Shown here: positions 1 through 57,067 of the stretch, one piece after another
Layout of the letters: every line of letters begins with the position of its first letter
Position numbering within the stretch: position 1 is the first letter of the stretch
Origin: an uncultured bacterium
GTDB lineage: Bacteria; Bacteroidota; Bacteroidia; Chitinophagales; Chitinophagaceae
Length of the DNA: 57,067 nt
Assembly (NCBI GenBank): GCA_903951405.1
Contig: CAJBBV010000173.1
Location: 1-57,067 of the forward strand
Direction of reading: 5' to 3'
Notes under the pieces: generated by a model
The model's input: the letters and a program-made list of their open reading frames with translations, nothing else
What the model was told of the DNA's origin: nothing
Database searches by the model: none
Program-made: the position numbers and the translations under genes

Positions 1-1
1 A

Positions 2-1414
2 TGTTATCTATTTGGATCAATATCATTTATTGTTGGGTTAAAGATGTTGTCTAATCCTGCTAGCGCTCGAAAAGGTAATTTGTTTGCCGCTGCTGGCATG
101 ACCATTGCGATTTTAGGAACAATCTTTTTATATCAAGAAGATGGTGTGAAGCTTGGTAATTATGGTTGGATATTTGGAGGACTAATTCTAGGAAGTGTTG
201 TTGGAACCTTGATGGCGAAAAGAGTACAAATGACCTCCATGCCAGAAATGGTAAGCTTATTCAATGGAATGGGAGGTGCATGTGCTGCACTTATATCTAT
301 CATTGAATTTAGGCATCTCGTGAAGGGCAATCCAAATGAAGCCTTAAGTACGTTGGGGTCTTTTGCTGGTTTGGATCAAACAACGCTTCTTATCATTTTA
401 TTAGGCTTGATTATTGGCGCTGTGTCATTCGCTGGGAGTATGGTTGCATGGGGAAAGCTAAACGGAAAGATTAAAGATTTTTCATTCAAAGGTCAGCATA
501 TAGCCAACTTATTATTATTCGCGATAACCATACTGATGGCTGCAGATATTGTAATTGCAAGACCTGAAGCGTCTCCTTTATTTTTTTACTTGATTATTTT
601 CTTTTCGATTTTATACGGTGTATTCTTTGTGTTACCCATTGGAGGAGCTGACATGCCTGTGGTGATTTCTCTTTTAAATTCATTTACTGGTGTTGCTGCA
701 GCTTGTGGAGGATTTTTATACAGCAATAAGGTGATGTTAACGGGTGGAATTCTTGTTGGTGCAGCAGGAACATTGCTTACTATTTTAATGTGTAAAGCGA
801 TGAATCGTTCGTTGAAAAACGTTTTGATTGGGTCGTTTGGAGCTAGTGCAAGTACAGGGCAGGGCAGTGCTGCCATGGTGGGCTCTTATAAAGAAATCTC
901 CCTAAGCGATGCTGCAGTAGTAATGGGCTATGCAAATAAGGTCATGATTGTTCCTGGTTATGGTTTAGCTGTTGCTCAAGCTCAACACGTGTGTCATGAA
1001 TTGGAGAAAACCCTTGAAGCAAGAGGAGTAGAAGTAAAATATGCAATTCATCCAGTAGCTGGCCGTATGCCCGGACATATGAACGTATTGCTGGCTGAAG
1101 CCGACGTGAGTTATGAGAAACTCTTGGAAATGGAAATAGCCAATGAAGAATTTAAATCAGCAGATGTAGTCTTAATACTTGGCGCAAATGATGTCGTCAA
1201 TCCTGCTGCAAAATCAGACCCTGCTTCACCTATCTATGGTATGCCAATTTTGGAAGTGGAAGAAGCTAAACATGTTATAGTGAATAAAAGGAGTATGAAG
1301 CCTGGGTATGCAGGAATTGAAAATCAACTTTTTTTTCAACCTAAAACATCGATGTTGTTTGGGGATGCTAAAAAAGCATTACAAGATTTACTCGCAGAAA
1401 TCAGGAATATCTGA
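2..1414 (+). CDS. pntB: NAD(P) transhydrogenase beta subunit, 5' end truncated by the window edge
   Basis: The frame is open from base 2 (CYLFGSISFIVGLKMLSNPASARKGN...), matching the PntB N-terminus. Also GYGLAVAQAQH, HPVAGRMPGHMNVLLAEA and GANDVVNPAA motifs. Confidence 0.95.
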   Translation, partial: CYLFGSISFIVGLKMLSNPASARKGNLFAAAGMTIAILGTIFLYQEDGVKLGNYGWIFGGLILGSVVGTLMAKRVQMTSMPEMVSLFNGMGGACAALISIIEFRHLVKGNPNEALSTLGSFAGLDQTTLLIILLGLIIGAVSFAGSMVAWGKLNGKIKDFSFKGQHIANLLLFAITILMAADIVIARPEASPLFFYLIIFFSILYGVFFVLPIGGADMPVVISLLNSFTGVAAACGGFLYSNKVMLTGGILVGAAGTLLTILMCKAMNRSLKNVLIGSFGASASTGQGSAAMVGSYKEISLSDAAVVMGYANKVMIVPGYGLAVAQAQHVCHELEKTLEARGVEVKYAIHPVAGRMPGHMNVLLAEADVSYEKLLEMEIANEEFKSADVVLILGANDVVNPAAKSDPASPIYGMPILEVEEAKHVIVNKRSMKPGYAGIENQLFFQPKTSMLFGDAKKALQDLLAEIRNI

Positions 1415-1477
1415 CGTCACGGTTCCCTTTATCGTATTTGATATTTTATAATCAAAGAACTAACTAAATTAACTAGT

Positions 1478-3706
1478 ATGCGAATTTCTGTACTTGCAGC
1501 AGTTTTGTTTTTGGCTATTACACATGGCATAGCCCAAGAAAAAATAACCGGCTTTACTGTGGTGCATGCATCTAAACAATTGGAGCTTGAAAAGAAGTTC
1601 GATTCGATGGTGTCAGCTTCTAACCAGGATACCTGGATGAAATTTTTAACTTCAAGGCCCCACCATGTTGGTTCGGTTCAGGGCAGAGCAAATGCCGAAT
1701 ACATGGCTAATCTATTTAAGCAGTGGGGATATGAGACTGAGATTGCAATGTATCATGTATTGTTTCCAACCCCTAAATCAAGGCTTCTTGAATTGCTTGG
1801 CGATGCACCTTACAGAGCTAAGTTAGAAGAAACGACTGTTGAAGGTGATAGAACTTCAGGTCAGAAATCTGAACAGTTGCCATCCTATAATGCCTACTCT
1901 GCAGATGGCGATGTAACTGCTGAATTGGTATTTGTAAACAGAGGTGTTCCTGCAGATTATGAAGTACTTGAAAGAATGGGAGTTGATGTAAAAGGAAAAA
2001 TAGTTATTGCAAAATATGGGGGGTCTTGGCGTGGAATAAAACCTAAAGTTGCCGCAGAGCATGGTGCTATAGGGTGTATAATATATTCCGACCCTAAAGA
2101 TGACGGATACGTTCAAGGCGATGTTTATCCTAAAGGGCCATTTAGACCGCAACAAGGTGTTCAACGTGGTTCAGTAATGGATATGCCTGTATATCCTGGG
2201 GATCCTACCACCCCTGGTTATGGTTCAACCAAAGATGTAAAGCGATTAGCTCGTGAAGACGTGAATACTATTATGAAGATTCCGGTGCTTCCTATTTCTT
2301 ATGAAGATGCATTACCGTTACTCAGTTCTTTGACTGGTGAAGTGGTGCCAGATGCATGGAGAGGGGGCTTACCTATTACATATCATGTTGGCCCAAGTAT
2401 TTCCAAAGTCAGGTTAGCATTAAAATTTAATTGGGATATAAAACCCTTATATAATGTTATTGCCAAAATGAAAGGTGAAGCTTATCCAGATGAATGGGTA
2501 ATTCGCGGAAACCACCATGACGGTTGGGTGAATGGCGCTTCAGATCCAATAAGTGGAATGGTAGCAGAAATGGAAGAAGCTAGGATAATTGGGGAGCTTT
2601 CAAAAAAAGGATTCAAACCACAACGGACATTAGTTTTTTGTGCTTGGGATGGTGAAGAGCCTTCTTTGCTTGGCTCTACTGAGTGGGTTGAAGATCATGC
2701 TGTCGAATTGAAACAAAAAGCTGTCGCCTATTTAAATTCAGATGGGAATAGCAGAGGCTATTTTGGTTTTGGGGGTTCTCATGCCCTGGAACTTTTTTTC
2801 AATGAGGTTGCAAGGGATGTCAAGGATCCAGAAACTGGGGTTTCTGTGGGAGAAAGGAGGTATGCTAAGATGTTAGTAGATGCAGATCCTAGTTCATTAT
2901 CAAAAATCATTGGCCAGAAAAATCTTAACATAGAGGCACTTGGGTCGGGATCTGATTTCTCGCCATTTTTCCAACACCTTGGAATTCCCTCTGCGAACAT
3001 TGGTTATGGTGGTGAAGGTGATGGAGGTGAATATCACTCCGTATATGATTCGTATGATCATTTTATTCGGTTTAAAGATCCCGGATTTCAGTACGGATCA
3101 GCCTTAGTAAAAACGGCAGGAAGATCAATGCTCCGTTTAGCCAATGCTGATGTTTTACCTTTTGAATATAGAACCCTAGTGAATACAATTTCTGGTTATG
3201 TAACGGAGCTGAAAACAAGTTTAGATCAGATGAGGGTAGAAACAAATGCAGAAAACATGTTAATAAAAGAGGGTTTTTTTGATCTTGCAAAAGACCCGCA
3301 ACATAGCTTGGCAAATCCAAAAATTAAAGAAGCTGTTCCTTATTTGGATTTTAGCAAATTGGATAATGCAATGATTCAAGTTGAAGAAACTTCAACGCAA
3401 TTAACATCATTGCTAAAAGAGTCACTTTCACTTGATCCAATAAAAATGCACCTGCTGAATTCTGTCTTATTTCATGCAGAACAGCAATTGCTTGATGAAA
3501 AAGGCTTACCTCGTCGACCTTGGTATAAGCACATGATTTATGCTCCAGGCTTATACACGGGATATGGAGTAAAAACAATCCCTGGTGTTAGGGAAGGCAT
3601 TGAGCAGCGTAATTGGAAGGAGGCTCAAGTGTTTATTGAAGTGGTTGCAGCAAGTGTTTTAAACTTTAACCAGGCTTTGCAAAAAGGAGTCGCTGCCTTC
3701 AAATGA
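1478..3706 (+). CDS. M28-family metallopeptidase (glutamate carboxypeptidase II / transferrin-receptor-like) with PA domain, secreted
   Basis: Signal peptide. NHHDGWVNGASDPISG, CAWDGEEPSLLGSTEW and YHSVYDSYDH motifs. C-terminal TfR-like dimerisation region. Confidence 0.9.
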   Translation: MRISVLAAVLFLAITHGIAQEKITGFTVVHASKQLELEKKFDSMVSASNQDTWMKFLTSRPHHVGSVQGRANAEYMANLFKQWGYETEIAMYHVLFPTPKSRLLELLGDAPYRAKLEETTVEGDRTSGQKSEQLPSYNAYSADGDVTAELVFVNRGVPADYEVLERMGVDVKGKIVIAKYGGSWRGIKPKVAAEHGAIGCIIYSDPKDDGYVQGDVYPKGPFRPQQGVQRGSVMDMPVYPGDPTTPGYGSTKDVKRLAREDVNTIMKIPVLPISYEDALPLLSSLTGEVVPDAWRGGLPITYHVGPSISKVRLALKFNWDIKPLYNVIAKMKGEAYPDEWVIRGNHHDGWVNGASDPISGMVAEMEEARIIGELSKKGFKPQRTLVFCAWDGEEPSLLGSTEWVEDHAVELKQKAVAYLNSDGNSRGYFGFGGSHALELFFNEVARDVKDPETGVSVGERRYAKMLVDADPSSLSKIIGQKNLNIEALGSGSDFSPFFQHLGIPSANIGYGGEGDGGEYHSVYDSYDHFIRFKDPGFQYGSALVKTAGRSMLRLANADVLPFEYRTLVNTISGYVTELKTSLDQMRVETNAENMLIKEGFFDLAKDPQHSLANPKIKEAVPYLDFSKLDNAMIQVEETSTQLTSLLKESLSLDPIKMHLLNSVLFHAEQQLLDEKGLPRRPWYKHMIYAPGLYTGYGVKTIPGVREGIEQRNWKEAQVFIEVVAASVLNFNQALQKGVAAFK

Positions 3707-5103
3707 TACCTTCAGAAATTTTTCTCTCCACTATGAGAGATTGTGCTGGATTTTCATTGTCAGCATTCGTTGATGCGCATGCTAATGATGCAGTAGTTTC
3801 GATTAGAGCTAATGCCTCCAAGTTTGAATACGCTTCTACTGCTATCGAAAAAAGTTTACTCACTTCTTCTGATGGAATTTTTGCAGATGAAAATTTAGCA
3901 GGAAGTGTAGCATGGTGCGAAAATGCTTTCTACCTAAAACAAAGACCATCCTTTACCCTTGATCCCCTAGTTCATGCTGGAGCATATTATGTACAGGAAG
4001 CCTCTAGTATGTTTATTCACTATGGCTTATCAACTATTCTTGCTGAACAACGTAACTTAAAGGCATTAGACCTTTGTGCAGCCCCTGGAGGAAAAACAAC
4101 CTTATTGGCTTCACTTCCTCATTTCCGGTTGGTTTTAGCAAATGAGATTATCCAATCGAGGGTGCAGGCTCTTTATGAAAATGTGGTGAAATGGGGCGCT
4201 TCTCATGTTTTTGTATCGAATAATGATCCTGAAGACTTCAATAAACTTGAAGGGTTTTTCGATGTGGCCTTAATAGATGCCCCATGCAGTGGCAGTGGAT
4301 TGTTTAGGAAAGATAGTGATGCGGCACGTATGTGGAACCCTGATTTGGTGGATTTTTGTTCATCCCGTCAAAAGAGAATTCTAACTGATGGAACCAAGGC
4401 ACTTGCAGAAAATGGTGTTTTAGTTTATTCTACTTGTTCTTACTCAATAGAGGAAAATGAACGCAACCTGGATTTTTTGATGCGTGACGGTGAGTATGAA
4501 TCAATTCAAGTTTCAATTGACAGAAGTTGGGGTGTTGTCGAAACAGAATCTCCCGTTCACCATGCTTTTGGCTATCGATTTTATCCCGATAAGTTGAGCG
4601 GAGAAGGATTTTTTTGTGCGTTTTTGCGAAAGCGAACAGGAGGCTATTTTACACATCATGAAGTCAGTCCAAAAAAAGTAGTAGATACTCATTTTGATTT
4701 TTTAAGTAAATGGATCAATCCAGCAATGGAGTTGACGTATACTACCTATGATAAAGATGTTTTTGTAGTAGATGCTATAAATAAAGAAGATGTTCAATTA
4801 CTTCAACGTATATTAACAATACGAAAGTCAGGTATACGTATTGGTTCGTTGTTACGGAATGACATTATTCCTGATCACGAATTAGCTATGAGTACCTTGT
4901 ATTCAAGTGAAATTCGAACATTCGAATTGGATAAAGAACAGGCGTTGAAATATCTGAGAAAAGATGATTTTTCGTATGATATTACCGAATTAGGGTGGAT
5001 TCTACTTACTTATAAAGGGATTACAATGGGTTGGATTAAGTCATTATCAGGAAGAGTGAATAATTACTATCCTATGAAATGGAGAATATTGATGAGGAAA
5101 TGA
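3703..5103 (+). CDS. RsmF/NOL1-NOP2-sun family rRNA m5C methyltransferase
   Basis: LDLCAAPGGKTTLLAS, IDAPCSGSGLFRK and VYSTCSYSIEENE motifs. ATGA-type overlap with the upstream gene. Confidence 0.92.
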   Translation: MIPSEIFLSTMRDCAGFSLSAFVDAHANDAVVSIRANASKFEYASTAIEKSLLTSSDGIFADENLAGSVAWCENAFYLKQRPSFTLDPLVHAGAYYVQEASSMFIHYGLSTILAEQRNLKALDLCAAPGGKTTLLASLPHFRLVLANEIIQSRVQALYENVVKWGASHVFVSNNDPEDFNKLEGFFDVALIDAPCSGSGLFRKDSDAARMWNPDLVDFCSSRQKRILTDGTKALAENGVLVYSTCSYSIEENERNLDFLMRDGEYESIQVSIDRSWGVVETESPVHHAFGYRFYPDKLSGEGFFCAFLRKRTGGYFTHHEVSPKKVVDTHFDFLSKWINPAMELTYTTYDKDVFVVDAINKEDVQLLQRILTIRKSGIRIGSLLRNDIIPDHELAMSTLYSSEIRTFELDKEQALKYLRKDDFSYDITELGWILLTYKGITMGWIKSLSGRVNNYYPMKWRILMRK

Positions 5104-5180
5104 TTTTCCTTATTTTTACATTCTTAATTTACCCCGTGTAGCCAGAATGTAACAGTTTAATTATCAAGTCAATTTTTTTT

Positions 5181-6206
5181 ATGCGCACTACTTATTTTAT
5201 GTTTTTTTTATTGATTTCCTTAGGGAGTTTTGCTCAACCTACACAGCTCATTGTAAAAAGCGTAGGTAAGGGGTTGTATATAGAACATAAAGTTATTCCC
5301 AAAGAGAACTGGTATAGCATTGGCAGAAAGTATGAAATTAGTCCTCGAGAAATAGCACCATTTAATGGGCTTAGTATGGACAAAGGGTTGTCAATCGGCC
5401 AGACCATAAAAATCCCATTGATTCCCAGCAATTTCAATCAAGATCTAGAAAATAAAACAGGTGTTCCTGTAGCCCATTTAGTCGGTCAAAAAGAAGGCTT
5501 GCTTCATATTGCCTCTCAATATAATGTTACGGTTGCGCAAATAAAAAAGTGGAATAAATTAAGTACTGATCAAATTAATATTGGGGATGAGTTGGTTGTT
5601 GGTTTTGTAAAAGCTACAATACCTGTGCAGCAGAGTAAACCAATCGAAGCCGCAAAGGTGGAGAAAGTTGTAGTGGCTACTCCAGCTCCTGCAGCTCAGC
5701 AAGAAGTTAAAAAAAATGTTGTCGTTGTAGTACCAGTTCCTGCGCCAGCTGAAAAGAAAGTAGAAAAACAACAAGAGAAAGTGGTTGAGTCACAAGTAGA
5801 GAAGCCTTCAAAAGTAGTCGAAAATGCCACTGTTGTGGCTGCTACGCCAAAGCCAATTCAAGTTGATGCTTCTGCTAAAGGGGCAGGTTATTTTTCTTCA
5901 TCGTTCGCACAGCAATCTAAAGAGGGAAAGCCTCAAAAGTTGGAAGGGTTTATTTATGGTGTATTTAAAAGTAGCAGTGGTTGGGATGATGGGAAGTATT
6001 ATGTATTGCTAAATAGCGTTATTCCCGGTACAATCGTAAAAATCAGTGTGAAGGGAACTGACAAGTCTGTTTTTGCTAAAGTACTAGGGTCAGTTCCTCC
6101 TGGAAAGGAAAGTGATGGAATGTCTATGCGAATGAGCAATAGCGCTGCCTCTGCACTTGGAATTATTGAAACAAATACTGCACTAAGTTTGGTTTGGTTT
6201 AATTAA
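5181..6206 (+). CDS. LysM-domain secreted protein with low-complexity Pro/Val/Lys linker and C-terminal DPBB/RlpA-like region
   Basis: Signal peptide, two LysM-like segments (IPKENWYSIGRKYEIS..., GLLHIASQYNVTVAQIKKWN), then a PAPAEKKVEKQQEKVV-rich linker. Confidence 0.75.
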   Translation: MRTTYFMFFLLISLGSFAQPTQLIVKSVGKGLYIEHKVIPKENWYSIGRKYEISPREIAPFNGLSMDKGLSIGQTIKIPLIPSNFNQDLENKTGVPVAHLVGQKEGLLHIASQYNVTVAQIKKWNKLSTDQINIGDELVVGFVKATIPVQQSKPIEAAKVEKVVVATPAPAAQQEVKKNVVVVVPVPAPAEKKVEKQQEKVVESQVEKPSKVVENATVVAATPKPIQVDASAKGAGYFSSSFAQQSKEGKPQKLEGFIYGVFKSSSGWDDGKYYVLLNSVIPGTIVKISVKGTDKSVFAKVLGSVPPGKESDGMSMRMSNSAASALGIIETNTALSLVWFN

Positions 6207-6362
6207 TGCTTATCTGATTTTTATGAAGTATAAATACTTCGGACTATATAGTTGCTAAACTAAAAGCTGAATTACTGGTTACTTTACATATGAGATTTCT
6301 GTAGAGCCAAGTGATATCAGTATTATGATTTAAGTGAAAAAATAAAGACTCTTTAAATTTCA

Positions 6363-7256
6363 ATGGGTATGAATTCTTTTGTTTTTCAACTGTATAGAAT
6401 AGTTGTTCCGAAGCCCATTCGAAAAAAAATTCTTTTATCTCAGCTTCAGAAAAAAATACCAGCATATTATTCTTCAATTCCTTCTAGCAAAAATGATGCT
6501 GAAGTTCAAGAAGTACTCCATTTTATTACGAGGAATGGTGTTCGCATTTTTCCTTATGAATTCACTGGTCAGTATGACTTAAGTTCAATTGCTGTATTTG
6601 ATGATTCAGCGAATGGCTTAAAATATGTTTTGCAGGATGGCAAAAGGCTTTATTTTAAGAGACGTTGGTCGGCTGATCGGATAAGGCGATCTTTCCATGA
6701 CCTAACCCTTGAACAAGATGCAAAAAGCCCACACCGGTATCTTTCAGCTGAATTTGATTTGAATGCGGATGATGTTCTTGCTGATTTTGGCGCTGCTGAA
6801 GGAAATTTCTCTTTGTCTGTCATTGAGCGGGTAAAAAAAATATATTTATTTGAGGCAGATCAAGAATGGATTGAGGCATTGCAATATACATTTGCCCCGT
6901 GGAAGGATAAGGTTGAAATAGTGCCTAAGTTTATTTCTGATAAAAATGATGATCGCAATTGTTCAGGTGATGCCTATTTCAAGGATAAAGAGGTAAGCTT
7001 TCTGAAGATTGATGTGGATGGTGGTGAGCGTGGGTTGCTTAAGGGATTTGAAACAATTCTTTCTCATCGGAAACCGATGAGGATTGCCTTGTGCACGTAT
7101 CATCAGCATACAGACCAGCTTGATTTTACAGAATTGCTTGAAAAAGATGGTTATAATGTAACTCCTTCCCCCGGGTATATGATATTCTATTACGATAAAA
7201 AACTACGTGCACCCTATTTAAGAAGGGCATTGATTAGGGCCGTAAAAATGAATTGA
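6363..7256 (+). CDS. FkbM-family SAM-dependent methyltransferase
   Basis: DFGAAEGNFSLSVIERVKKIYLFEAD and FLKIDVDGGERGLLKGFE motifs. Confidence 0.8.
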   Translation: MGMNSFVFQLYRIVVPKPIRKKILLSQLQKKIPAYYSSIPSSKNDAEVQEVLHFITRNGVRIFPYEFTGQYDLSSIAVFDDSANGLKYVLQDGKRLYFKRRWSADRIRRSFHDLTLEQDAKSPHRYLSAEFDLNADDVLADFGAAEGNFSLSVIERVKKIYLFEADQEWIEALQYTFAPWKDKVEIVPKFISDKNDDRNCSGDAYFKDKEVSFLKIDVDGGERGLLKGFETILSHRKPMRIALCTYHQHTDQLDFTELLEKDGYNVTPSPGYMIFYYDKKLRAPYLRRALIRAVKMN

Positions 7257-7257
7257 T

Positions 7258-7806
7258 ATGAATTGGGAACTCGTCAAGTCTGAATATCTCTTTAGTGATT
7301 TATGGTTTACCGTGCGAAAGGATCGATGTATGAGAAAAGATGGTGCCATTGTTGATCCATATTATGTGTATGAATTTCCGGATTGGGTTACAGCAGTGGC
7401 TATTACTTCCGAAGGTGAGTTTATATTCGAGAGGCAATATAGACATGCCTTGGGCTTGACTATGATGGAAATACCCGGAGGTTGTGTAGATCCAACCGAT
7501 AAAGATCCCAAGGCGGCAATCGCCCGCGAACTGATGGAAGAAACAGGGTATGAATTTGATTCTATAGAATTTTTAGGCAAGACTTCAGCAAATCCATCGA
7601 CAAATAATAATTGGATGCATTTTTATTTGGCAACTGGAGGGAAGCATGTAGCCTCACAAACGTTAGATGCTAATGAAGAAATAGAAATCAAGCTGTTGAG
7701 GCTTGAAGAGGTTAAAGATCTCTTACGGAATAAGCAAATTGTTCAGAGCATGCATGCGACAGCTCTTTTTTATGCATTAGAAAAATTAGGTGAGCTTACG
7801 TATTAA
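7258..7806 (+). CDS. NUDIX hydrolase (ADP-ribose pyrophosphatase-like)
   Basis: NUDIX box GGCVDPTDKDPKAAIARELMEETGYE. Confidence 0.9.
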   Translation: MNWELVKSEYLFSDLWFTVRKDRCMRKDGAIVDPYYVYEFPDWVTAVAITSEGEFIFERQYRHALGLTMMEIPGGCVDPTDKDPKAAIARELMEETGYEFDSIEFLGKTSANPSTNNNWMHFYLATGGKHVASQTLDANEEIEIKLLRLEEVKDLLRNKQIVQSMHATALFYALEKLGELTY

Positions 7807-9097
7807 TTATTTTTCTTATTTCACCTACAACAAAAATACTTCCACAAACTAAAATCAGGTCATTTGGACCTGCGCTGAGCAGGGCTTCTTCAATCGCTAA
7901 GTTTACATCATCAAATGATTTTCCTTCTATACCGATGCTTTTTCCAATTGCTTTCAATTCGTCATGTGCAAGGGCTCTAGGTATATGTGCTTGTGTAAAA
8001 TAATACGAAGCATCTTTTGGCAGTAGTTCAAGCAATGCTTCTATATCCTTGTCTTTTGAGAAACCTAAAACGAAGTGCAGCTTTTCATATTTTATTGTAT
8101 GGAGCTGTTTTAAAATTTCTTTTATTCCATCTATGTTGTGGGCAACGTCTGATATTAATAAAGGGTTTAGTGAGAGTACATCCCATCTACCTAATAATCC
8201 AGTAGTTTGTTTTGTATGGCCAATGCCATCTCTTATAGCGGCTGAAGGTAAGTTCCATCCAGCTTGTTTAAGTACATTAATTGATGTTAACACCGTGGCA
8301 ATGTTTTCTTTCTGATACAGCCCGGACATGTCTGATTCAATATCAAGCTCTTCCCCGGTCTGCATATTACGTAGGTGGACAGAGATGAGTGCAGCCGATA
8401 AATGTGATGCCGTTGAAGTATATTGCTTATCTGAGAAGTAGATAACGGATCCCATTTCTCTTGCTCTTGACTCAAAAATGTTTTTTGTTTCCGGTTGGGT
8501 CCTTCCAATGACAATTGGAATAGCCGCCTTAATGATTCCTGCTTTTTCTGCTGCAATTTCTTCAAGTGTATTGCCAAGAATTTGTGTGTGATCGTATCCA
8601 ATGTTGGTGATAATGGAAAGTTCTGGAAGGATTACATTGGTGCTATCTAACCTGCCACCAAGCCCCGTTTCTATAATAGCAATATCAACGTGTTCTTCCA
8701 CAAAGTAATCAAATGCCATACCCACCGTTACTTCAAAAAATGAAGGCTGAATTTCTTCAATGAGTGGCATTATTCTCTGGGTAAATTTTTCAACAGAATG
8801 TTCACTAATCATCTCCCCATTTATGCGTATCCTTTCCCTAAAATTAACTAAGTGAGGAGAGGTGTACAGTCCTGTCTTATAACCTGCAAATTGAAAAACG
8901 GATGCTAGCATATGGCTTACAGACCCTTTTCCATTTGTTCCTGCAATATGGATGGTTTTTATTTTTTTTTCGGGATTTGAAAGAAAATCACAAATTCTAA
9001 TTGTGTTGTTTAGGTTGTTTTTAAGAGCAGCCGGACCAATCCTGCTGAACATGGGCAGTTTTGAGTATAGAAATTGTAGGCATTCTTCGTAATTCAT
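7796..9097 (-). CDS. folC: Bifunctional folylpolyglutamate synthase/dihydrofolate synthase
   Basis: HIAGTNGKGSVSHMLASVF, YTSPHLVNFRERIRING, ETGLGGRLDSTN and DVAHNIDGI motifs. Confidence 0.95.
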   Translation of the reverse strand: MNYEECLQFLYSKLPMFSRIGPAALKNNLNNTIRICDFLSNPEKKIKTIHIAGTNGKGSVSHMLASVFQFAGYKTGLYTSPHLVNFRERIRINGEMISEHSVEKFTQRIMPLIEEIQPSFFEVTVGMAFDYFVEEHVDIAIIETGLGGRLDSTNVILPELSIITNIGYDHTQILGNTLEEIAAEKAGIIKAAIPIVIGRTQPETKNIFESRAREMGSVIYFSDKQYTSTASHLSAALISVHLRNMQTGEELDIESDMSGLYQKENIATVLTSINVLKQAGWNLPSAAIRDGIGHTKQTTGLLGRWDVLSLNPLLISDVAHNIDGIKEILKQLHTIKYEKLHFVLGFSKDKDIEALLELLPKDASYYFTQAHIPRALAHDELKAIGKSIGIEGKSFDDVNLAIEEALLSAGPNDLILVCGSIFVVGEIRKIINT

Positions 9098-9151
9098 ATG
9101 GCAAAGATATTGAGTCTAAGTTGTTAAAAAACAATGGATAAATAGTCAGAC

Positions 9152-10309
9152 ATGCCTAGGGTTGGTTTACTTAGCTGCTTTATCTTCGCGATTATGGAGA
9201 TGATCTTGTGGTTGCCTGTTTCGATTTTATTATGTACGGCAGGTATTCAGCTTTTTTATTATTTGAGGTATTTTATCTTATTAGCCCTTTTTAAGAAAAA
9301 GGAGCTAGAATTGAGCAGAGAAAACGCGGTTACTGTAATTGTTTGTGCACGTGATGAAGCAGATGAGATTGCCAAAAACTTACCAGGAATTCTTGTTCAA
9401 GAATATAAAAGCACTCATGAGGTTCTTGTGGTGAATGATAATTCAATGGATGATACCAAATACCTGCTTGATGGACTCTATAAGGATTTTAAGCAGCTTC
9501 ATATTGTTGAATTAAAGCAAGAGGCCATGCATATCCCAGGGAAAAAATTCCCGCTTTCTATGGGGATTAAATCTGCCAAGCATGAAGTGTTGCTCTTAAC
9601 TGACGCTGACTGCATTCCTGCTTCTGAGCATTGGTTAAGTCTTATGCAAGCTGCTTTTAAGCCAGGAATTGAAATAGTACTGGGTTATGGCGCCTACAAA
9701 AAAAGGAAGGGACTCTTAAATTGGCTAGTTAGGTTTGATACATTCCATACAGCACTGCAATATTTTTCGTTTACCATTGGCGGTATGCCATATATGGGAG
9801 TAGGCCGCAATTTAGCATATAAAAAAGAGCTTTTCTTTAGGCAAAAAGGCTTTGCTTCTCACCATCATCTCCCTGGTGGCGATGATGATCTATTCATCAA
9901 TGGATGCGCCACTAATCAAAATACAGCTGTTGTAATCGATAAGGATGCTTTTACCTATTCAACACCTCCTAGAAGTTGGACTGAATGGATTAATCAAAAA
10001 GAGCGACATAATGCAACGGGTAAGTATTATAAGAAAAAGCACAAGGTTGTTTTAGGAATCTATCTGGCCTCTCACTTCTTCTATTTTCCTGCTCTTATAG
10101 TTAGCCTTTTTACGTCTTATTGGCTTGTGGCACTTATAACGTTCGGTATACGATTTTTGGTACAAGCTTTTATATTTTTTAAATCCATGAAAAAACTTGG
10201 GGAAATGGATCTATTCCCATTTTTCTGGCTTTGGGATTTATGGATGTTTTTTTATTACATAATTTTTATGTCCTCAATATGGAAGAAGCCAAAGACCCAA
10301 TGGAATTAA
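9152..10309 (+). CDS. Glycosyltransferase family 2, membrane-associated
   Basis: VTVIVCARDEADEIAKNLPGIL, VNDNSMDDT and LLTDADCIPAS motifs; C-terminal transmembrane segments. Confidence 0.88.
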   Translation: MPRVGLLSCFIFAIMEMILWLPVSILLCTAGIQLFYYLRYFILLALFKKKELELSRENAVTVIVCARDEADEIAKNLPGILVQEYKSTHEVLVVNDNSMDDTKYLLDGLYKDFKQLHIVELKQEAMHIPGKKFPLSMGIKSAKHEVLLLTDADCIPASEHWLSLMQAAFKPGIEIVLGYGAYKKRKGLLNWLVRFDTFHTALQYFSFTIGGMPYMGVGRNLAYKKELFFRQKGFASHHHLPGGDDDLFINGCATNQNTAVVIDKDAFTYSTPPRSWTEWINQKERHNATGKYYKKKHKVVLGIYLASHFFYFPALIVSLFTSYWLVALITFGIRFLVQAFIFFKSMKKLGEMDLFPFFWLWDLWMFFYYIIFMSSIWKKPKTQWN

Positions 10310-10926
10310 TTCTTAGCTATTTTGATGACTTCACTGATCACCAAATAGCGCAGTATAGAATGCTTCAGTCATTATATACGGAGTGGAATGAAAAAATAAA
10401 TGTCATATCACGAAAGGATATCGATTTTTTATATGAGCGTCATGTATTGCATTCTCTTTCTATCGCGGCAAAATTCCCATTCAGTGAGGGGTTAGACATA
10501 CTTGATATTGGAACGGGTGGCGGTTTTCCTGGGATTCCGTTAGCTATTTTTTTTCCTGAAGTAAATTTTTATTTATCCGATTCAATAGCTAAAAAAATCA
10601 AAGTAGTTACTGAGGTTACAACTGCTTTAGGGTTAAAAAATCTAGAGGCTCATCACGGCCGAGCAGAGTCTATTGTCGGAAGAAAGTTCGACTTTGCTGT
10701 ATCAAGGGCAGTAGCTCCTTTGTCTGAATTGTGGAAGTGGGCAAAGCCATTGTTGCGAAATGAACGAAAGTTAGAAGATTTTAAAAATGGATTAATTTGT
10801 TTAAAAGGAGGTGACTTGACCGAGGAAATTGCGGTATCGGGACTGCGTCCACATGTAACTGAAATCCAGACATTATTTCCTGAGGAGTACTTTCATGAAA
10901 AGTTTGTTGTGTATGTTCCTATCTAA
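10300..10926 (+). CDS. rsmG: 16S rRNA (guanine527-N7)-methyltransferase RsmG
   Basis: YTEWNEKINVISRKDIDFLYERHVLHSLSIA and DIGTGGGFPGIPLAIFFP motifs. The listed ORF starts at 10231, but the family-typical start is MELILSYFDD at 10300 (10279 is an alternative). Confidence 0.92.
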   Translation: MELILSYFDDFTDHQIAQYRMLQSLYTEWNEKINVISRKDIDFLYERHVLHSLSIAAKFPFSEGLDILDIGTGGGFPGIPLAIFFPEVNFYLSDSIAKKIKVVTEVTTALGLKNLEAHHGRAESIVGRKFDFAVSRAVAPLSELWKWAKPLLRNERKLEDFKNGLICLKGGDLTEEIAVSGLRPHVTEIQTLFPEEYFHEKFVVYVPI

Positions 10927-11005
10927 ACATATATTAGGTGAAGTATAGTTATAATTCTCTCTAAATTATATATTTCCGAATCTCAATCTTAGTGTATACT
11001 TGCAT

Positions 11006-11665
11006 ATGCAGAAATATGGTCGCCATATTAGGGTTTGCGTAGTAGAGGATAATCATTTCTTACGTCATGCTTATGATCAGATGGTGAGTAATGGTGTTGG
11101 CTACGAGCTTGTTGGATCATGCGATTCAGGAGAAGCTGCAATTGAAACTGTTCCTACAATTTTACCCGATGTTGTATTGATGGATATTGATATGGGTGTA
11201 ATCTCTGGAATAGAAGCTGTTAGGGTTTTAAAGGAGAAATGCCCTCAAGTTCAATTCATCATGTGTACAGCCCATGATGAGGAAGAAAAAATATTTCAGG
11301 CTCTAAGCGCAGGTGCTAGTGGGTATCTTCTTAAGTCTACACCATCAGATGCTATTCTTCTCGCAATACAAGAATTGTTTAATGGGGGTGCTCCCATGAG
11401 TAGTCAAATTGCCAATAAGGTTGTTGCTAGTTTTAGAGTGAAGAGTCAAGTTAATAATGAAGCAATAGAAAAATTATCTGCAAGAGAGGCTGAGATATTG
11501 ACAGAATTAGTCAATGGATTATTATACAAAGAAATTGCTGTTAAGTTAGTTATCAGTCAAGAGACTGTTCGAAAACATGTTTATAATATTTACAAAAAGC
11601 TTCAAGTAAATAATAGAGTAGAAGCGTTTAATAAATATTACGGGAATGCTGGTAAAGGGATCTAG
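11006..11665 (+). CDS. NarL/FixJ (LuxR-HTH) response regulator
   Basis: REC domain (VVEDNHFLRHAYDQM, PDVVLMDIDM) and LuxR HTH (LSAREAEILTELVNGLLYKEIAVKLVISQETVRKHVYNIYKKLQVNNRVEA). The ORF-track start at 11000 is TTG; ATG is at 11006. Confidence 0.93.
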   Translation: MQKYGRHIRVCVVEDNHFLRHAYDQMVSNGVGYELVGSCDSGEAAIETVPTILPDVVLMDIDMGVISGIEAVRVLKEKCPQVQFIMCTAHDEEEKIFQALSAGASGYLLKSTPSDAILLAIQELFNGGAPMSSQIANKVVASFRVKSQVNNEAIEKLSAREAEILTELVNGLLYKEIAVKLVISQETVRKHVYNIYKKLQVNNRVEAFNKYYGNAGKGI

Positions 11666-11669
11666 TTTA

Positions 11670-12005
11670 TTATAGATTGGCTAAAAATTCCGCTACTTTT
11701 TCAATATTCTTTTTTGTTTCGTCTAAAGCGAGAAGGAGTTCTGAATCATCCTGAGAAATTTCTTCACCTTCCCTTTTTCGGGCGGAAAGCTTGTCGTATA
11801 GTTTTATCACGTTGTCTAATTCAAAAATCACTAAGCTTGGTCTGATTTTATGTAGACTAAATTGAAAAGCATCTCCATTTTCATGGCTTGGTAGCTCGGA
11901 TAGGGTTTTTCGAAAAGCCTCAAATTCATTCAAAAAAATGCTTGAAATCCTCCTGTTGAGTACAGGATCCATGCCAGTCATATTATTTAAACGTTTGTAG
12001 GTCAT
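11670..12005 (-). CDS. Standalone HPt-domain-like phosphotransfer protein (putative)
   Basis: All-helical 111 aa protein with FQFSLHKIRPSLVIFELDNVIKLYDKL, resembling the Bacteroidota HPt motif (HKxKPsl.hlG). Confidence 0.6.
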   Translation of the reverse strand: MTYKRLNNMTGMDPVLNRRISSIFLNEFEAFRKTLSELPSHENGDAFQFSLHKIRPSLVIFELDNVIKLYDKLSARKREGEEISQDDSELLLALDETKKNIEKVAEFLANL

Positions 12006-12224
12006 TTTTTCAATCTAATTTATGCAATGGGGTAATAAAAAGTATACTTAGATGTAAATATTAAGATTTAATTTAATTAAATCAATTTTTATGTTGAGTT
12101 TTAAGAATTTGTTGACTTTTATGAATAATTCTTATTAATTATATTAAACACTACTGTTGGATGGAAAGGGGTTGCAAAATTATGATTATTTGATTCAATG
12201 CTGAATTAATGACATTAGTTTGGT

Positions 12225-12680
12225 TCATACTTTTTCAAACCTCCCTGTTTTTTCATTTATCCTGATTTTGAACATCACTGGTTTTATTCTATTGTCTTCT
12301 ATAATAGTGTTTTCTGTTGTTTGAGCATGACCATGTTTATGAACTGAAGCGCTTGTCATCAGTGGCATAACCCGAGAAAAAAGAATATCTCTTGCCGTTG
12401 ATACATCCTGGCCCAGTTGTTCTTCAAACTGACCATAAACTATCACACTCTGCCAGTTGTATATATCCAAAATGCTATCAACTTGAAAACAGATATTTGG
12501 ATTTTTTCGCATGATATCTAACTTTTTTCCTTCCAGGACTTGTCCGTATATAAAGTTTCCATCAAATGTATAGGTCAGAGGAATAATGTAGGGGTATTTC
12601 CCGTCAGAGCAGGCCAGTCTACCTATTACTTGGCTAGAGAGAATATTATTAATTTGAATTTCATTCAATTCGCCCATCAT
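12225..12680 (-). CDS. Pyridoxamine 5'-phosphate oxidase-family (NimA-like) flavoprotein
   Basis: RLACSDGKYPYIIPLTYTFDGNFIYG...GKKLDIMRKNPNICFQVDSI is typical of the PNPOx-like split-barrel family. Confidence 0.8.
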   Translation of the reverse strand: MMGELNEIQINNILSSQVIGRLACSDGKYPYIIPLTYTFDGNFIYGQVLEGKKLDIMRKNPNICFQVDSILDIYNWQSVIVYGQFEEQLGQDVSTARDILFSRVMPLMTSASVHKHGHAQTTENTIIEDNRIKPVMFKIRINEKTGRFEKV

Positions 12681-12817
12681 ACAATAACAATTTGGTTAAT
12701 AGAATGGGATGAAGGTATTAGTATATAGTGACTTGTAATATGATGTTAATTATGAATAAAAATGACAAAAATCATATTCTATTTTTTTTATTTTAGGGAA
12801 ATAATATGTTTCGTTTC

Positions 12818-14008
12818 TTAATAGAGTTGTGATGCTCGTCTATTTTTTCTGAAGTAAAAAGTAAAAAGTGTAAATATCATTCGAAACAACTCATACGATA
12901 ACCAGTGTGTCACTTTTTCAAGAATGGAGAAGGATTTAATTGCTTTTAGCGGACTCACGCGTTCGCACTCATTTTCTATGATGTTTAGTAGAGTTTTACT
13001 GACGCCTGCTGCAAATTCTTTATTTTCAATATCCACGTTAAGCTCTATGGAGGCAAATGCACTAATATCATTTATGTTGTACGAGCCAACCGTAACAAAC
13101 CTATTGTCTGATACCGCAATTTTACCATGTAATATATTGCGTTTGTATTCGTAGATCTCTATTCCGTGTCGTATTGCCCAACGATAAAGGTATTTTTCTG
13201 CATACTTAGCAATTCCAACATCTGAAATACCTGCAAGGATTAGTTTTATGTTTATTCCACGGCTTAAAGCTTTAATAATATTGCGTTTGAAAAAAGCGCC
13301 GGGAATAAAATAACTCGACATGATTATTATTGAATGCTCTGCCTGTTTAAACATGTTCATGTAGCTAGCTGAGATTTCATTTTTATTCATAACCCAATCA
13401 TTTCTTCTTATTCGCACGGGGGTATTCTTTTTTAGGTCTGTAGCTCTCATGATGGACCCTTTATCTAGCGTTATTCTTTCTTCTTTATTTTTAGTGTAAA
13501 ATTGGTCACATATTTTATACAACTCAAATGCTGACTCACCCTCTATGTATATTGCCCAGTCTAACCAGGCTGATTGCCCTGGAGTATCATTATATCGATT
13601 GGATATGTTAATGCCCCCAACCAATGCTTGACGTCCATCCGCCACAACAATTTTATGATGAAGTCTCCTTCCAAAATAAAATTTCTTACTCTTTAGGATT
13701 GGTTCAAAAAAGCGCAATCGAATGCCTTGGCTTCTGAGGTTTTTTTTAAAATTTGTCGAGAGTTTTCTTGATGCATATCCATCAAGTAAAATTTGTACAA
13801 TTACTCCTCGCCCTACAGCTTGAATTAGGTGGTTTGCAATCTCTATCCCTGTGTCGTCTTCCTCATAAATGTAAAATTGCAGTTGGAGTGATGATCTTGC
13901 GTTATCGATTAGATCAATTAATTTAGAAAAGTAAGGTAATCCACCTTTTAGGAGTGTTACATTATTATGAAAGGTATAAGATGATTTTATTTGGCTATTA
14001 GAATGCAT
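12818..14008 (-). CDS. Phospholipase D / cardiolipin synthase-like protein
   Basis: Two HKD motifs: HHKIVVADGRQALVGGINISNRY and HGKIAVSDNRFVTVGSYNIND. Confidence 0.88.
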   Translation of the reverse strand: MHSNSQIKSSYTFHNNVTLLKGGLPYFSKLIDLIDNARSSLQLQFYIYEEDDTGIEIANHLIQAVGRGVIVQILLDGYASRKLSTNFKKNLRSQGIRLRFFEPILKSKKFYFGRRLHHKIVVADGRQALVGGINISNRYNDTPGQSAWLDWAIYIEGESAFELYKICDQFYTKNKEERITLDKGSIMRATDLKKNTPVRIRRNDWVMNKNEISASYMNMFKQAEHSIIIMSSYFIPGAFFKRNIIKALSRGINIKLILAGISDVGIAKYAEKYLYRWAIRHGIEIYEYKRNILHGKIAVSDNRFVTVGSYNINDISAFASIELNVDIENKEFAAGVSKTLLNIIENECERVSPLKAIKSFSILEKVTHWLSYELFRMIFTLFTFYFRKNRRASQLY

Positions 14009-14188
14009 ATGTAAGTTGGAAAGATAGGGGGTGTTTTAAGCTTGAAAAATGACCTAAATCATAGGCCAGAGCAGCTAGATTAACTTAATACTGATTTTTG
14101 TCGTTTTTTCTCTAGTCTTAGCTGTATTTTAGTTCTTCTTCTGAATCATTTGCTTTCGTACTTTTGATTTTCTTCAGATAGTAGCTAT

Positions 14189-16783
14189 ATGACAAAAAAT
14201 GTAAGTGAAACGCCTTTAATGCAACAGCATGGGGCGATTAAGCAAAAATATCCCGATGCCATTCTCTTATTTAGGGTTGGGGACTTTTATGAAACCTTTG
14301 GTGAAGATGCAGTTAAGGCTTCGTCTATATTGGGGATTACACTTACTAAGCGAAATAATGGCGCAGCCTCATCCCTTGAACTTGCTGGATTCCCGCATCA
14401 TTCATTGGATACATATTTACATAAATTGGTCAAAGCGGGATTTCGTGTAGCCATTTGCGATCAGCTAGAAGACCCGAAAACGGTCAAAGGTATTGTGAAG
14501 CGTGGGGTTACTGAGATGGTGACACCAGGATTAGCTACTAATGATAAATTGCTAGAGAATAAGAGCAATAATTTTTTGGCAGGCATTCATTTTGGTGAGG
14601 TATTACATGGCGTATCATTTCTGGATATTTCTACCGGGGAGTTTTTTGTTGCACAGGGAGACAGTGAATACATTGACAAGCTTCTGCAAACATTTCAACC
14701 GGCAGAAGTGATTTTTCAAAAAGGAAAACAAGATCTTTTTGCAGACTTGTACGGCAAGAAATTTTATACGTATTGTTTAGATCCCTGGGTGTTTGATAAC
14801 CGTTATGCAGAAGAAAGTTTATTGAAGCAGTTTGGTACTCATTCATTAAAGGGTTTTGGCATTGATGATTTTAATGATGGCGTTACGGCTGCGGGGGCCA
14901 TATTGCATTATTTAAAAGATACCGTGCATCCCAATGTGCATCATATTTCTGGCATCCATCGTATAAATAAAGATGAGTATTTGTGGATGGATCAATTTAC
15001 AATTCGAAATCTTGAACTTGTTCGATCTGCTGCTGAAGATGGTAAAACATTACTTCAAGCATTAGATAATACAGTGTCTCCAATGGGCGCACGATTATTA
15101 CGTCGTTGGATCCTTATGCCATTAGTAGATATTCAAAAAATCAATGAGCGACTTGATTTAGTGGATGATTTGATGAAGCATGAAGAGTGGGTGGATAAAG
15201 TTAGTCAATGCATAAAAGCATGTGGAGATATTGAACGGTTGGTTAGTAAGATTCCTTCAAAGAAAATAAGTCCGAGGGAGCTGCAACAATTATCTCGTGG
15301 TCTTCAAAAAATTCAAGTCATAAAAGCTTATGAAGGTGAATTTTCGAATGATTATTTATCTCGGTTGGCTGATAATTTGAATCCATGTGCATACATCCAA
15401 GAAAAAATAGCCCGTGAAATTGCAGATGACGCGCCTGCCCAAACCGTCAAAGGAGGATATATCTCCACAGGAATTGATGAGGACCTTGATCAGTATAGAG
15501 ACCTTGCTACTGGAGGGAAAAATGTATTGGTTCAAATTCAGCAGCGCGAGGCTTTGGCTACGGGCATTCATAATCTGAAGATTGGTTTCAATAATGTGTT
15601 TGGTTATTTTTTAGAAGTGAGTAATGGACAGAAAAATAAAGTGCCTATAGATTGGATACGAAAGCAAACCCTTACAAATGGCGAGCGCTTCATCACCGCA
15701 GAGTTAAAAGGATATGAAGAAAAGATTATGGGGGCGGAAGAAAAAATGCTTCAAATTGAGGCACGCATCTATGATAAATTATTGACTGAATTGCAGGATT
15801 ATATTTCTCAGATGCAGCTCAATGCAAATGTTCTTGCTATTATAGACTGCCTTTGTTGTTTTGCGCTTAACGCAAAGAATTATGTGTATTGTAAGCCAGC
15901 CTTGCATCAAGAGCAGTCTCTGTCAATTAAGAGTGGAAGGCATCCTGTTATTGAAAATATATTAGCATCTGGCGAAACGTATATTTCCAATGATATCAAC
16001 CTTGATCAAGATCATTGCCAGCTGATTATATTGACTGGTCCAAATATGAGTGGTAAAAGTGCCTTATTGAGGCAAACGGCTATCATCACGTTGATGGCTC
16101 ACATTGGTAGCTATGTTCCTGCCTCATCAGCATCAATTCCAATTACAGATAAAATTTTTACTCGAGTTGGGGCTTCGGATAACCTCAGTGGTGGAGAGTC
16201 AACGTTTATGGTAGAAATGAATGAGACAGCCAGTATTGTAAACAATATTTCTTCTAGAAGTCTTGTGTTGCTGGATGAGATTGGTAGAGGAACTTCTACC
16301 TATGATGGTATTTCAATCGCTTGTAGTATTGCTGAATTTTTGCATGATTCGACCTTACGGCCTAAAACACTCTTTGCTACACATTATCATGAGATGAATG
16401 ACCTGGAGGGTTATTTGCCACGCGTCAAGAATTTTCATATTACACATAAAGAGATCGAGAATAAGATTATTTTTCTTCGGAAATTAGCTCCTGGTGGTAG
16501 TACACATAGTTTTGGTATTCATGTTGCTCGTATGGCAGGGTTACCGTCTAATTTAATTCAACGTGCCTCCGCCATTTTATTGGAGCTTGAAAAAAAACAA
16601 GCAGGGTCTGCGTCTCATACACTCGACAGTTCAGATTTGCCCAAGTTTCAGCTCTCGATTTTTGATGCACATACTGAGGTATTTGACGAAATCAGGGATT
16701 TGATTACCAAAGTTGATATCAACATGCTAACTCCAATGGATGCATTGAATATTTTGAATGATATCAAGAAAAAAATAAACTAG
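14189..16783 (+). CDS. mutS: DNA mismatch repair protein MutS
   Basis: FRVGDFYETFGEDA, GPNMSGKSALLRQTA, LLDEIGRGTSTYDG and ATHYHEMNDLE motifs. Confidence 0.97.
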   Translation: MTKNVSETPLMQQHGAIKQKYPDAILLFRVGDFYETFGEDAVKASSILGITLTKRNNGAASSLELAGFPHHSLDTYLHKLVKAGFRVAICDQLEDPKTVKGIVKRGVTEMVTPGLATNDKLLENKSNNFLAGIHFGEVLHGVSFLDISTGEFFVAQGDSEYIDKLLQTFQPAEVIFQKGKQDLFADLYGKKFYTYCLDPWVFDNRYAEESLLKQFGTHSLKGFGIDDFNDGVTAAGAILHYLKDTVHPNVHHISGIHRINKDEYLWMDQFTIRNLELVRSAAEDGKTLLQALDNTVSPMGARLLRRWILMPLVDIQKINERLDLVDDLMKHEEWVDKVSQCIKACGDIERLVSKIPSKKISPRELQQLSRGLQKIQVIKAYEGEFSNDYLSRLADNLNPCAYIQEKIAREIADDAPAQTVKGGYISTGIDEDLDQYRDLATGGKNVLVQIQQREALATGIHNLKIGFNNVFGYFLEVSNGQKNKVPIDWIRKQTLTNGERFITAELKGYEEKIMGAEEKMLQIEARIYDKLLTELQDYISQMQLNANVLAIIDCLCCFALNAKNYVYCKPALHQEQSLSIKSGRHPVIENILASGETYISNDINLDQDHCQLIILTGPNMSGKSALLRQTAIITLMAHIGSYVPASSASIPITDKIFTRVGASDNLSGGESTFMVEMNETASIVNNISSRSLVLLDEIGRGTSTYDGISIACSIAEFLHDSTLRPKTLFATHYHEMNDLEGYLPRVKNFHITHKEIENKIIFLRKLAPGGSTHSFGIHVARMAGLPSNLIQRASAILLELEKKQAGSASHTLDSSDLPKFQLSIFDAHTEVFDEIRDLITKVDINMLTPMDALNILNDIKKKIN

Positions 16784-16789
16784 CTCATT

Positions 16790-17830
16790 TTAGTTTTTGA
16801 TCTTTTTTCTTCTTTCCATCAGTTCTTTCATGGTTGTAAGTATGATGCCTTCGTCTGCAATGAATTTTCTAAGTTTAGGATCTGTCATAGCAAGGTAATC
16901 TCCGGTTCTAGTTTGGCCAGATCCTGAAATTTTTTCAAAATGTTCAGACGGCGTATTGCAATGCATGATCATGTAGGTGATACCCGGCTTAACCTCTTTG
17001 AGTGCATTGATATAAAATGCCGTCTTATTTTTTCTAATGTTATCAGTAGTAGGCTTTGCTCCGGTTGGTAATTTCAACGAATAGCTAGTGTTATGGAGGT
17101 CATCTATAACAGGAAGACCAGCATTCCAGAGGGCTATACCAACATCTTTTGCCATCTTCATGTCTGCTGCAGTTGATTTTAATTCTTCTGCTATGAGTGT
17201 GTTATGTCCTGCCGGAAACATAATGGGTATGCCGTATTCGATTCCTACTTTTACATAGCGTTGAATAAATAAAGGGGTAGCAAATAGTGTACCCATATGT
17301 GAATCTAAATGAGTTGGTGTAAAGCCCATAGTGAGGCATCGATCTATTTGAGCTTTTATCTCTTCTTCAACTTCATCAGCAGATGCATGCTCAACAACCT
17401 CTTCTACTGTGCCCCATAAGGCACCTTCTGAATCTACTAGGCCCGGAACATTTTTTTTACCACTTATTGGCCCCCAACGATAGTCGTTCCATTCAGATGT
17501 TAAGGTCAAATGAAGGCCTGCATCTGTTTCGGGATTGTCTTTTAAAAAGTGGAAGTAGCCGGATACCCAAGGACAAGGCATCATGATTGAGCATGAGGTC
17601 GCTACCCCATTGGTCATACTTTGTATTGTTCCATCATTTGATTCAACACTCATTCCTACATCATCAACGTGTAGGATTACAATCTTTTTTCCTGTTGGAA
17701 ATCCAAGTTTTTCAGCCCATGTATTGTCTTGTCCGCTTGTTTCATTAACCAAGACAAGGTTGATGAAAAGTAAAATACTCAAATACAGTAAAATACTATG
17801 TAGGGTTTTATAATTGACTAGGTATGTCAT
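16790..17830 (-). CDS. ChbG/YdjC-family carbohydrate deacetylase-like protein, secreted
   Basis: VILHVDDVGMSVESNDGTIQ, DAGLHLTLTSEW and PTHLDSHMGT motifs; N-terminal signal segment. Confidence 0.85.
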   Translation of the reverse strand: MTYLVNYKTLHSILLYLSILLFINLVLVNETSGQDNTWAEKLGFPTGKKIVILHVDDVGMSVESNDGTIQSMTNGVATSCSIMMPCPWVSGYFHFLKDNPETDAGLHLTLTSEWNDYRWGPISGKKNVPGLVDSEGALWGTVEEVVEHASADEVEEEIKAQIDRCLTMGFTPTHLDSHMGTLFATPLFIQRYVKVGIEYGIPIMFPAGHNTLIAEELKSTAADMKMAKDVGIALWNAGLPVIDDLHNTSYSLKLPTGAKPTTDNIRKNKTAFYINALKEVKPGITYMIMHCNTPSEHFEKISGSGQTRTGDYLAMTDPKLRKFIADEGIILTTMKELMERRKKIKN

Positions 17831-17887
17831 GTTGCTAACTGTTTAAAATGAGTTTAAATGAATAGGAAAAAACAAATGAGCGGTTGG

Positions 17888-19015
17888 TTATACAAGGTCG
17901 AGTAGTAACTTCATTAGCACATCTATTTCTTCTTTTGTATTTAATCTACTGAATGAAAAACGGACATTCACTTTGTCGTTATTCCCAATAGCTTGAATTA
18001 CGTGAGATCCTTGATCTGCGCCACTGCTGCAAGCGCTTCCGCCTGACACGCAAATATTGTTTACATCAAGGTTCAATAGAAGCATTTCTGATTTTTCATT
18101 TTTAGGGAAGCCCACATTGAGCACAGTGTATAGTGAATTGCCTGCATGATCTCCGTTGAATGTGACGCCGTTTATTTTTTCAATCAAAGAATGCCTAAGG
18201 TATTCTTTTAGATTTGAAATATATGTGTAATCTGATTGATGATGAACTACAGATAATTCAAGTGCCTTGGCAAATCCAACTATGCCATATATATTTTCTG
18301 TTCCGGCCCGCATGTTTCTTTCTTGCCCACCTCCATGAAGAAGTGGAGAGATTTGAGTTGATGAGTTTACGTATAGAATTCCTGTTCCTTTTGGCCCATG
18401 AATTTTATGGGCAGAACCTGTAATGAAATCTACCTGAGTTGTATTGAGGTTGATTGGGAAATGGCCTACAGTTTGAACAGTGTCGGCATGAAATACTGCT
18501 TGGTGTTTTCTTGCAAGTTGTCCTACATGTTTTATATCTGTAATATTGCCAATTTCATTATTGCCGTGCATTAAGCTGATTAAGGCTTTACTAGAGCTGC
18601 TAACTAGTTTTTTTTCTAGATCGTTTAAGTCAATATGTCCATCAGGGAGTAGCTCTACATATTCAACGGGGATATTATATTTATGAGATAGGAAAACACA
18701 GGTATGTAGTGTGGCGTGATGCTCGACTTTCGAAGTAATTATCCGAGTACACCCTAGGTCTCTTATGGCTGCATTAATAGCGGTATTGCTGCTCTCTGTG
18801 CCGCCGCTTGTAAAAAAAATTTCTGAAGGATGTGCAGATAAAATTTCTGAAACTGATTTTCTTGATTTTTCTATTGCGTTTCGAGTTTCCCTTCCATAAG
18901 AATAGATGGAGGAGGGGTTGCCAAAATGATTGGTAAAAAAGGGCATCATGGCATCAAGTACAACCGGGTCTATCGATGTGGTTGCTGCATTATCAAAGTA
19001 TATTCTAGACGCCAT
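17888..19015 (-). CDS. Cysteine desulfurase (NifS/IscS-type, class V aminotransferase)
   Basis: YFDNAATTSIDPVV, HADTVQTVGHFPINLN, GSAHKIHGPKGTGILYV and CVSGGSACSSGADQGSHV motifs. Confidence 0.93.
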   Translation of the reverse strand: MASRIYFDNAATTSIDPVVLDAMMPFFTNHFGNPSSIYSYGRETRNAIEKSRKSVSEILSAHPSEIFFTSGGTESSNTAINAAIRDLGCTRIITSKVEHHATLHTCVFLSHKYNIPVEYVELLPDGHIDLNDLEKKLVSSSSKALISLMHGNNEIGNITDIKHVGQLARKHQAVFHADTVQTVGHFPINLNTTQVDFITGSAHKIHGPKGTGILYVNSSTQISPLLHGGGQERNMRAGTENIYGIVGFAKALELSVVHHQSDYTYISNLKEYLRHSLIEKINGVTFNGDHAGNSLYTVLNVGFPKNEKSEMLLLNLDVNNICVSGGSACSSGADQGSHVIQAIGNNDKVNVRFSFSRLNTKEEIDVLMKLLLDLV

Positions 19016-19057
19016 ATTCTATTGCCTTCCGTGAGCTACAAATATACTACTTATGGA

Positions 19058-20440
19058 TTAACAGAATTCTTGAATGTCTTTGATTAGCCTGTTTGCTATA
19101 TTGTCAGCAGTTCTCTCAAAATTACTTTCTGCATAGATGCGTATGATTGGTTCTGTATTGCTTGCCCTGAGATGAACCCAGTCATTATCAAATTCAATGC
19201 GCAAGCCATCAATTGTATTGATAGGATTTGATTTATATTTTATTTTAAGTTGATTGAACACTTCCTGAAGATCTACTCCAAGATTCAATTCAATTTTATT
19301 TTTACTGATGTAATAGTCTGGGTAGCTATTTCTTAATTGCTTTAGGCTTTTCTTTGATTCGGCCAGGTGTGAAAGGATTAATGCAATACCTATTAATGCA
19401 TCCCTTCCGTAGTGAAAGTCTGGTACGATAATTCCGCCATTTCCTTCACCACCAATTACTGCATTTACTTCTTTCATTTTGGCTACAACGTTTACTTCTC
19501 CTACCGCAGCAGGGAAGTATTGCCCTTGGTGTTTCTCTGTAATATCTTTCAGCGCTTTTGAGGAAGAGAGGTTGCTAACGGTGTTCCCTTTTCGTTTACT
19601 CAAAACATAATCAGCTACTGCTACTAGCGTATATTCTTCTCCAAACATGGTGCCGTCTTCACAAACGAGCACCAATCGATCTACGTCAGGGTCAACAGAG
19701 ATACCTAAATCGGCGTTGTGGCTAATCACAGCAGCACTCAACTGGTTTAGGTGTTGTGGAAGAGGCTCTGGATTATGGGCGAATTTTCCATTGACTTCTC
19801 CATTTAGCACAATAATCTGTTCATCGGGGATGCCTAATTTATTTAGTAATGCTGGTACAAAAATTGCACCTGTACTGTTGATTGCATCAACAACGATTTT
19901 CAATTTGCTTTCCGCAATAATTTTTTTATCAACAAGCTCATAGTCAAGGATAGCCTTAATGTGTTTTTCAAGGTATGAGTCGTTATATGAAATTGACCCA
20001 AGATTGTCTACCGTTTCAAAATGTAAATTTCCTTGTTCGGCATCGACTAAAATTTTAGCCCCATCTGAAGCACTAATAAATTCTCCTTTTTCATTTAGTA
20101 GCTTTAAGGCATTCCATTCTTTAGGATTATGGCTGGCTGTAATGATAATTCCACCTGCTGCCGCTTCCGTTATTACAGCAAATTCAACTGTAGGTGTCGT
20201 TGAAAGACCAAGGTCAATGACTTCTGCTCCAATGGAGACAAGTGTTTGTGTAACAATCTCAGCAATCATTGGTCCGCTAATTCGACCATCTCTGCCAACT
20301 ATTACTTTTTTATTTTTTGATGTCAGGATGCTTCTTCCAAAGGCTGCAGTATACATTACTACATCCAACGGCGAAAGAGATTCGCCAGGTTTTCCTCCAA
20401 TTGTTCCTCTTATTCCGGAAATGCTTTTAATCAGTGCCAC
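19058..20440 (-). CDS. glmM: Phosphoglucosamine mutase / phosphohexomutase (GTG start)
   Basis: ISGIRGTIGGKPGESL, ITASHNPKEWNALKLL, DPDVDRLVLV and GEGNGGIIVPDFHYGRDA motifs. Confidence 0.88.
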   Translation of the reverse strand: MALIKSISGIRGTIGGKPGESLSPLDVVMYTAAFGRSILTSKNKKVIVGRDGRISGPMIAEIVTQTLVSIGAEVIDLGLSTTPTVEFAVITEAAAGGIIITASHNPKEWNALKLLNEKGEFISASDGAKILVDAEQGNLHFETVDNLGSISYNDSYLEKHIKAILDYELVDKKIIAESKLKIVVDAINSTGAIFVPALLNKLGIPDEQIIVLNGEVNGKFAHNPEPLPQHLNQLSAAVISHNADLGISVDPDVDRLVLVCEDGTMFGEEYTLVAVADYVLSKRKGNTVSNLSSSKALKDITEKHQGQYFPAAVGEVNVVAKMKEVNAVIGGEGNGGIIVPDFHYGRDALIGIALILSHLAESKKSLKQLRNSYPDYYISKNKIELNLGVDLQEVFNQLKIKYKSNPINTIDGLRIEFDNDWVHLRASNTEPIIRIYAESNFERTADNIANRLIKDIQEFC

Positions 20441-20584
20441 AGGTGAGTTTTTAGGTTGTCAAATTTACAAAAAAAAGGTGGTTCTATGGATTAAATTCGA
20501 TAATAGTGCGATAAAACCAAGTATATTACTGATTGATATTTTTGTTTCCCTACTATCTACTTAAATACTTCTTATTTTTGTACT

Positions 20585-21193
20585 ATGTTACTCCTTTTAG
20601 AGTCTGCACCAACTTCATTATTCCATAAAATTTTGCAAGTTGATTACCAATTGATGGTGTGGGTCAATAAAGATCTCTCGTCTCCGTTGCTAGATGTATT
20701 AACACTCTTTATGCGGGAGTCTATTTTTCATATCCCAATATATGTATTTATTATTGTATTTGCCTTCATGCAAATGGGTAAAACAGCATGGTGGTGGATA
20801 CTTGGCGGGATTACGCTTATTTCCATTTCAGATTTACTCAGTAGTTTTTTTATCAAAAGCTATTTTGATAGACCAAGGCCATGCAGAGACCCATACATGA
20901 TGTATCAAATTAATGTTTTGGCTAAATATTGTGGCGCAAATGGTAGTTTCACGTCATCTCATGCAATGAATCATTTTGCATTTGCCGCTTATGTCTATTT
21001 CACATTTAGGAGATTCTCTTCCTATTTCTCCCTTTTATTTATTTGGGCAGCGTTTATATCTTTTTCACAGGTCTATGTAGGAGTACATTATCCTTCTGAT
21101 GTACTGTGCGGGGGACTTTTGGGATGTGGTTTTGGGTGGATTGCAGCACGAATAGCAGAACAGAGCTTATCTTTACATCATTATACTGTATGA
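20585..21193 (+). CDS. PAP2-superfamily membrane phosphatase
   Basis: KSYFDRPRPCRDP, NGSFTSSHAMNHF and YVGVHYPSDVLCGGLLG motifs. Confidence 0.9.
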   Translation: MLLLLESAPTSLFHKILQVDYQLMVWVNKDLSSPLLDVLTLFMRESIFHIPIYVFIIVFAFMQMGKTAWWWILGGITLISISDLLSSFFIKSYFDRPRPCRDPYMMYQINVLAKYCGANGSFTSSHAMNHFAFAAYVYFTFRRFSSYFSLLFIWAAFISFSQVYVGVHYPSDVLCGGLLGCGFGWIAARIAEQSLSLHHYTV

Positions 21194-22482
21194 ACGAAAT
21201 TTTAATCTTATTTTGTCTTATTCTAATTAATGGCTTTTTTTCAATGACTGAAATCGCATTGGTTTCAGCTCGAAAGGCTCGATTGGAGGCACAAGCTAAT
21301 AAAGGTGACTTGCGTGCCAAGCAGGCATTGTTGTTGGCACAAAAGCCTGATTCATTTTTGTCTACCATACAAATTGGAATTACTACCATTGGTATCCTTA
21401 CTGGTATTTTTAGTGGCGATAAAATCGTGGATGATGTGTCGGGCTATTTTTCTACGATACCGTTGTTGGCTAAATATAGTTTGGGATTGGCAACAGCTGT
21501 TGTAGTAATCGTCATTACTTTCTTTTCACTCGTTTTTGGGGAATTGGTTCCAAAGCGGCTAGGCATGACTAGTCCTGAAAAAATCGCTAAAAATGTTGCG
21601 GCCCCAATGAGATTGATTGCATTAGTTGTTCATCCCTTTGTTTGGCTGCTTACTAGTACTACAACGTTTATTATGAAGTTGTTTAGGGTTAGTGTTGGGG
21701 ATGATCAAGTTACTGAAGAAGAAATCAAAGCCATTATCACGGAAGGCAGCGAGCATGGTGCTATTGAGGATGCAGAGCATGAAATCATTCAACGTGTTTT
21801 TCACTTAGGCGATCGAAACATCACTTCATTAATGACGCATCGTAGTGATGTTATTTGGTTTGATGTTAATGATAATGAAAATCAAATTCGCGAAAAAATT
21901 CTAAAGGAGCCGCATTCTGTATATCCTATTTGTGATAAGGACATTGATAATGTGAAAGGCATTGTTTCTGTTAAAGACATGTACGTAACTCCAGATGATG
22001 TGCTTTTTAAAGATGTTATGAAAAATCCATTGTTCGTTCCTGAAAACATCAGTCCTTATCAATTGCTTGAAAAATTTAAGCAAACTAAAATTCATACTAG
22101 TTTTGTTGTGGATGAATACGGGTCACTGCTAGGGCTTGTTACATTGAATGATTTATTGGAAGCCATTGTTGGCGATTTACCTCAGCATGATCTTCAAGAT
22201 TATGAAATTATTGCACGAGAGGATGGGTCATATTTAGTGGATGCCCAAATACCATTCTACGATTTTCTTACACGATTCGAAAAGGCTGATTGGATGAATG
22301 AAGGGGAGCAAGAATTTGATACATTGGCAGGGTTTATTTTGCATACATTAGAGCGCATACCGTCTACTGGTGATAAATTTGAATGGAAAGGATTTTCGTT
22401 TGAAATTATTGACATGGACAGTCATCGTATTGATAAGGTGCTTGTTGTGATTTCTGATCAGATCAAAAGTGAAATGGATTAG
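21190..22482 (+). CDS. CNNM/CBS-domain hemolysin-family (TlyC/CorC-like) membrane protein
   Basis: DUF21 transmembrane domain (INGFFSMTEIALVSARKARLE), two CBS domains and a CorC_HlyC domain. ATG at 21190 overlaps the PAP2 stop; the ORF-track start at 21106 is unlikely. Confidence 0.92.
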   Translation: MNEILILFCLILINGFFSMTEIALVSARKARLEAQANKGDLRAKQALLLAQKPDSFLSTIQIGITTIGILTGIFSGDKIVDDVSGYFSTIPLLAKYSLGLATAVVVIVITFFSLVFGELVPKRLGMTSPEKIAKNVAAPMRLIALVVHPFVWLLTSTTTFIMKLFRVSVGDDQVTEEEIKAIITEGSEHGAIEDAEHEIIQRVFHLGDRNITSLMTHRSDVIWFDVNDNENQIREKILKEPHSVYPICDKDIDNVKGIVSVKDMYVTPDDVLFKDVMKNPLFVPENISPYQLLEKFKQTKIHTSFVVDEYGSLLGLVTLNDLLEAIVGDLPQHDLQDYEIIAREDGSYLVDAQIPFYDFLTRFEKADWMNEGEQEFDTLAGFILHTLERIPSTGDKFEWKGFSFEIIDMDSHRIDKVLVVISDQIKSEMD

Positions 22483-22497
22483 TTTTAAATCTTAAGC

Positions 22498-23283
22498 ATG
22501 AATTTGTCTCTAGTTGGAAAAACCGCACTTATTTCTGGGAGTTCACAGGGAATTGGGAAAGCCGTTGCTATTGAACTATCTCTATTAGGGGCTACCTGTA
22601 TATTATTATCAAGAAATGAAGCTGCGTTAGAAAAGGCTATAGGGGAACTTTCTTGTGATGAAGGCCAGCAGCATGAATATTACCCCATTGATTTTACTAA
22701 CCTGACTGAACTAGAAAGCCTCATTCAATCAATTACTCAAAAAAGGGATATTGATATTTTGATTAATAATACAGGCGGCCCGGCACCTGGCTTAATCTTG
22801 GACGCTGGGTTAGTTGAATTTGAAGTAGCATTCAAACAGCATGTTTTATGTAATCAGTTACTCACTCAACATATTGTTCCTGCGATGAAGAAAAACGGCT
22901 TCGGCAGAATTATTAATATTATATCGACTAGCGTGAGAATTCCGCTCGATAACCTTGGCGTTTCAAATACAATACGAGCAGCCGTTGCTTCGTGGAGTAA
23001 AACGATGTCGAATGAGTTGGCGTCTTTTGGCATAACAGTCAATAGCCTTTTACCTGGTTTTATAGACACACCTAGGTTGGATCAAGTAATAACTCATTTT
23101 GCCGCAAATGCTACAGTAGATAAATCGCAAATGCATCAACGGATGGTTTCTTCTGTGCCAACAAAGCGGTTTGGGGCACCGGCTGAAATTGCTGCTGTAG
23201 CTGCATTTCTGGCTTCACCGGCCGCATCATATGTAAATGGAATAAGTATGCCAGTTGATGGTGGAAGAACTGGCACAATTTAA
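22498..23283 (+). CDS. Short-chain dehydrogenase/reductase
   Basis: ISGSSQGIGKAVAIELSLLGA, NNTGGP and C-terminal NGISMPVDGGRTG motifs. Confidence 0.9.
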   Translation: MNLSLVGKTALISGSSQGIGKAVAIELSLLGATCILLSRNEAALEKAIGELSCDEGQQHEYYPIDFTNLTELESLIQSITQKRDIDILINNTGGPAPGLILDAGLVEFEVAFKQHVLCNQLLTQHIVPAMKKNGFGRIINIISTSVRIPLDNLGVSNTIRAAVASWSKTMSNELASFGITVNSLLPGFIDTPRLDQVITHFAANATVDKSQMHQRMVSSVPTKRFGAPAEIAAVAAFLASPAASYVNGISMPVDGGRTGTI

Positions 23284-23285
23284 TT

Positions 23286-24575
23286 ATGAAGCAATTTCAA
23301 AAAACGAAATCTTTTGCTGAAGTCCTAGACAAGGAAGACCCGTTGAGGATGTTTAGAGAAGAGTTTTGTATTCCAGGAAGTGAGATTGATAAATCCAAAA
23401 CATATTTTCTTGGTAATTCTTTAGGATTGCAGCCTAAAGTTACTCCCCACTATATTCAAGGCGTGCTCGATCAATGGGCAGCGAACGGCGTAGAATCTTT
23501 TTTTATGGGAGAAACACCATGGATTCATCAACATGCATTTCTTGTTGATCAGATGTCAATACTCGCTGGTGCAAAGTCACACGAGATTAGCATCATGAAT
23601 CAGCTTACGGTGAATATTCATTTGATGTTGGGGAGTTTTTACAGGCCTTCTGGAAAGCGAAAAAAAATACTTATTGAGTCAAAAGCATTTCCAAGTGACT
23701 ATTATGCTTTGTCTTCCTTTATTTCTTTTTTAGGCGAAGATCCCGCTTCTATTTTGATTCAGGTTGAATCGTTAGATCCGCAAATGAAAGTTCAAGACGA
23801 GGATGTTATTAATGCAATAAAAGACAATGGGGAGGAGATCGCACTGGTATTTATTGGTGGGGTAAATTATTACACGGGGCATGTATTCGACATGAAACGA
23901 ATAGCTTCAGCAGCTAAGCAAGTTGGCGCGTTAGTTGGATTTGATCTAGCACATGCTATTGGGAATGTTTCTCTTCAGTTGCATAATTGGGATGTTGATT
24001 TTGCATGTTGGTGTTCTTATAAATACCTTAATGCTGGTCCCGGCGCTGTTGGGGGTGTATACATTCATGAAAGATATCACACTGATGATTCTATAAAACG
24101 TCTAGCTGGTTGGTGGGGTTACAAACAGGAAGACCGTTTTCAAATGCATCAATCGTTTGAGCCAGAGAGTGATGCAACAGGCTGGCAACTGAGTACTCCT
24201 TCATTAATTCTATATGCTTGTTTAGAAGCCTCACTTTCTATTTTCAAAAAAGCCGGCTGGGAAAGGGTGATAGAAAAGCAAAAAATCATGAGTGCTTGGA
24301 TAAGATTTTTACTAGCCGATATACTTGTTAGTGAAGCTAGATCTATGTTCATTTGTATAACGCCTGAAGGGGCGGGATGTCAACTGTCATTCCTTTTTTC
24401 CCATTCTGGAAAAGAGGTATTTGATGAATTGATTGAAGCAGGATATATGCTTGACTGGCGTGAGCCCAATGTGATTCGGTTGGCTCCTGTTCCACTTTAT
24501 AATACATTTACAGAAATTTGGGATTTTTGTGAAACCCTTAAAATTGTTTTAAACCGACATTACGTAAAACCATAA
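23286..24575 (+). CDS. kynU: Kynureninase
   Basis: FLGNSLGLQPK, GFDLAHAIGNVSLQLHNWDVDFACWCSYKYLNAGPGAVGGVYIHERY and W..WGYK...RF motifs. Confidence 0.93.
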   Translation: MKQFQKTKSFAEVLDKEDPLRMFREEFCIPGSEIDKSKTYFLGNSLGLQPKVTPHYIQGVLDQWAANGVESFFMGETPWIHQHAFLVDQMSILAGAKSHEISIMNQLTVNIHLMLGSFYRPSGKRKKILIESKAFPSDYYALSSFISFLGEDPASILIQVESLDPQMKVQDEDVINAIKDNGEEIALVFIGGVNYYTGHVFDMKRIASAAKQVGALVGFDLAHAIGNVSLQLHNWDVDFACWCSYKYLNAGPGAVGGVYIHERYHTDDSIKRLAGWWGYKQEDRFQMHQSFEPESDATGWQLSTPSLILYACLEASLSIFKKAGWERVIEKQKIMSAWIRFLLADILVSEARSMFICITPEGAGCQLSFLFSHSGKEVFDELIEAGYMLDWREPNVIRLAPVPLYNTFTEIWDFCETLKIVLNRHYVKP

Positions 24576-24586
24576 ATATATTTTCA

Positions 24587-25399
24587 ATGAATAGAGCTAA
24601 GTTAATCGAGCGGATTAGAGAAGCTAATTCTTATCTGTGTGTAGGATTGGATACTGATATAGAAAAAATACCAGCGCACCTTAAAGAAGAGGAGGATCCT
24701 ATTTTCGCTTTTAATAAAGCAATTATTGATGCTACATTACCTTATTGCGTTTCCTATAAAATCAATACTGCATTTTATGAAGCGCAGGGATTGAAAGGAT
24801 GGGCGTCGTTAGAGAAGACAGTAAATTATATTCCCTCTTCGCATTTCAAAATTGCTGATGCCAAGCGGGGCGATATTGGGAATACATCCACCCAATACGC
24901 TATTGCTTTTTTGCGCAACATGCCTTTTGATTCCATTACAGTTGCTCCATATATGGGAGAAGATAGTGTGAAGCCATTTTTGCAATTCAACGATAAATGG
25001 GCTATTGTATTAGGACTTACATCAAATCCTGGTGCATTGGATTTTGAAATGAAATCACTTCAAGGGGAAGATTCTAAGAAACTCTATGAAGAAGTGATTC
25101 TAAAGGTATCGACATGGGGGACTCCGGAAAATTTGATGTTTGTTGTTGGTGCCACGCGCTCGGATGAGTTTATTCATTTACGGAAGATTGCACCGGATCA
25201 TTTTTTTCTTGTTCCTGGAGTCGGTGCCCAAGGAGGTAGTTTAGAAGAGATCTCTCGTAAAGCCATGACTAAGGACATCGGTATATTAGTCAATGTAAGT
25301 AGAGATATTATATATGCATCAGCTGGGGTTGATTTTGCGCAGCAAGCTGGTGAAAAGGCAAAGGGATATGCTCTAGAGATGGCTAATTATTTAGTGTAA
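24587..25399 (+). CDS. pyrF: Orotidine 5'-phosphate decarboxylase (PyrF type 2)
   Basis: LCVGLDTDIEKIP, KIADAKRGDIGNTSTQYA and FFLVPGVGAQGGSLEE motifs. Confidence 0.95.
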   Translation: MNRAKLIERIREANSYLCVGLDTDIEKIPAHLKEEEDPIFAFNKAIIDATLPYCVSYKINTAFYEAQGLKGWASLEKTVNYIPSSHFKIADAKRGDIGNTSTQYAIAFLRNMPFDSITVAPYMGEDSVKPFLQFNDKWAIVLGLTSNPGALDFEMKSLQGEDSKKLYEEVILKVSTWGTPENLMFVVGATRSDEFIHLRKIAPDHFFLVPGVGAQGGSLEEISRKAMTKDIGILVNVSRDIIYASAGVDFAQQAGEKAKGYALEMANYLV

Positions 25400-26010
25400 G
25401 ATTTTACTATTTCGGTAGCGATTTTTTCTGACCAGGCTTTGTATTCTTTTCCTGAAGGATGTAGTTTGTCCTTGGCTATAAAGGAGGGATCAACACTTCT
25501 TACTTTATATTCCGTAGTGATTTCTATGAATTGTACTTGAAACAACCTTGATATCGATTCCGCCATGTCATTAAAAGCATTTATTTCATCGGCGATTTTC
25601 TTTTTTTCTCGCCCCTCTGCAAATGGTGTAACACTCCAGTCGGGTATACTTAAGGTAAATACATTACTTTGTTTATTCCCTGCCAGTGAGATGGCCTTTT
25701 GCAAAAGTATTTCATATTCATAGCTAAATTCTTGAATAGTATTTCCTCTATACTGATTATTTACCCCTATTAATAAGGTTACAATATCATATGTATCGTT
25801 TAGTTTATTTGATACAATGGCGTTATATAATTCTCCTGTAGTCCAACCTGTTTTGGCTATAAGCACTGGAGGGTTTAATTGAAATTTTTTATTCCTGAGT
25901 ATTTCTACTGTTTGGTGTGGGAAACTATCCTGAATGGGTACACCTTCACCGATGGTATAAGAGTCGCCTAGTGCTAAAAAAGAGAGGTTGTGTATATATT
26001 CACTGTGCAT
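25387..26010 (-). CDS. SGNH/GDSL-family hydrolase
   Basis: FLALGDSYTIGEGV and DIVTLLIGVNNQYRG motifs, C-terminal KLHPSGKEY. Start set at ATG 26010 because the ORF-track start is TTG. Confidence 0.85.
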   Translation of the reverse strand: MHSEYIHNLSFLALGDSYTIGEGVPIQDSFPHQTVEILRNKKFQLNPPVLIAKTGWTTGELYNAIVSNKLNDTYDIVTLLIGVNNQYRGNTIQEFSYEYEILLQKAISLAGNKQSNVFTLSIPDWSVTPFAEGREKKKIADEINAFNDMAESISRLFQVQFIEITTEYKVRSVDPSFIAKDKLHPSGKEYKAWSEKIATEIVKSYTK

Positions 26011-26173
26011 TTTATTGGACTTAAAACGGATGAAGAAAAATACCTTTCTTTTCAATCAAAGTAGAAAGCTACTTATTTTTTTGAACTTAAGGGCTCGTTA
26101 AAGATGAGTTATTGCCTTTTGTTAGTCACCTGATAAGGTATAAAATTCGTTTTAGGCATGTACCTTCGTGTTC

Positions 26174-27118
26174 ATGAATTTTTTTATTACTAGAGTTTCT
26201 ATTCTTTTATTATTTACTCCGACGTATTCTTTCGCTCAGCAATCTGATTCATTATTCATGACAGGTGGGAAGCAGGTAACCTTAACTCCTGTTGTTATCC
26301 GCTCAGGAACGAATGTGCCTGGCTTTATGAAAAGAGTGGAGAATGACACAACATTTTACAAGGCTTTCAAAAACCTCAGGGTATTGAAGTATACATCATT
26401 GAATGATGTTAGAATGTTTGGCAAGAATGGAAAAGTAAAGGCCAGTATGAATAGTAAAACGCGTCAGTGGGCATCCAATTCATGTCGGGTTACCAATATA
26501 TTGGAAGAACAAACTACCGGAGACTATTATAATGATGAAGGGGTATGTAAGTATTATACAGGAGAATTGTATTCTTCACTTTTTTTCTCTACCGATACCA
26601 TTTGTGGAGAAACAAATGTCTTGAAAGATATTAAGCTATCCATACAAGGGAAGCGAGGATTAGATAAACACAAGGAGCAGCTTAAGATGTTGTTTTTCAA
26701 CCCCGGTAAAGATATACCGGGCATTCCACTAATGGGTAATAAGGTTATGGTTTTCGATCCATCACATTCAGATCTTTATAATTTCGTTATCGATATACAA
26801 GAATATAAAGGCCAACCTTGTTACCTGTTTTCATTGAAGGCGAAAGAGGATCTATCTTTTTTTAAAAAAGATGATATAGTTATTGATGAGATGGTAACGT
26901 GGTTTGATTATACTACGTTTGAGGTTTTGGCACGTAACTATAAGATGAGTTATAATGCGGGGGTTTATCGATTTAATGTATCGATGGAAGTTGAAATTGC
27001 AAAATTTGGGAAATATTTATATCCCAACGTTATACGTTATGATGGAAATTGGGGAGTAATGCTAAAAGGGAAGGAGCGAGGATTATTTACAGCAACAATT
27101 TATGATTTAGCTGATTAA
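26174..27118 (+). CDS. Hypothetical secreted protein
   Basis: N-terminal signal peptide (MNFFITRVSILLLFTPTYSFAQQ), no recognised domain; ATG at 26174 (ORF-track start is GTG). Confidence 0.65.
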   Translation: MNFFITRVSILLLFTPTYSFAQQSDSLFMTGGKQVTLTPVVIRSGTNVPGFMKRVENDTTFYKAFKNLRVLKYTSLNDVRMFGKNGKVKASMNSKTRQWASNSCRVTNILEEQTTGDYYNDEGVCKYYTGELYSSLFFSTDTICGETNVLKDIKLSIQGKRGLDKHKEQLKMLFFNPGKDIPGIPLMGNKVMVFDPSHSDLYNFVIDIQEYKGQPCYLFSLKAKEDLSFFKKDDIVIDEMVTWFDYTTFEVLARNYKMSYNAGVYRFNVSMEVEIAKFGKYLYPNVIRYDGNWGVMLKGKERGLFTATIYDLAD

Positions 27119-27181
27119 ATAATTGTCTTTGATAATTACAAAGTATTTCTAACCTGCTTTTTTCATTTCTTTAGTTAGTTA

Positions 27182-28255
27182 TTACGCTTCCAATGTTTTA
27201 TTGTTAGCATATCCTCTCCATTTTTCGATCAGATCTTTCATGTCCTCAGGTAGTTCGCTTTCGAATTTCATTTTTTCACCGCTGATTGGATGGATGAATC
27301 CAAGTATTTGAGCATGTAGTGCATGTCTACGGCAAATGCCAAAACAGTTATCTACAAATTGTTTATACTTTGTAAAAACCGTTCCTTTTAGAATTCTGTT
27401 TCCACCGTATACATCATCATTGAATAAGGAATGACCAACATGCTGCATATGGACTCTGATTTGGTGTGTTCTTCCAGTTTCCAATTCGCATTCAATCAGG
27501 CTTACGTATTTCATGTCTTCTAGTACCCTATAGTGGGTAATCGCTTCTTTTCCATGTTCACCACCATCTGGATATACATCCATTAATTTTCGAAGTCGCT
27601 CATGTCGAGCTATATTCCCCCTTATGGTGCCTGTTGTTTCATCAAATCCTCCCCAAACAAGCGCTATGTATTTTCTTTCAACGGTATGATCGAAGAATTG
27701 TTTAGCCAGTTTCATGGCAGCAATTTCTGATTTGGCTAAGACAAGCAGTCCAGTAGTGTTTTTGTCAATTCTGTGTACCATGCCAAATCGGGGCAGCTTA
27801 GTTTCTGATATATCAGGCTGTTGCTCCTTTAGATGCCAAGCTACTCCATTAATTAGTGTACCATTGTAATTTCCTGATCCGGGGTGCACCACCATACCGG
27901 CGGGCTTATTCACCACTAATATGTGATCATCTTCAAATACAATGTTGAGGTCAAGTTTTTCTGGAATAATGTCATAGGTTTCTGGACTTGTGTCTGAATA
28001 AAAAATAATTTGGTCGAATGGCCTTACCTTATAATTCGCTTTTGTGGGTATGCCATTAACCGTAACCATGCCAGCTTCAATAGCGAGCTGAATTTTATTT
28101 CGAGAAGTATTGACTGTTTTTGACAATATAAACCGATCCACCCGAAGTGGCTCTTGCCCTTTATCCACTGATAGGGTCAGTCTTTCGTATAACTCTTCCG
28201 AATATCCGGTGGAGATTTCCTCATCCTGGTTTTCAATCCTATCTGCCTGCGACAT
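27182..28255 (-). CDS. rluD: RluA/RluD-family 23S rRNA pseudouridine synthase with S4 domain
   Basis: S4 domain, then GMVHRIDKNTTGLLVLAKS and ECELETGRTHQIRVHMQHVGHSLFND. Confidence 0.93.
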   Translation of the reverse strand: MSQADRIENQDEEISTGYSEELYERLTLSVDKGQEPLRVDRFILSKTVNTSRNKIQLAIEAGMVTVNGIPTKANYKVRPFDQIIFYSDTSPETYDIIPEKLDLNIVFEDDHILVVNKPAGMVVHPGSGNYNGTLINGVAWHLKEQQPDISETKLPRFGMVHRIDKNTTGLLVLAKSEIAAMKLAKQFFDHTVERKYIALVWGGFDETTGTIRGNIARHERLRKLMDVYPDGGEHGKEAITHYRVLEDMKYVSLIECELETGRTHQIRVHMQHVGHSLFNDDVYGGNRILKGTVFTKYKQFVDNCFGICRRHALHAQILGFIHPISGEKMKFESELPEDMKDLIEKWRGYANNKTLEA

Positions 28256-28306
28256 AATACCTATTTTTGCAAAGATATTGTGTTTAGGTAGCTAATTCTA
28301 ATTGAG

Positions 28307-29020
28307 ATGATACAAGAAGTTATATTAAGGGATCTTTCGGTGTTAGAATATGGAGATGCATGGAAGCTACAAGAGTCTCTTTTGTTGGATAATACAAAAC
28401 TAAAATCAATTGCTTCAAAAAGTGGGGAGCAGGCCAAAACAACACATCATCTACTCTTTTGTGAACATCCTCCAGTATATACAATAGGTAAAAGTGGCAA
28501 AACAGAACATGTTTTAATTAGCCAAGATGAATTGGCCAAACGAAATATTGGATATTATCCTACTAACCGTGGGGGTGATATTACGTTTCATGGACCAGGT
28601 CAATTGGTGGGATATCCTATTATTGACCTAGAATATTTTTTTACAGATATAGGTAAGTACTTGCGGTCATTAGAAGAGGTAATTATTTTGACTATAGGCC
28701 ATTATGGTATTCGAGGCGAAAGGAGTAAAGGGGAAACTGGGGTGTGGTTAGACTCAGCTATTCCAGGGAAAGCTCGAAAAATATGTGCCATGGGGGTTCG
28801 ATGTAGTCGTTGGGTAACAATGCATGGATTTGCATTGAATGTCAGCACTGATTTAACTTATTTTAATTCAATCATACCATGTGGCATCCCCGATAAGCAG
28901 GTTACTTCATTGACGCAAGAGTTAGGTATTGAAGTTGATTTGAGCGAGGTAAAAGCGTTGGTTAGGAAAAATTTCGAGGACGTTTTTGGTTGTAAGGTCA
29001 TCGATTTTCAGGAGGTATAA
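28307..29020 (+). CDS. lipB: Lipoyl(octanoyl) transferase
   Basis: RGGDITFHGPGQLVGYPIIDL, KICAMGVRCSRWVTMHGFALNV and PCGIPDKQVTSL motifs. Confidence 0.95.
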   Translation: MIQEVILRDLSVLEYGDAWKLQESLLLDNTKLKSIASKSGEQAKTTHHLLFCEHPPVYTIGKSGKTEHVLISQDELAKRNIGYYPTNRGGDITFHGPGQLVGYPIIDLEYFFTDIGKYLRSLEEVIILTIGHYGIRGERSKGETGVWLDSAIPGKARKICAMGVRCSRWVTMHGFALNVSTDLTYFNSIIPCGIPDKQVTSLTQELGIEVDLSEVKALVRKNFEDVFGCKVIDFQEV

Positions 29021-29885
29021 AAAACCTGCTTTTTTCTTTAGGTTTCTGCCCATCATAAAGTTCATAGCTGAACCATCCGCTCGACATAAAATTTGACCTA
29101 TCAATCAGTAGTTTTGATTCTTTTATGTTTTTCATATTGAATAGCAGAGCCCCGTCTTCTTTATAAACAAAAAAAGAAAAATGTTTTTTTTCGGGGTTGG
29201 GCAGGATCAGCATTAGATTACCACCTGGGTTGATGTAGATAAAAGCTGAGGGTTGGAATATGTTTTCGGTAACTAGACTATCTTTCTTGATGAACTTAGA
29301 AATCTTTTCTATGTCTTCAATTTTTGATACAGGTATGTTCAATTGAACTCTTTCGTATTTCTTAGAGTTTACTTCCTCCTCAATATAATTTACCGCTTCT
29401 TGTACTACTTCCTTTTCTGTTTCGGTTATAGGGGATATCGAGGTTGGTGTAACAATGGTAGGCGAAACAATGACTTTTATGGGCTGATTTGCTCCTGCTG
29501 GAGCTGATGGTTTTGGTGGGAGTAGTATTTGTTTTATTTCTTTTATTGCTTTTTTGCCATTGGTAAAGAAATATCGACCATTAGGCTTTACATAAAAAAT
29601 TCGATAAAAGTATCGAATGCTATCTGTTGATTTAACTAGATATCCATTACTAAATGAAGTAGGATCTGGCATTGACATGATAGACTGATATCCTTTTAAG
29701 GAGTCCTTAGATCGTTGAATAATGAGTTGCCTTAATTCTTTGTCAGGATTATTCCATCCAATTATAGTCTTACCATTAATCTCTTTCGCCGTAAATGCAG
29801 GAAGTGTATCCTGAGCGCTTGCGCTAGCAGGATGCATTAATAACAGCAATATGCTCATTGTAGCTGTATATATAATTCTTCTCAT
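28998..29885 (-). CDS. Hypothetical secreted protein
   Basis: Signal peptide (MRRIIYTATMSILLLLMHPASASAQ), no recognised catalytic motif; overlaps the lipB 3' end. Confidence 0.65.
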   Translation of the reverse strand: MRRIIYTATMSILLLLMHPASASAQDTLPAFTAKEINGKTIIGWNNPDKELRQLIIQRSKDSLKGYQSIMSMPDPTSFSNGYLVKSTDSIRYFYRIFYVKPNGRYFFTNGKKAIKEIKQILLPPKPSAPAGANQPIKVIVSPTIVTPTSISPITETEKEVVQEAVNYIEEEVNSKKYERVQLNIPVSKIEDIEKISKFIKKDSLVTENIFQPSAFIYINPGGNLMLILPNPEKKHFSFFVYKEDGALLFNMKNIKESKLLIDRSNFMSSGWFSYELYDGQKPKEKSRFFIPPENR

Positions 29886-29910
29886 ACATTACAAATATAC
29901 ATTGGATGCG

Positions 29911-30801
29911 TCAAAAGCTCAATTCATTATTTGTTAATGATCTGTTGCCTTGTAAGCCACCACTGTGTATCAGGAGGATCCGTGAACCGGGCAAAAAGAA
30001 ATTATTTTTCATTGAATCGTAAAATGCTGAAATCATTTTTCCTGTATATACAAAATCCGTTTTTATTTGATGTGTTTCGTAGAAGCTATTCATCGTTTCT
30101 AGAAGCGCTGTGTCTTTTTTTGCATATCCACCATGATGATAGTTGAACAGCATGTCGAATTTATTTTTATCTAATTTATCGGAGGTAATTAATTTTCTGA
30201 TTTCATTGATGATTGAAAAATTATTTTTTAATACAGAAACCAATATTATTTTTTGGGTTGAATTGGAGCTATTTATAAGGCCTGCTGCCATTGTTCCTGT
30301 TCCGCATGCTGCTATGATATGACTATAGTTTTCGCTTCCTTCAAAAGATAGTATTTCTGATGCTCCTTTTGCACCTAAAAAGCCATAGCCTCCTTGTGGA
30401 ATTATTTGTTTTGTCGGGTATTTAGCTGCTAAGTCATGTAAATCGATTTTGTCGAATGCTTCTCGTGTAATAAACTGTAATTCCATGCCATGTATAATGC
30501 AATCTGAGAGTGTATTTGATAACTCTTTGGGTCTTTCTCCTCGTACTAATCCAATAGAAGAAAGTCCAATTTTTTTTGCCGCATAGGCGGAGGCTACAAG
30601 ATGATTTGAGTAGCTGCCACCTAGCGTGATAATACCATTTTTGTTTTTTTCTCTTGCTTCTTGAATATAGTATTTCAGTTTAAAAAGTTTGTTTCCTGAA
30701 ACGATGGGGTGAAGTAGATCGATTCGAAGCATATCTACAGTTGCATTACATTCTGTAAACAGCTCTTCTTGAATATTTTGAATATGTGATTTATCTATCA
30801 T
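29911..30801 (-). CDS. PLP-dependent ACC deaminase / D-cysteine desulfhydrase-like protein
   Basis: VSGNKLFKLKYYIQEA, GGSYSNHLVASAYAAKKIGLSSIGLVRGE and CGTGTMAAGL motifs. Confidence 0.85.
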   Translation of the reverse strand: MIDKSHIQNIQEELFTECNATVDMLRIDLLHPIVSGNKLFKLKYYIQEAREKNKNGIITLGGSYSNHLVASAYAAKKIGLSSIGLVRGERPKELSNTLSDCIIHGMELQFITREAFDKIDLHDLAAKYPTKQIIPQGGYGFLGAKGASEILSFEGSENYSHIIAACGTGTMAAGLINSSNSTQKIILVSVLKNNFSIINEIRKLITSDKLDKNKFDMLFNYHHGGYAKKDTALLETMNSFYETHQIKTDFVYTGKMISAFYDSMKNNFFLPGSRILLIHSGGLQGNRSLTNNELSF

Positions 30802-30875
30802 ATTATATATTGATAAAGTTCGTGTTTTGTTGCCTTCATAAATTCACTTTATTTTCGCTTACAAACATAAAGGTT

Positions 30876-31775
30876 ATGAAACCAACACTATTGATTTTGG
30901 CGGCAGGCATGGCATCGCGTTATGGAGGGATGAAACAAATAGAGGAATTTGGTCCTGAGGGCGAAACTATTATGGATTATTCCATCTATGACGCTATTCG
31001 GGTTGGTTTTGGGAAGATTGTCTTCGTGATTCGTGAAGAATTTGCAGAGCAGTTTAAAGCCATATTTGACCCAAAGTTAAAGGGTAAGGTTGATGTGGAA
31101 TATGTATATCAGCATTTGGATGCTCATTTAAATGGATACGTTAAGTCGCCTGAAAGAGCAAAGCCTTGGGGAACAGCACATGCTATTTTGTGTGCACAGC
31201 ATGTAATTCACGAACCTTTTGCTGTTATCAATGCCGATGATTTTTATGGTCATGATGCATTTGTGAAAGCATATAATTTTCTAACCACTACATGTAGTGA
31301 GAAGCATTATGCAATCATTGCATACGAATTAGGTCAAACATTATCAGACCATGGTACAGTCAACAGAGGTGTTTGTCAAGTAGATGGATTTGGTAATTTG
31401 GAAGAAGTTAGGGAGCGTTTAAATATTTCTAGAGCACATGGAGTAGTAAAGGCTGAGGATGGAGTTATGCCTGATCTGCTTAGTTTAAATACTATGGTGT
31501 CTATGAATTTCTGGTGCTTTAGTCCTTCTGTTTTTGAACTTTCCCAATCCTTGTTTGCAGACTTCCTCACGGCACATGGCCAAGAGAGTAAATCAGAATT
31601 TTTTATTCCAGTGGTAGCTGACCATTTTATGAAAGTTACTGTAGGTAGGGTAGAAGTAATTCCTACTTCAGCTATATGGTTCGGGGTTACTTATAAAGAA
31701 GATGCTCCTTCCGTTCGAGAGAGTATTGAAAAGCTACTTGAAGCAGGCGAATACCCCAAAGGACTTTGGCGTTAA
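30876..31775 (+). CDS. Nucleotidyltransferase-family (NTP_transferase) protein
   Basis: LLILAAGMASRYGGMKQIEEFGPEGETIMDYSIYDA and FAVINADDFYG. Start set at ATG 30876. Confidence 0.85.
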   Translation: MKPTLLILAAGMASRYGGMKQIEEFGPEGETIMDYSIYDAIRVGFGKIVFVIREEFAEQFKAIFDPKLKGKVDVEYVYQHLDAHLNGYVKSPERAKPWGTAHAILCAQHVIHEPFAVINADDFYGHDAFVKAYNFLTTTCSEKHYAIIAYELGQTLSDHGTVNRGVCQVDGFGNLEEVRERLNISRAHGVVKAEDGVMPDLLSLNTMVSMNFWCFSPSVFELSQSLFADFLTAHGQESKSEFFIPVVADHFMKVTVGRVEVIPTSAIWFGVTYKEDAPSVRESIEKLLEAGEYPKGLWR

Positions 31776-31821
31776 TTCATTCACGTACTTCGATATAGGA
31801 TTACGACAAACTACTTAGCCT

Positions 31822-32925
31822 TTAATTCAAAACTACTTTAACCATATACACGTAGTCTTGTACTTTTTTGACTTGTTGCATGCGATCCACTTTTTTAATG
31901 GATGATGCATTGTGTATTCTTACATGTTCAGGGCTTTCTGAATCTTTTAAAGATTCGAGTAATCGGTAGATATTTTTTGATTTAGTTGCAAAAACAACGC
32001 CACTTGCAGAAGCTTGCCTTGCATTTAAGATGCCGATAACTTCACCATTTTTATTCAACACAGGCCCACCACTATTACCTGGATTTGCTGAAATAGCCAA
32101 TTGGTATGATAACGTATCTCCGTCAAGTCCCGATTTTGCACTGAGGTAACCTTCATTGTATACAATTTCGTCTTTAGGATAGCCAAGTGTGAATACAGGT
32201 GAAGATAAATCTGTTGATGTTTTTGTAAATCCGTAGGGAAGTTGTTTAGTTGCTTTGAAATCAAGGTCATTGATTTTAAGCAGTGCAATATCAGAGGATG
32301 CGTCTAGGTGAATGATTTCGGCAAGAAAGTCTTCTCCATCTTGATTCTGTACGTACACTTTTTTAGCATCTTTTAATACGTGGGCACTTGTAACCATATA
32401 TCCTTTAGGGTCGATGATAAAGCCCGTGCCTCCGAATTTAACAGAAGCACCTGGTTCAATTTTATTTTTGAATTTATTCAGTTCAACGCGTTGTGTTGAT
32501 GATTGTTTTTCAAGGCTGCTCACCTTTCTTCTTAATTCTTCGATATCCCTTAAGGGTGTTTTGGGAGAAAAGACAGTGATCATTCCGCTTATGAATAGGG
32601 CTGTAATTCCAGCTATAGATGCGGCAACCATTACTACGCGGCGGTAGCGACTCCATAAGTTTACTATCCTTGCGCTGCCTCTAATTCTTAGCTCTTTAAT
32701 CAACCCATCTTCTTGAAGTGTTTGATGCGTATCATATAAGGTAGATTTGAATCTACGAATAGCGCCATAGTTTTCAATTTGATCAAGGAAGGCATGGTAT
32801 TCAACAACCATTTGATCCAATTCAGGGTCGTTCATCCTCATTTCTTCAAAAGCAACCTTTTCAGCTCCGCTGAGTTCACCTCTGAGGTATTTTTCTACCA
32901 TCTCCGATAATTGCAACTGGTCCAT
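31822..32925 (-). CDS. Membrane-anchored trypsin-like (HtrA-type) serine protease with anti-sigma-like N-terminal cytoplasmic region
   Basis: N-terminal YLRGELSGAEKVAFEEMRMNDPELDQMV resembles Bacteroidota anti-sigma N-termini. One TM (VVMVAASIAGITALFISGMITVF), then a triad: TSAHVLK (His), SSDIALLKI (Asp), GNSGGPV (Ser). Confidence 0.82.
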   Translation of the reverse strand: MDQLQLSEMVEKYLRGELSGAEKVAFEEMRMNDPELDQMVVEYHAFLDQIENYGAIRRFKSTLYDTHQTLQEDGLIKELRIRGSARIVNLWSRYRRVVMVAASIAGITALFISGMITVFSPKTPLRDIEELRRKVSSLEKQSSTQRVELNKFKNKIEPGASVKFGGTGFIIDPKGYMVTSAHVLKDAKKVYVQNQDGEDFLAEIIHLDASSDIALLKINDLDFKATKQLPYGFTKTSTDLSSPVFTLGYPKDEIVYNEGYLSAKSGLDGDTLSYQLAISANPGNSGGPVLNKNGEVIGILNARQASASGVVFATKSKNIYRLLESLKDSESPEHVRIHNASSIKKVDRMQQVKKVQDYVYMVKVVLN

Positions 32926-33489
32926 TTAAGCGTTTTTATATTGTGCAAAGAATAGTTTCTTAAGGCGTACAAGGCATTTATACTTTTGATTTTTGGCGTT
33001 GTCTGCATTTGTGTAACCAAAAAATTCTGCAATTTCATGCATGTTTTTGTGGTGTACATAAAAGGCTTCAATCAAACTTTTACACGGCTCACCAATCTTT
33101 CCCATTGCGGTTCTCATGATTAGATATTGCTTATTCAACTTTTCATGCTCCTCTAAGTCATCTTCTACGGGCACTATTTGGTCGAAATTTTCAACTTGAC
33201 TTTCTATTCTTCTGTTCTGTTGTAGTTTTTTTAGCCACAATCGACGGCAAACAGAATATAGATACGTTTTTATCTGGCAGGTGAGCACAAAATCGGGGGA
33301 TTTTGATTTTTCATAGAGCACAATCATGGCCTCCTGGAAAATATCCCTAGCATCATCTTCGCTTCCGTTATTATATAAGACAAAGTGTTGAATTAGGCTA
33401 AAGTTGTCCTTGTAGACTGATTCAATTGCATCTTTATCATTGACTCCTATAGCCTTGAAAACCGCTTTCTCCTGATCTGTTATACTCAC
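32926..33489 (-). CDS. ECF-type RNA polymerase sigma factor (GTG start)
   Basis: DDARDIFQEAMIVLYEKSKSPDF (sigma region 2) and YVHHKNMHEIAEFFGYTNADNAKNQKYKCLVRLKKLF (region 4 HTH). Confidence 0.88.
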   Translation of the reverse strand: MSITDQEKAVFKAIGVNDKDAIESVYKDNFSLIQHFVLYNNGSEDDARDIFQEAMIVLYEKSKSPDFVLTCQIKTYLYSVCRRLWLKKLQQNRRIESQVENFDQIVPVEDDLEEHEKLNKQYLIMRTAMGKIGEPCKSLIEAFYVHHKNMHEIAEFFGYTNADNAKNQKYKCLVRLKKLFFAQYKNA

Positions 33490-33625
33490 TTGCGTTGATT
33501 TAATACCTAGTTCTGGTTATAAGTAACCCACAAAACAACAAAAAAAACTTTTAAAATCCGGGTTACTTTATTTTACTTTGCGTATTATTAGATATTATTC
33601 AATTTTAACATTAAAAAATTAACGA

Positions 33626-33796
33626 ATGAAAAAGTTATTTGTAATCTTAGCTATGGCTGCTCTTGCTTCTTGCGGAGGTTCTGATTCTGCTGCAACAACT
33701 GATACTGCTGCTGCTGCTGTTGACACAACTGTTGTTGCTGTTGACACAACTGCTGCTGTTGATACTGCTGCTGTTGATACTGCCGCTGCTAAGTAA
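33626..33796 (+). CDS. Small Ala/Thr/Val/Asp-rich lipoprotein (56 aa)
   Basis: Manual translation MKKLFVILAMAALASCGGSDSAATTDTAAAAVDTTVVAVDTTAAVDTAAVDTAAAK*: signal peptide with LASC lipobox. A terminator-like hairpin follows at 33827. Below the ORF-track length cutoff. Confidence 0.82.
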   Translation: MKKLFVILAMAALASCGGSDSAATTDTAAAAVDTTVVAVDTTAAVDTAAVDTAAAK

Positions 33797-33826
33797 TCTT
33801 TTTTTATATGGCAAGCAATCGTTGAA

Positions 33827-33857
33827 GTCGTTCCGTCTCTACGGAATGACTTTTTTT
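33827..33857 (+). terminator. Rho-independent terminator downstream of the small lipoprotein
   Basis: GTCGTTCCGT-CTCT-ACGGAATGAC (one G-T pair) followed by TTTTTTT. Confidence 0.85.
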
Positions 33858-33914
33858 ATTTAATCTACTGATAATCAAGCAATTCCGCTAATCCCATTTC
33901 TCGGGCATATAGAT

Positions 33915-33922
33915 TATCTTTG
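33915..33922 (+). promoter_or_regulatory. Putative Bacteroidota -7 promoter element for the DEAD-box gene
   Basis: TATCTTTG matches TAnnTTTG, 13 nt upstream of the ATG. Confidence 0.5.
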
Positions 33923-33935
33923 CAAAAATATTATT

Positions 33936-35687
33936 ATGAGTTTTGAAGAGTTAGGCATTGAAGAGATATTGCTCCAAGGCATTAAAGCACTTGGTTTTAC
34001 TGAACCTACACCAATACAGGAACAAGCGATACCTATTTTATTAAGTGGGACCAAAGATTTTGTGGGATTGGCTCAAACGGGCACCGGGAAAACAGCTGCA
34101 TTTGGACTTCCCCTGTTGCAATTAGTTGATTCTAAGGCTAAAACACCTGTAGCCCTGATGGTTTGTCCAACCCGTGAGTTGTGTATGCAAATCACCAAAG
34201 ATTTGATGAATTTTGGCCGGTATAAGAAAGGAACCAAAATGGTAGCGGTTTATGGTGGGGCCTCTATTTCACAGCAAATTCGTGATTTAAGGCAAGGCGC
34301 ACAAGTAGTGGTTGCTACACCAGGAAGGTTGATTGATTTGATCGAAAGGAAGGCGATTGACCTAGAAAATATTGAATATATTGTTTTAGATGAGGCTGAT
34401 GAGATGCTTAACATGGGATTCCGTGATGACATCGAATTTATCTTGAAAAATACTCCAAATAGGAAGAGTATTTGGTTATTCAGTGCTACTATGCCATCAG
34501 AAGTGAAGCAAGTGAGCAAACGCTACATGGATAAGCCCCATGAAATCACTATTGGCAAGATGAATGCGGCTAACGTGAATATTGACCATCAATATTATGT
34601 AACCTCAGGGGTTAATCGATATCAAACCCTAAAGCGAATCATTGATTTTAACCCAGGCATTTATGGGATTATTTTCACCAGGACAAAGGCTGATGCGCAA
34701 TCTATTACAGAATCACTTATTCGTGAAGGCTATGACATTGAAGCCCTTCATGGTGATTTAACCCAAGTTCAACGGGATAAAGTAATGGGTAGGTTTAGAG
34801 AAAAAAGTATTCAATTATTGATAGCTACTGATGTGGCAGCACGGGGAATTGATGTTAAAGATATCACACACGTTATTAATTATGAGCTCCCTGATGATGT
34901 AGAGGTATATACCCATAGAAGTGGCCGAACTGGTCGTGCAGGTAAGAATGGTGTTTGTGTTTCATTGGTTACATCTCGCGAACAATATAGGCTCAGGCAG
35001 ATCGAAAAATTAATTAACAATAGTTTGCACAAGATGGATATTCCATCAGGCAAAGATGTATGTCGTAAGCAGTTTTTCCATTTTATTGATAAGCTCCTCA
35101 AAGCTGATATTAGTCACGGTGAATATGAGACCTATATCCCTTTGTTGAAAGAAAAATTCGAGGATGTAACGAAAGAAGAGATTCTTCAACGTGTAGCCGC
35201 GCTTGAGTTTGATCGCTTCCTTCAGTATTATGAAAATGCTGCGGACCTCAATATGAGAGATGATAGGCGTTCAGAGAGGCAGTCTTCCTCTCGTGGCGAT
35301 TCTCGTGGAGATTCTCGGGGAGATTCTCGAGGAGACTCTCGCAATCAAGGTCGTTCGGCAGGGCGTAGCTCTTTTGGAAGAGAAGGTGGTTCTGAACGAA
35401 GAGATGGCGGATCAAGTGGGGCTGCAGGGGGCTATAAAAAACTATTTGTAAACTTAGGCACGAAAGATGGTTTTTATAAGGCTAGTTTTTTACAGTTTAT
35501 TTTAGACATGAGTGATCTCAGTAAGGATGTTTTGGGTAAGATCGACATGAAGGATATGAATAGCTGGGTAGAGATAGAAGGCGGCGCAGCAAATCAAATG
35601 ATTAAGTCACTTGATGGTAAAAAATTCAAGGGAAGAAGAATTAGGATGAATGATGCTGAAACAGGGGGCTCTAGAAATAATTATTAA
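33936..35687 (+). CDS. DEAD-box ATP-dependent RNA helicase with SRGD-repeat linker and DbpA-like RNA-binding domain
   Basis: AQTGTGKTAAFGLP, VLDEADEML, FSATMP and HRSGRTGRAG motifs; C-terminal YKKLFVNLGTKDGFYKASFLQFI...KFKGRRIRM. Confidence 0.95.
   Translation: MSFEELGIEEILLQGIKALGFTEPTPIQEQAIPILLSGTKDFVGLAQTGTGKTAAFGLPLLQLVDSKAKTPVALMVCPTRELCMQITKDLMNFGRYKKGTKMVAVYGGASISQQIRDLRQGAQVVVATPGRLIDLIERKAIDLENIEYIVLDEADEMLNMGFRDDIEFILKNTPNRKSIWLFSATMPSEVKQVSKRYMDKPHEITIGKMNAANVNIDHQYYVTSGVNRYQTLKRIIDFNPGIYGIIFTRTKADAQSITESLIREGYDIEALHGDLTQVQRDKVMGRFREKSIQLLIATDVAARGIDVKDITHVINYELPDDVEVYTHRSGRTGRAGKNGVCVSLVTSREQYRLRQIEKLINNSLHKMDIPSGKDVCRKQFFHFIDKLLKADISHGEYETYIPLLKEKFEDVTKEEILQRVAALEFDRFLQYYENAADLNMRDDRRSERQSSSRGDSRGDSRGDSRGDSRNQGRSAGRSSFGREGGSERRDGGSSGAAGGYKKLFVNLGTKDGFYKASFLQFILDMSDLSKDVLGKIDMKDMNSWVEIEGGAANQMIKSLDGKKFKGRRIRMNDAETGGSRNNY
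35289..35336 (+). repeat. Four tandem 12-bp repeats encoding (Ser-Arg-Gly-Asp)n in the helicase linker
   Basis: TCTCGTGGCGAT TCTCGTGGAGAT TCTCGGGGAGAT TCTCGAGGAGAC. Confidence 0.9.
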
Positions 35688-35692
35688 AAATA

Positions 35693-35723
35693 TTGTTTAA
35701 CTACATTCAGTTTCTTATATTTG
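35693..35723 (+). promoter_or_regulatory. Putative Bacteroidota promoter of the aromatic amino acid operon
   Basis: TTG (35693-35695), 20-nt spacer, TATATTTG (35716-35723), matching TTG-N(19-21)-TAnnTTTG. Confidence 0.65.
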
Positions 35724-35727
35724 TTTC

Positions 35728-35799
35728 ATGAATATGCCAAAGACAGCCCGTTTTTATTTTTACTACTACTTTAGCGGTAGCACGGGATCCCTTTGTTGA
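35728..35799 (+). CDS. Phe/Tyr attenuator leader peptide MNMPKTARFYFYYYFSGSTGSLC
   Basis: Manual translation: seven consecutive control codons TTT TAT TTT TAC TAC TAC TTT, followed by antiterminator and terminator and then pheA/tyrA/aro genes. Confidence 0.9.
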   Translation: MNMPKTARFYFYYYFSGSTGSLC

Positions 35800-35829
35800 A
35801 CAAATAATAACAAGATATATCAACATAAG

Positions 35830-35860
35830 AATCCCGGTAACACTACCGGGATTTTTTTTT
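35830..35860 (+). terminator. Attenuator terminator upstream of pheA
   Basis: AATCCCGGTA-ACAC-TACCGGGATT, a perfect 10-bp stem running into a 9-T tract; lies between the leader peptide and pheA. Confidence 0.93.
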
Positions 35861-35876
35861 AAATAGTAAATGAACG

Positions 35877-36767
35877 ATGTCCGAAAAGAAAAAAAATAAA
35901 GGTCAAAAGCTAGAAGAGTCTACTATGTTGGCTACTTCCAAACCTATTGCCATCCAAGGCTATGAAGGGAGTTTTCATCAAGTAGCTGCTCGGAAGTTCT
36001 TTGGAAAAAAGGTTGAAATCCTTCCGTGCGCAACGTTCATCGATCTTATTCGGGATGCATCAGATTCTAAAAAAACGAGTGGCGGTATTATGGCGATTGA
36101 AAATTCCATCGCGGGTAGTATCCTCCCCAATTATAACTTATTGCAAAAGTCATCTCTTTTTGTAGCAGGTGAGGTCTACCTCCAAATCGATCAAAATTTA
36201 ATGGTGAACCCTGGCGTAAAGTTATCTGATATCAAAGAGGTTCATTCACATCCTATGGCGCTGCAACAATGCCTTGGTTTTTTAAACAAGTATCCATGGA
36301 AATTGATTGAGACTGATGATACGGCATTGAGTGCAAAGCATGTTCACCTCAAAAAGAGTAAGCATATTGCAGCAATTGCTAGTAAACTTGCTGCTGAGAT
36401 GTTTGATCTTGAATTGATTGCTCCTAAAATCAACGACGTAAAACACAATTATACTCGTTTCTTGGTTTTGCAACAGCATCCTTCTGTTGTTGAAGGTGCA
36501 AATAAGGCATCAATCAATTTTCATACAGATCATGAGAAAGGAAGTCTTGCAAAAGTACTTGCAATTATAGCTTCTCAAGATATTAACATCAGTAAGCTAC
36601 AATCGTTTCCCATCGCCGGCAGTCAATTTAAATATGGTTTTCATGCAGATCTTGAATTTGAATCGTTAAAGCAATTCAATTCACTTCTGAAAAAGTTGAC
36701 GGCCAAAACAAAGTACATGCGTGTGCTGGGTATTTATAAAAAAGGAAAATTCAATTCAGCCTCATGA
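35877..36767 (+). CDS. pheA: Prephenate dehydratase with ACT domain
   Basis: IQGYEGSFHQVAARKFFG, GGIMAIENSIAGSILPNYNLL, HPMALQQC and NYTRFLVL motifs; C-terminal ACT (HEKGSLAKVLAIIASQDINISKLQSFPI). Confidence 0.93.
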   Translation: MSEKKKNKGQKLEESTMLATSKPIAIQGYEGSFHQVAARKFFGKKVEILPCATFIDLIRDASDSKKTSGGIMAIENSIAGSILPNYNLLQKSSLFVAGEVYLQIDQNLMVNPGVKLSDIKEVHSHPMALQQCLGFLNKYPWKLIETDDTALSAKHVHLKKSKHIAAIASKLAAEMFDLELIAPKINDVKHNYTRFLVLQQHPSVVEGANKASINFHTDHEKGSLAKVLAIIASQDINISKLQSFPIAGSQFKYGFHADLEFESLKQFNSLLKKLTAKTKYMRVLGIYKKGKFNSAS

Positions 36768-37945
36768 TACCGGTATCATCTAGATTAAATGGAATTGGAG
36801 AATATTATTTCTCTACTAAGCTTCGAGAAATCGATGAGCTTAATAAGGCAGGGCATGCTGTTATTAATTTGGGTATTGGTAGTCCTGATCTCCCACCTCA
36901 CCCATCAGTTGTAGAAGCATTACACACGGAAGCCGCAAAACAAAACACACACGCATATCAATCCTATAAAGGGTCGCCAATATTTCGAAATGCAATTTCT
37001 GCGTGGTATAAAAAATGGTATAATGTTCTTGTGAATCCTGATACCGAGGTGCTTCCCTTAATAGGAAGTAAAGAAGGCATTATGCACATATGCATGACGT
37101 ATCTTCAAGATGGCGATGCTGCCTTAGTGCCAAACCCCGGTTATCCAACATATAGCAGTGCTGTCAAGCTTTCTGGGGGAACGGTACTTTCATATAGACT
37201 TGAGTCCCAAAATAATTGGCATCCCGACTTAGCTGTTTGGAAGAAAATGATTGATGAGTATAATTCATCTGCACAAGGTGTTGTGAAAATTATTTTTCTT
37301 AATTACCCTCATATGCCTACGGGGCAACTCCCCGATAAAAAATTATTGAGCGAAATCATTGCGTTTGCAAAGCAGGAAAACGTAATGATAGTACATGATA
37401 ATCCATACAGTTTTATTTTGAATGATTATCCTGCAAGTTTATTGGAGTTTGATGTGAATAAAGAAGTAGTTATCGAGCTCAATTCGTTGAGCAAATCTCA
37501 CAATATGGCCGGTTGGCGTGTAGGGATGATTGTTGCTTCTGCTGAACATATCAATGCCATCTTAAGATTTAAAAGCAATATGGATAGTGGCATGTTTTTA
37601 CCTGTTCAACTTGCAGCATCTAAAGCATTAGAGTTGGGTAAAGATTGGTTTGATGATATGAATCAGATTTACGCAACTAGAAAAAAGTTGGCCTGTGAGT
37701 TACTTGATTTACTTGATTGTGCTTATTCTAAAGATCAAGTTGGAATGTTTGTTTGGGCCGCCATTCCTAAGCATATTAAGTCGGGTTATGAGCTTAGTGA
37801 TAAAGTATTGAATGAGGCGCGTGTGTTCATCACGCCCGGAGGGATTTTTGGGGATGCAGGTGATGCATTTGTTCGGGTGAGTTTATGTAGCAAAGAAGAA
37901 GTTTTACAAGAAGCTATTAATAGAGTGAAGAAATTGAAACAATAG
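36764..37945 (+). CDS. Class I/II pyridoxal-phosphate aminotransferase (aspartate/aromatic type)
   Basis: INLGIGSPDLPPHPSVVEAL, NPGYPTYSSAV and ELNSLSKSHNMAGWRVGMIV motifs. 4-nt overlap with pheA. Confidence 0.92.
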   Translation: MIPVSSRLNGIGEYYFSTKLREIDELNKAGHAVINLGIGSPDLPPHPSVVEALHTEAAKQNTHAYQSYKGSPIFRNAISAWYKKWYNVLVNPDTEVLPLIGSKEGIMHICMTYLQDGDAALVPNPGYPTYSSAVKLSGGTVLSYRLESQNNWHPDLAVWKKMIDEYNSSAQGVVKIIFLNYPHMPTGQLPDKKLLSEIIAFAKQENVMIVHDNPYSFILNDYPASLLEFDVNKEVVIELNSLSKSHNMAGWRVGMIVASAEHINAILRFKSNMDSGMFLPVQLAASKALELGKDWFDDMNQIYATRKKLACELLDLLDCAYSKDQVGMFVWAAIPKHIKSGYELSDKVLNEARVFITPGGIFGDAGDAFVRVSLCSKEEVLQEAINRVKKLKQ

Positions 37946-38010
37946 AATACGAGTAATAGGCTGAACATACTTTTAATTAAACGCAAAGCAGGTTTTAAGT
38001 AGTTGAACAA

Positions 38011-38865
38011 ATGAATGTAAATAAAAAAAATATTGCCATAGTTGGAGTGGGGCTAATTGGCGGCTCACTTGCCCTTCAGTGTAAGAAGAAGGGCATATCC
38101 AATCATGTTGTTGGTATTGACAGTAATCCACTTCATGCAGAGCAAGCTCTTTCACTGCATCTTGTTGATGAGATGTTGAGTATGCAAGAGGCAGTCTCAA
38201 AGTCAGATGTTATCCTCGTTGCTATACCTGTTGACAGTATGGTTGCGCTGGTGCCTAAAATACTTGACTTAGTTGATCAACAACTAGTCATTGATCTAGG
38301 CTCTACAAAAAGCTTGTTGATTGATGCGGTGAGAGACCATCCAAAAAGAAGACAGTTTGTCGCTGCACATCCGATGTGGGGAACAGAATATAGTGGGCCT
38401 ACTGCAGCGGTAGAAGGTGCATTCGAAGATAAATCAGTGATTATTTGTGATGCTAAGGATAGTAGTGAAGAGGCCATTGAATATGTTAAATTCCTTTTCG
38501 GCAAGTTGAAGATGCGCATTTTTGAGATGGATGCCCATGATCACGATCTTCATGCTGCATATGTTAGTCATATCTCTCATATCACGTCATTTGCATTGGC
38601 TAATACAGTCCTTGAAAAGGAAAAAGAAGATAGTGCCATTTTTGAAATGGCTAGTGCTGGATTTGAAAGTACAGTAAGGTTGGCAAAGAGTAGCCCTGAT
38701 ATGTGGACACCGATTTTAAAGCAAAACAAGGATAATATCCTGGATGTATTGAATGAGCACATCATGCAGCTAAGAAAATTTAAATCTTGTTTAGAGAAAG
38801 AGAACTGGGATTATCTTCACGAGTTAATGGAAAAAGCAAATCAGATCCGTAGGATCATTCATTAG
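38011..38865 (+). CDS. tyrA: Prephenate dehydrogenase
   Basis: IAIVGVGLIGGSLALQCKKKG, DLGSTKS, HPMWGTEYSGP and HDHDLHAAYVSHISHI motifs. Confidence 0.93.
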   Translation: MNVNKKNIAIVGVGLIGGSLALQCKKKGISNHVVGIDSNPLHAEQALSLHLVDEMLSMQEAVSKSDVILVAIPVDSMVALVPKILDLVDQQLVIDLGSTKSLLIDAVRDHPKRRQFVAAHPMWGTEYSGPTAAVEGAFEDKSVIICDAKDSSEEAIEYVKFLFGKLKMRIFEMDAHDHDLHAAYVSHISHITSFALANTVLEKEKEDSAIFEMASAGFESTVRLAKSSPDMWTPILKQNKDNILDVLNEHIMQLRKFKSCLEKENWDYLHELMEKANQIRRIIH

Positions 38866-38905
38866 TATAAAATAAACATTCTTTTTAAAACGTTAATTTT
38901 ACATC

Positions 38906-39994
38906 ATGGAAACAACACAAGAAAGTCAACAATCAATTGTAAAAGCTGCTTGGAATAAACGTCCTCTTATTATTTCCGGCCCTTGCAGTGCAGAAACTGA
39001 AGAGCAGGTACTAGCCACTGCACAACGACTTGCCAATACAGGTAAAGTGGATATGTTGCGTGCAGGTATTTGGAAGCCAAGAACCAAGCCTGGCATGTTT
39101 GAAGGTATTGGGGCAAAAGGGTTGCCTTGGTTGCAGCAAGCAAAAAAACTCACAGGATTGCCTACAACTGTAGAAGTGGCAACGGGAAAGCAAGTTGAAG
39201 ACGCGCTCACATTTGACGTAGATGTTTTATGGGTTGGTGCTAGAACAACTGTGAATCCATTCAGCGTTCAAGAGGTAGCTGATGCACTTCGTGGTGTTGA
39301 TGTTCCTGTATTGATAAAAAATCCAATCAATCCTGATCTTGAATTATGGCAGGGTGCTGTTGAGCGTGTTGCACGTGCGGGCATAAAAGATATTGGACTT
39401 ATCCATCGTGGATTTTCTTCATATGGCAACACTGAATTTAGGAATGCTCCGATGTGGCATTTAGCGATTGAGATGAAACGCAGAATGCCTGGAACACCAA
39501 TCATTAATGACCCTTCACATATTTGTGGTCGAAGAGACATACTTCTCGCAACAGCTCAAAAAGCAATTGACCTGGACTTTGATGGTTTGATGATTGAAAG
39601 TCATATCGACCCAGATAATGCATGGAGTGATGCTAAGCAACAAATCACTCCTGAGCGTCTTGCAGAAATGTTAGATGAGATCGTATGGAGAAGAGAAGAT
39701 GTTTCATCAGAAACATTTCATATTGCACTTGATAAGTTGAGGGAACAAATCAATCATATCGACGATGAGTTGATGCAGTTGATTTCACAACGGATGCATA
39801 TCGCAGAAAAAATAGGCACTTACAAGAAAAATAATAATGTAACTATTTTACAAGCAAATCGTTGGAATGAAATTTTAGATAAAGCGGTAAAGAAGGCAGA
39901 TAAGCTTTCGCTTAGTGAGGAGTTTGTAACCCGTTACATGGATGCAATTCATATGGAAAGTATCAATAGGCAGAATAAAATCATGAACGACTAA
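38906..39994 (+). CDS. Bifunctional DAHP synthase / chorismate mutase (AroQ-type CM domain at C-terminus)
   Basis: ISGPCSAETEEQVLATAQ, RAGIWKPRTKPGMFEGIG and NDPSHICGRRD; then ALDKLREQINHIDDELMQLISQRMHIAEKIGTYKK (CM). Confidence 0.93.
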   Translation: METTQESQQSIVKAAWNKRPLIISGPCSAETEEQVLATAQRLANTGKVDMLRAGIWKPRTKPGMFEGIGAKGLPWLQQAKKLTGLPTTVEVATGKQVEDALTFDVDVLWVGARTTVNPFSVQEVADALRGVDVPVLIKNPINPDLELWQGAVERVARAGIKDIGLIHRGFSSYGNTEFRNAPMWHLAIEMKRRMPGTPIINDPSHICGRRDILLATAQKAIDLDFDGLMIESHIDPDNAWSDAKQQITPERLAEMLDEIVWRREDVSSETFHIALDKLREQINHIDDELMQLISQRMHIAEKIGTYKKNNNVTILQANRWNEILDKAVKKADKLSLSEEFVTRYMDAIHMESINRQNKIMND

Positions 39995-40017
39995 GGTTCG
40001 CTACTAATAAACTGACC

Positions 40018-40434
40018 ATGGTACAGGTTTTTTTATATGTGCACATCATTTGGTCAACTCGAAACAGGGAAAGTGTATTAACGAGGCCAGTAAGGGTTGT
40101 TCTATTTAGCCATTTAAAAAAACTAGCAGAGGAAAAAGGAATTCATTTATTGGAAGTGAATGGAGCCGAAGATCATGTTCATCTTTTATTGCAGTTGCAT
40201 CCTGCCCAGAATTTATCTCAGGTCATGAGGTTGTTGCGTTCTGAGTCTTCCGAATGGACAAACACCACTCAATTAATAAAGGGTGGGTTTGACTGGTCTG
40301 ATGAAATCATTGCTTATTCAGTGAGTCCGGGTTCACTTGCACAAGTGACATCCTTTATTGAAAGGCAAGAAGAGTATCATTTGACTAAGACGTTTCAAAC
40401 AGAAATCGAAGTTTTTTTAAAAACAGATAAGTAA
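40018..40434 (+). CDS. IS200-like Y1-type HUH transposase homologue, likely domesticated (catalytic Tyr appears replaced by Phe)
   Basis: VHIIWSTRNRESVLT, HUH motif EDHVHLLLQL, MRLLRSESSEW and SFIERQEEYHLTKTFQ, where family members usually show YI.NQEEHH. No recognisable flanking inverted repeats. Confidence 0.8.
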   Translation: MVQVFLYVHIIWSTRNRESVLTRPVRVVLFSHLKKLAEEKGIHLLEVNGAEDHVHLLLQLHPAQNLSQVMRLLRSESSEWTNTTQLIKGGFDWSDEIIAYSVSPGSLAQVTSFIERQEEYHLTKTFQTEIEVFLKTDK

Positions 40435-40438
40435 TAGT

Positions 40439-41482
40439 ATGACGAGTATGAAAAAAATGCGTTTTCAATTTTCACAGAAAATAGTGGATTGCTACTTTGA
40501 TGCATCGTTCAAACGTCTTGAAGAGATTGTAAACAAAGAGAAGGCAATCATTATTACTGATGAAAATGTTTTTGTTGCGCATAAAAGTAAATTCAAGAAG
40601 TGGAATGTAATCACCTTGAAAGCTGGTGAGGAGTATAAGGTTCAGGCTACGGTGGACGCCGTCATTGCTCAGTTGATAGAATTTTCTGCAGATAGACAAA
40701 CGACATTAATTGGTATTGGAGGGGGAGTAATTACAGACCTTACCGGCTATATCGCTTCGGTATACATGAGGGGCATTGAGTTTGGTTTTGTGCCTACATC
40801 ATTATTAGCTATGGTAGATGCTTCTATTGGAGGTAAAAACGGTATCGATGTTGGCGAATATAAAAATATGGTGGGTATCATACGTCAACCCTCTTTCTTG
40901 TTTTATGATCTTGATTTCTTGAAAACATTACCAGATTCAGAATGGAGTAATGGGTTTGCTGAGATCATCAAGCATGCTTGTATATTGGATAGCAAAACGT
41001 TTTCATTGTTAGAGAAAAGCAATATTGCTAAAGTGAAGCGTGACAAATCCCTTCTTAGGGATATTATTCTGCGCAATGTAAAATTGAAAGTGGGTGTTGT
41101 TAAAGCGGATGAATTTGAAACAGGCAATAGAAAGTTGCTCAATTTCGGTCATACCCTTGGACATGCCTTGGAAACTCAATATGAATTGACGCATGGTCAA
41201 GCTGTTTCATTAGGAATGATTTTCGCTTCATGGCTTTCAGAAAAAGCAGTGGGACTAAAAGGGGCAGATAGAATAGAAAAAGTATTGATAGAATATGGAT
41301 TACCGACCAGAGGAAAATTTGATGTAAAAAAAGTGTATAATGTCTTGAAGATGGATAAGAAGCGTGTGAACAAAGACATGAGCTATATTTTATTGCAAAA
41401 AATAGGAACTGGTTTAATACAAAAGATTTCTGTTGATGCACTGCATGAACATTTAGTTGAGTTTAATAACATGATTAAGTAA
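40439..41482 (+). CDS. aroB: 3-dehydroquinate synthase
   Basis: GIGGGVITDLTGYIASVYMRGIEFGFVPTSLLAMVDASIGGKNGID and LLNFGHTLGHALE. The start could be 40448. Confidence 0.96.
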   Translation: MTSMKKMRFQFSQKIVDCYFDASFKRLEEIVNKEKAIIITDENVFVAHKSKFKKWNVITLKAGEEYKVQATVDAVIAQLIEFSADRQTTLIGIGGGVITDLTGYIASVYMRGIEFGFVPTSLLAMVDASIGGKNGIDVGEYKNMVGIIRQPSFLFYDLDFLKTLPDSEWSNGFAEIIKHACILDSKTFSLLEKSNIAKVKRDKSLLRDIILRNVKLKVGVVKADEFETGNRKLLNFGHTLGHALETQYELTHGQAVSLGMIFASWLSEKAVGLKGADRIEKVLIEYGLPTRGKFDVKKVYNVLKMDKKRVNKDMSYILLQKIGTGLIQKISVDALHEHLVEFNNMIK

Positions 41483-41490
41483 TAAGTAAA

Positions 41491-42771
41491 ATGAAGGCAA
41501 TAGTTCATCCATCTGTATTGCATGGGAATATTAGTGCGCCAAGATCTAAAAGTGATATGCAGCGCGCTTGTGCCGCTGCATTGCTTCACGTTGGGAAAAC
41601 ATTGATATATACTCCAGGTAATTCAAATGATGATCTTGCAGCAATAGATGTGATTCAAAAACTTGGGGCAGTAATTATTGAGCATACAGATCATCTTGAA
41701 ATATCAAGTGTAGGTGTTATGCCCGTTAATGATACTGTATTTTGTGGTGAAAGTGGATTGGGAATAAGAATGTTCACTCCCATTGCTTCAATAAGTAGTC
41801 AGCAACTTACGTTGACTGGTTCAGGATCATTAATGAATCGACCAATGCATTTCTTTGATGAGATATTTCCAAAATTGGGTATTACTATTTCGTCTAACAA
41901 TGGAAAGCTTCCTATTCAGATTAAGGGGCCGTTGGTGCCTTCTACTATTGAGGTTGACGGGAGTTTGAGTTCTCAGTTTTTAACTGGACTTTTATTCGCT
42001 TTTTCAGCTTCAAATGCATCTGACGTTACCATAAAAGTAAAAGACTTAAAAAGTAGGCCATATATTGATATGACATTACAAGTGATTAAGGCATTTGGGA
42101 TGAAGCTTCCTATAGTCGATTCCTATGAGACGTTTTCATTTGGTCCTGCAACAACAATTTCTTCAACAGATACTATTCAGTATACCGTTGAGGGTGATTG
42201 GAGTGGAGCATCGTTTCTATTTGTGGCAGGGGCAATTTCTGCTGAGGTTGTTATTGAAGGAATGAATCCTGATTCTGTTCAAGCAGATAAGCAAATACTA
42301 AAGGCAATACAATCCTGTGGCGCACACTTGATTTATAATGATGGGCGATATGTGGTTTCTCCGGGTGAACTTGTTGCATTTGAATTTGATGCAACAGAAT
42401 GTCCTGATTTATTTCCACCATTGGTTTCGTTGGCTGCCTATTGCAAAGGCATAACAAAAATTAAGGGTGCTAAGAGATTAACACATAAAGAAAGCGATAG
42501 GGCCTTAACACTTCAGGATGTCTTTGGTAAAATGGGCATAAAAATTGACTTGGACGATGATGTCATGTATGTTCATGGTGGCAGCGTTTTGAATACAGCT
42601 GAGGTTCATTCTCATCATGATCATCGAATTGCCATGGCTGCTGCGGTTGCTGCATTGTGTGCAGATGGACCTGTGATTATAAACGATGCGGAAGCTATCA
42701 ATAAATCGTATCCTGATTTTTATCATCATATGATTTCACTCGGCGCTAAAATTACTTTAGAAACGAATTAA
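41491..42771 (+). CDS. aroA: 3-phosphoshikimate 1-carboxyvinyltransferase (EPSP synthase)
   Basis: SAPRSKSDMQRACAAALL, SGLGIRMFTPIA, DGSLSSQFLTGLLFA and HHDHRIAMAAAVAAL motifs. Confidence 0.95.
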   Translation: MKAIVHPSVLHGNISAPRSKSDMQRACAAALLHVGKTLIYTPGNSNDDLAAIDVIQKLGAVIIEHTDHLEISSVGVMPVNDTVFCGESGLGIRMFTPIASISSQQLTLTGSGSLMNRPMHFFDEIFPKLGITISSNNGKLPIQIKGPLVPSTIEVDGSLSSQFLTGLLFAFSASNASDVTIKVKDLKSRPYIDMTLQVIKAFGMKLPIVDSYETFSFGPATTISSTDTIQYTVEGDWSGASFLFVAGAISAEVVIEGMNPDSVQADKQILKAIQSCGAHLIYNDGRYVVSPGELVAFEFDATECPDLFPPLVSLAAYCKGITKIKGAKRLTHKESDRALTLQDVFGKMGIKIDLDDDVMYVHGGSVLNTAEVHSHHDHRIAMAAAVAALCADGPVIINDAEAINKSYPDFYHHMISLGAKITLETN

Positions 42772-42780
42772 ATAATAGTC

Positions 42781-43776
42781 ATGAACCATTTCGGAAAAAT
42801 TTTTTCAGTATCTATTTTTGGTGAATCACATGGAGAAGGTTTAGGCGTAGTGATTGATGGTTGTCCTGCTGGTATGCCATTAGCAGTAGAAGATTTTATT
42901 GTGGATACAGAAAGAAGAAAAGGCGGTATACAAAAAGGGACAACGCCAAGACAAGAAGAAGATTTACCGATATTTAAAAGTGGCGTATTTAATGGTAAAA
43001 CTACGGGTGCTCCATTGATGTTACTTTTTGAAAATAAAAATACGCGATCTGGTGATTATGAGAAACAGCGTGCTGTTCCAAGGCCAGGGCATGCTGATTT
43101 TGTTGCCAACCGAAAATTTGGAGGGTTTGAAGATTTTAGAGGTGGTGGGCATTTTAGTGGACGACTTACACTTTGCCTTGTAGCGGCTGGTGTGGTAGCT
43201 AAAAAAATATTGAAAGGAATAACAGTTATTTCGGAAATCGTTTCGATAGGTGGTGAGTCTTCAGTTGAACTTGGATTACAGAAAGCGATAGATCAAAAGG
43301 ATTCTGTTGGTGGTATCGTGGAGTGTAAAGTGAATGGATTGCCGTTGGGTTTAGGTGAGCCATTTTTTGATTCTGCAGAGTCGCTCATTTCACATGCTGT
43401 ATTTGCTATCCCAGCGGTTCGAGGCATAGAATTCGGTACAGGATTCAACGCTGCTTCTATGTTTGGAGTAGATCATAATGATGCAATAGAAAATAAAGAT
43501 GGTAAAACAACTACAAACCATGCAGGTGGAATTATAGGGGGCATTACCAACGGTAATGAGGTTGTTTTTAGAATTGCCATTAAGCCAACTTCTTCTACTC
43601 CCAAAGAACAACATACATACAATTGGGAAACCGATGCCATGGAAAACTTTTCAGTGCGAGGAAGGCATGATTTATGCATTGCGTTAAGAGTTCCACCAGT
43701 ACTTGAAGCGGTTACGGCATTTGTATTTGCTGACCTCATGTTGCGGTCGCAACATATAAAACCCGTATATTCATAA
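42781..43776 (+). CDS. aroC: Chorismate synthase
   Basis: FGESHGEGLGVVIDGCPAGM, RPGHADF, FRGGGHFSGRLT and GRHDLCIALRVPPVLEA motifs. Confidence 0.97.
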   Translation: MNHFGKIFSVSIFGESHGEGLGVVIDGCPAGMPLAVEDFIVDTERRKGGIQKGTTPRQEEDLPIFKSGVFNGKTTGAPLMLLFENKNTRSGDYEKQRAVPRPGHADFVANRKFGGFEDFRGGGHFSGRLTLCLVAAGVVAKKILKGITVISEIVSIGGESSVELGLQKAIDQKDSVGGIVECKVNGLPLGLGEPFFDSAESLISHAVFAIPAVRGIEFGTGFNAASMFGVDHNDAIENKDGKTTTNHAGGIIGGITNGNEVVFRIAIKPTSSTPKEQHTYNWETDAMENFSVRGRHDLCIALRVPPVLEAVTAFVFADLMLRSQHIKPVYS

Positions 43777-43790
43777 CCGAAATTCAACAC

Positions 43791-44090
43791 ATGGCTAAAA
43801 TTTATCATATTACTACTGCTGAAGCTTGGAAAAAAGCAAAGGCAGAAGGCGTTTATTCTTCCCCGGCGCTAAATGCAGAAGGCTTTATACATTGCTGTGA
43901 GGCTAGCCAAGTAGATTATATAAAAGACAAATATTACAAGGGCATCAGTGATTTGATGCAACTCACTATTGAAACGGATAAACTTTCAAGTCAATTTATA
44001 TTTGAGTGGTCTCCTTCATTAGAACAAACATTTCCACACGTATACGGACCAATAAATCTAGATTCGGTCATTTCCGTAGAGTCTATATAG
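43791..44090 (+). CDS. DUF952-family protein
   Basis: KIYHITTAEAWKKAKAEGVYSSPALNAEGFIHCCEASQV and FPHVYGPINLDSV motifs. Confidence 0.85.
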   Translation: MAKIYHITTAEAWKKAKAEGVYSSPALNAEGFIHCCEASQVDYIKDKYYKGISDLMQLTIETDKLSSQFIFEWSPSLEQTFPHVYGPINLDSVISVESI

Positions 44091-44094
44091 CTGT

Positions 44095-44958
44095 TTATTT
44101 TATAACCTGATTTTGGAATTCGTGGCTGGAAAACTTTCCGCCTAAATCCAAAACGCAGTAGCCTTGATTTTCTTTCTGAGCAACATGGATGAATTCATTT
44201 ACGTCTACTGTATTGAATTCAAACAGATCATAGTGGCATGGAATGATTACTGGTATATTAGATTTCTTACCAACTAGTACGGCTTCTTTTGCATTTAAAT
44301 TGCCTGCCACTTTTCTCGCTGGGTCGTTTCCATTTATGGGCAATAAGGCTAAATTGGGATTATGCTGTTTAATTAAGGAAATCATCTCTTCGTATAGTAA
44401 TGTATCTCCGCTGTGGTATATAGACCATTTTCCAAGTTTAATTATGTAACCCAAAAAACGGCATTTACCTCTTTCGTCTTTTTCAATTGTATTATGAGCT
44501 GCAGGGATTGCGCTTATGCTAAATGTTGGTGCTACGTAAGACTCTCCTGCGTCTAATCCAATAGGGATATGGTTTTCAAGCTGAAGTCTTTCACAAACAA
44601 ATGATCTATTGGCTTCAGGTATAATCAGTTTGCAGTCTGAATTATTTTTTAAAATCGGAATAATTGTTTCAGCATCTAAGTGGTCTGTATGGTTGTGGCT
44701 AGAAGAGATATAATCTATACGCGGAAGTTCAGACGGAGAAATAACTAGCTCACTGATTCGAACATGTGGCTTTTCGGTTTTTTCATATTTTTTAGTGAGT
44801 GAATCCGACAAATAGGGGTCGATAAGGATTCTGATATTTTTATACTGCAACAAATAACCGCTTTGTCCTAGCCACCAGATATGAAAATTTTCTTCATCCT
44901 TGCTTGCATGGAGAATATCGTCAATGAGAGACTGGTTTTTTCGAATAGCTTTTATCAT
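44095..44958 (-). CDS. MBL-fold metal-dependent hydrolase (UlaG-like)
   Basis: IWWLGQSGYLLQYKNIRILIDPYLSDS, SSHNHTDHLDAETI and YHSGDTLLYEEM motifs. Confidence 0.85.
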   Translation of the reverse strand: MIKAIRKNQSLIDDILHASKDEENFHIWWLGQSGYLLQYKNIRILIDPYLSDSLTKKYEKTEKPHVRISELVISPSELPRIDYISSSHNHTDHLDAETIIPILKNNSDCKLIIPEANRSFVCERLQLENHIPIGLDAGESYVAPTFSISAIPAAHNTIEKDERGKCRFLGYIIKLGKWSIYHSGDTLLYEEMISLIKQHNPNLALLPINGNDPARKVAGNLNAKEAVLVGKKSNIPVIIPCHYDLFEFNTVDVNEFIHVAQKENQGYCVLDLGGKFSSHEFQNQVIK

Positions 44959-44967
44959 ATCAAATTT

Positions 44968-45987
44968 TCATCGCATTTGTTTTGCACCTTCCACCATATT
45001 GATCAGCTTTTGTTTTGAAGCCCATCGTGCTGTTTGGCTTAACCCACAATCTGGAGCAACCGATAGCTTTTCAGCTGGAACATATTGCAAGCATTTTTTA
45101 ATTCGTTCTTTTACGTCTTCTACAGATTCGATGTAATAATTTTTGACATCTATTATGCCAACAGAAACGTCCATTTTTTCAGCGAAGTTTGCCAATAGTT
45201 CTATTTCTGCAAATTCTCTATTGGCCATTTCGATATGAATTTCATTCACGTTCATGTTGAGGAAATCTGGCAGCATAGGTTTTAAGCTTCTATATCCAAC
45301 AGGTCTTCCTTTGAAGTTGCCAAAGCATAGGTGCGTTGAAAGCCTGCATTTATCTTTAATGACAGATACTGTCTCATTGAAAATAGATACAAACCTTTTT
45401 GTATCTTCTTTATATGCATAGCAGCTCATTGATGGCTCATCTAATGTAATTTCTGTACATCCTGCAGCAACTAAATCAATTAGTTCTTTTTGTATGATTG
45501 GTATCAAAGCAGCTGTAATTTCCCAACGATCTTTATATTGTTCATTGGGTAATAATCTTCCGCTCAATGTATAAGGCCCGGGTAAGCTTGTTTTTAATGT
45601 TGGTCCACTTGGAGCAAGTCTTTTAAGTCTTAGGTATTCTTTGATTGATCCTAAACCATTTGGCGCAATTAAACTTGATGTTATGCTATGTTTTCCGCGT
45701 TGGTCATGTGCAGGCGGACCGAATTTTCTTGTTTCGGTATGATTCGGTTGAATCCCTTTGATGAATCCGTAGAATGAAAGATTAAAATCAAATCGTGTTT
45801 GTTCTCCATCTGTTATAACATCTAATCCTGCTTTTACTTGGTCATGAATAGCAGCAATTACAGCATCTTCAGCCATTTCTTCAATGTCTGCAGCACCAAA
45901 TGAATTTAAGTTTTGTGTAGCATATTCTAGCCAACCTGGAAATGGGTAGCTTCCTACTACTGTTGTGCGAATTGGTATGGGTTGCAT
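44968..45987 (-). CDS. Short (core) cobalamin-independent methionine synthase-like protein
   Basis: TTVVGSYPFPGW, ITDGEQTRFDF, LDEPSMSCYAYKED, STHLCFGNFKG, IHIEMANRE and APDCGLSQTARW motifs. Only the MetE C-terminal-type barrel is present. The MQPIPIRTT start avoids overlap with the upstream gene. Confidence 0.85.
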   Translation of the reverse strand: MQPIPIRTTVVGSYPFPGWLEYATQNLNSFGAADIEEMAEDAVIAAIHDQVKAGLDVITDGEQTRFDFNLSFYGFIKGIQPNHTETRKFGPPAHDQRGKHSITSSLIAPNGLGSIKEYLRLKRLAPSGPTLKTSLPGPYTLSGRLLPNEQYKDRWEITAALIPIIQKELIDLVAAGCTEITLDEPSMSCYAYKEDTKRFVSIFNETVSVIKDKCRLSTHLCFGNFKGRPVGYRSLKPMLPDFLNMNVNEIHIEMANREFAEIELLANFAEKMDVSVGIIDVKNYYIESVEDVKERIKKCLQYVPAEKLSVAPDCGLSQTARWASKQKLINMVEGAKQMR

Positions 45988-45994
45988 GGTTTTG

Positions 45995-46774
45995 TTATTG
46001 TTTGAATTGATATAGTTTTGATAATCGTATTGCGTGTTCGTCGTATGCCTTTTCAAAAAGTTCTGTTGCCTTTTTTTCTCCTACTATATTCGAAGCTGTC
46101 AACACAGTAGGAGGGTGTCCTGCTTTGGTTAATATGGAGGCAATCTTTGCTTTGATGCTATTTATTAGTAGGATGCCACCTAGGGATGATCCAGGGGAAA
46201 CTGGCGTGGGCAATCCTTCAATATGAATCATGGAATCACCTTGTGGCGCTCCGGTATCCAATATCAAATCAGATACGTCGCTTAATTTTATACCATCTTT
46301 TCGTTTACTCTTACTTGCCTCAGCATGTAGCGTTGAAATGATGCTTACTACTTTAATATTATTTTTTTTGAAGCCCTCTGCCATTTCAATTGGCACGATA
46401 TTGGTTCCTCCTGAGGATATTATTAGTGCGGTGTCTTGATCGGTTAATACAAAATTTCTTAATATTCGATCTGCGAGCCCACTAACATTTTCTAAAAACA
46501 TAGCTTGTCGTTGACCATTAGCACCTACAACTAAGTTGTGGAAGGTCAAGGACAATTCAACGATTGGATTGAATCCTGGAAAAGATCCATAACGAGGCCA
46601 CATTTCTTCAACCATAATTCTACTGTGCCCTGATCCAAATACATGCACCATTCTTCCCGCGAGTATAGATTGTGCAAACCACTCTGCTGCCATGGCTATT
46701 TCCTTTTCTTGTGCTTCAATCCGATCACAGATTAATCTGCCTTTATTAATGTATTCTTTTATTTCACTCATCAT
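45995..46774 (-). CDS. SIS-domain sugar isomerase-like protein (UPF0309-type)
   Basis: VHVFGSGHSRIMVEEMWPRYGSFPGFNPI, LIISSGGTNIVPIEMAEGFKKNNIKVVSI and LDTGAPQGDSM motifs. Confidence 0.83.
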   Translation of the reverse strand: MMSEIKEYINKGRLICDRIEAQEKEIAMAAEWFAQSILAGRMVHVFGSGHSRIMVEEMWPRYGSFPGFNPIVELSLTFHNLVVGANGQRQAMFLENVSGLADRILRNFVLTDQDTALIISSGGTNIVPIEMAEGFKKNNIKVVSIISTLHAEASKSKRKDGIKLSDVSDLILDTGAPQGDSMIHIEGLPTPVSPGSSLGGILLINSIKAKIASILTKAGHPPTVLTASNIVGEKKATELFEKAYDEHAIRLSKLYQFKQ

Positions 46775-47673
46775 GAATTGTTTTTATTTTCTAAAAATGA
46801 AAATGCCGCAGCACCTATTGCGCCTGATTGTTCTCCAAAGTGGGCTATTTCTATTTGCATGCGATTTTCGCCAATGCGCCACTCATATTCGTTGATCAAT
46901 TTTTCTAACGGATCAGTTAATATACTTCCAGCCTTTGTGATTCCTCCTGCAAGAATGATTTTTTCAGGAGATAAAATATTACCAATGGATGCAATAGCTA
47001 CGGCTAATGCTTTGATGGATTTAAGCCATATGTCATGCGCAAACAAGTCATCGTTTTTCATGGCTTCTATTAGTTCGGCAGTGTCATGAAATTTTCCATT
47101 GGATCTTTTGTTGATGGAATAATTTCCAATGGCTTCTTCAAGGCTACCCGGCATGCCACATATGTCTGGTTCGCCATCGAGATTGATTGACATGTGACCA
47201 ATATGTCCTGCTTTTTGAAATGCTCCTTGGTGTATTTTCCCATTAATTAATAAGGCACCTCCAACTCCTGTGCCAATTGTAATTATCACTGCATCCTTAC
47301 AGTTTTTAGCTGCTCCAAAACGGGCTTCAGCTGAAAGGGCTGCTACAGCGTCATTTACAACAAACACCTCTCTCCCTAAAAATTCAGCCCAATCAAAGCC
47401 TTCAATGCCTTGAAGTCTTCCTGGCATAAGTTGAATGCATTTATTATACTTATCAGGAATTCCTGGAGCGGAAAGACCAACATAAAATTCGTTTTCATCT
47501 AGATTAACGTTGAGTTGATTGAAAGCTGATTTCGCACTGTCTTTCCATTTACCTTGTTCATCAAGGGTTGGAACAATGATCTCATGTAATACATTGCCGA
47601 TATCATCAATTAGCACGGCCTTTACACGTGTTCCACCTAGATCTATACCAATTGCTTTTGTTACTGCTTTCAT
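46771..47673 (-). CDS. ROK-family sugar kinase
   Basis: AIGIDLGGTRVKAVLID, VVNDAVAALSAEARFGAAKN and IGTGVGGALLINGKIHQGAFQKAGHIGHMSIN motifs. Confidence 0.9.
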   Translation of the reverse strand: MKAVTKAIGIDLGGTRVKAVLIDDIGNVLHEIIVPTLDEQGKWKDSAKSAFNQLNVNLDENEFYVGLSAPGIPDKYNKCIQLMPGRLQGIEGFDWAEFLGREVFVVNDAVAALSAEARFGAAKNCKDAVIITIGTGVGGALLINGKIHQGAFQKAGHIGHMSINLDGEPDICGMPGSLEEAIGNYSINKRSNGKFHDTAELIEAMKNDDLFAHDIWLKSIKALAVAIASIGNILSPEKIILAGGITKAGSILTDPLEKLINEYEWRIGENRMQIEIAHFGEQSGAIGAAAFSFLENKNNS

Positions 47674-47676
47674 ACC

Positions 47677-48450
47677 TTAAAATTGTCCTTCACTTACCGA
47701 CCAACCACCGTCTATTGAAATGTTTTGTCCTGTTATAAAGTTCCCTTGATCCGATAAAAATAATGCAGCCATGCCCGTTAAGTCTTCAGGCTGCCCTATT
47801 CGTCCACCTTGTAATGGTTGTTTTGTTTTAATGTATTCCATTATTTTTTCATTCCCCAATGCTCTCTTCGACATGGGACTTTCTACTAGTCCTGGTGAGA
47901 TTACATTAATACGGATATTGTCTTTTGCATAATAGGCAGCGGCAGTATGACTAAGTGCTATTATGGATGCTTTTGAAGTACTGTAGGCATGAGTGGAAAA
48001 AAAATGGGATGCAGGTTGGTTAGCGAGCACAGAGGAAATATTTACAATTGCACCACCTTTTCCTACCCGAAGAAAAGTATTGATGGCTGCTTTATTAGAA
48101 AGCATAACACTAGTTAGATTCAGCATTAATGTTTTTTCCCATGCGTCAATACTCATTTCGTGTAGTGGACCATCGCCAAAGCTTCTGCCACTTCCTCCTG
48201 CAACATGCAGCAGCCCATCAAAGCCATTATACTTTTCAATGCAGCACGTTATAGCATCTTCGGCAACGCTTTCATGTGTTGCATCTGCAAAAACAATATG
48301 ATTGTTTTTGTGATTAGCGCTGTTGTCATGATATTCGTTTTTACCTACTGAAATGATTTGAGCACCCTGGTTAATGAAATAGATGGCTGCTGATAATCCG
48401 ATACCACTTGTTCCGCCAATGATTACTATTTTTTTATCTTGAAGTAGCAT
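47677..48450 (-). CDS. Short-chain dehydrogenase/reductase
   Basis: IIGGTSGIGLSAAIYF, HVAGGSG, YSTSKASIIALS and ITGQNISIDGGWSV motifs. Confidence 0.9.
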   Translation of the reverse strand: MLLQDKKIVIIGGTSGIGLSAAIYFINQGAQIISVGKNEYHDNSANHKNNHIVFADATHESVAEDAITCCIEKYNGFDGLLHVAGGSGRSFGDGPLHEMSIDAWEKTLMLNLTSVMLSNKAAINTFLRVGKGGAIVNISSVLANQPASHFFSTHAYSTSKASIIALSHTAAAYYAKDNIRINVISPGLVESPMSKRALGNEKIMEYIKTKQPLQGGRIGQPEDLTGMAALFLSDQGNFITGQNISIDGGWSVSEGQF

Positions 48451-48451
48451 T

Positions 48452-49141
48452 TTATTTCAATTTTTCAAATGGAATATCTAATACGTTGTACTTATCGCCA
48501 TTTGGCAAATAGTAGTGCCACCATTCTGTATCAAATTTAATAAAGCCATTTTTTTCCATAATTTCTCGAAGGAACTCTCTGTTTTTTATTTTTTCCGGAG
48601 ATAAGTTCATGTATCCATGGTGTGCGCGTTCTGAAAAATCATCAAACTCAGTTGGCATATCTAATTCTTTTCCAATGTTGATATCAATTAATGTTAAATC
48701 AATTGCAATACCTCTGTTATGTCCACTGCCCTTGGAAGGATTGGCTACATATCGTTCGTCGTGAATGAGATCCCAAAATTTTTGCGTAACGGCATAGGGC
48801 CTATAGGCATCCCATACCTTAATGCTGATTCCTTTTTTGGCTAACTCATGGTTTATATTTACAAGTGCTTCAACTGCTTCTTTTCGCATAAACGTAAAAT
48901 GCAAGCCTTCAGGGTATAGCCTAACATGTGTGAAATTATCAGTCGTCGCATATTTAAGATCATACTCAATGGTTGGAATACTTTTTCGTAGTTCAATCAT
49001 TTCAATGCTAGCATCTATTGAAATATCTTTCCTTAATGTATTAATATCTGAGGTGATCTTCAGTTCCTGCGTTACGCTGGTTTGACCGGTTGAAGTAATC
49101 ATGTATAGTATAGAAAAAAGAGTAAATATATATTTTAACAT
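48452..49141 (-). CDS. D-Ala-D-Ala dipeptidase (VanX-like), secreted
   Basis: Signal peptide; WDAYRPYAVTQKFWDL, SGHNRGIAIDLTL and FDTEWWHYYL motifs. Confidence 0.88.
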   Translation of the reverse strand: MLKYIFTLFSILYMITSTGQTSVTQELKITSDINTLRKDISIDASIEMIELRKSIPTIEYDLKYATTDNFTHVRLYPEGLHFTFMRKEAVEALVNINHELAKKGISIKVWDAYRPYAVTQKFWDLIHDERYVANPSKGSGHNRGIAIDLTLIDINIGKELDMPTEFDDFSERAHHGYMNLSPEKIKNREFLREIMEKNGFIKFDTEWWHYYLPNGDKYNVLDIPFEKLK

Positions 49142-49411
49142 AATAGCTATGCGTTGGCGTCTGTAATGTTGTCTAAGTTAAAGAGATTGCATATGAAATT
49201 CAACTATACCGTCCTTTATTTAGGGCTAAAATGCGAGAGATTTAAGATTTCTAGTAGCTGAAATGTTCGTATTTATAATTGCGTTATTTATAGTTCGTAG
49301 TTCGGTAAAAAGTATACTAAAATGATCTGACGTTAAAAGCGTTTATTGGATTATAAAATACTGAAAATCAGTATTATACAGTTTCGGTATGTTGCTCTCA
49401 TTCAACTTTAA

Positions 49412-49419
49412 TACCTTTG
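49412..49419 (+). promoter_or_regulatory. Putative Bacteroidota -7 element for the rlpA-like gene
   Basis: TACCTTTG matches TAnnTTTG. Confidence 0.5.
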
Positions 49420-49441
49420 TATGCTAGTTAGAACGTGTCAA

Positions 49442-49849
49442 ATGAAATTGAATTATTCACGAATATGCTTATTCCTGTCTATAACAACATTGTTTGTGTT
49501 GGTACAGCTAATGTCATATTCACAAGGCAAGGTTAATTATAGGCATGCTAAACGGGTAAATATTGCCATTGGGTTTGCAAGTTTTTATGCCGATAAATTT
49601 GAGGGAAGGAAAACCGCTAGTGGGGAACGATTTAGTCAGAAAAAAATGACCTGTGCTCATAATACGTTTCCAATGGGTACTAGGCTACGGGTAACAAACT
49701 TATCAAATCATCGTTCTGTGATTGTTAAAGTGAATGATCGGTTGCATCATCGTAATGCACGATTAGTAGACCTGTCCAAGGCTGCCGCACGAAAAATAGG
49801 GTTATCCAAACGAGGTGTCACTAAAGTGAAAGTGGAACGCCTGCGTTAG
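49442..49849 (+). CDS. RlpA-like double-psi beta-barrel secreted protein
   Basis: Signal peptide then GFASFYADKFEGRKTASGERFSQKKMTCAHNTFPMGTRLRVTN...VNDR motif. The first ATG (49421) is 1 nt after a TACCTTTG -7-like element, so ATG 49442 is preferred. Confidence 0.85.
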   Translation: MKLNYSRICLFLSITTLFVLVQLMSYSQGKVNYRHAKRVNIAIGFASFYADKFEGRKTASGERFSQKKMTCAHNTFPMGTRLRVTNLSNHRSVIVKVNDRLHHRNARLVDLSKAAARKIGLSKRGVTKVKVERLR

Positions 49850-49890
49850 TGTTAATCAATAAATAGTTATTATGTCTATTGTTTGATCAG

Positions 49891-50881
49891 TCAAACTTCA
49901 TTAACATTCGATTGGTTTCTCCAATTCATGTTGTCTTCATTGATATTATCGCATGTAATAGTTATCATCCCGTTTTTATATAACTCTCTTGGGATGGGGT
50001 ATTCCTTGAATTCTCCGATATTTTTGTAGTAGATAGAGGGGGAATTTTTTGTCCGTTAATGTTAATGAAGGAGTCTCCCTGACCATTTATTCGAATTGTA
50101 TATTCGGCATTAGCATCGATTTGAGTATACACCAGTTTAGTTGGCCAATGCATATTTGTTAACCAAGATGGGTTTTCCTTAATACTTGATTTGATAGGTT
50201 GAATTGCGCCGGTATCCACATCCAATAGTCCAATCCGTATTTTTTACAGAGTGAACTGATGTATGCATTCATTTCCATGGGGTCAACCTTGAAATGGGGG
50301 CTTTGATTTTCGTCAAAAATGGGAATTGATTCAATGCTGTTTATTCCGAAGACAATAAGGTCTTTGATGTATTGCGCAAATTGTTTTTTTGTCTATCCGT
50401 CATATGAGTTTGCTGTATTTCTATATCCCAATTGAGATGGGCTCAATGATCCGGCTTTGTATTTCAACTTCCTTATGAGTTTCCCAATGCCAAATAATAT
50501 GCCGCGATCATCATAGCCTTCAATCAGTATGATAGTGCGATTTGATTCCTTAAAGCGGCTGATACTAAATGATTCTGGGAGGTTTTGTAAACTAAGTGGT
50601 GGTGTCTTTTTTATACCTAGTGTATTCCCTGTACTTTTTTTTCTCAACAATATGACATCTCCTGTTGATGGCAATTTGTCTGTGTTTTTTAATCTAATTC
50701 CTATTCTCTTGAAGACTTATCAGTTAAAAGTGCTGTTGCTGCAGCATACTGAATTGTCAAGTCTTTTTTATTTTGAACAATAATTATGTTTTTGAGTGAT
50801 TTCTTGTGCAGATGCAAGTGAAATATTAAACAGGCATAGCGCTATGGGAAAATTGATTTGCTTTAGCTTGCGAGTAACCAT
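49891..50881 (-). pseudogene. Decayed secreted glycoside hydrolase, alpha-glucuronidase (GH67/GH115)-like
   Basis: Fragments recoverable across frames: MVTRKLKQINFPIALCLFNISLASAQ (signal), IIIVQNKKDLTIQYAAATALL, GYDDRGILFGIGKLIRKL, SQLGYRNTANSYDG*TKKQFAQYIKDLIVFGINSIESIPIF...EYGLDYWMW-like, then NPSWLTNMHWPTKLVY and IYYKNIGEFKEYPIPRELYKNGMITITCDN...NEV*. Several frameshifts, stops and a large internal deletion. Confidence 0.82.
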
Positions 50882-50937
50882 GATTGATTTATTATATCTC
50901 TATTTTTATGAGATTAGCGTATGATTAATTGGTTGCT

Positions 50938-51744
50938 TTATATGATTATATTTTCATTGTTTATACTTTTCGACGTATCGTCTCCTGTGCCTTGTCTAAT
51001 AACGTGCAAATCTTGAATTAATTTTTGTGTGAATAGAGCAATATCAAAGCTGTGGAGGATGATATTTGCCCCCTCTTTAACCCATTTGATTTGTCTTTCT
51101 GGTGATTGTGAAAAATGAATACCGATTGCCAATCCCTTTTTCCTTGTTTTTTGAATAATTTCTTTCACAGCGGATTCGAATAGGGGGTTGTCGTATTCTT
51201 CAGGTAAGCCAAGGCTAACAGAGAGGTCGTGAGGGCCAATAAATACAGCGTCTAATCCTTCAACAGATAGTATTGAATCTAGGTTTTCCATCGCCTTAAC
51301 GCTTTCTATATTGGCAATGCAAAGTAGGTCTTCGCTTAATTTATCTAAATAGGTTTTAAGTTTTTCGCTTGGTTTTTCTTTTCCGTTGATGAGTTGATTA
51401 AGTGTATATCCTTTGAGTGGTTTATATTTTACCGCACCCACTAATTGTCTTGCTTCATCATCTGATTCTATGTATGGTGCAACGATGCCTATAGCGCCGG
51501 CATCAACAGCCATTGAGGCTAGGTTGGGGTCTGCATAGGAAATCCTAACGATGGGGGCGATGCCTATTGCTTTCAACGTTTCACATGCTCTAGCCATTTC
51601 TGCCCGATTCATTGAAATATGCTCGGTGTCGATAAATGCAAAATCAAGGTCTGCTTTTTTCAGACTTGACGCCCAGGCATGAGTTAGCGCTGTATAGCCT
51701 GTTCCGTAAATGAGTTGCCCGGCTTTGATTTTCTCCTTAAGCAT
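50938..51744 (-). CDS. HpcH/HpaI aldolase family protein
   Basis: DFAFIDTEHISMNRAEM, IAPIVRISYADPNLASMAVDAGAIGIVAPYI and DAVFIGPHDLSVSLG motifs. Confidence 0.92.
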   Translation of the reverse strand: MLKEKIKAGQLIYGTGYTALTHAWASSLKKADLDFAFIDTEHISMNRAEMARACETLKAIGIAPIVRISYADPNLASMAVDAGAIGIVAPYIESDDEARQLVGAVKYKPLKGYTLNQLINGKEKPSEKLKTYLDKLSEDLLCIANIESVKAMENLDSILSVEGLDAVFIGPHDLSVSLGLPEEYDNPLFESAVKEIIQKTRKKGLAIGIHFSQSPERQIKWVKEGANIILHSFDIALFTQKLIQDLHVIRQGTGDDTSKSINNENIII

Positions 51745-51856
51745 TTCGTTCTGTTTTGTTGTAATTGATTTTGAAGTTAATTAAACAATTTCAACGAACA
51801 ATGATTCGCATAGGAGAACAGTTCAGGTAGGAATTATTAATAGATGGTAATGCTCT

Positions 51857-54262
51857 TTATTGATCTTTGCGTTTAAACATTCTTTTGATGAATCCGCTTC
51901 TTCTTTTTTTAGTACTGTCAGTATTCGATATAACGTCTGACTCTCTATTCGAATTGAGGTTGTTTTTTTGTAAATCAACTTCTTCGTTTGGATCTTCAAA
52001 TTTTTGAGATTCTGTTACTACTTTTTCTGATCCATCACTGATGGGTATTTCAACTGCTTTACCATCAAGTGGTATTCCCTCTGAAGGAATTGCTTCGTCG
52101 GATGTATTTATTTGATTATAATCGAATAGAATATCATTTTGCATACTTGATGGTGCGAGGAATCGTGCAGCAGGATCAATGTTTAATGTTTTATCGTTGA
52201 AGACCTGTTGGTAGTAATAGGCCCATGCTGGCATTGCCATCTGAGAACCTCCGGATGTATAGAGCATTTTTAAAAAAGGGTCATCGCATCCAACCCATAC
52301 TCCGGAAAGTAATTGGGGACTGAATCCAATAAACCATCCATCAGCATTATCATTTGTTGTACCAGTTTTCCCTGCTACTTCGTTCGAAATTCCGTAGGCT
52401 CCTCGCAAAGCTCGTCCAGTACCAAAGTTGACAACCCCTTGTAGCATAGTGGTCATGATATAGGCTTCTGTTTCGCTAATAACCTCTTTGGTTTCTGCTC
52501 TAAAGTTGGCTAATACATTTCCATTTCTGTCTTCAATGCGACTTATAAAATAGGGTTTTACATTAAATCCTCTTCCGGGAAACATGGTATATGCTTGCAC
52601 CATTTCAAAGAGCGAAAGATCAGCTGATCCCAATGCAATCGATGGATATGGTGGGATTGGCGTTCTGATTCCACATTCTTTGGCAAACGATATTGTTTTG
52701 TCTACCCCCAAGGTGTTTATTAAATGTACTGCACCTGGATTTTGAGAGAAAGCTAAGCAAAGGGCCATTGGGCCACCGTTTCCCGTGATCATCTTTCCTC
52801 CCATGTCTATTGGACCATTGGGTAGAATGGTTTCTGGCTTAAATCCATTTTTAACTCCAAGGGTGTATAGGATGGGTTTGAAGGTTGATCCTACTTGTCG
52901 TTTGGTTTTAAAATTTGCATGGTCGAATTTGAATCTTTTGAAATTACTTCCGCCAACCCATGCTTTGATTTCTCCTGTCATTGGATCTACGGATAGCAAT
53001 CCGATTTGCATTATTTGTTTATGATATCGGATTGAGTCAAGAGGGCTCATCAGGGTGTCTTTCTCTCGTTTTTCGTTCCATGCAAAAATTTTCATGGAGA
53101 CAGGCTCCATAAAGGATTTTCTTATCTCATCTTCACTCACTCCATCCTCTTTCATGTTTTTCCATCGGTCTGTTTGCCGAATGCTATTTTCTAATACGAC
53201 CTTTCCGTCTTTACTTTTCCAAATTGAGCCATCTTTAATATTTTGTTGTGAGTTGAATACCTTTTGCAGGTTTTGCATATGTCTATAGACAGCAATTTCT
53301 GCGTATTCCTGCATCCTAGGGTTGATGGTAGTATAAATCTTTAAACCATCTTTATAAATGTTATAAGGCTCTCCTGTGTTTGGGTTTATATTTTCTTTGC
53401 ACCATTTTTTTATATCTTCTCTCATCACTTCCCTTAGGTATGGAGCCATCCCTGAATTTTCGTCAAGCTTTAGGTATTTTAATTCGATGGGCTGTATTTT
53501 TAGTGCCTTGGCTTTTTCTTTCTCAAGGAAATTATTCCTAACCATTTGTTCTAATACCGTGTTGCGGCGGGCCATGGCCGCTTTAGGATTTCTTCGTGGG
53601 TTATAGCGAGTACTCCCTTTTAATAATCCTACGAGTACGGCTGATTCTTCTACAGAAAGTTGACTTGGTTCTCTTTGAAAGTATGTTTTAGCAGCGTTTC
53701 TAATTCCATACGTTTCATCTCCATAGTTAACCATATTGAGATAGAGCGTAATAATTTCTTCCTTAGTAAAATTTCGTTCAAGTTTAATGGCAACAATCCA
53801 TTCTTTCAGTTTTTCAATCATGCGCATCACACTCTTTCTGCTCTCTTGTCCTAGCAATGCTTTTGCAGTTTGTTGAGTTATGGTACTTGCGCCTCCTTCA
53901 CTTCCAAGAAAAAATATGGCCCTCATTAGGCTTTTAATGTCAATTCCAGAGTGCTGATAAAAACGTTCGTCTTCCGTTGCGATCAGAGCTTGTATGACAT
54001 TTTGAGATATGTCTTGGTATTTTACATTGATTCTGTCCTTTTGATAAAACTTACCCATTAGCGTGCCATCATCTGCGTATATTTCAGATGAAGACATCAT
54101 TGAAGGGTTTTGTAATTCCTGTATTGAAGGGAGCTTACCAAAAAGACCTGCGTAAATCAGTAGAATCAATAATACAATTGCTCCCCAGAGGCAGAAGAAT
54201 ACTTTCCAGAAAACTCGGACAGGTTTTGAAATTTCTTGCTTTATTTCAGACGGCTCTCTCAT
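51857..54262 (-). CDS. Penicillin-binding protein 1A (transglycosylase/transpeptidase)
   Basis: ATEDERFYQHSGIDIKSLMRAI, GGASTITQQTAKALL, RQVGSTFKPILYTLGV and AGKTGTTNDNADGWFIGFSP motifs. Confidence 0.95.
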   Translation of the reverse strand: MREPSEIKQEISKPVRVFWKVFFCLWGAIVLLILLIYAGLFGKLPSIQELQNPSMMSSSEIYADDGTLMGKFYQKDRINVKYQDISQNVIQALIATEDERFYQHSGIDIKSLMRAIFFLGSEGGASTITQQTAKALLGQESRKSVMRMIEKLKEWIVAIKLERNFTKEEIITLYLNMVNYGDETYGIRNAAKTYFQREPSQLSVEESAVLVGLLKGSTRYNPRRNPKAAMARRNTVLEQMVRNNFLEKEKAKALKIQPIELKYLKLDENSGMAPYLREVMREDIKKWCKENINPNTGEPYNIYKDGLKIYTTINPRMQEYAEIAVYRHMQNLQKVFNSQQNIKDGSIWKSKDGKVVLENSIRQTDRWKNMKEDGVSEDEIRKSFMEPVSMKIFAWNEKREKDTLMSPLDSIRYHKQIMQIGLLSVDPMTGEIKAWVGGSNFKRFKFDHANFKTKRQVGSTFKPILYTLGVKNGFKPETILPNGPIDMGGKMITGNGGPMALCLAFSQNPGAVHLINTLGVDKTISFAKECGIRTPIPPYPSIALGSADLSLFEMVQAYTMFPGRGFNVKPYFISRIEDRNGNVLANFRAETKEVISETEAYIMTTMLQGVVNFGTGRALRGAYGISNEVAGKTGTTNDNADGWFIGFSPQLLSGVWVGCDDPFLKMLYTSGGSQMAMPAWAYYYQQVFNDKTLNIDPAARFLAPSSMQNDILFDYNQINTSDEAIPSEGIPLDGKAVEIPISDGSEKVVTESQKFEDPNEEVDLQKNNLNSNRESDVISNTDSTKKRRSGFIKRMFKRKDQ

Positions 54263-54307
54263 AGAGTAAAGCTAAATAAAACGAATGTCTTTACGGATAA
54301 GGAAACC

Positions 54308-57067
54308 TTAAAATTTTCCAGGTAATTGTTGTCGGATGAATTGTAGGTAGCTGTCGAGTTTATGCTCCGCCATCATCAGTTTATAATTAGCAGGGGAAAT
54401 CATCAGTAGGCTATATTTATCAGCAGGAAGCCATGGGAAGATTTCTTTTGGTCCTAGTGCCTTTACATTATTGATGTATTCTATAGCAGTGTTGACATTT
54501 GCAAAGTCAGATAACCCCAAGAAATTCAACTCTTCAATTTTATCTTGGCTCAGTTGAAGTGACTGGTATTCGCTGTTTCGGCTATGATATTTAGCCAATG
54601 CTCTTTTTGCTTCATTTATGTATACGATATCAACATTTTTTAGCAAGATTAATACCATCTGTGTTTCGTTAATATCAAATTGATAGCCACCTTGTTTTTT
54701 CACTGGAGCTGTTACTTTTAATGCAGTTGTATCGATTTTGATGTTTTCTTTAGGCGCCTGTTCTTTAATAGCTATTGGAGCTTTATCTATTTTTATGGTT
54801 TCTACTGTTTGTCGGGTTAATGGTCTGTCGTCAACCCATTCAACGGTATCCTCTTTCGCCCGAATAGTATTCATTTTTGTCAATTCATCTTCAATGTCAG
54901 TCCTGCGATTGAGTACGTCTGCAATTATTCCTGCTTTGTTCGCAAGGGGTGATTTTGGATAAAGCGCTGGAATTCTATTTAGCGTAACAATGGCAAGGCT
55001 ATCTTGCTTTTGTTTGATATAGTAAATAGCTTCTATATAGAGTAGCTGAGGGCTCCATAAGTTCTCTCCAAATGTCAGGTCAGCTCTTTTTTTATTTTCT
55101 AATGCTTCTTCAAATTTTCCAGACAAGAATAGGTCATAAATTTGCTCATACTCTTTTGTTGCTTTTGAGTTTTTATCTTTTTCCAATCTTGCTACAAGAT
55201 TTGGATCTTTTAATAGACTATTTAGTGTGCTTGAAGGGAAATTATTATAAAGTTGATTTTGATAATATGAGGCTTTTGTATTTTGCCCATTTTGCTTATA
55301 ACAATAGGATAAATCGAATAAAGTTTGCTCTAAATTTTGAGTCTTCGGATTTTCTGAAATTAGCCTTTCGTTCCAAGTTATTGACTCATTACAATTTCCT
55401 AATTTGTTTTTGTAGAGGCTTCCTAGTGAACTATACGCTAAATATTTTCGATCATTTGATTCTGCTACTTTTTCTTGGGTTAAAGGTAGATTACTAGTCA
55501 GCTCTTCTAACGTAGTTGGGTTACTTGAAGTTGAATTGTTCTCTCTTTCTTGCTCTTCGCCTTGAGGAGTAGATTCTTGTTTTCTTTCGAACAAATTATC
55601 TTGTGTAGCATTTCTTCTCCAATTGTCTCTGTTTGATCGTTCTCCCCAATTTGTCTTAAATGAAATACTCCCTTGTGCCTTTAAAGATGGATTGTTGAAG
55701 TACCATTCTCCTTTTTTGGTATCATCTGTGAATAGGCTTCCTGAAGTAGGATTTAGGATGGAATTTTTTTGCATCGAAGGAGCTCCAGCTCTACCATTTT
55801 CATCATTGGCTCCAGCTTCTTTTTTGATTTTCTTGAGTTGTTCAAGCAGGTATATATTTCGTTCTGTTTCAGGCATTGCTGCAATCTTTTGTAGACTATC
55901 TTCTCTAGCAGCAATCTTCAGGAATTTTACTAAGTCAGCTACAATTGATTTCTTTATATGTATATCATCTGAGCTATTGATATTTTCAATCATTATGCTG
56001 TCGTAATATACTTTTGCAAGACTATAATTTTTTTGAGCAAAAGCGATTTCTGCAATTTCTATGTTATTCTTATTCTTGAGATAGGGGTCGCTTTGGTTGT
56101 AGGAGTTGCTTTTAATGTAGAGTTGAATTGCGGGCGTTAAATTATTGCGCTTTTGTTCAAGCATTGCTGCGGACGCATAGATTATGGGTTTGTAAGAACT
56201 ATATTTTTCGCGTTCACCCATTTTTAAGAGTGCTTGAATATTCGATTCAATTTTTTTATTTTCATCACTTCCGCCAGCTGAAATTCCAATTTGTTGGATT
56301 CGCGCAAATACATCCATTACTGGGTCTAGTGTGAGTGCTATCGATTTTTCAAAAAAATGGTCAGCTAATTGCTCGTTTCCTTTTTTTGCATATAGTTGAC
56401 CAATCAAAAAACACCTTCTTGCCTTTTCGCTATTGTCTCGGCATGTTGGTATGGATTGATCTAGGTAGAAGGCAGCTGAATCATATTGAGATTGTGTGTA
56501 AAACCAGTATCCTTTTTGTTCTGCTAAATAGGGAATTAATCTTTTTGGAAATTGATTATCGCGGTAAAGAGTTTCTAGGAGTCCTTTGGCATCGTCGAAG
56601 TTTTTCATTTCAATCAAGGTCCTAACAATCCATACAAGTGTTTCATTTCGGATGTCATTGTGGTTGAATAAATGAGCAACGCCTTGTTTTTCTTTTGATG
56701 ATATATTGAAGACATTTCCGTTATTATTTTTATTGCTACCGATTGATTTTTCATAACCCAGTTCATCTTTGCTTCGGGGTTGAAAGGTGTAGTTGATGTA
56801 TTGAAAAACATCGTAAGCAGAGTCAAATTTTTTCTGGTAGAAATAAGATTGCCCCATCAGAAAATACAAATTATCTACCCAGTCATTTCTCAAGTCGTGA
56901 AGCAGAATGCCGTTATTGCATTTTATGATTACCGAATCTAGTTCGTCCTTTTGTTGAGCTGTTTGGTCTAGGCTATAGTTGTATACCGGTATGAGGTTAC
57001 TAAATGTATCTTTAAACGATTTCTTAGCTGATGCTAAAACTCCGGTTATTTTATTGTTAGCATTAAA
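54308..57067 (-). CDS. Large TPR-containing protein, SprE/PorW-like (gliding motility / type IX secretion associated), 5'-truncated at the window edge
   Basis: The frame stays open past the listed TTG start (56893) to the window end: FNANNKITGVLASAKKSFKDTFSNLIPVYNYSLDQTAQQKDELDSVIIKCNNGILLHDLRNDWVDNLYFLMGQSYFYQKKFDSAYDVFQYINY. This layout is recalled from SprE/PorW-like proteins. Confidence 0.7.
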   Translation of the reverse strand, partial: FNANNKITGVLASAKKSFKDTFSNLIPVYNYSLDQTAQQKDELDSVIIKCNNGILLHDLRNDWVDNLYFLMGQSYFYQKKFDSAYDVFQYINYTFQPRSKDELGYEKSIGSNKNNNGNVFNISSKEKQGVAHLFNHNDIRNETLVWIVRTLIEMKNFDDAKGLLETLYRDNQFPKRLIPYLAEQKGYWFYTQSQYDSAAFYLDQSIPTCRDNSEKARRCFLIGQLYAKKGNEQLADHFFEKSIALTLDPVMDVFARIQQIGISAGGSDENKKIESNIQALLKMGEREKYSSYKPIIYASAAMLEQKRNNLTPAIQLYIKSNSYNQSDPYLKNKNNIEIAEIAFAQKNYSLAKVYYDSIMIENINSSDDIHIKKSIVADLVKFLKIAAREDSLQKIAAMPETERNIYLLEQLKKIKKEAGANDENGRAGAPSMQKNSILNPTSGSLFTDDTKKGEWYFNNPSLKAQGSISFKTNWGERSNRDNWRRNATQDNLFERKQESTPQGEEQERENNSTSSNPTTLEELTSNLPLTQEKVAESNDRKYLAYSSLGSLYKNKLGNCNESITWNERLISENPKTQNLEQTLFDLSYCYKQNGQNTKASYYQNQLYNNFPSSTLNSLLKDPNLVARLEKDKNSKATKEYEQIYDLFLSGKFEEALENKKRADLTFGENLWSPQLLYIEAIYYIKQKQDSLAIVTLNRIPALYPKSPLANKAGIIADVLNRRTDIEDELTKMNTIRAKEDTVEWVDDRPLTRQTVETIKIDKAPIAIKEQAPKENIKIDTTALKVTAPVKKQGGYQFDINETQMVLILLKNVDIVYINEAKRALAKYHSRNSEYQSLQLSQDKIEELNFLGLSDFANVNTAIEYINNVKALGPKEIFPWLPADKYSLLMISPANYKLMMAEHKLDSYLQFIRQQLPGKF

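Follow-up and report, generated by a model that had tools for sequence, protein, structure and literature searches.

The window analysed here, a whole stretch of 57,067 nt, comes from a 2.46-Mb metagenome-assembled genome whose nearest named pheA relatives are Chitinophagaceae. It carries a cluster of aromatic amino acid genes, preceded on the same strand by a DEAD-box helicase gene that ends at 35687, 140 nt before a hairpin in front of pheA. The features of the leader and of the genes after it are as follows.

35693 to 35695, forward strand: TTG within a -33-like element that lies 20 nt upstream of the -7 box
35716 to 35723, forward strand: TATATTTG, matching the -7 box of Bacteroidota sigma-A, TAnnTTTG; the ATG follows after 4 nt
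35728, forward strand: the A of the leader AUG, at which transcription is predicted to start given the placement of the box at -12 to -5
35728 to 35799, forward strand: leader peptide ORF MNMPKTARFYFYYYFSGSTGSLC (ATG at 35728, TGA at 35797-35799), conserved in relatives
35738 to 35751, forward strand: region 1, CAAAG (35738-35742) and CCCGU (35747-35751), just upstream of the control codons
35752 to 35772, forward strand: run of seven control codons, Phe Tyr Phe Tyr Tyr Tyr Phe, read from the sequence
35775 to 35799, forward strand: region 2, CGGUAG (35775-35780), CGGGAU (35783-35788) and CUUUGUUGA (35791-35799), the antiterminator strand in the constrained fold
35820 to 35836, forward strand: region 3, UCAACA..AAG (35820-35829) and AUCCCG (35831-35836), which pairs with region 2 and supplies the 5' arm of the terminator
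35827 to 35860, forward strand: intrinsic terminator 3:4, 13-pair stem with ACAC loop (hairpin 35827-35856) and nine T (35852-35860)
35830 to 35839 and 35844 to 35853, forward strand: terminator arms AATCCCGGTA and TACCGGGATT, read from the sequence
35843 to 35848, forward strand: CUACCG, in the loop and 3' arm, forming the outer antiterminator helix with 35775-35780
35877 to 36767, forward strand: pheA, prephenate dehydratase, the first regulated gene (PF00800, E 3.5e-55)
36764 to 37945, forward strand: class I/II aminotransferase (PF00155)
38011 to 38865, forward strand: tyrA, prephenate dehydrogenase (PF02153 and PF20463)
38906 to 39994, forward strand: DAHP synthase-chorismate mutase fusion (PF00793 and PF01817)
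40439 to 43776, forward strand: aroB, aroA and aroC (PF01761, PF00275, PF01264)

The Pfam matches uphold the gene calls for pheA, the aminotransferase, tyrA and DAHP synthase-chorismate mutase. Among relatives with enough sequence, an aminotransferase gene lies downstream of pheA in 71/71 and tyrA in 69/71. It is possible that aroB, aroA and aroC belong to the same transcript as the pheA operon. An ORF of the IS200-like Y1 transposase family (40018-40434, forward strand; PF01797) separates the DAHP synthase gene from aroB and may be a mobile or domesticated element within the aromatic cluster.

The leader ORF and its seven consecutive Phe/Tyr codons agree base for base with the initial annotation of this DNA. 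A second in-frame ATG is present at 35734; the first, at 35728, fits the conserved promoter spacing better. When the 450 nt upstream of pheA were dinucleotide-shuffled, an ATG-started short ORF with at least 7/8 aromatic codons arose in 0 of 2,000 shuffles and one with at least 6/8 in five of 2,000, and the aromatic leader ORF is not due to chance. The genome has 28 matches to other Phe/Tyr-run sites, compared with 24 for the reversed pattern, and among its Phe/Tyr-run sites a promoter box just before the ATG is found only at the pheA leader.

The conservation of these features is a matter of direct observation. We surveyed 131 distinct pheA-upstream regions of relatives, calling a leader where an ATG-started ORF had at least 6/8 aromatic codons, and found one in 117. 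Cultured species represented in the survey include Sediminibacterium ginsengisoli, Filimonas zeae and Hydrotalea flava. Restricting the comparison to regions of at least 300 nt, this level was reached by 114 of 123 real regions versus 12 of 1,230 dinucleotide shuffles. Most of the 14 regions without a called leader end at contig ends or miss just the ATG, and the leader appears to be truly absent in five relatives with enough upstream sequence (L075, L084, L092, L148 and L150). Phe and Tyr codons are both present in 83/83 non-redundant leaders, in a codon-periodic run whose only common codons are TTT, TTC, TAT and TAC, and the distance from run to terminator is almost constant (quartiles 58-63 nt). 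The mixed codons fit an operon with tyrA downstream, as first proposed. The C-terminus of the leader peptide is conserved by clade (LLLLK, VVFAKA, GSLC; 35781-35799 in the window, and in relatives), which may reflect RNA pairing and not peptide function. In 60 stretches sampled from a phylum-wide search, aromatic leaders precede pheA in many other Bacteroidota families and in some there are none. Five loci from other families of the same order (L142, L144, L145, L147 and L149) have shorter leaders with the stop codon upstream of region 2, so that a terminating ribosome would mask region 2 from just upstream.

The terminator, with its nine T and its end 16 nt before pheA, is exactly as previously described and was recovered by a terminator scan; the other pairings, too, lie where they had been placed. 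The 149-nt leader folds at -31.1 kcal/mol versus -21.3 for shuffles (z -3.0), and leaders of 116 of the 117 relatives pass a terminator rule that requires the T run. Column-shuffled and register-slid controls were used for the 2:3 and 3:4 helices. In a 41-sequence alignment, 95.5% of the 3:4 cells are standard pairs, compared with 16-64% when slid, and 17 cells are double-changed. For the 2:3 helix, 87.8% of cells pair versus 27-54% when slid, and the covariation score of each helix was reached by 0 of 500 shuffles. Aligning relatives in search of covarying 2:3 and 3:4 helices was a check proposed in the initial annotation, which named loss of the leader ORF or helices among relatives as evidence against its reading; pairing proved far above the controls, with covariation in both helices. 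In 108 of 112 loci the 2:3 duplex was more stable than its shuffles, with a median z of -4.8. The short core of 2:3 was put to a swap test, which discriminated only in part because most clades share GCCGGGA.

In the window the antiterminator comprises three helices: (i) CGGUAG:CUACCG, (ii) CGGGAU:AUCCCG and (iii) CUU.UGUUGA:UCAACA.AAG. The last of these, the middle helix, is new, having been overlooked at first reading, and largely accounts for the conserved UCAACAUAA before the terminator. Pairing of region 2 with both terminator arms, as originally put forward, is the predicted lowest-energy structure of the stalled state in the window. The two halves of that proposal differ in reach: the inner core CGGGAU:AUCCCG is general, but the outer CGGUAG:CUACCG helix is apparently confined, judging by eye, to the closest relatives.

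A further helix, 1:2, joins codons upstream of the run to sequence downstream of it and would act as a protector helix that the stalled ribosome masks. It had been given as a weaker pairing, CCCGU:ACGGG, which is present at that site, but the helix is longer than noted and takes in CAAAG:CUUUG too; with 35782-35795, duplex prediction gives -12.7 kcal/mol in the window. The duplex z fell below -1.64 in 75 of 112 loci, and 47 of 83 ranked in the best quarter of a swap test. When the register was held fixed, covariation did not beat shuffles; clades use different registers (CAAAAGCA:UGCUUUUG in one, CAAAUACU:AGUAUUUG in another). Taken together, these comparisons lend moderate support to a putative 1:2 helix.

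Switching was modelled by masking the first codons of the run plus 12 nt beyond for a stalled ribosome, and the stop codon plus 11 nt beyond for one at the stop, both footprints being assumptions. Alternative-structure folding, another of the checks originally suggested, predicted the antiterminator in the stalled state and the terminator with the ribosome at the stop or absent. In the window, the constrained stalled fold preferred the antiterminator (-21.4 kcal/mol), with a terminator probability of 0.19, compared with 0.98 with the ribosome at the stop and 0.98 with no ribosome; median values over 112 loci were 0.40, 1.0 and 0.98, respectively. Before arm 4 is made, capture of region 3 was greater with the ribosome stalled than with it at the stop codon in 110 of 112 loci, and region 2 still captures region 3 in the ribosome-free RNA model.

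The locus thus has sequence features of an attenuator, namely a leader ORF with a run of product codons, an intrinsic terminator before the first gene and a mutually exclusive antiterminator. Leader conservation, helix pairing above controls and the predicted fold switch all support the original reading as a Phe/Tyr ribosome-stalling attenuator. We consider it very likely (a probability of roughly 0.9) that the element is a ribosome-mediated transcription attenuator of the pheA operon with ribosome loading at the 5' AUG. The leaderless start, the stalling of the ribosome and read-through are steps that we infer. In this working model, RNA polymerase would initiate at the leader AUG or within a base of it and the 5' AUG would be loaded directly by a ribosome. 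A shortage of charged Phe-tRNA or Tyr-tRNA would stall the ribosome in the seven-codon run, where it would cover region 1 and leave region 2 free to pair with region 3; the terminator would then be blocked, and pheA, the aminotransferase gene, tyrA and the DAHP synthase gene would be transcribed. With both amino acids ample, the ribosome would reach the UGA, which overlaps region 2, and hide region 2, so that the 3:4 terminator would form and transcription would stop 16 nt upstream of pheA. Failing translation, 1:2 pairing would likewise lead to termination.

The initial annotation had missed the Bacteroidota -7 box and hence the predicted start at the AUG. In Flavobacterium the TAnnTTTG box lies at -12 to -5 (PMC9723704), and with TATATTTG 4 nt before the ATG this sets +1 at position 35728, the A of the leader AUG; the pheA leader mRNA is accordingly predicted to be leaderless, starting at that A. 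T-rich TTTG/TTTT is enriched at the -33-like distance in aligned leaders, the Bacteroides -33 consensus being TTTG (PMC7366714). A scan for E. coli type promoters gave no match, as is to be expected in Bacteroidota. Of 117 relatives, 102 have TAnnTTTG no more than 40 nt from the leader ATG, whereas the background density is 6 boxes per 23,273 positions, about 1 in 4,000. A slightly relaxed box is 3-10 nt before the ATG in 99 of 110 Chitinophagaceae-type leaders and 4-8 nt before it in 94 of them, and the latter spacing predicts a 5' untranslated region of 0-4 nt. A box within 10 nt of the first ATG was found for 8 of 258 long ORFs in 395 kb of genome, and of the leaderless short ORFs scanned in 395 kb only the pheA leader is then followed by a terminator. 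Three long ORFs in the window, at 20584 (forward), 9097 (reverse) and 29885 (reverse), have a -7 box 4-6 nt before the first ATG and are candidate leaderless genes. About 3.7% of 5' untranslated regions are shorter than 10 nt in B. thetaiotaomicron (PMC7366714), and leaderless mRNAs make up 5.5% in F. psychrophilum (PMC9723704).

A functional attenuator might instead be transcribed from another promoter that gives a normal 5' untranslated region, in which case translation would not be leaderless. We regard this as unlikely, although it is the alternative to which we give most weight: the start was placed from a motif, the box, where found in other Bacteroidota families, is mostly 15-32 nt from the leader ATG, and seven Chitinophagaceae-type leaders have no recognisable box within 45 nt. 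Arguing against it are the 4-8 nt spacing and the low chance density of the box, as well as the His leaders described below, in which the spacing is exactly 4 nt in 11/11 among those listed and, in a separate search, 4 nt in all cognate leaders but one.

Termination would also free a short RNA, leaderless and some 130 nt long, and S. meliloti trpL provides a precedent for action in trans (PMC7298713). That the terminated RNA or the peptide is mainly trans-acting here, like Sinorhizobium rnTrpL and peTrpL, seems to us very improbable, as there is no known target and conservation tracks the geometry of the cis switch and the pheA-tyrA context. Less probable still is control of pheA translation, by reinitiation or start masking, in place of transcription; the hairpin does end just 16 nt from the pheA start, but the start codon is outside it and the nine uridines that follow have counterparts in relatives generally (116/117 under the T-requiring rule). 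The least probable alternative, that the hairpin merely ends the nearby same-strand helicase gene and the leader ORF is there by coincidence, draws on that gene's position 140 nt upstream but leaves unexplained the promoter match and conserved aromatic ORF in between, the covariation of the hairpin with region 2 inside the leader ORF and the lack of a helicase homologue upstream of pheA in some relatives (L069, L085, L097).

The attenuator with a leaderless Phe/Tyr leader that we favor at pheA may have counterparts elsewhere. Upstream of hisG in the same genome (L158, contig C54, reverse strand of the locus), TAAATTTG-CAAC-ATG starts the His leader MLANTYFHHHYLQAR, and a hairpin with a T run lies between this leader and hisG; TAAATTTG is exactly 4 nt before the ATG, and the arrangement is the same in relatives. 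The hisG operon is thus predicted to be preceded by a His leader that is likewise leaderless and built to the same design. In some relatives (L264-L267, L271), leaders with Trp runs such as INNNWWW occur upstream of trpE, and a candidate leader before the genome's own trpE (L279), MITINISNNSWHTYSSLG, has a single Trp and a terminator after it. A strict-box search before trpE and homoserine dehydrogenase yielded no convincing leaderless Trp or Thr leader. We lean towards the view that leaderless leader peptides control amino acid operons throughout the Chitinophagaceae (Phe/Tyr at pheA-tyrA, His at hisG and possibly Trp at trpE).

Ribosome-mediated attenuation needs close coupling of transcription and translation, a subject that has received little attention in Bacteroidota. 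Conservation of an attenuator in over 100 genomes is indirect evidence for such coupling in this phylum and makes it directly testable; family-wide leaderless leaders, if real, would imply that the first ribosome is close behind RNA polymerase. To our knowledge, Chitinophagaceae, like other Bacteroidota, are without Shine-Dalgarno-led initiation, and a leaderless leader ORF would neatly solve the problem of loading a ribosome quickly without such sites.

At the gathering threshold, Rfam gave no match in the leader. Membership of the Phe_leader family (RF01859) was rejected, the score being 23.6 bits and the cut-off 55; with the threshold loosened, the Leu, Phe and Trp leaders reached 23-24 bits, well short of their cut-offs of 41-55, and Thr_leader and Leu_leader scored far below cut-off. 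The element, being missing from Rfam, would make a new family for annotation. It resembles the enterobacterial pheA leader (RF01859) in its leader ORF with aromatic codons, its alternative helices (three if the putative 1:2 helix is counted) and the intrinsic terminator before pheA. The E. coli pheA leader, however, has control codons for Phe only and a transcript with a 5' untranslated region, whereas here Phe and Tyr are mixed, tyrA is in the operon and the start is predicted to be leaderless. Mixed control codons have a parallel in E. coli thrABC and ilvGMEDA, where the codons match two or more products of the pathway under control, although the amino acids differ.

The first descriptions of leader peptide attenuation came from Proteobacteria. 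A 2010 paper gave it as known only there and in Actinobacteria, and added a new case from Firmicutes (PMC2965389). There is precedent in Bacteroidota: a 2021 study of F. psychrophilum reported strong indications of leader peptide attenuation ahead of amino acid operons, together with a structured pheA 5' element without Rfam match that is conserved in Flavobacteriaceae (PMC9723704). Those elements share with ours the phylum and an attenuation-like arrangement at amino acid operons; the main text of that study gives no anatomy, and the other-family pheA leaders that we surveyed differ from ours in mostly having the -7 box, where there is one, 15-32 nt upstream. The leaderless design predicted here has its precedent in the S. 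meliloti trpL/trpE(G) attenuator, whose trpL transcript starts with the leader AUG (PMC7298713), although that system is alphaproteobacterial, uses Trp codons and serves another operon. The description of our element as the classic his/trp/phe architecture therefore stands as to attenuator type but needs adjusting, in that the leader is leaderless by prediction and the mechanism had already been inferred in Flavobacteriaceae (PMC9723704). In the mostly open-access literature searched, we found no description in Chitinophagaceae and none of the combination of leaderless start, mixed Phe/Tyr codons, multi-part antiterminator and Chitinophagaceae-wide conservation. Attenuation of this kind is already known in Bacteroidota; what is new is the leaderless, mixed Phe/Tyr form predicted here, its anatomy and its breadth.
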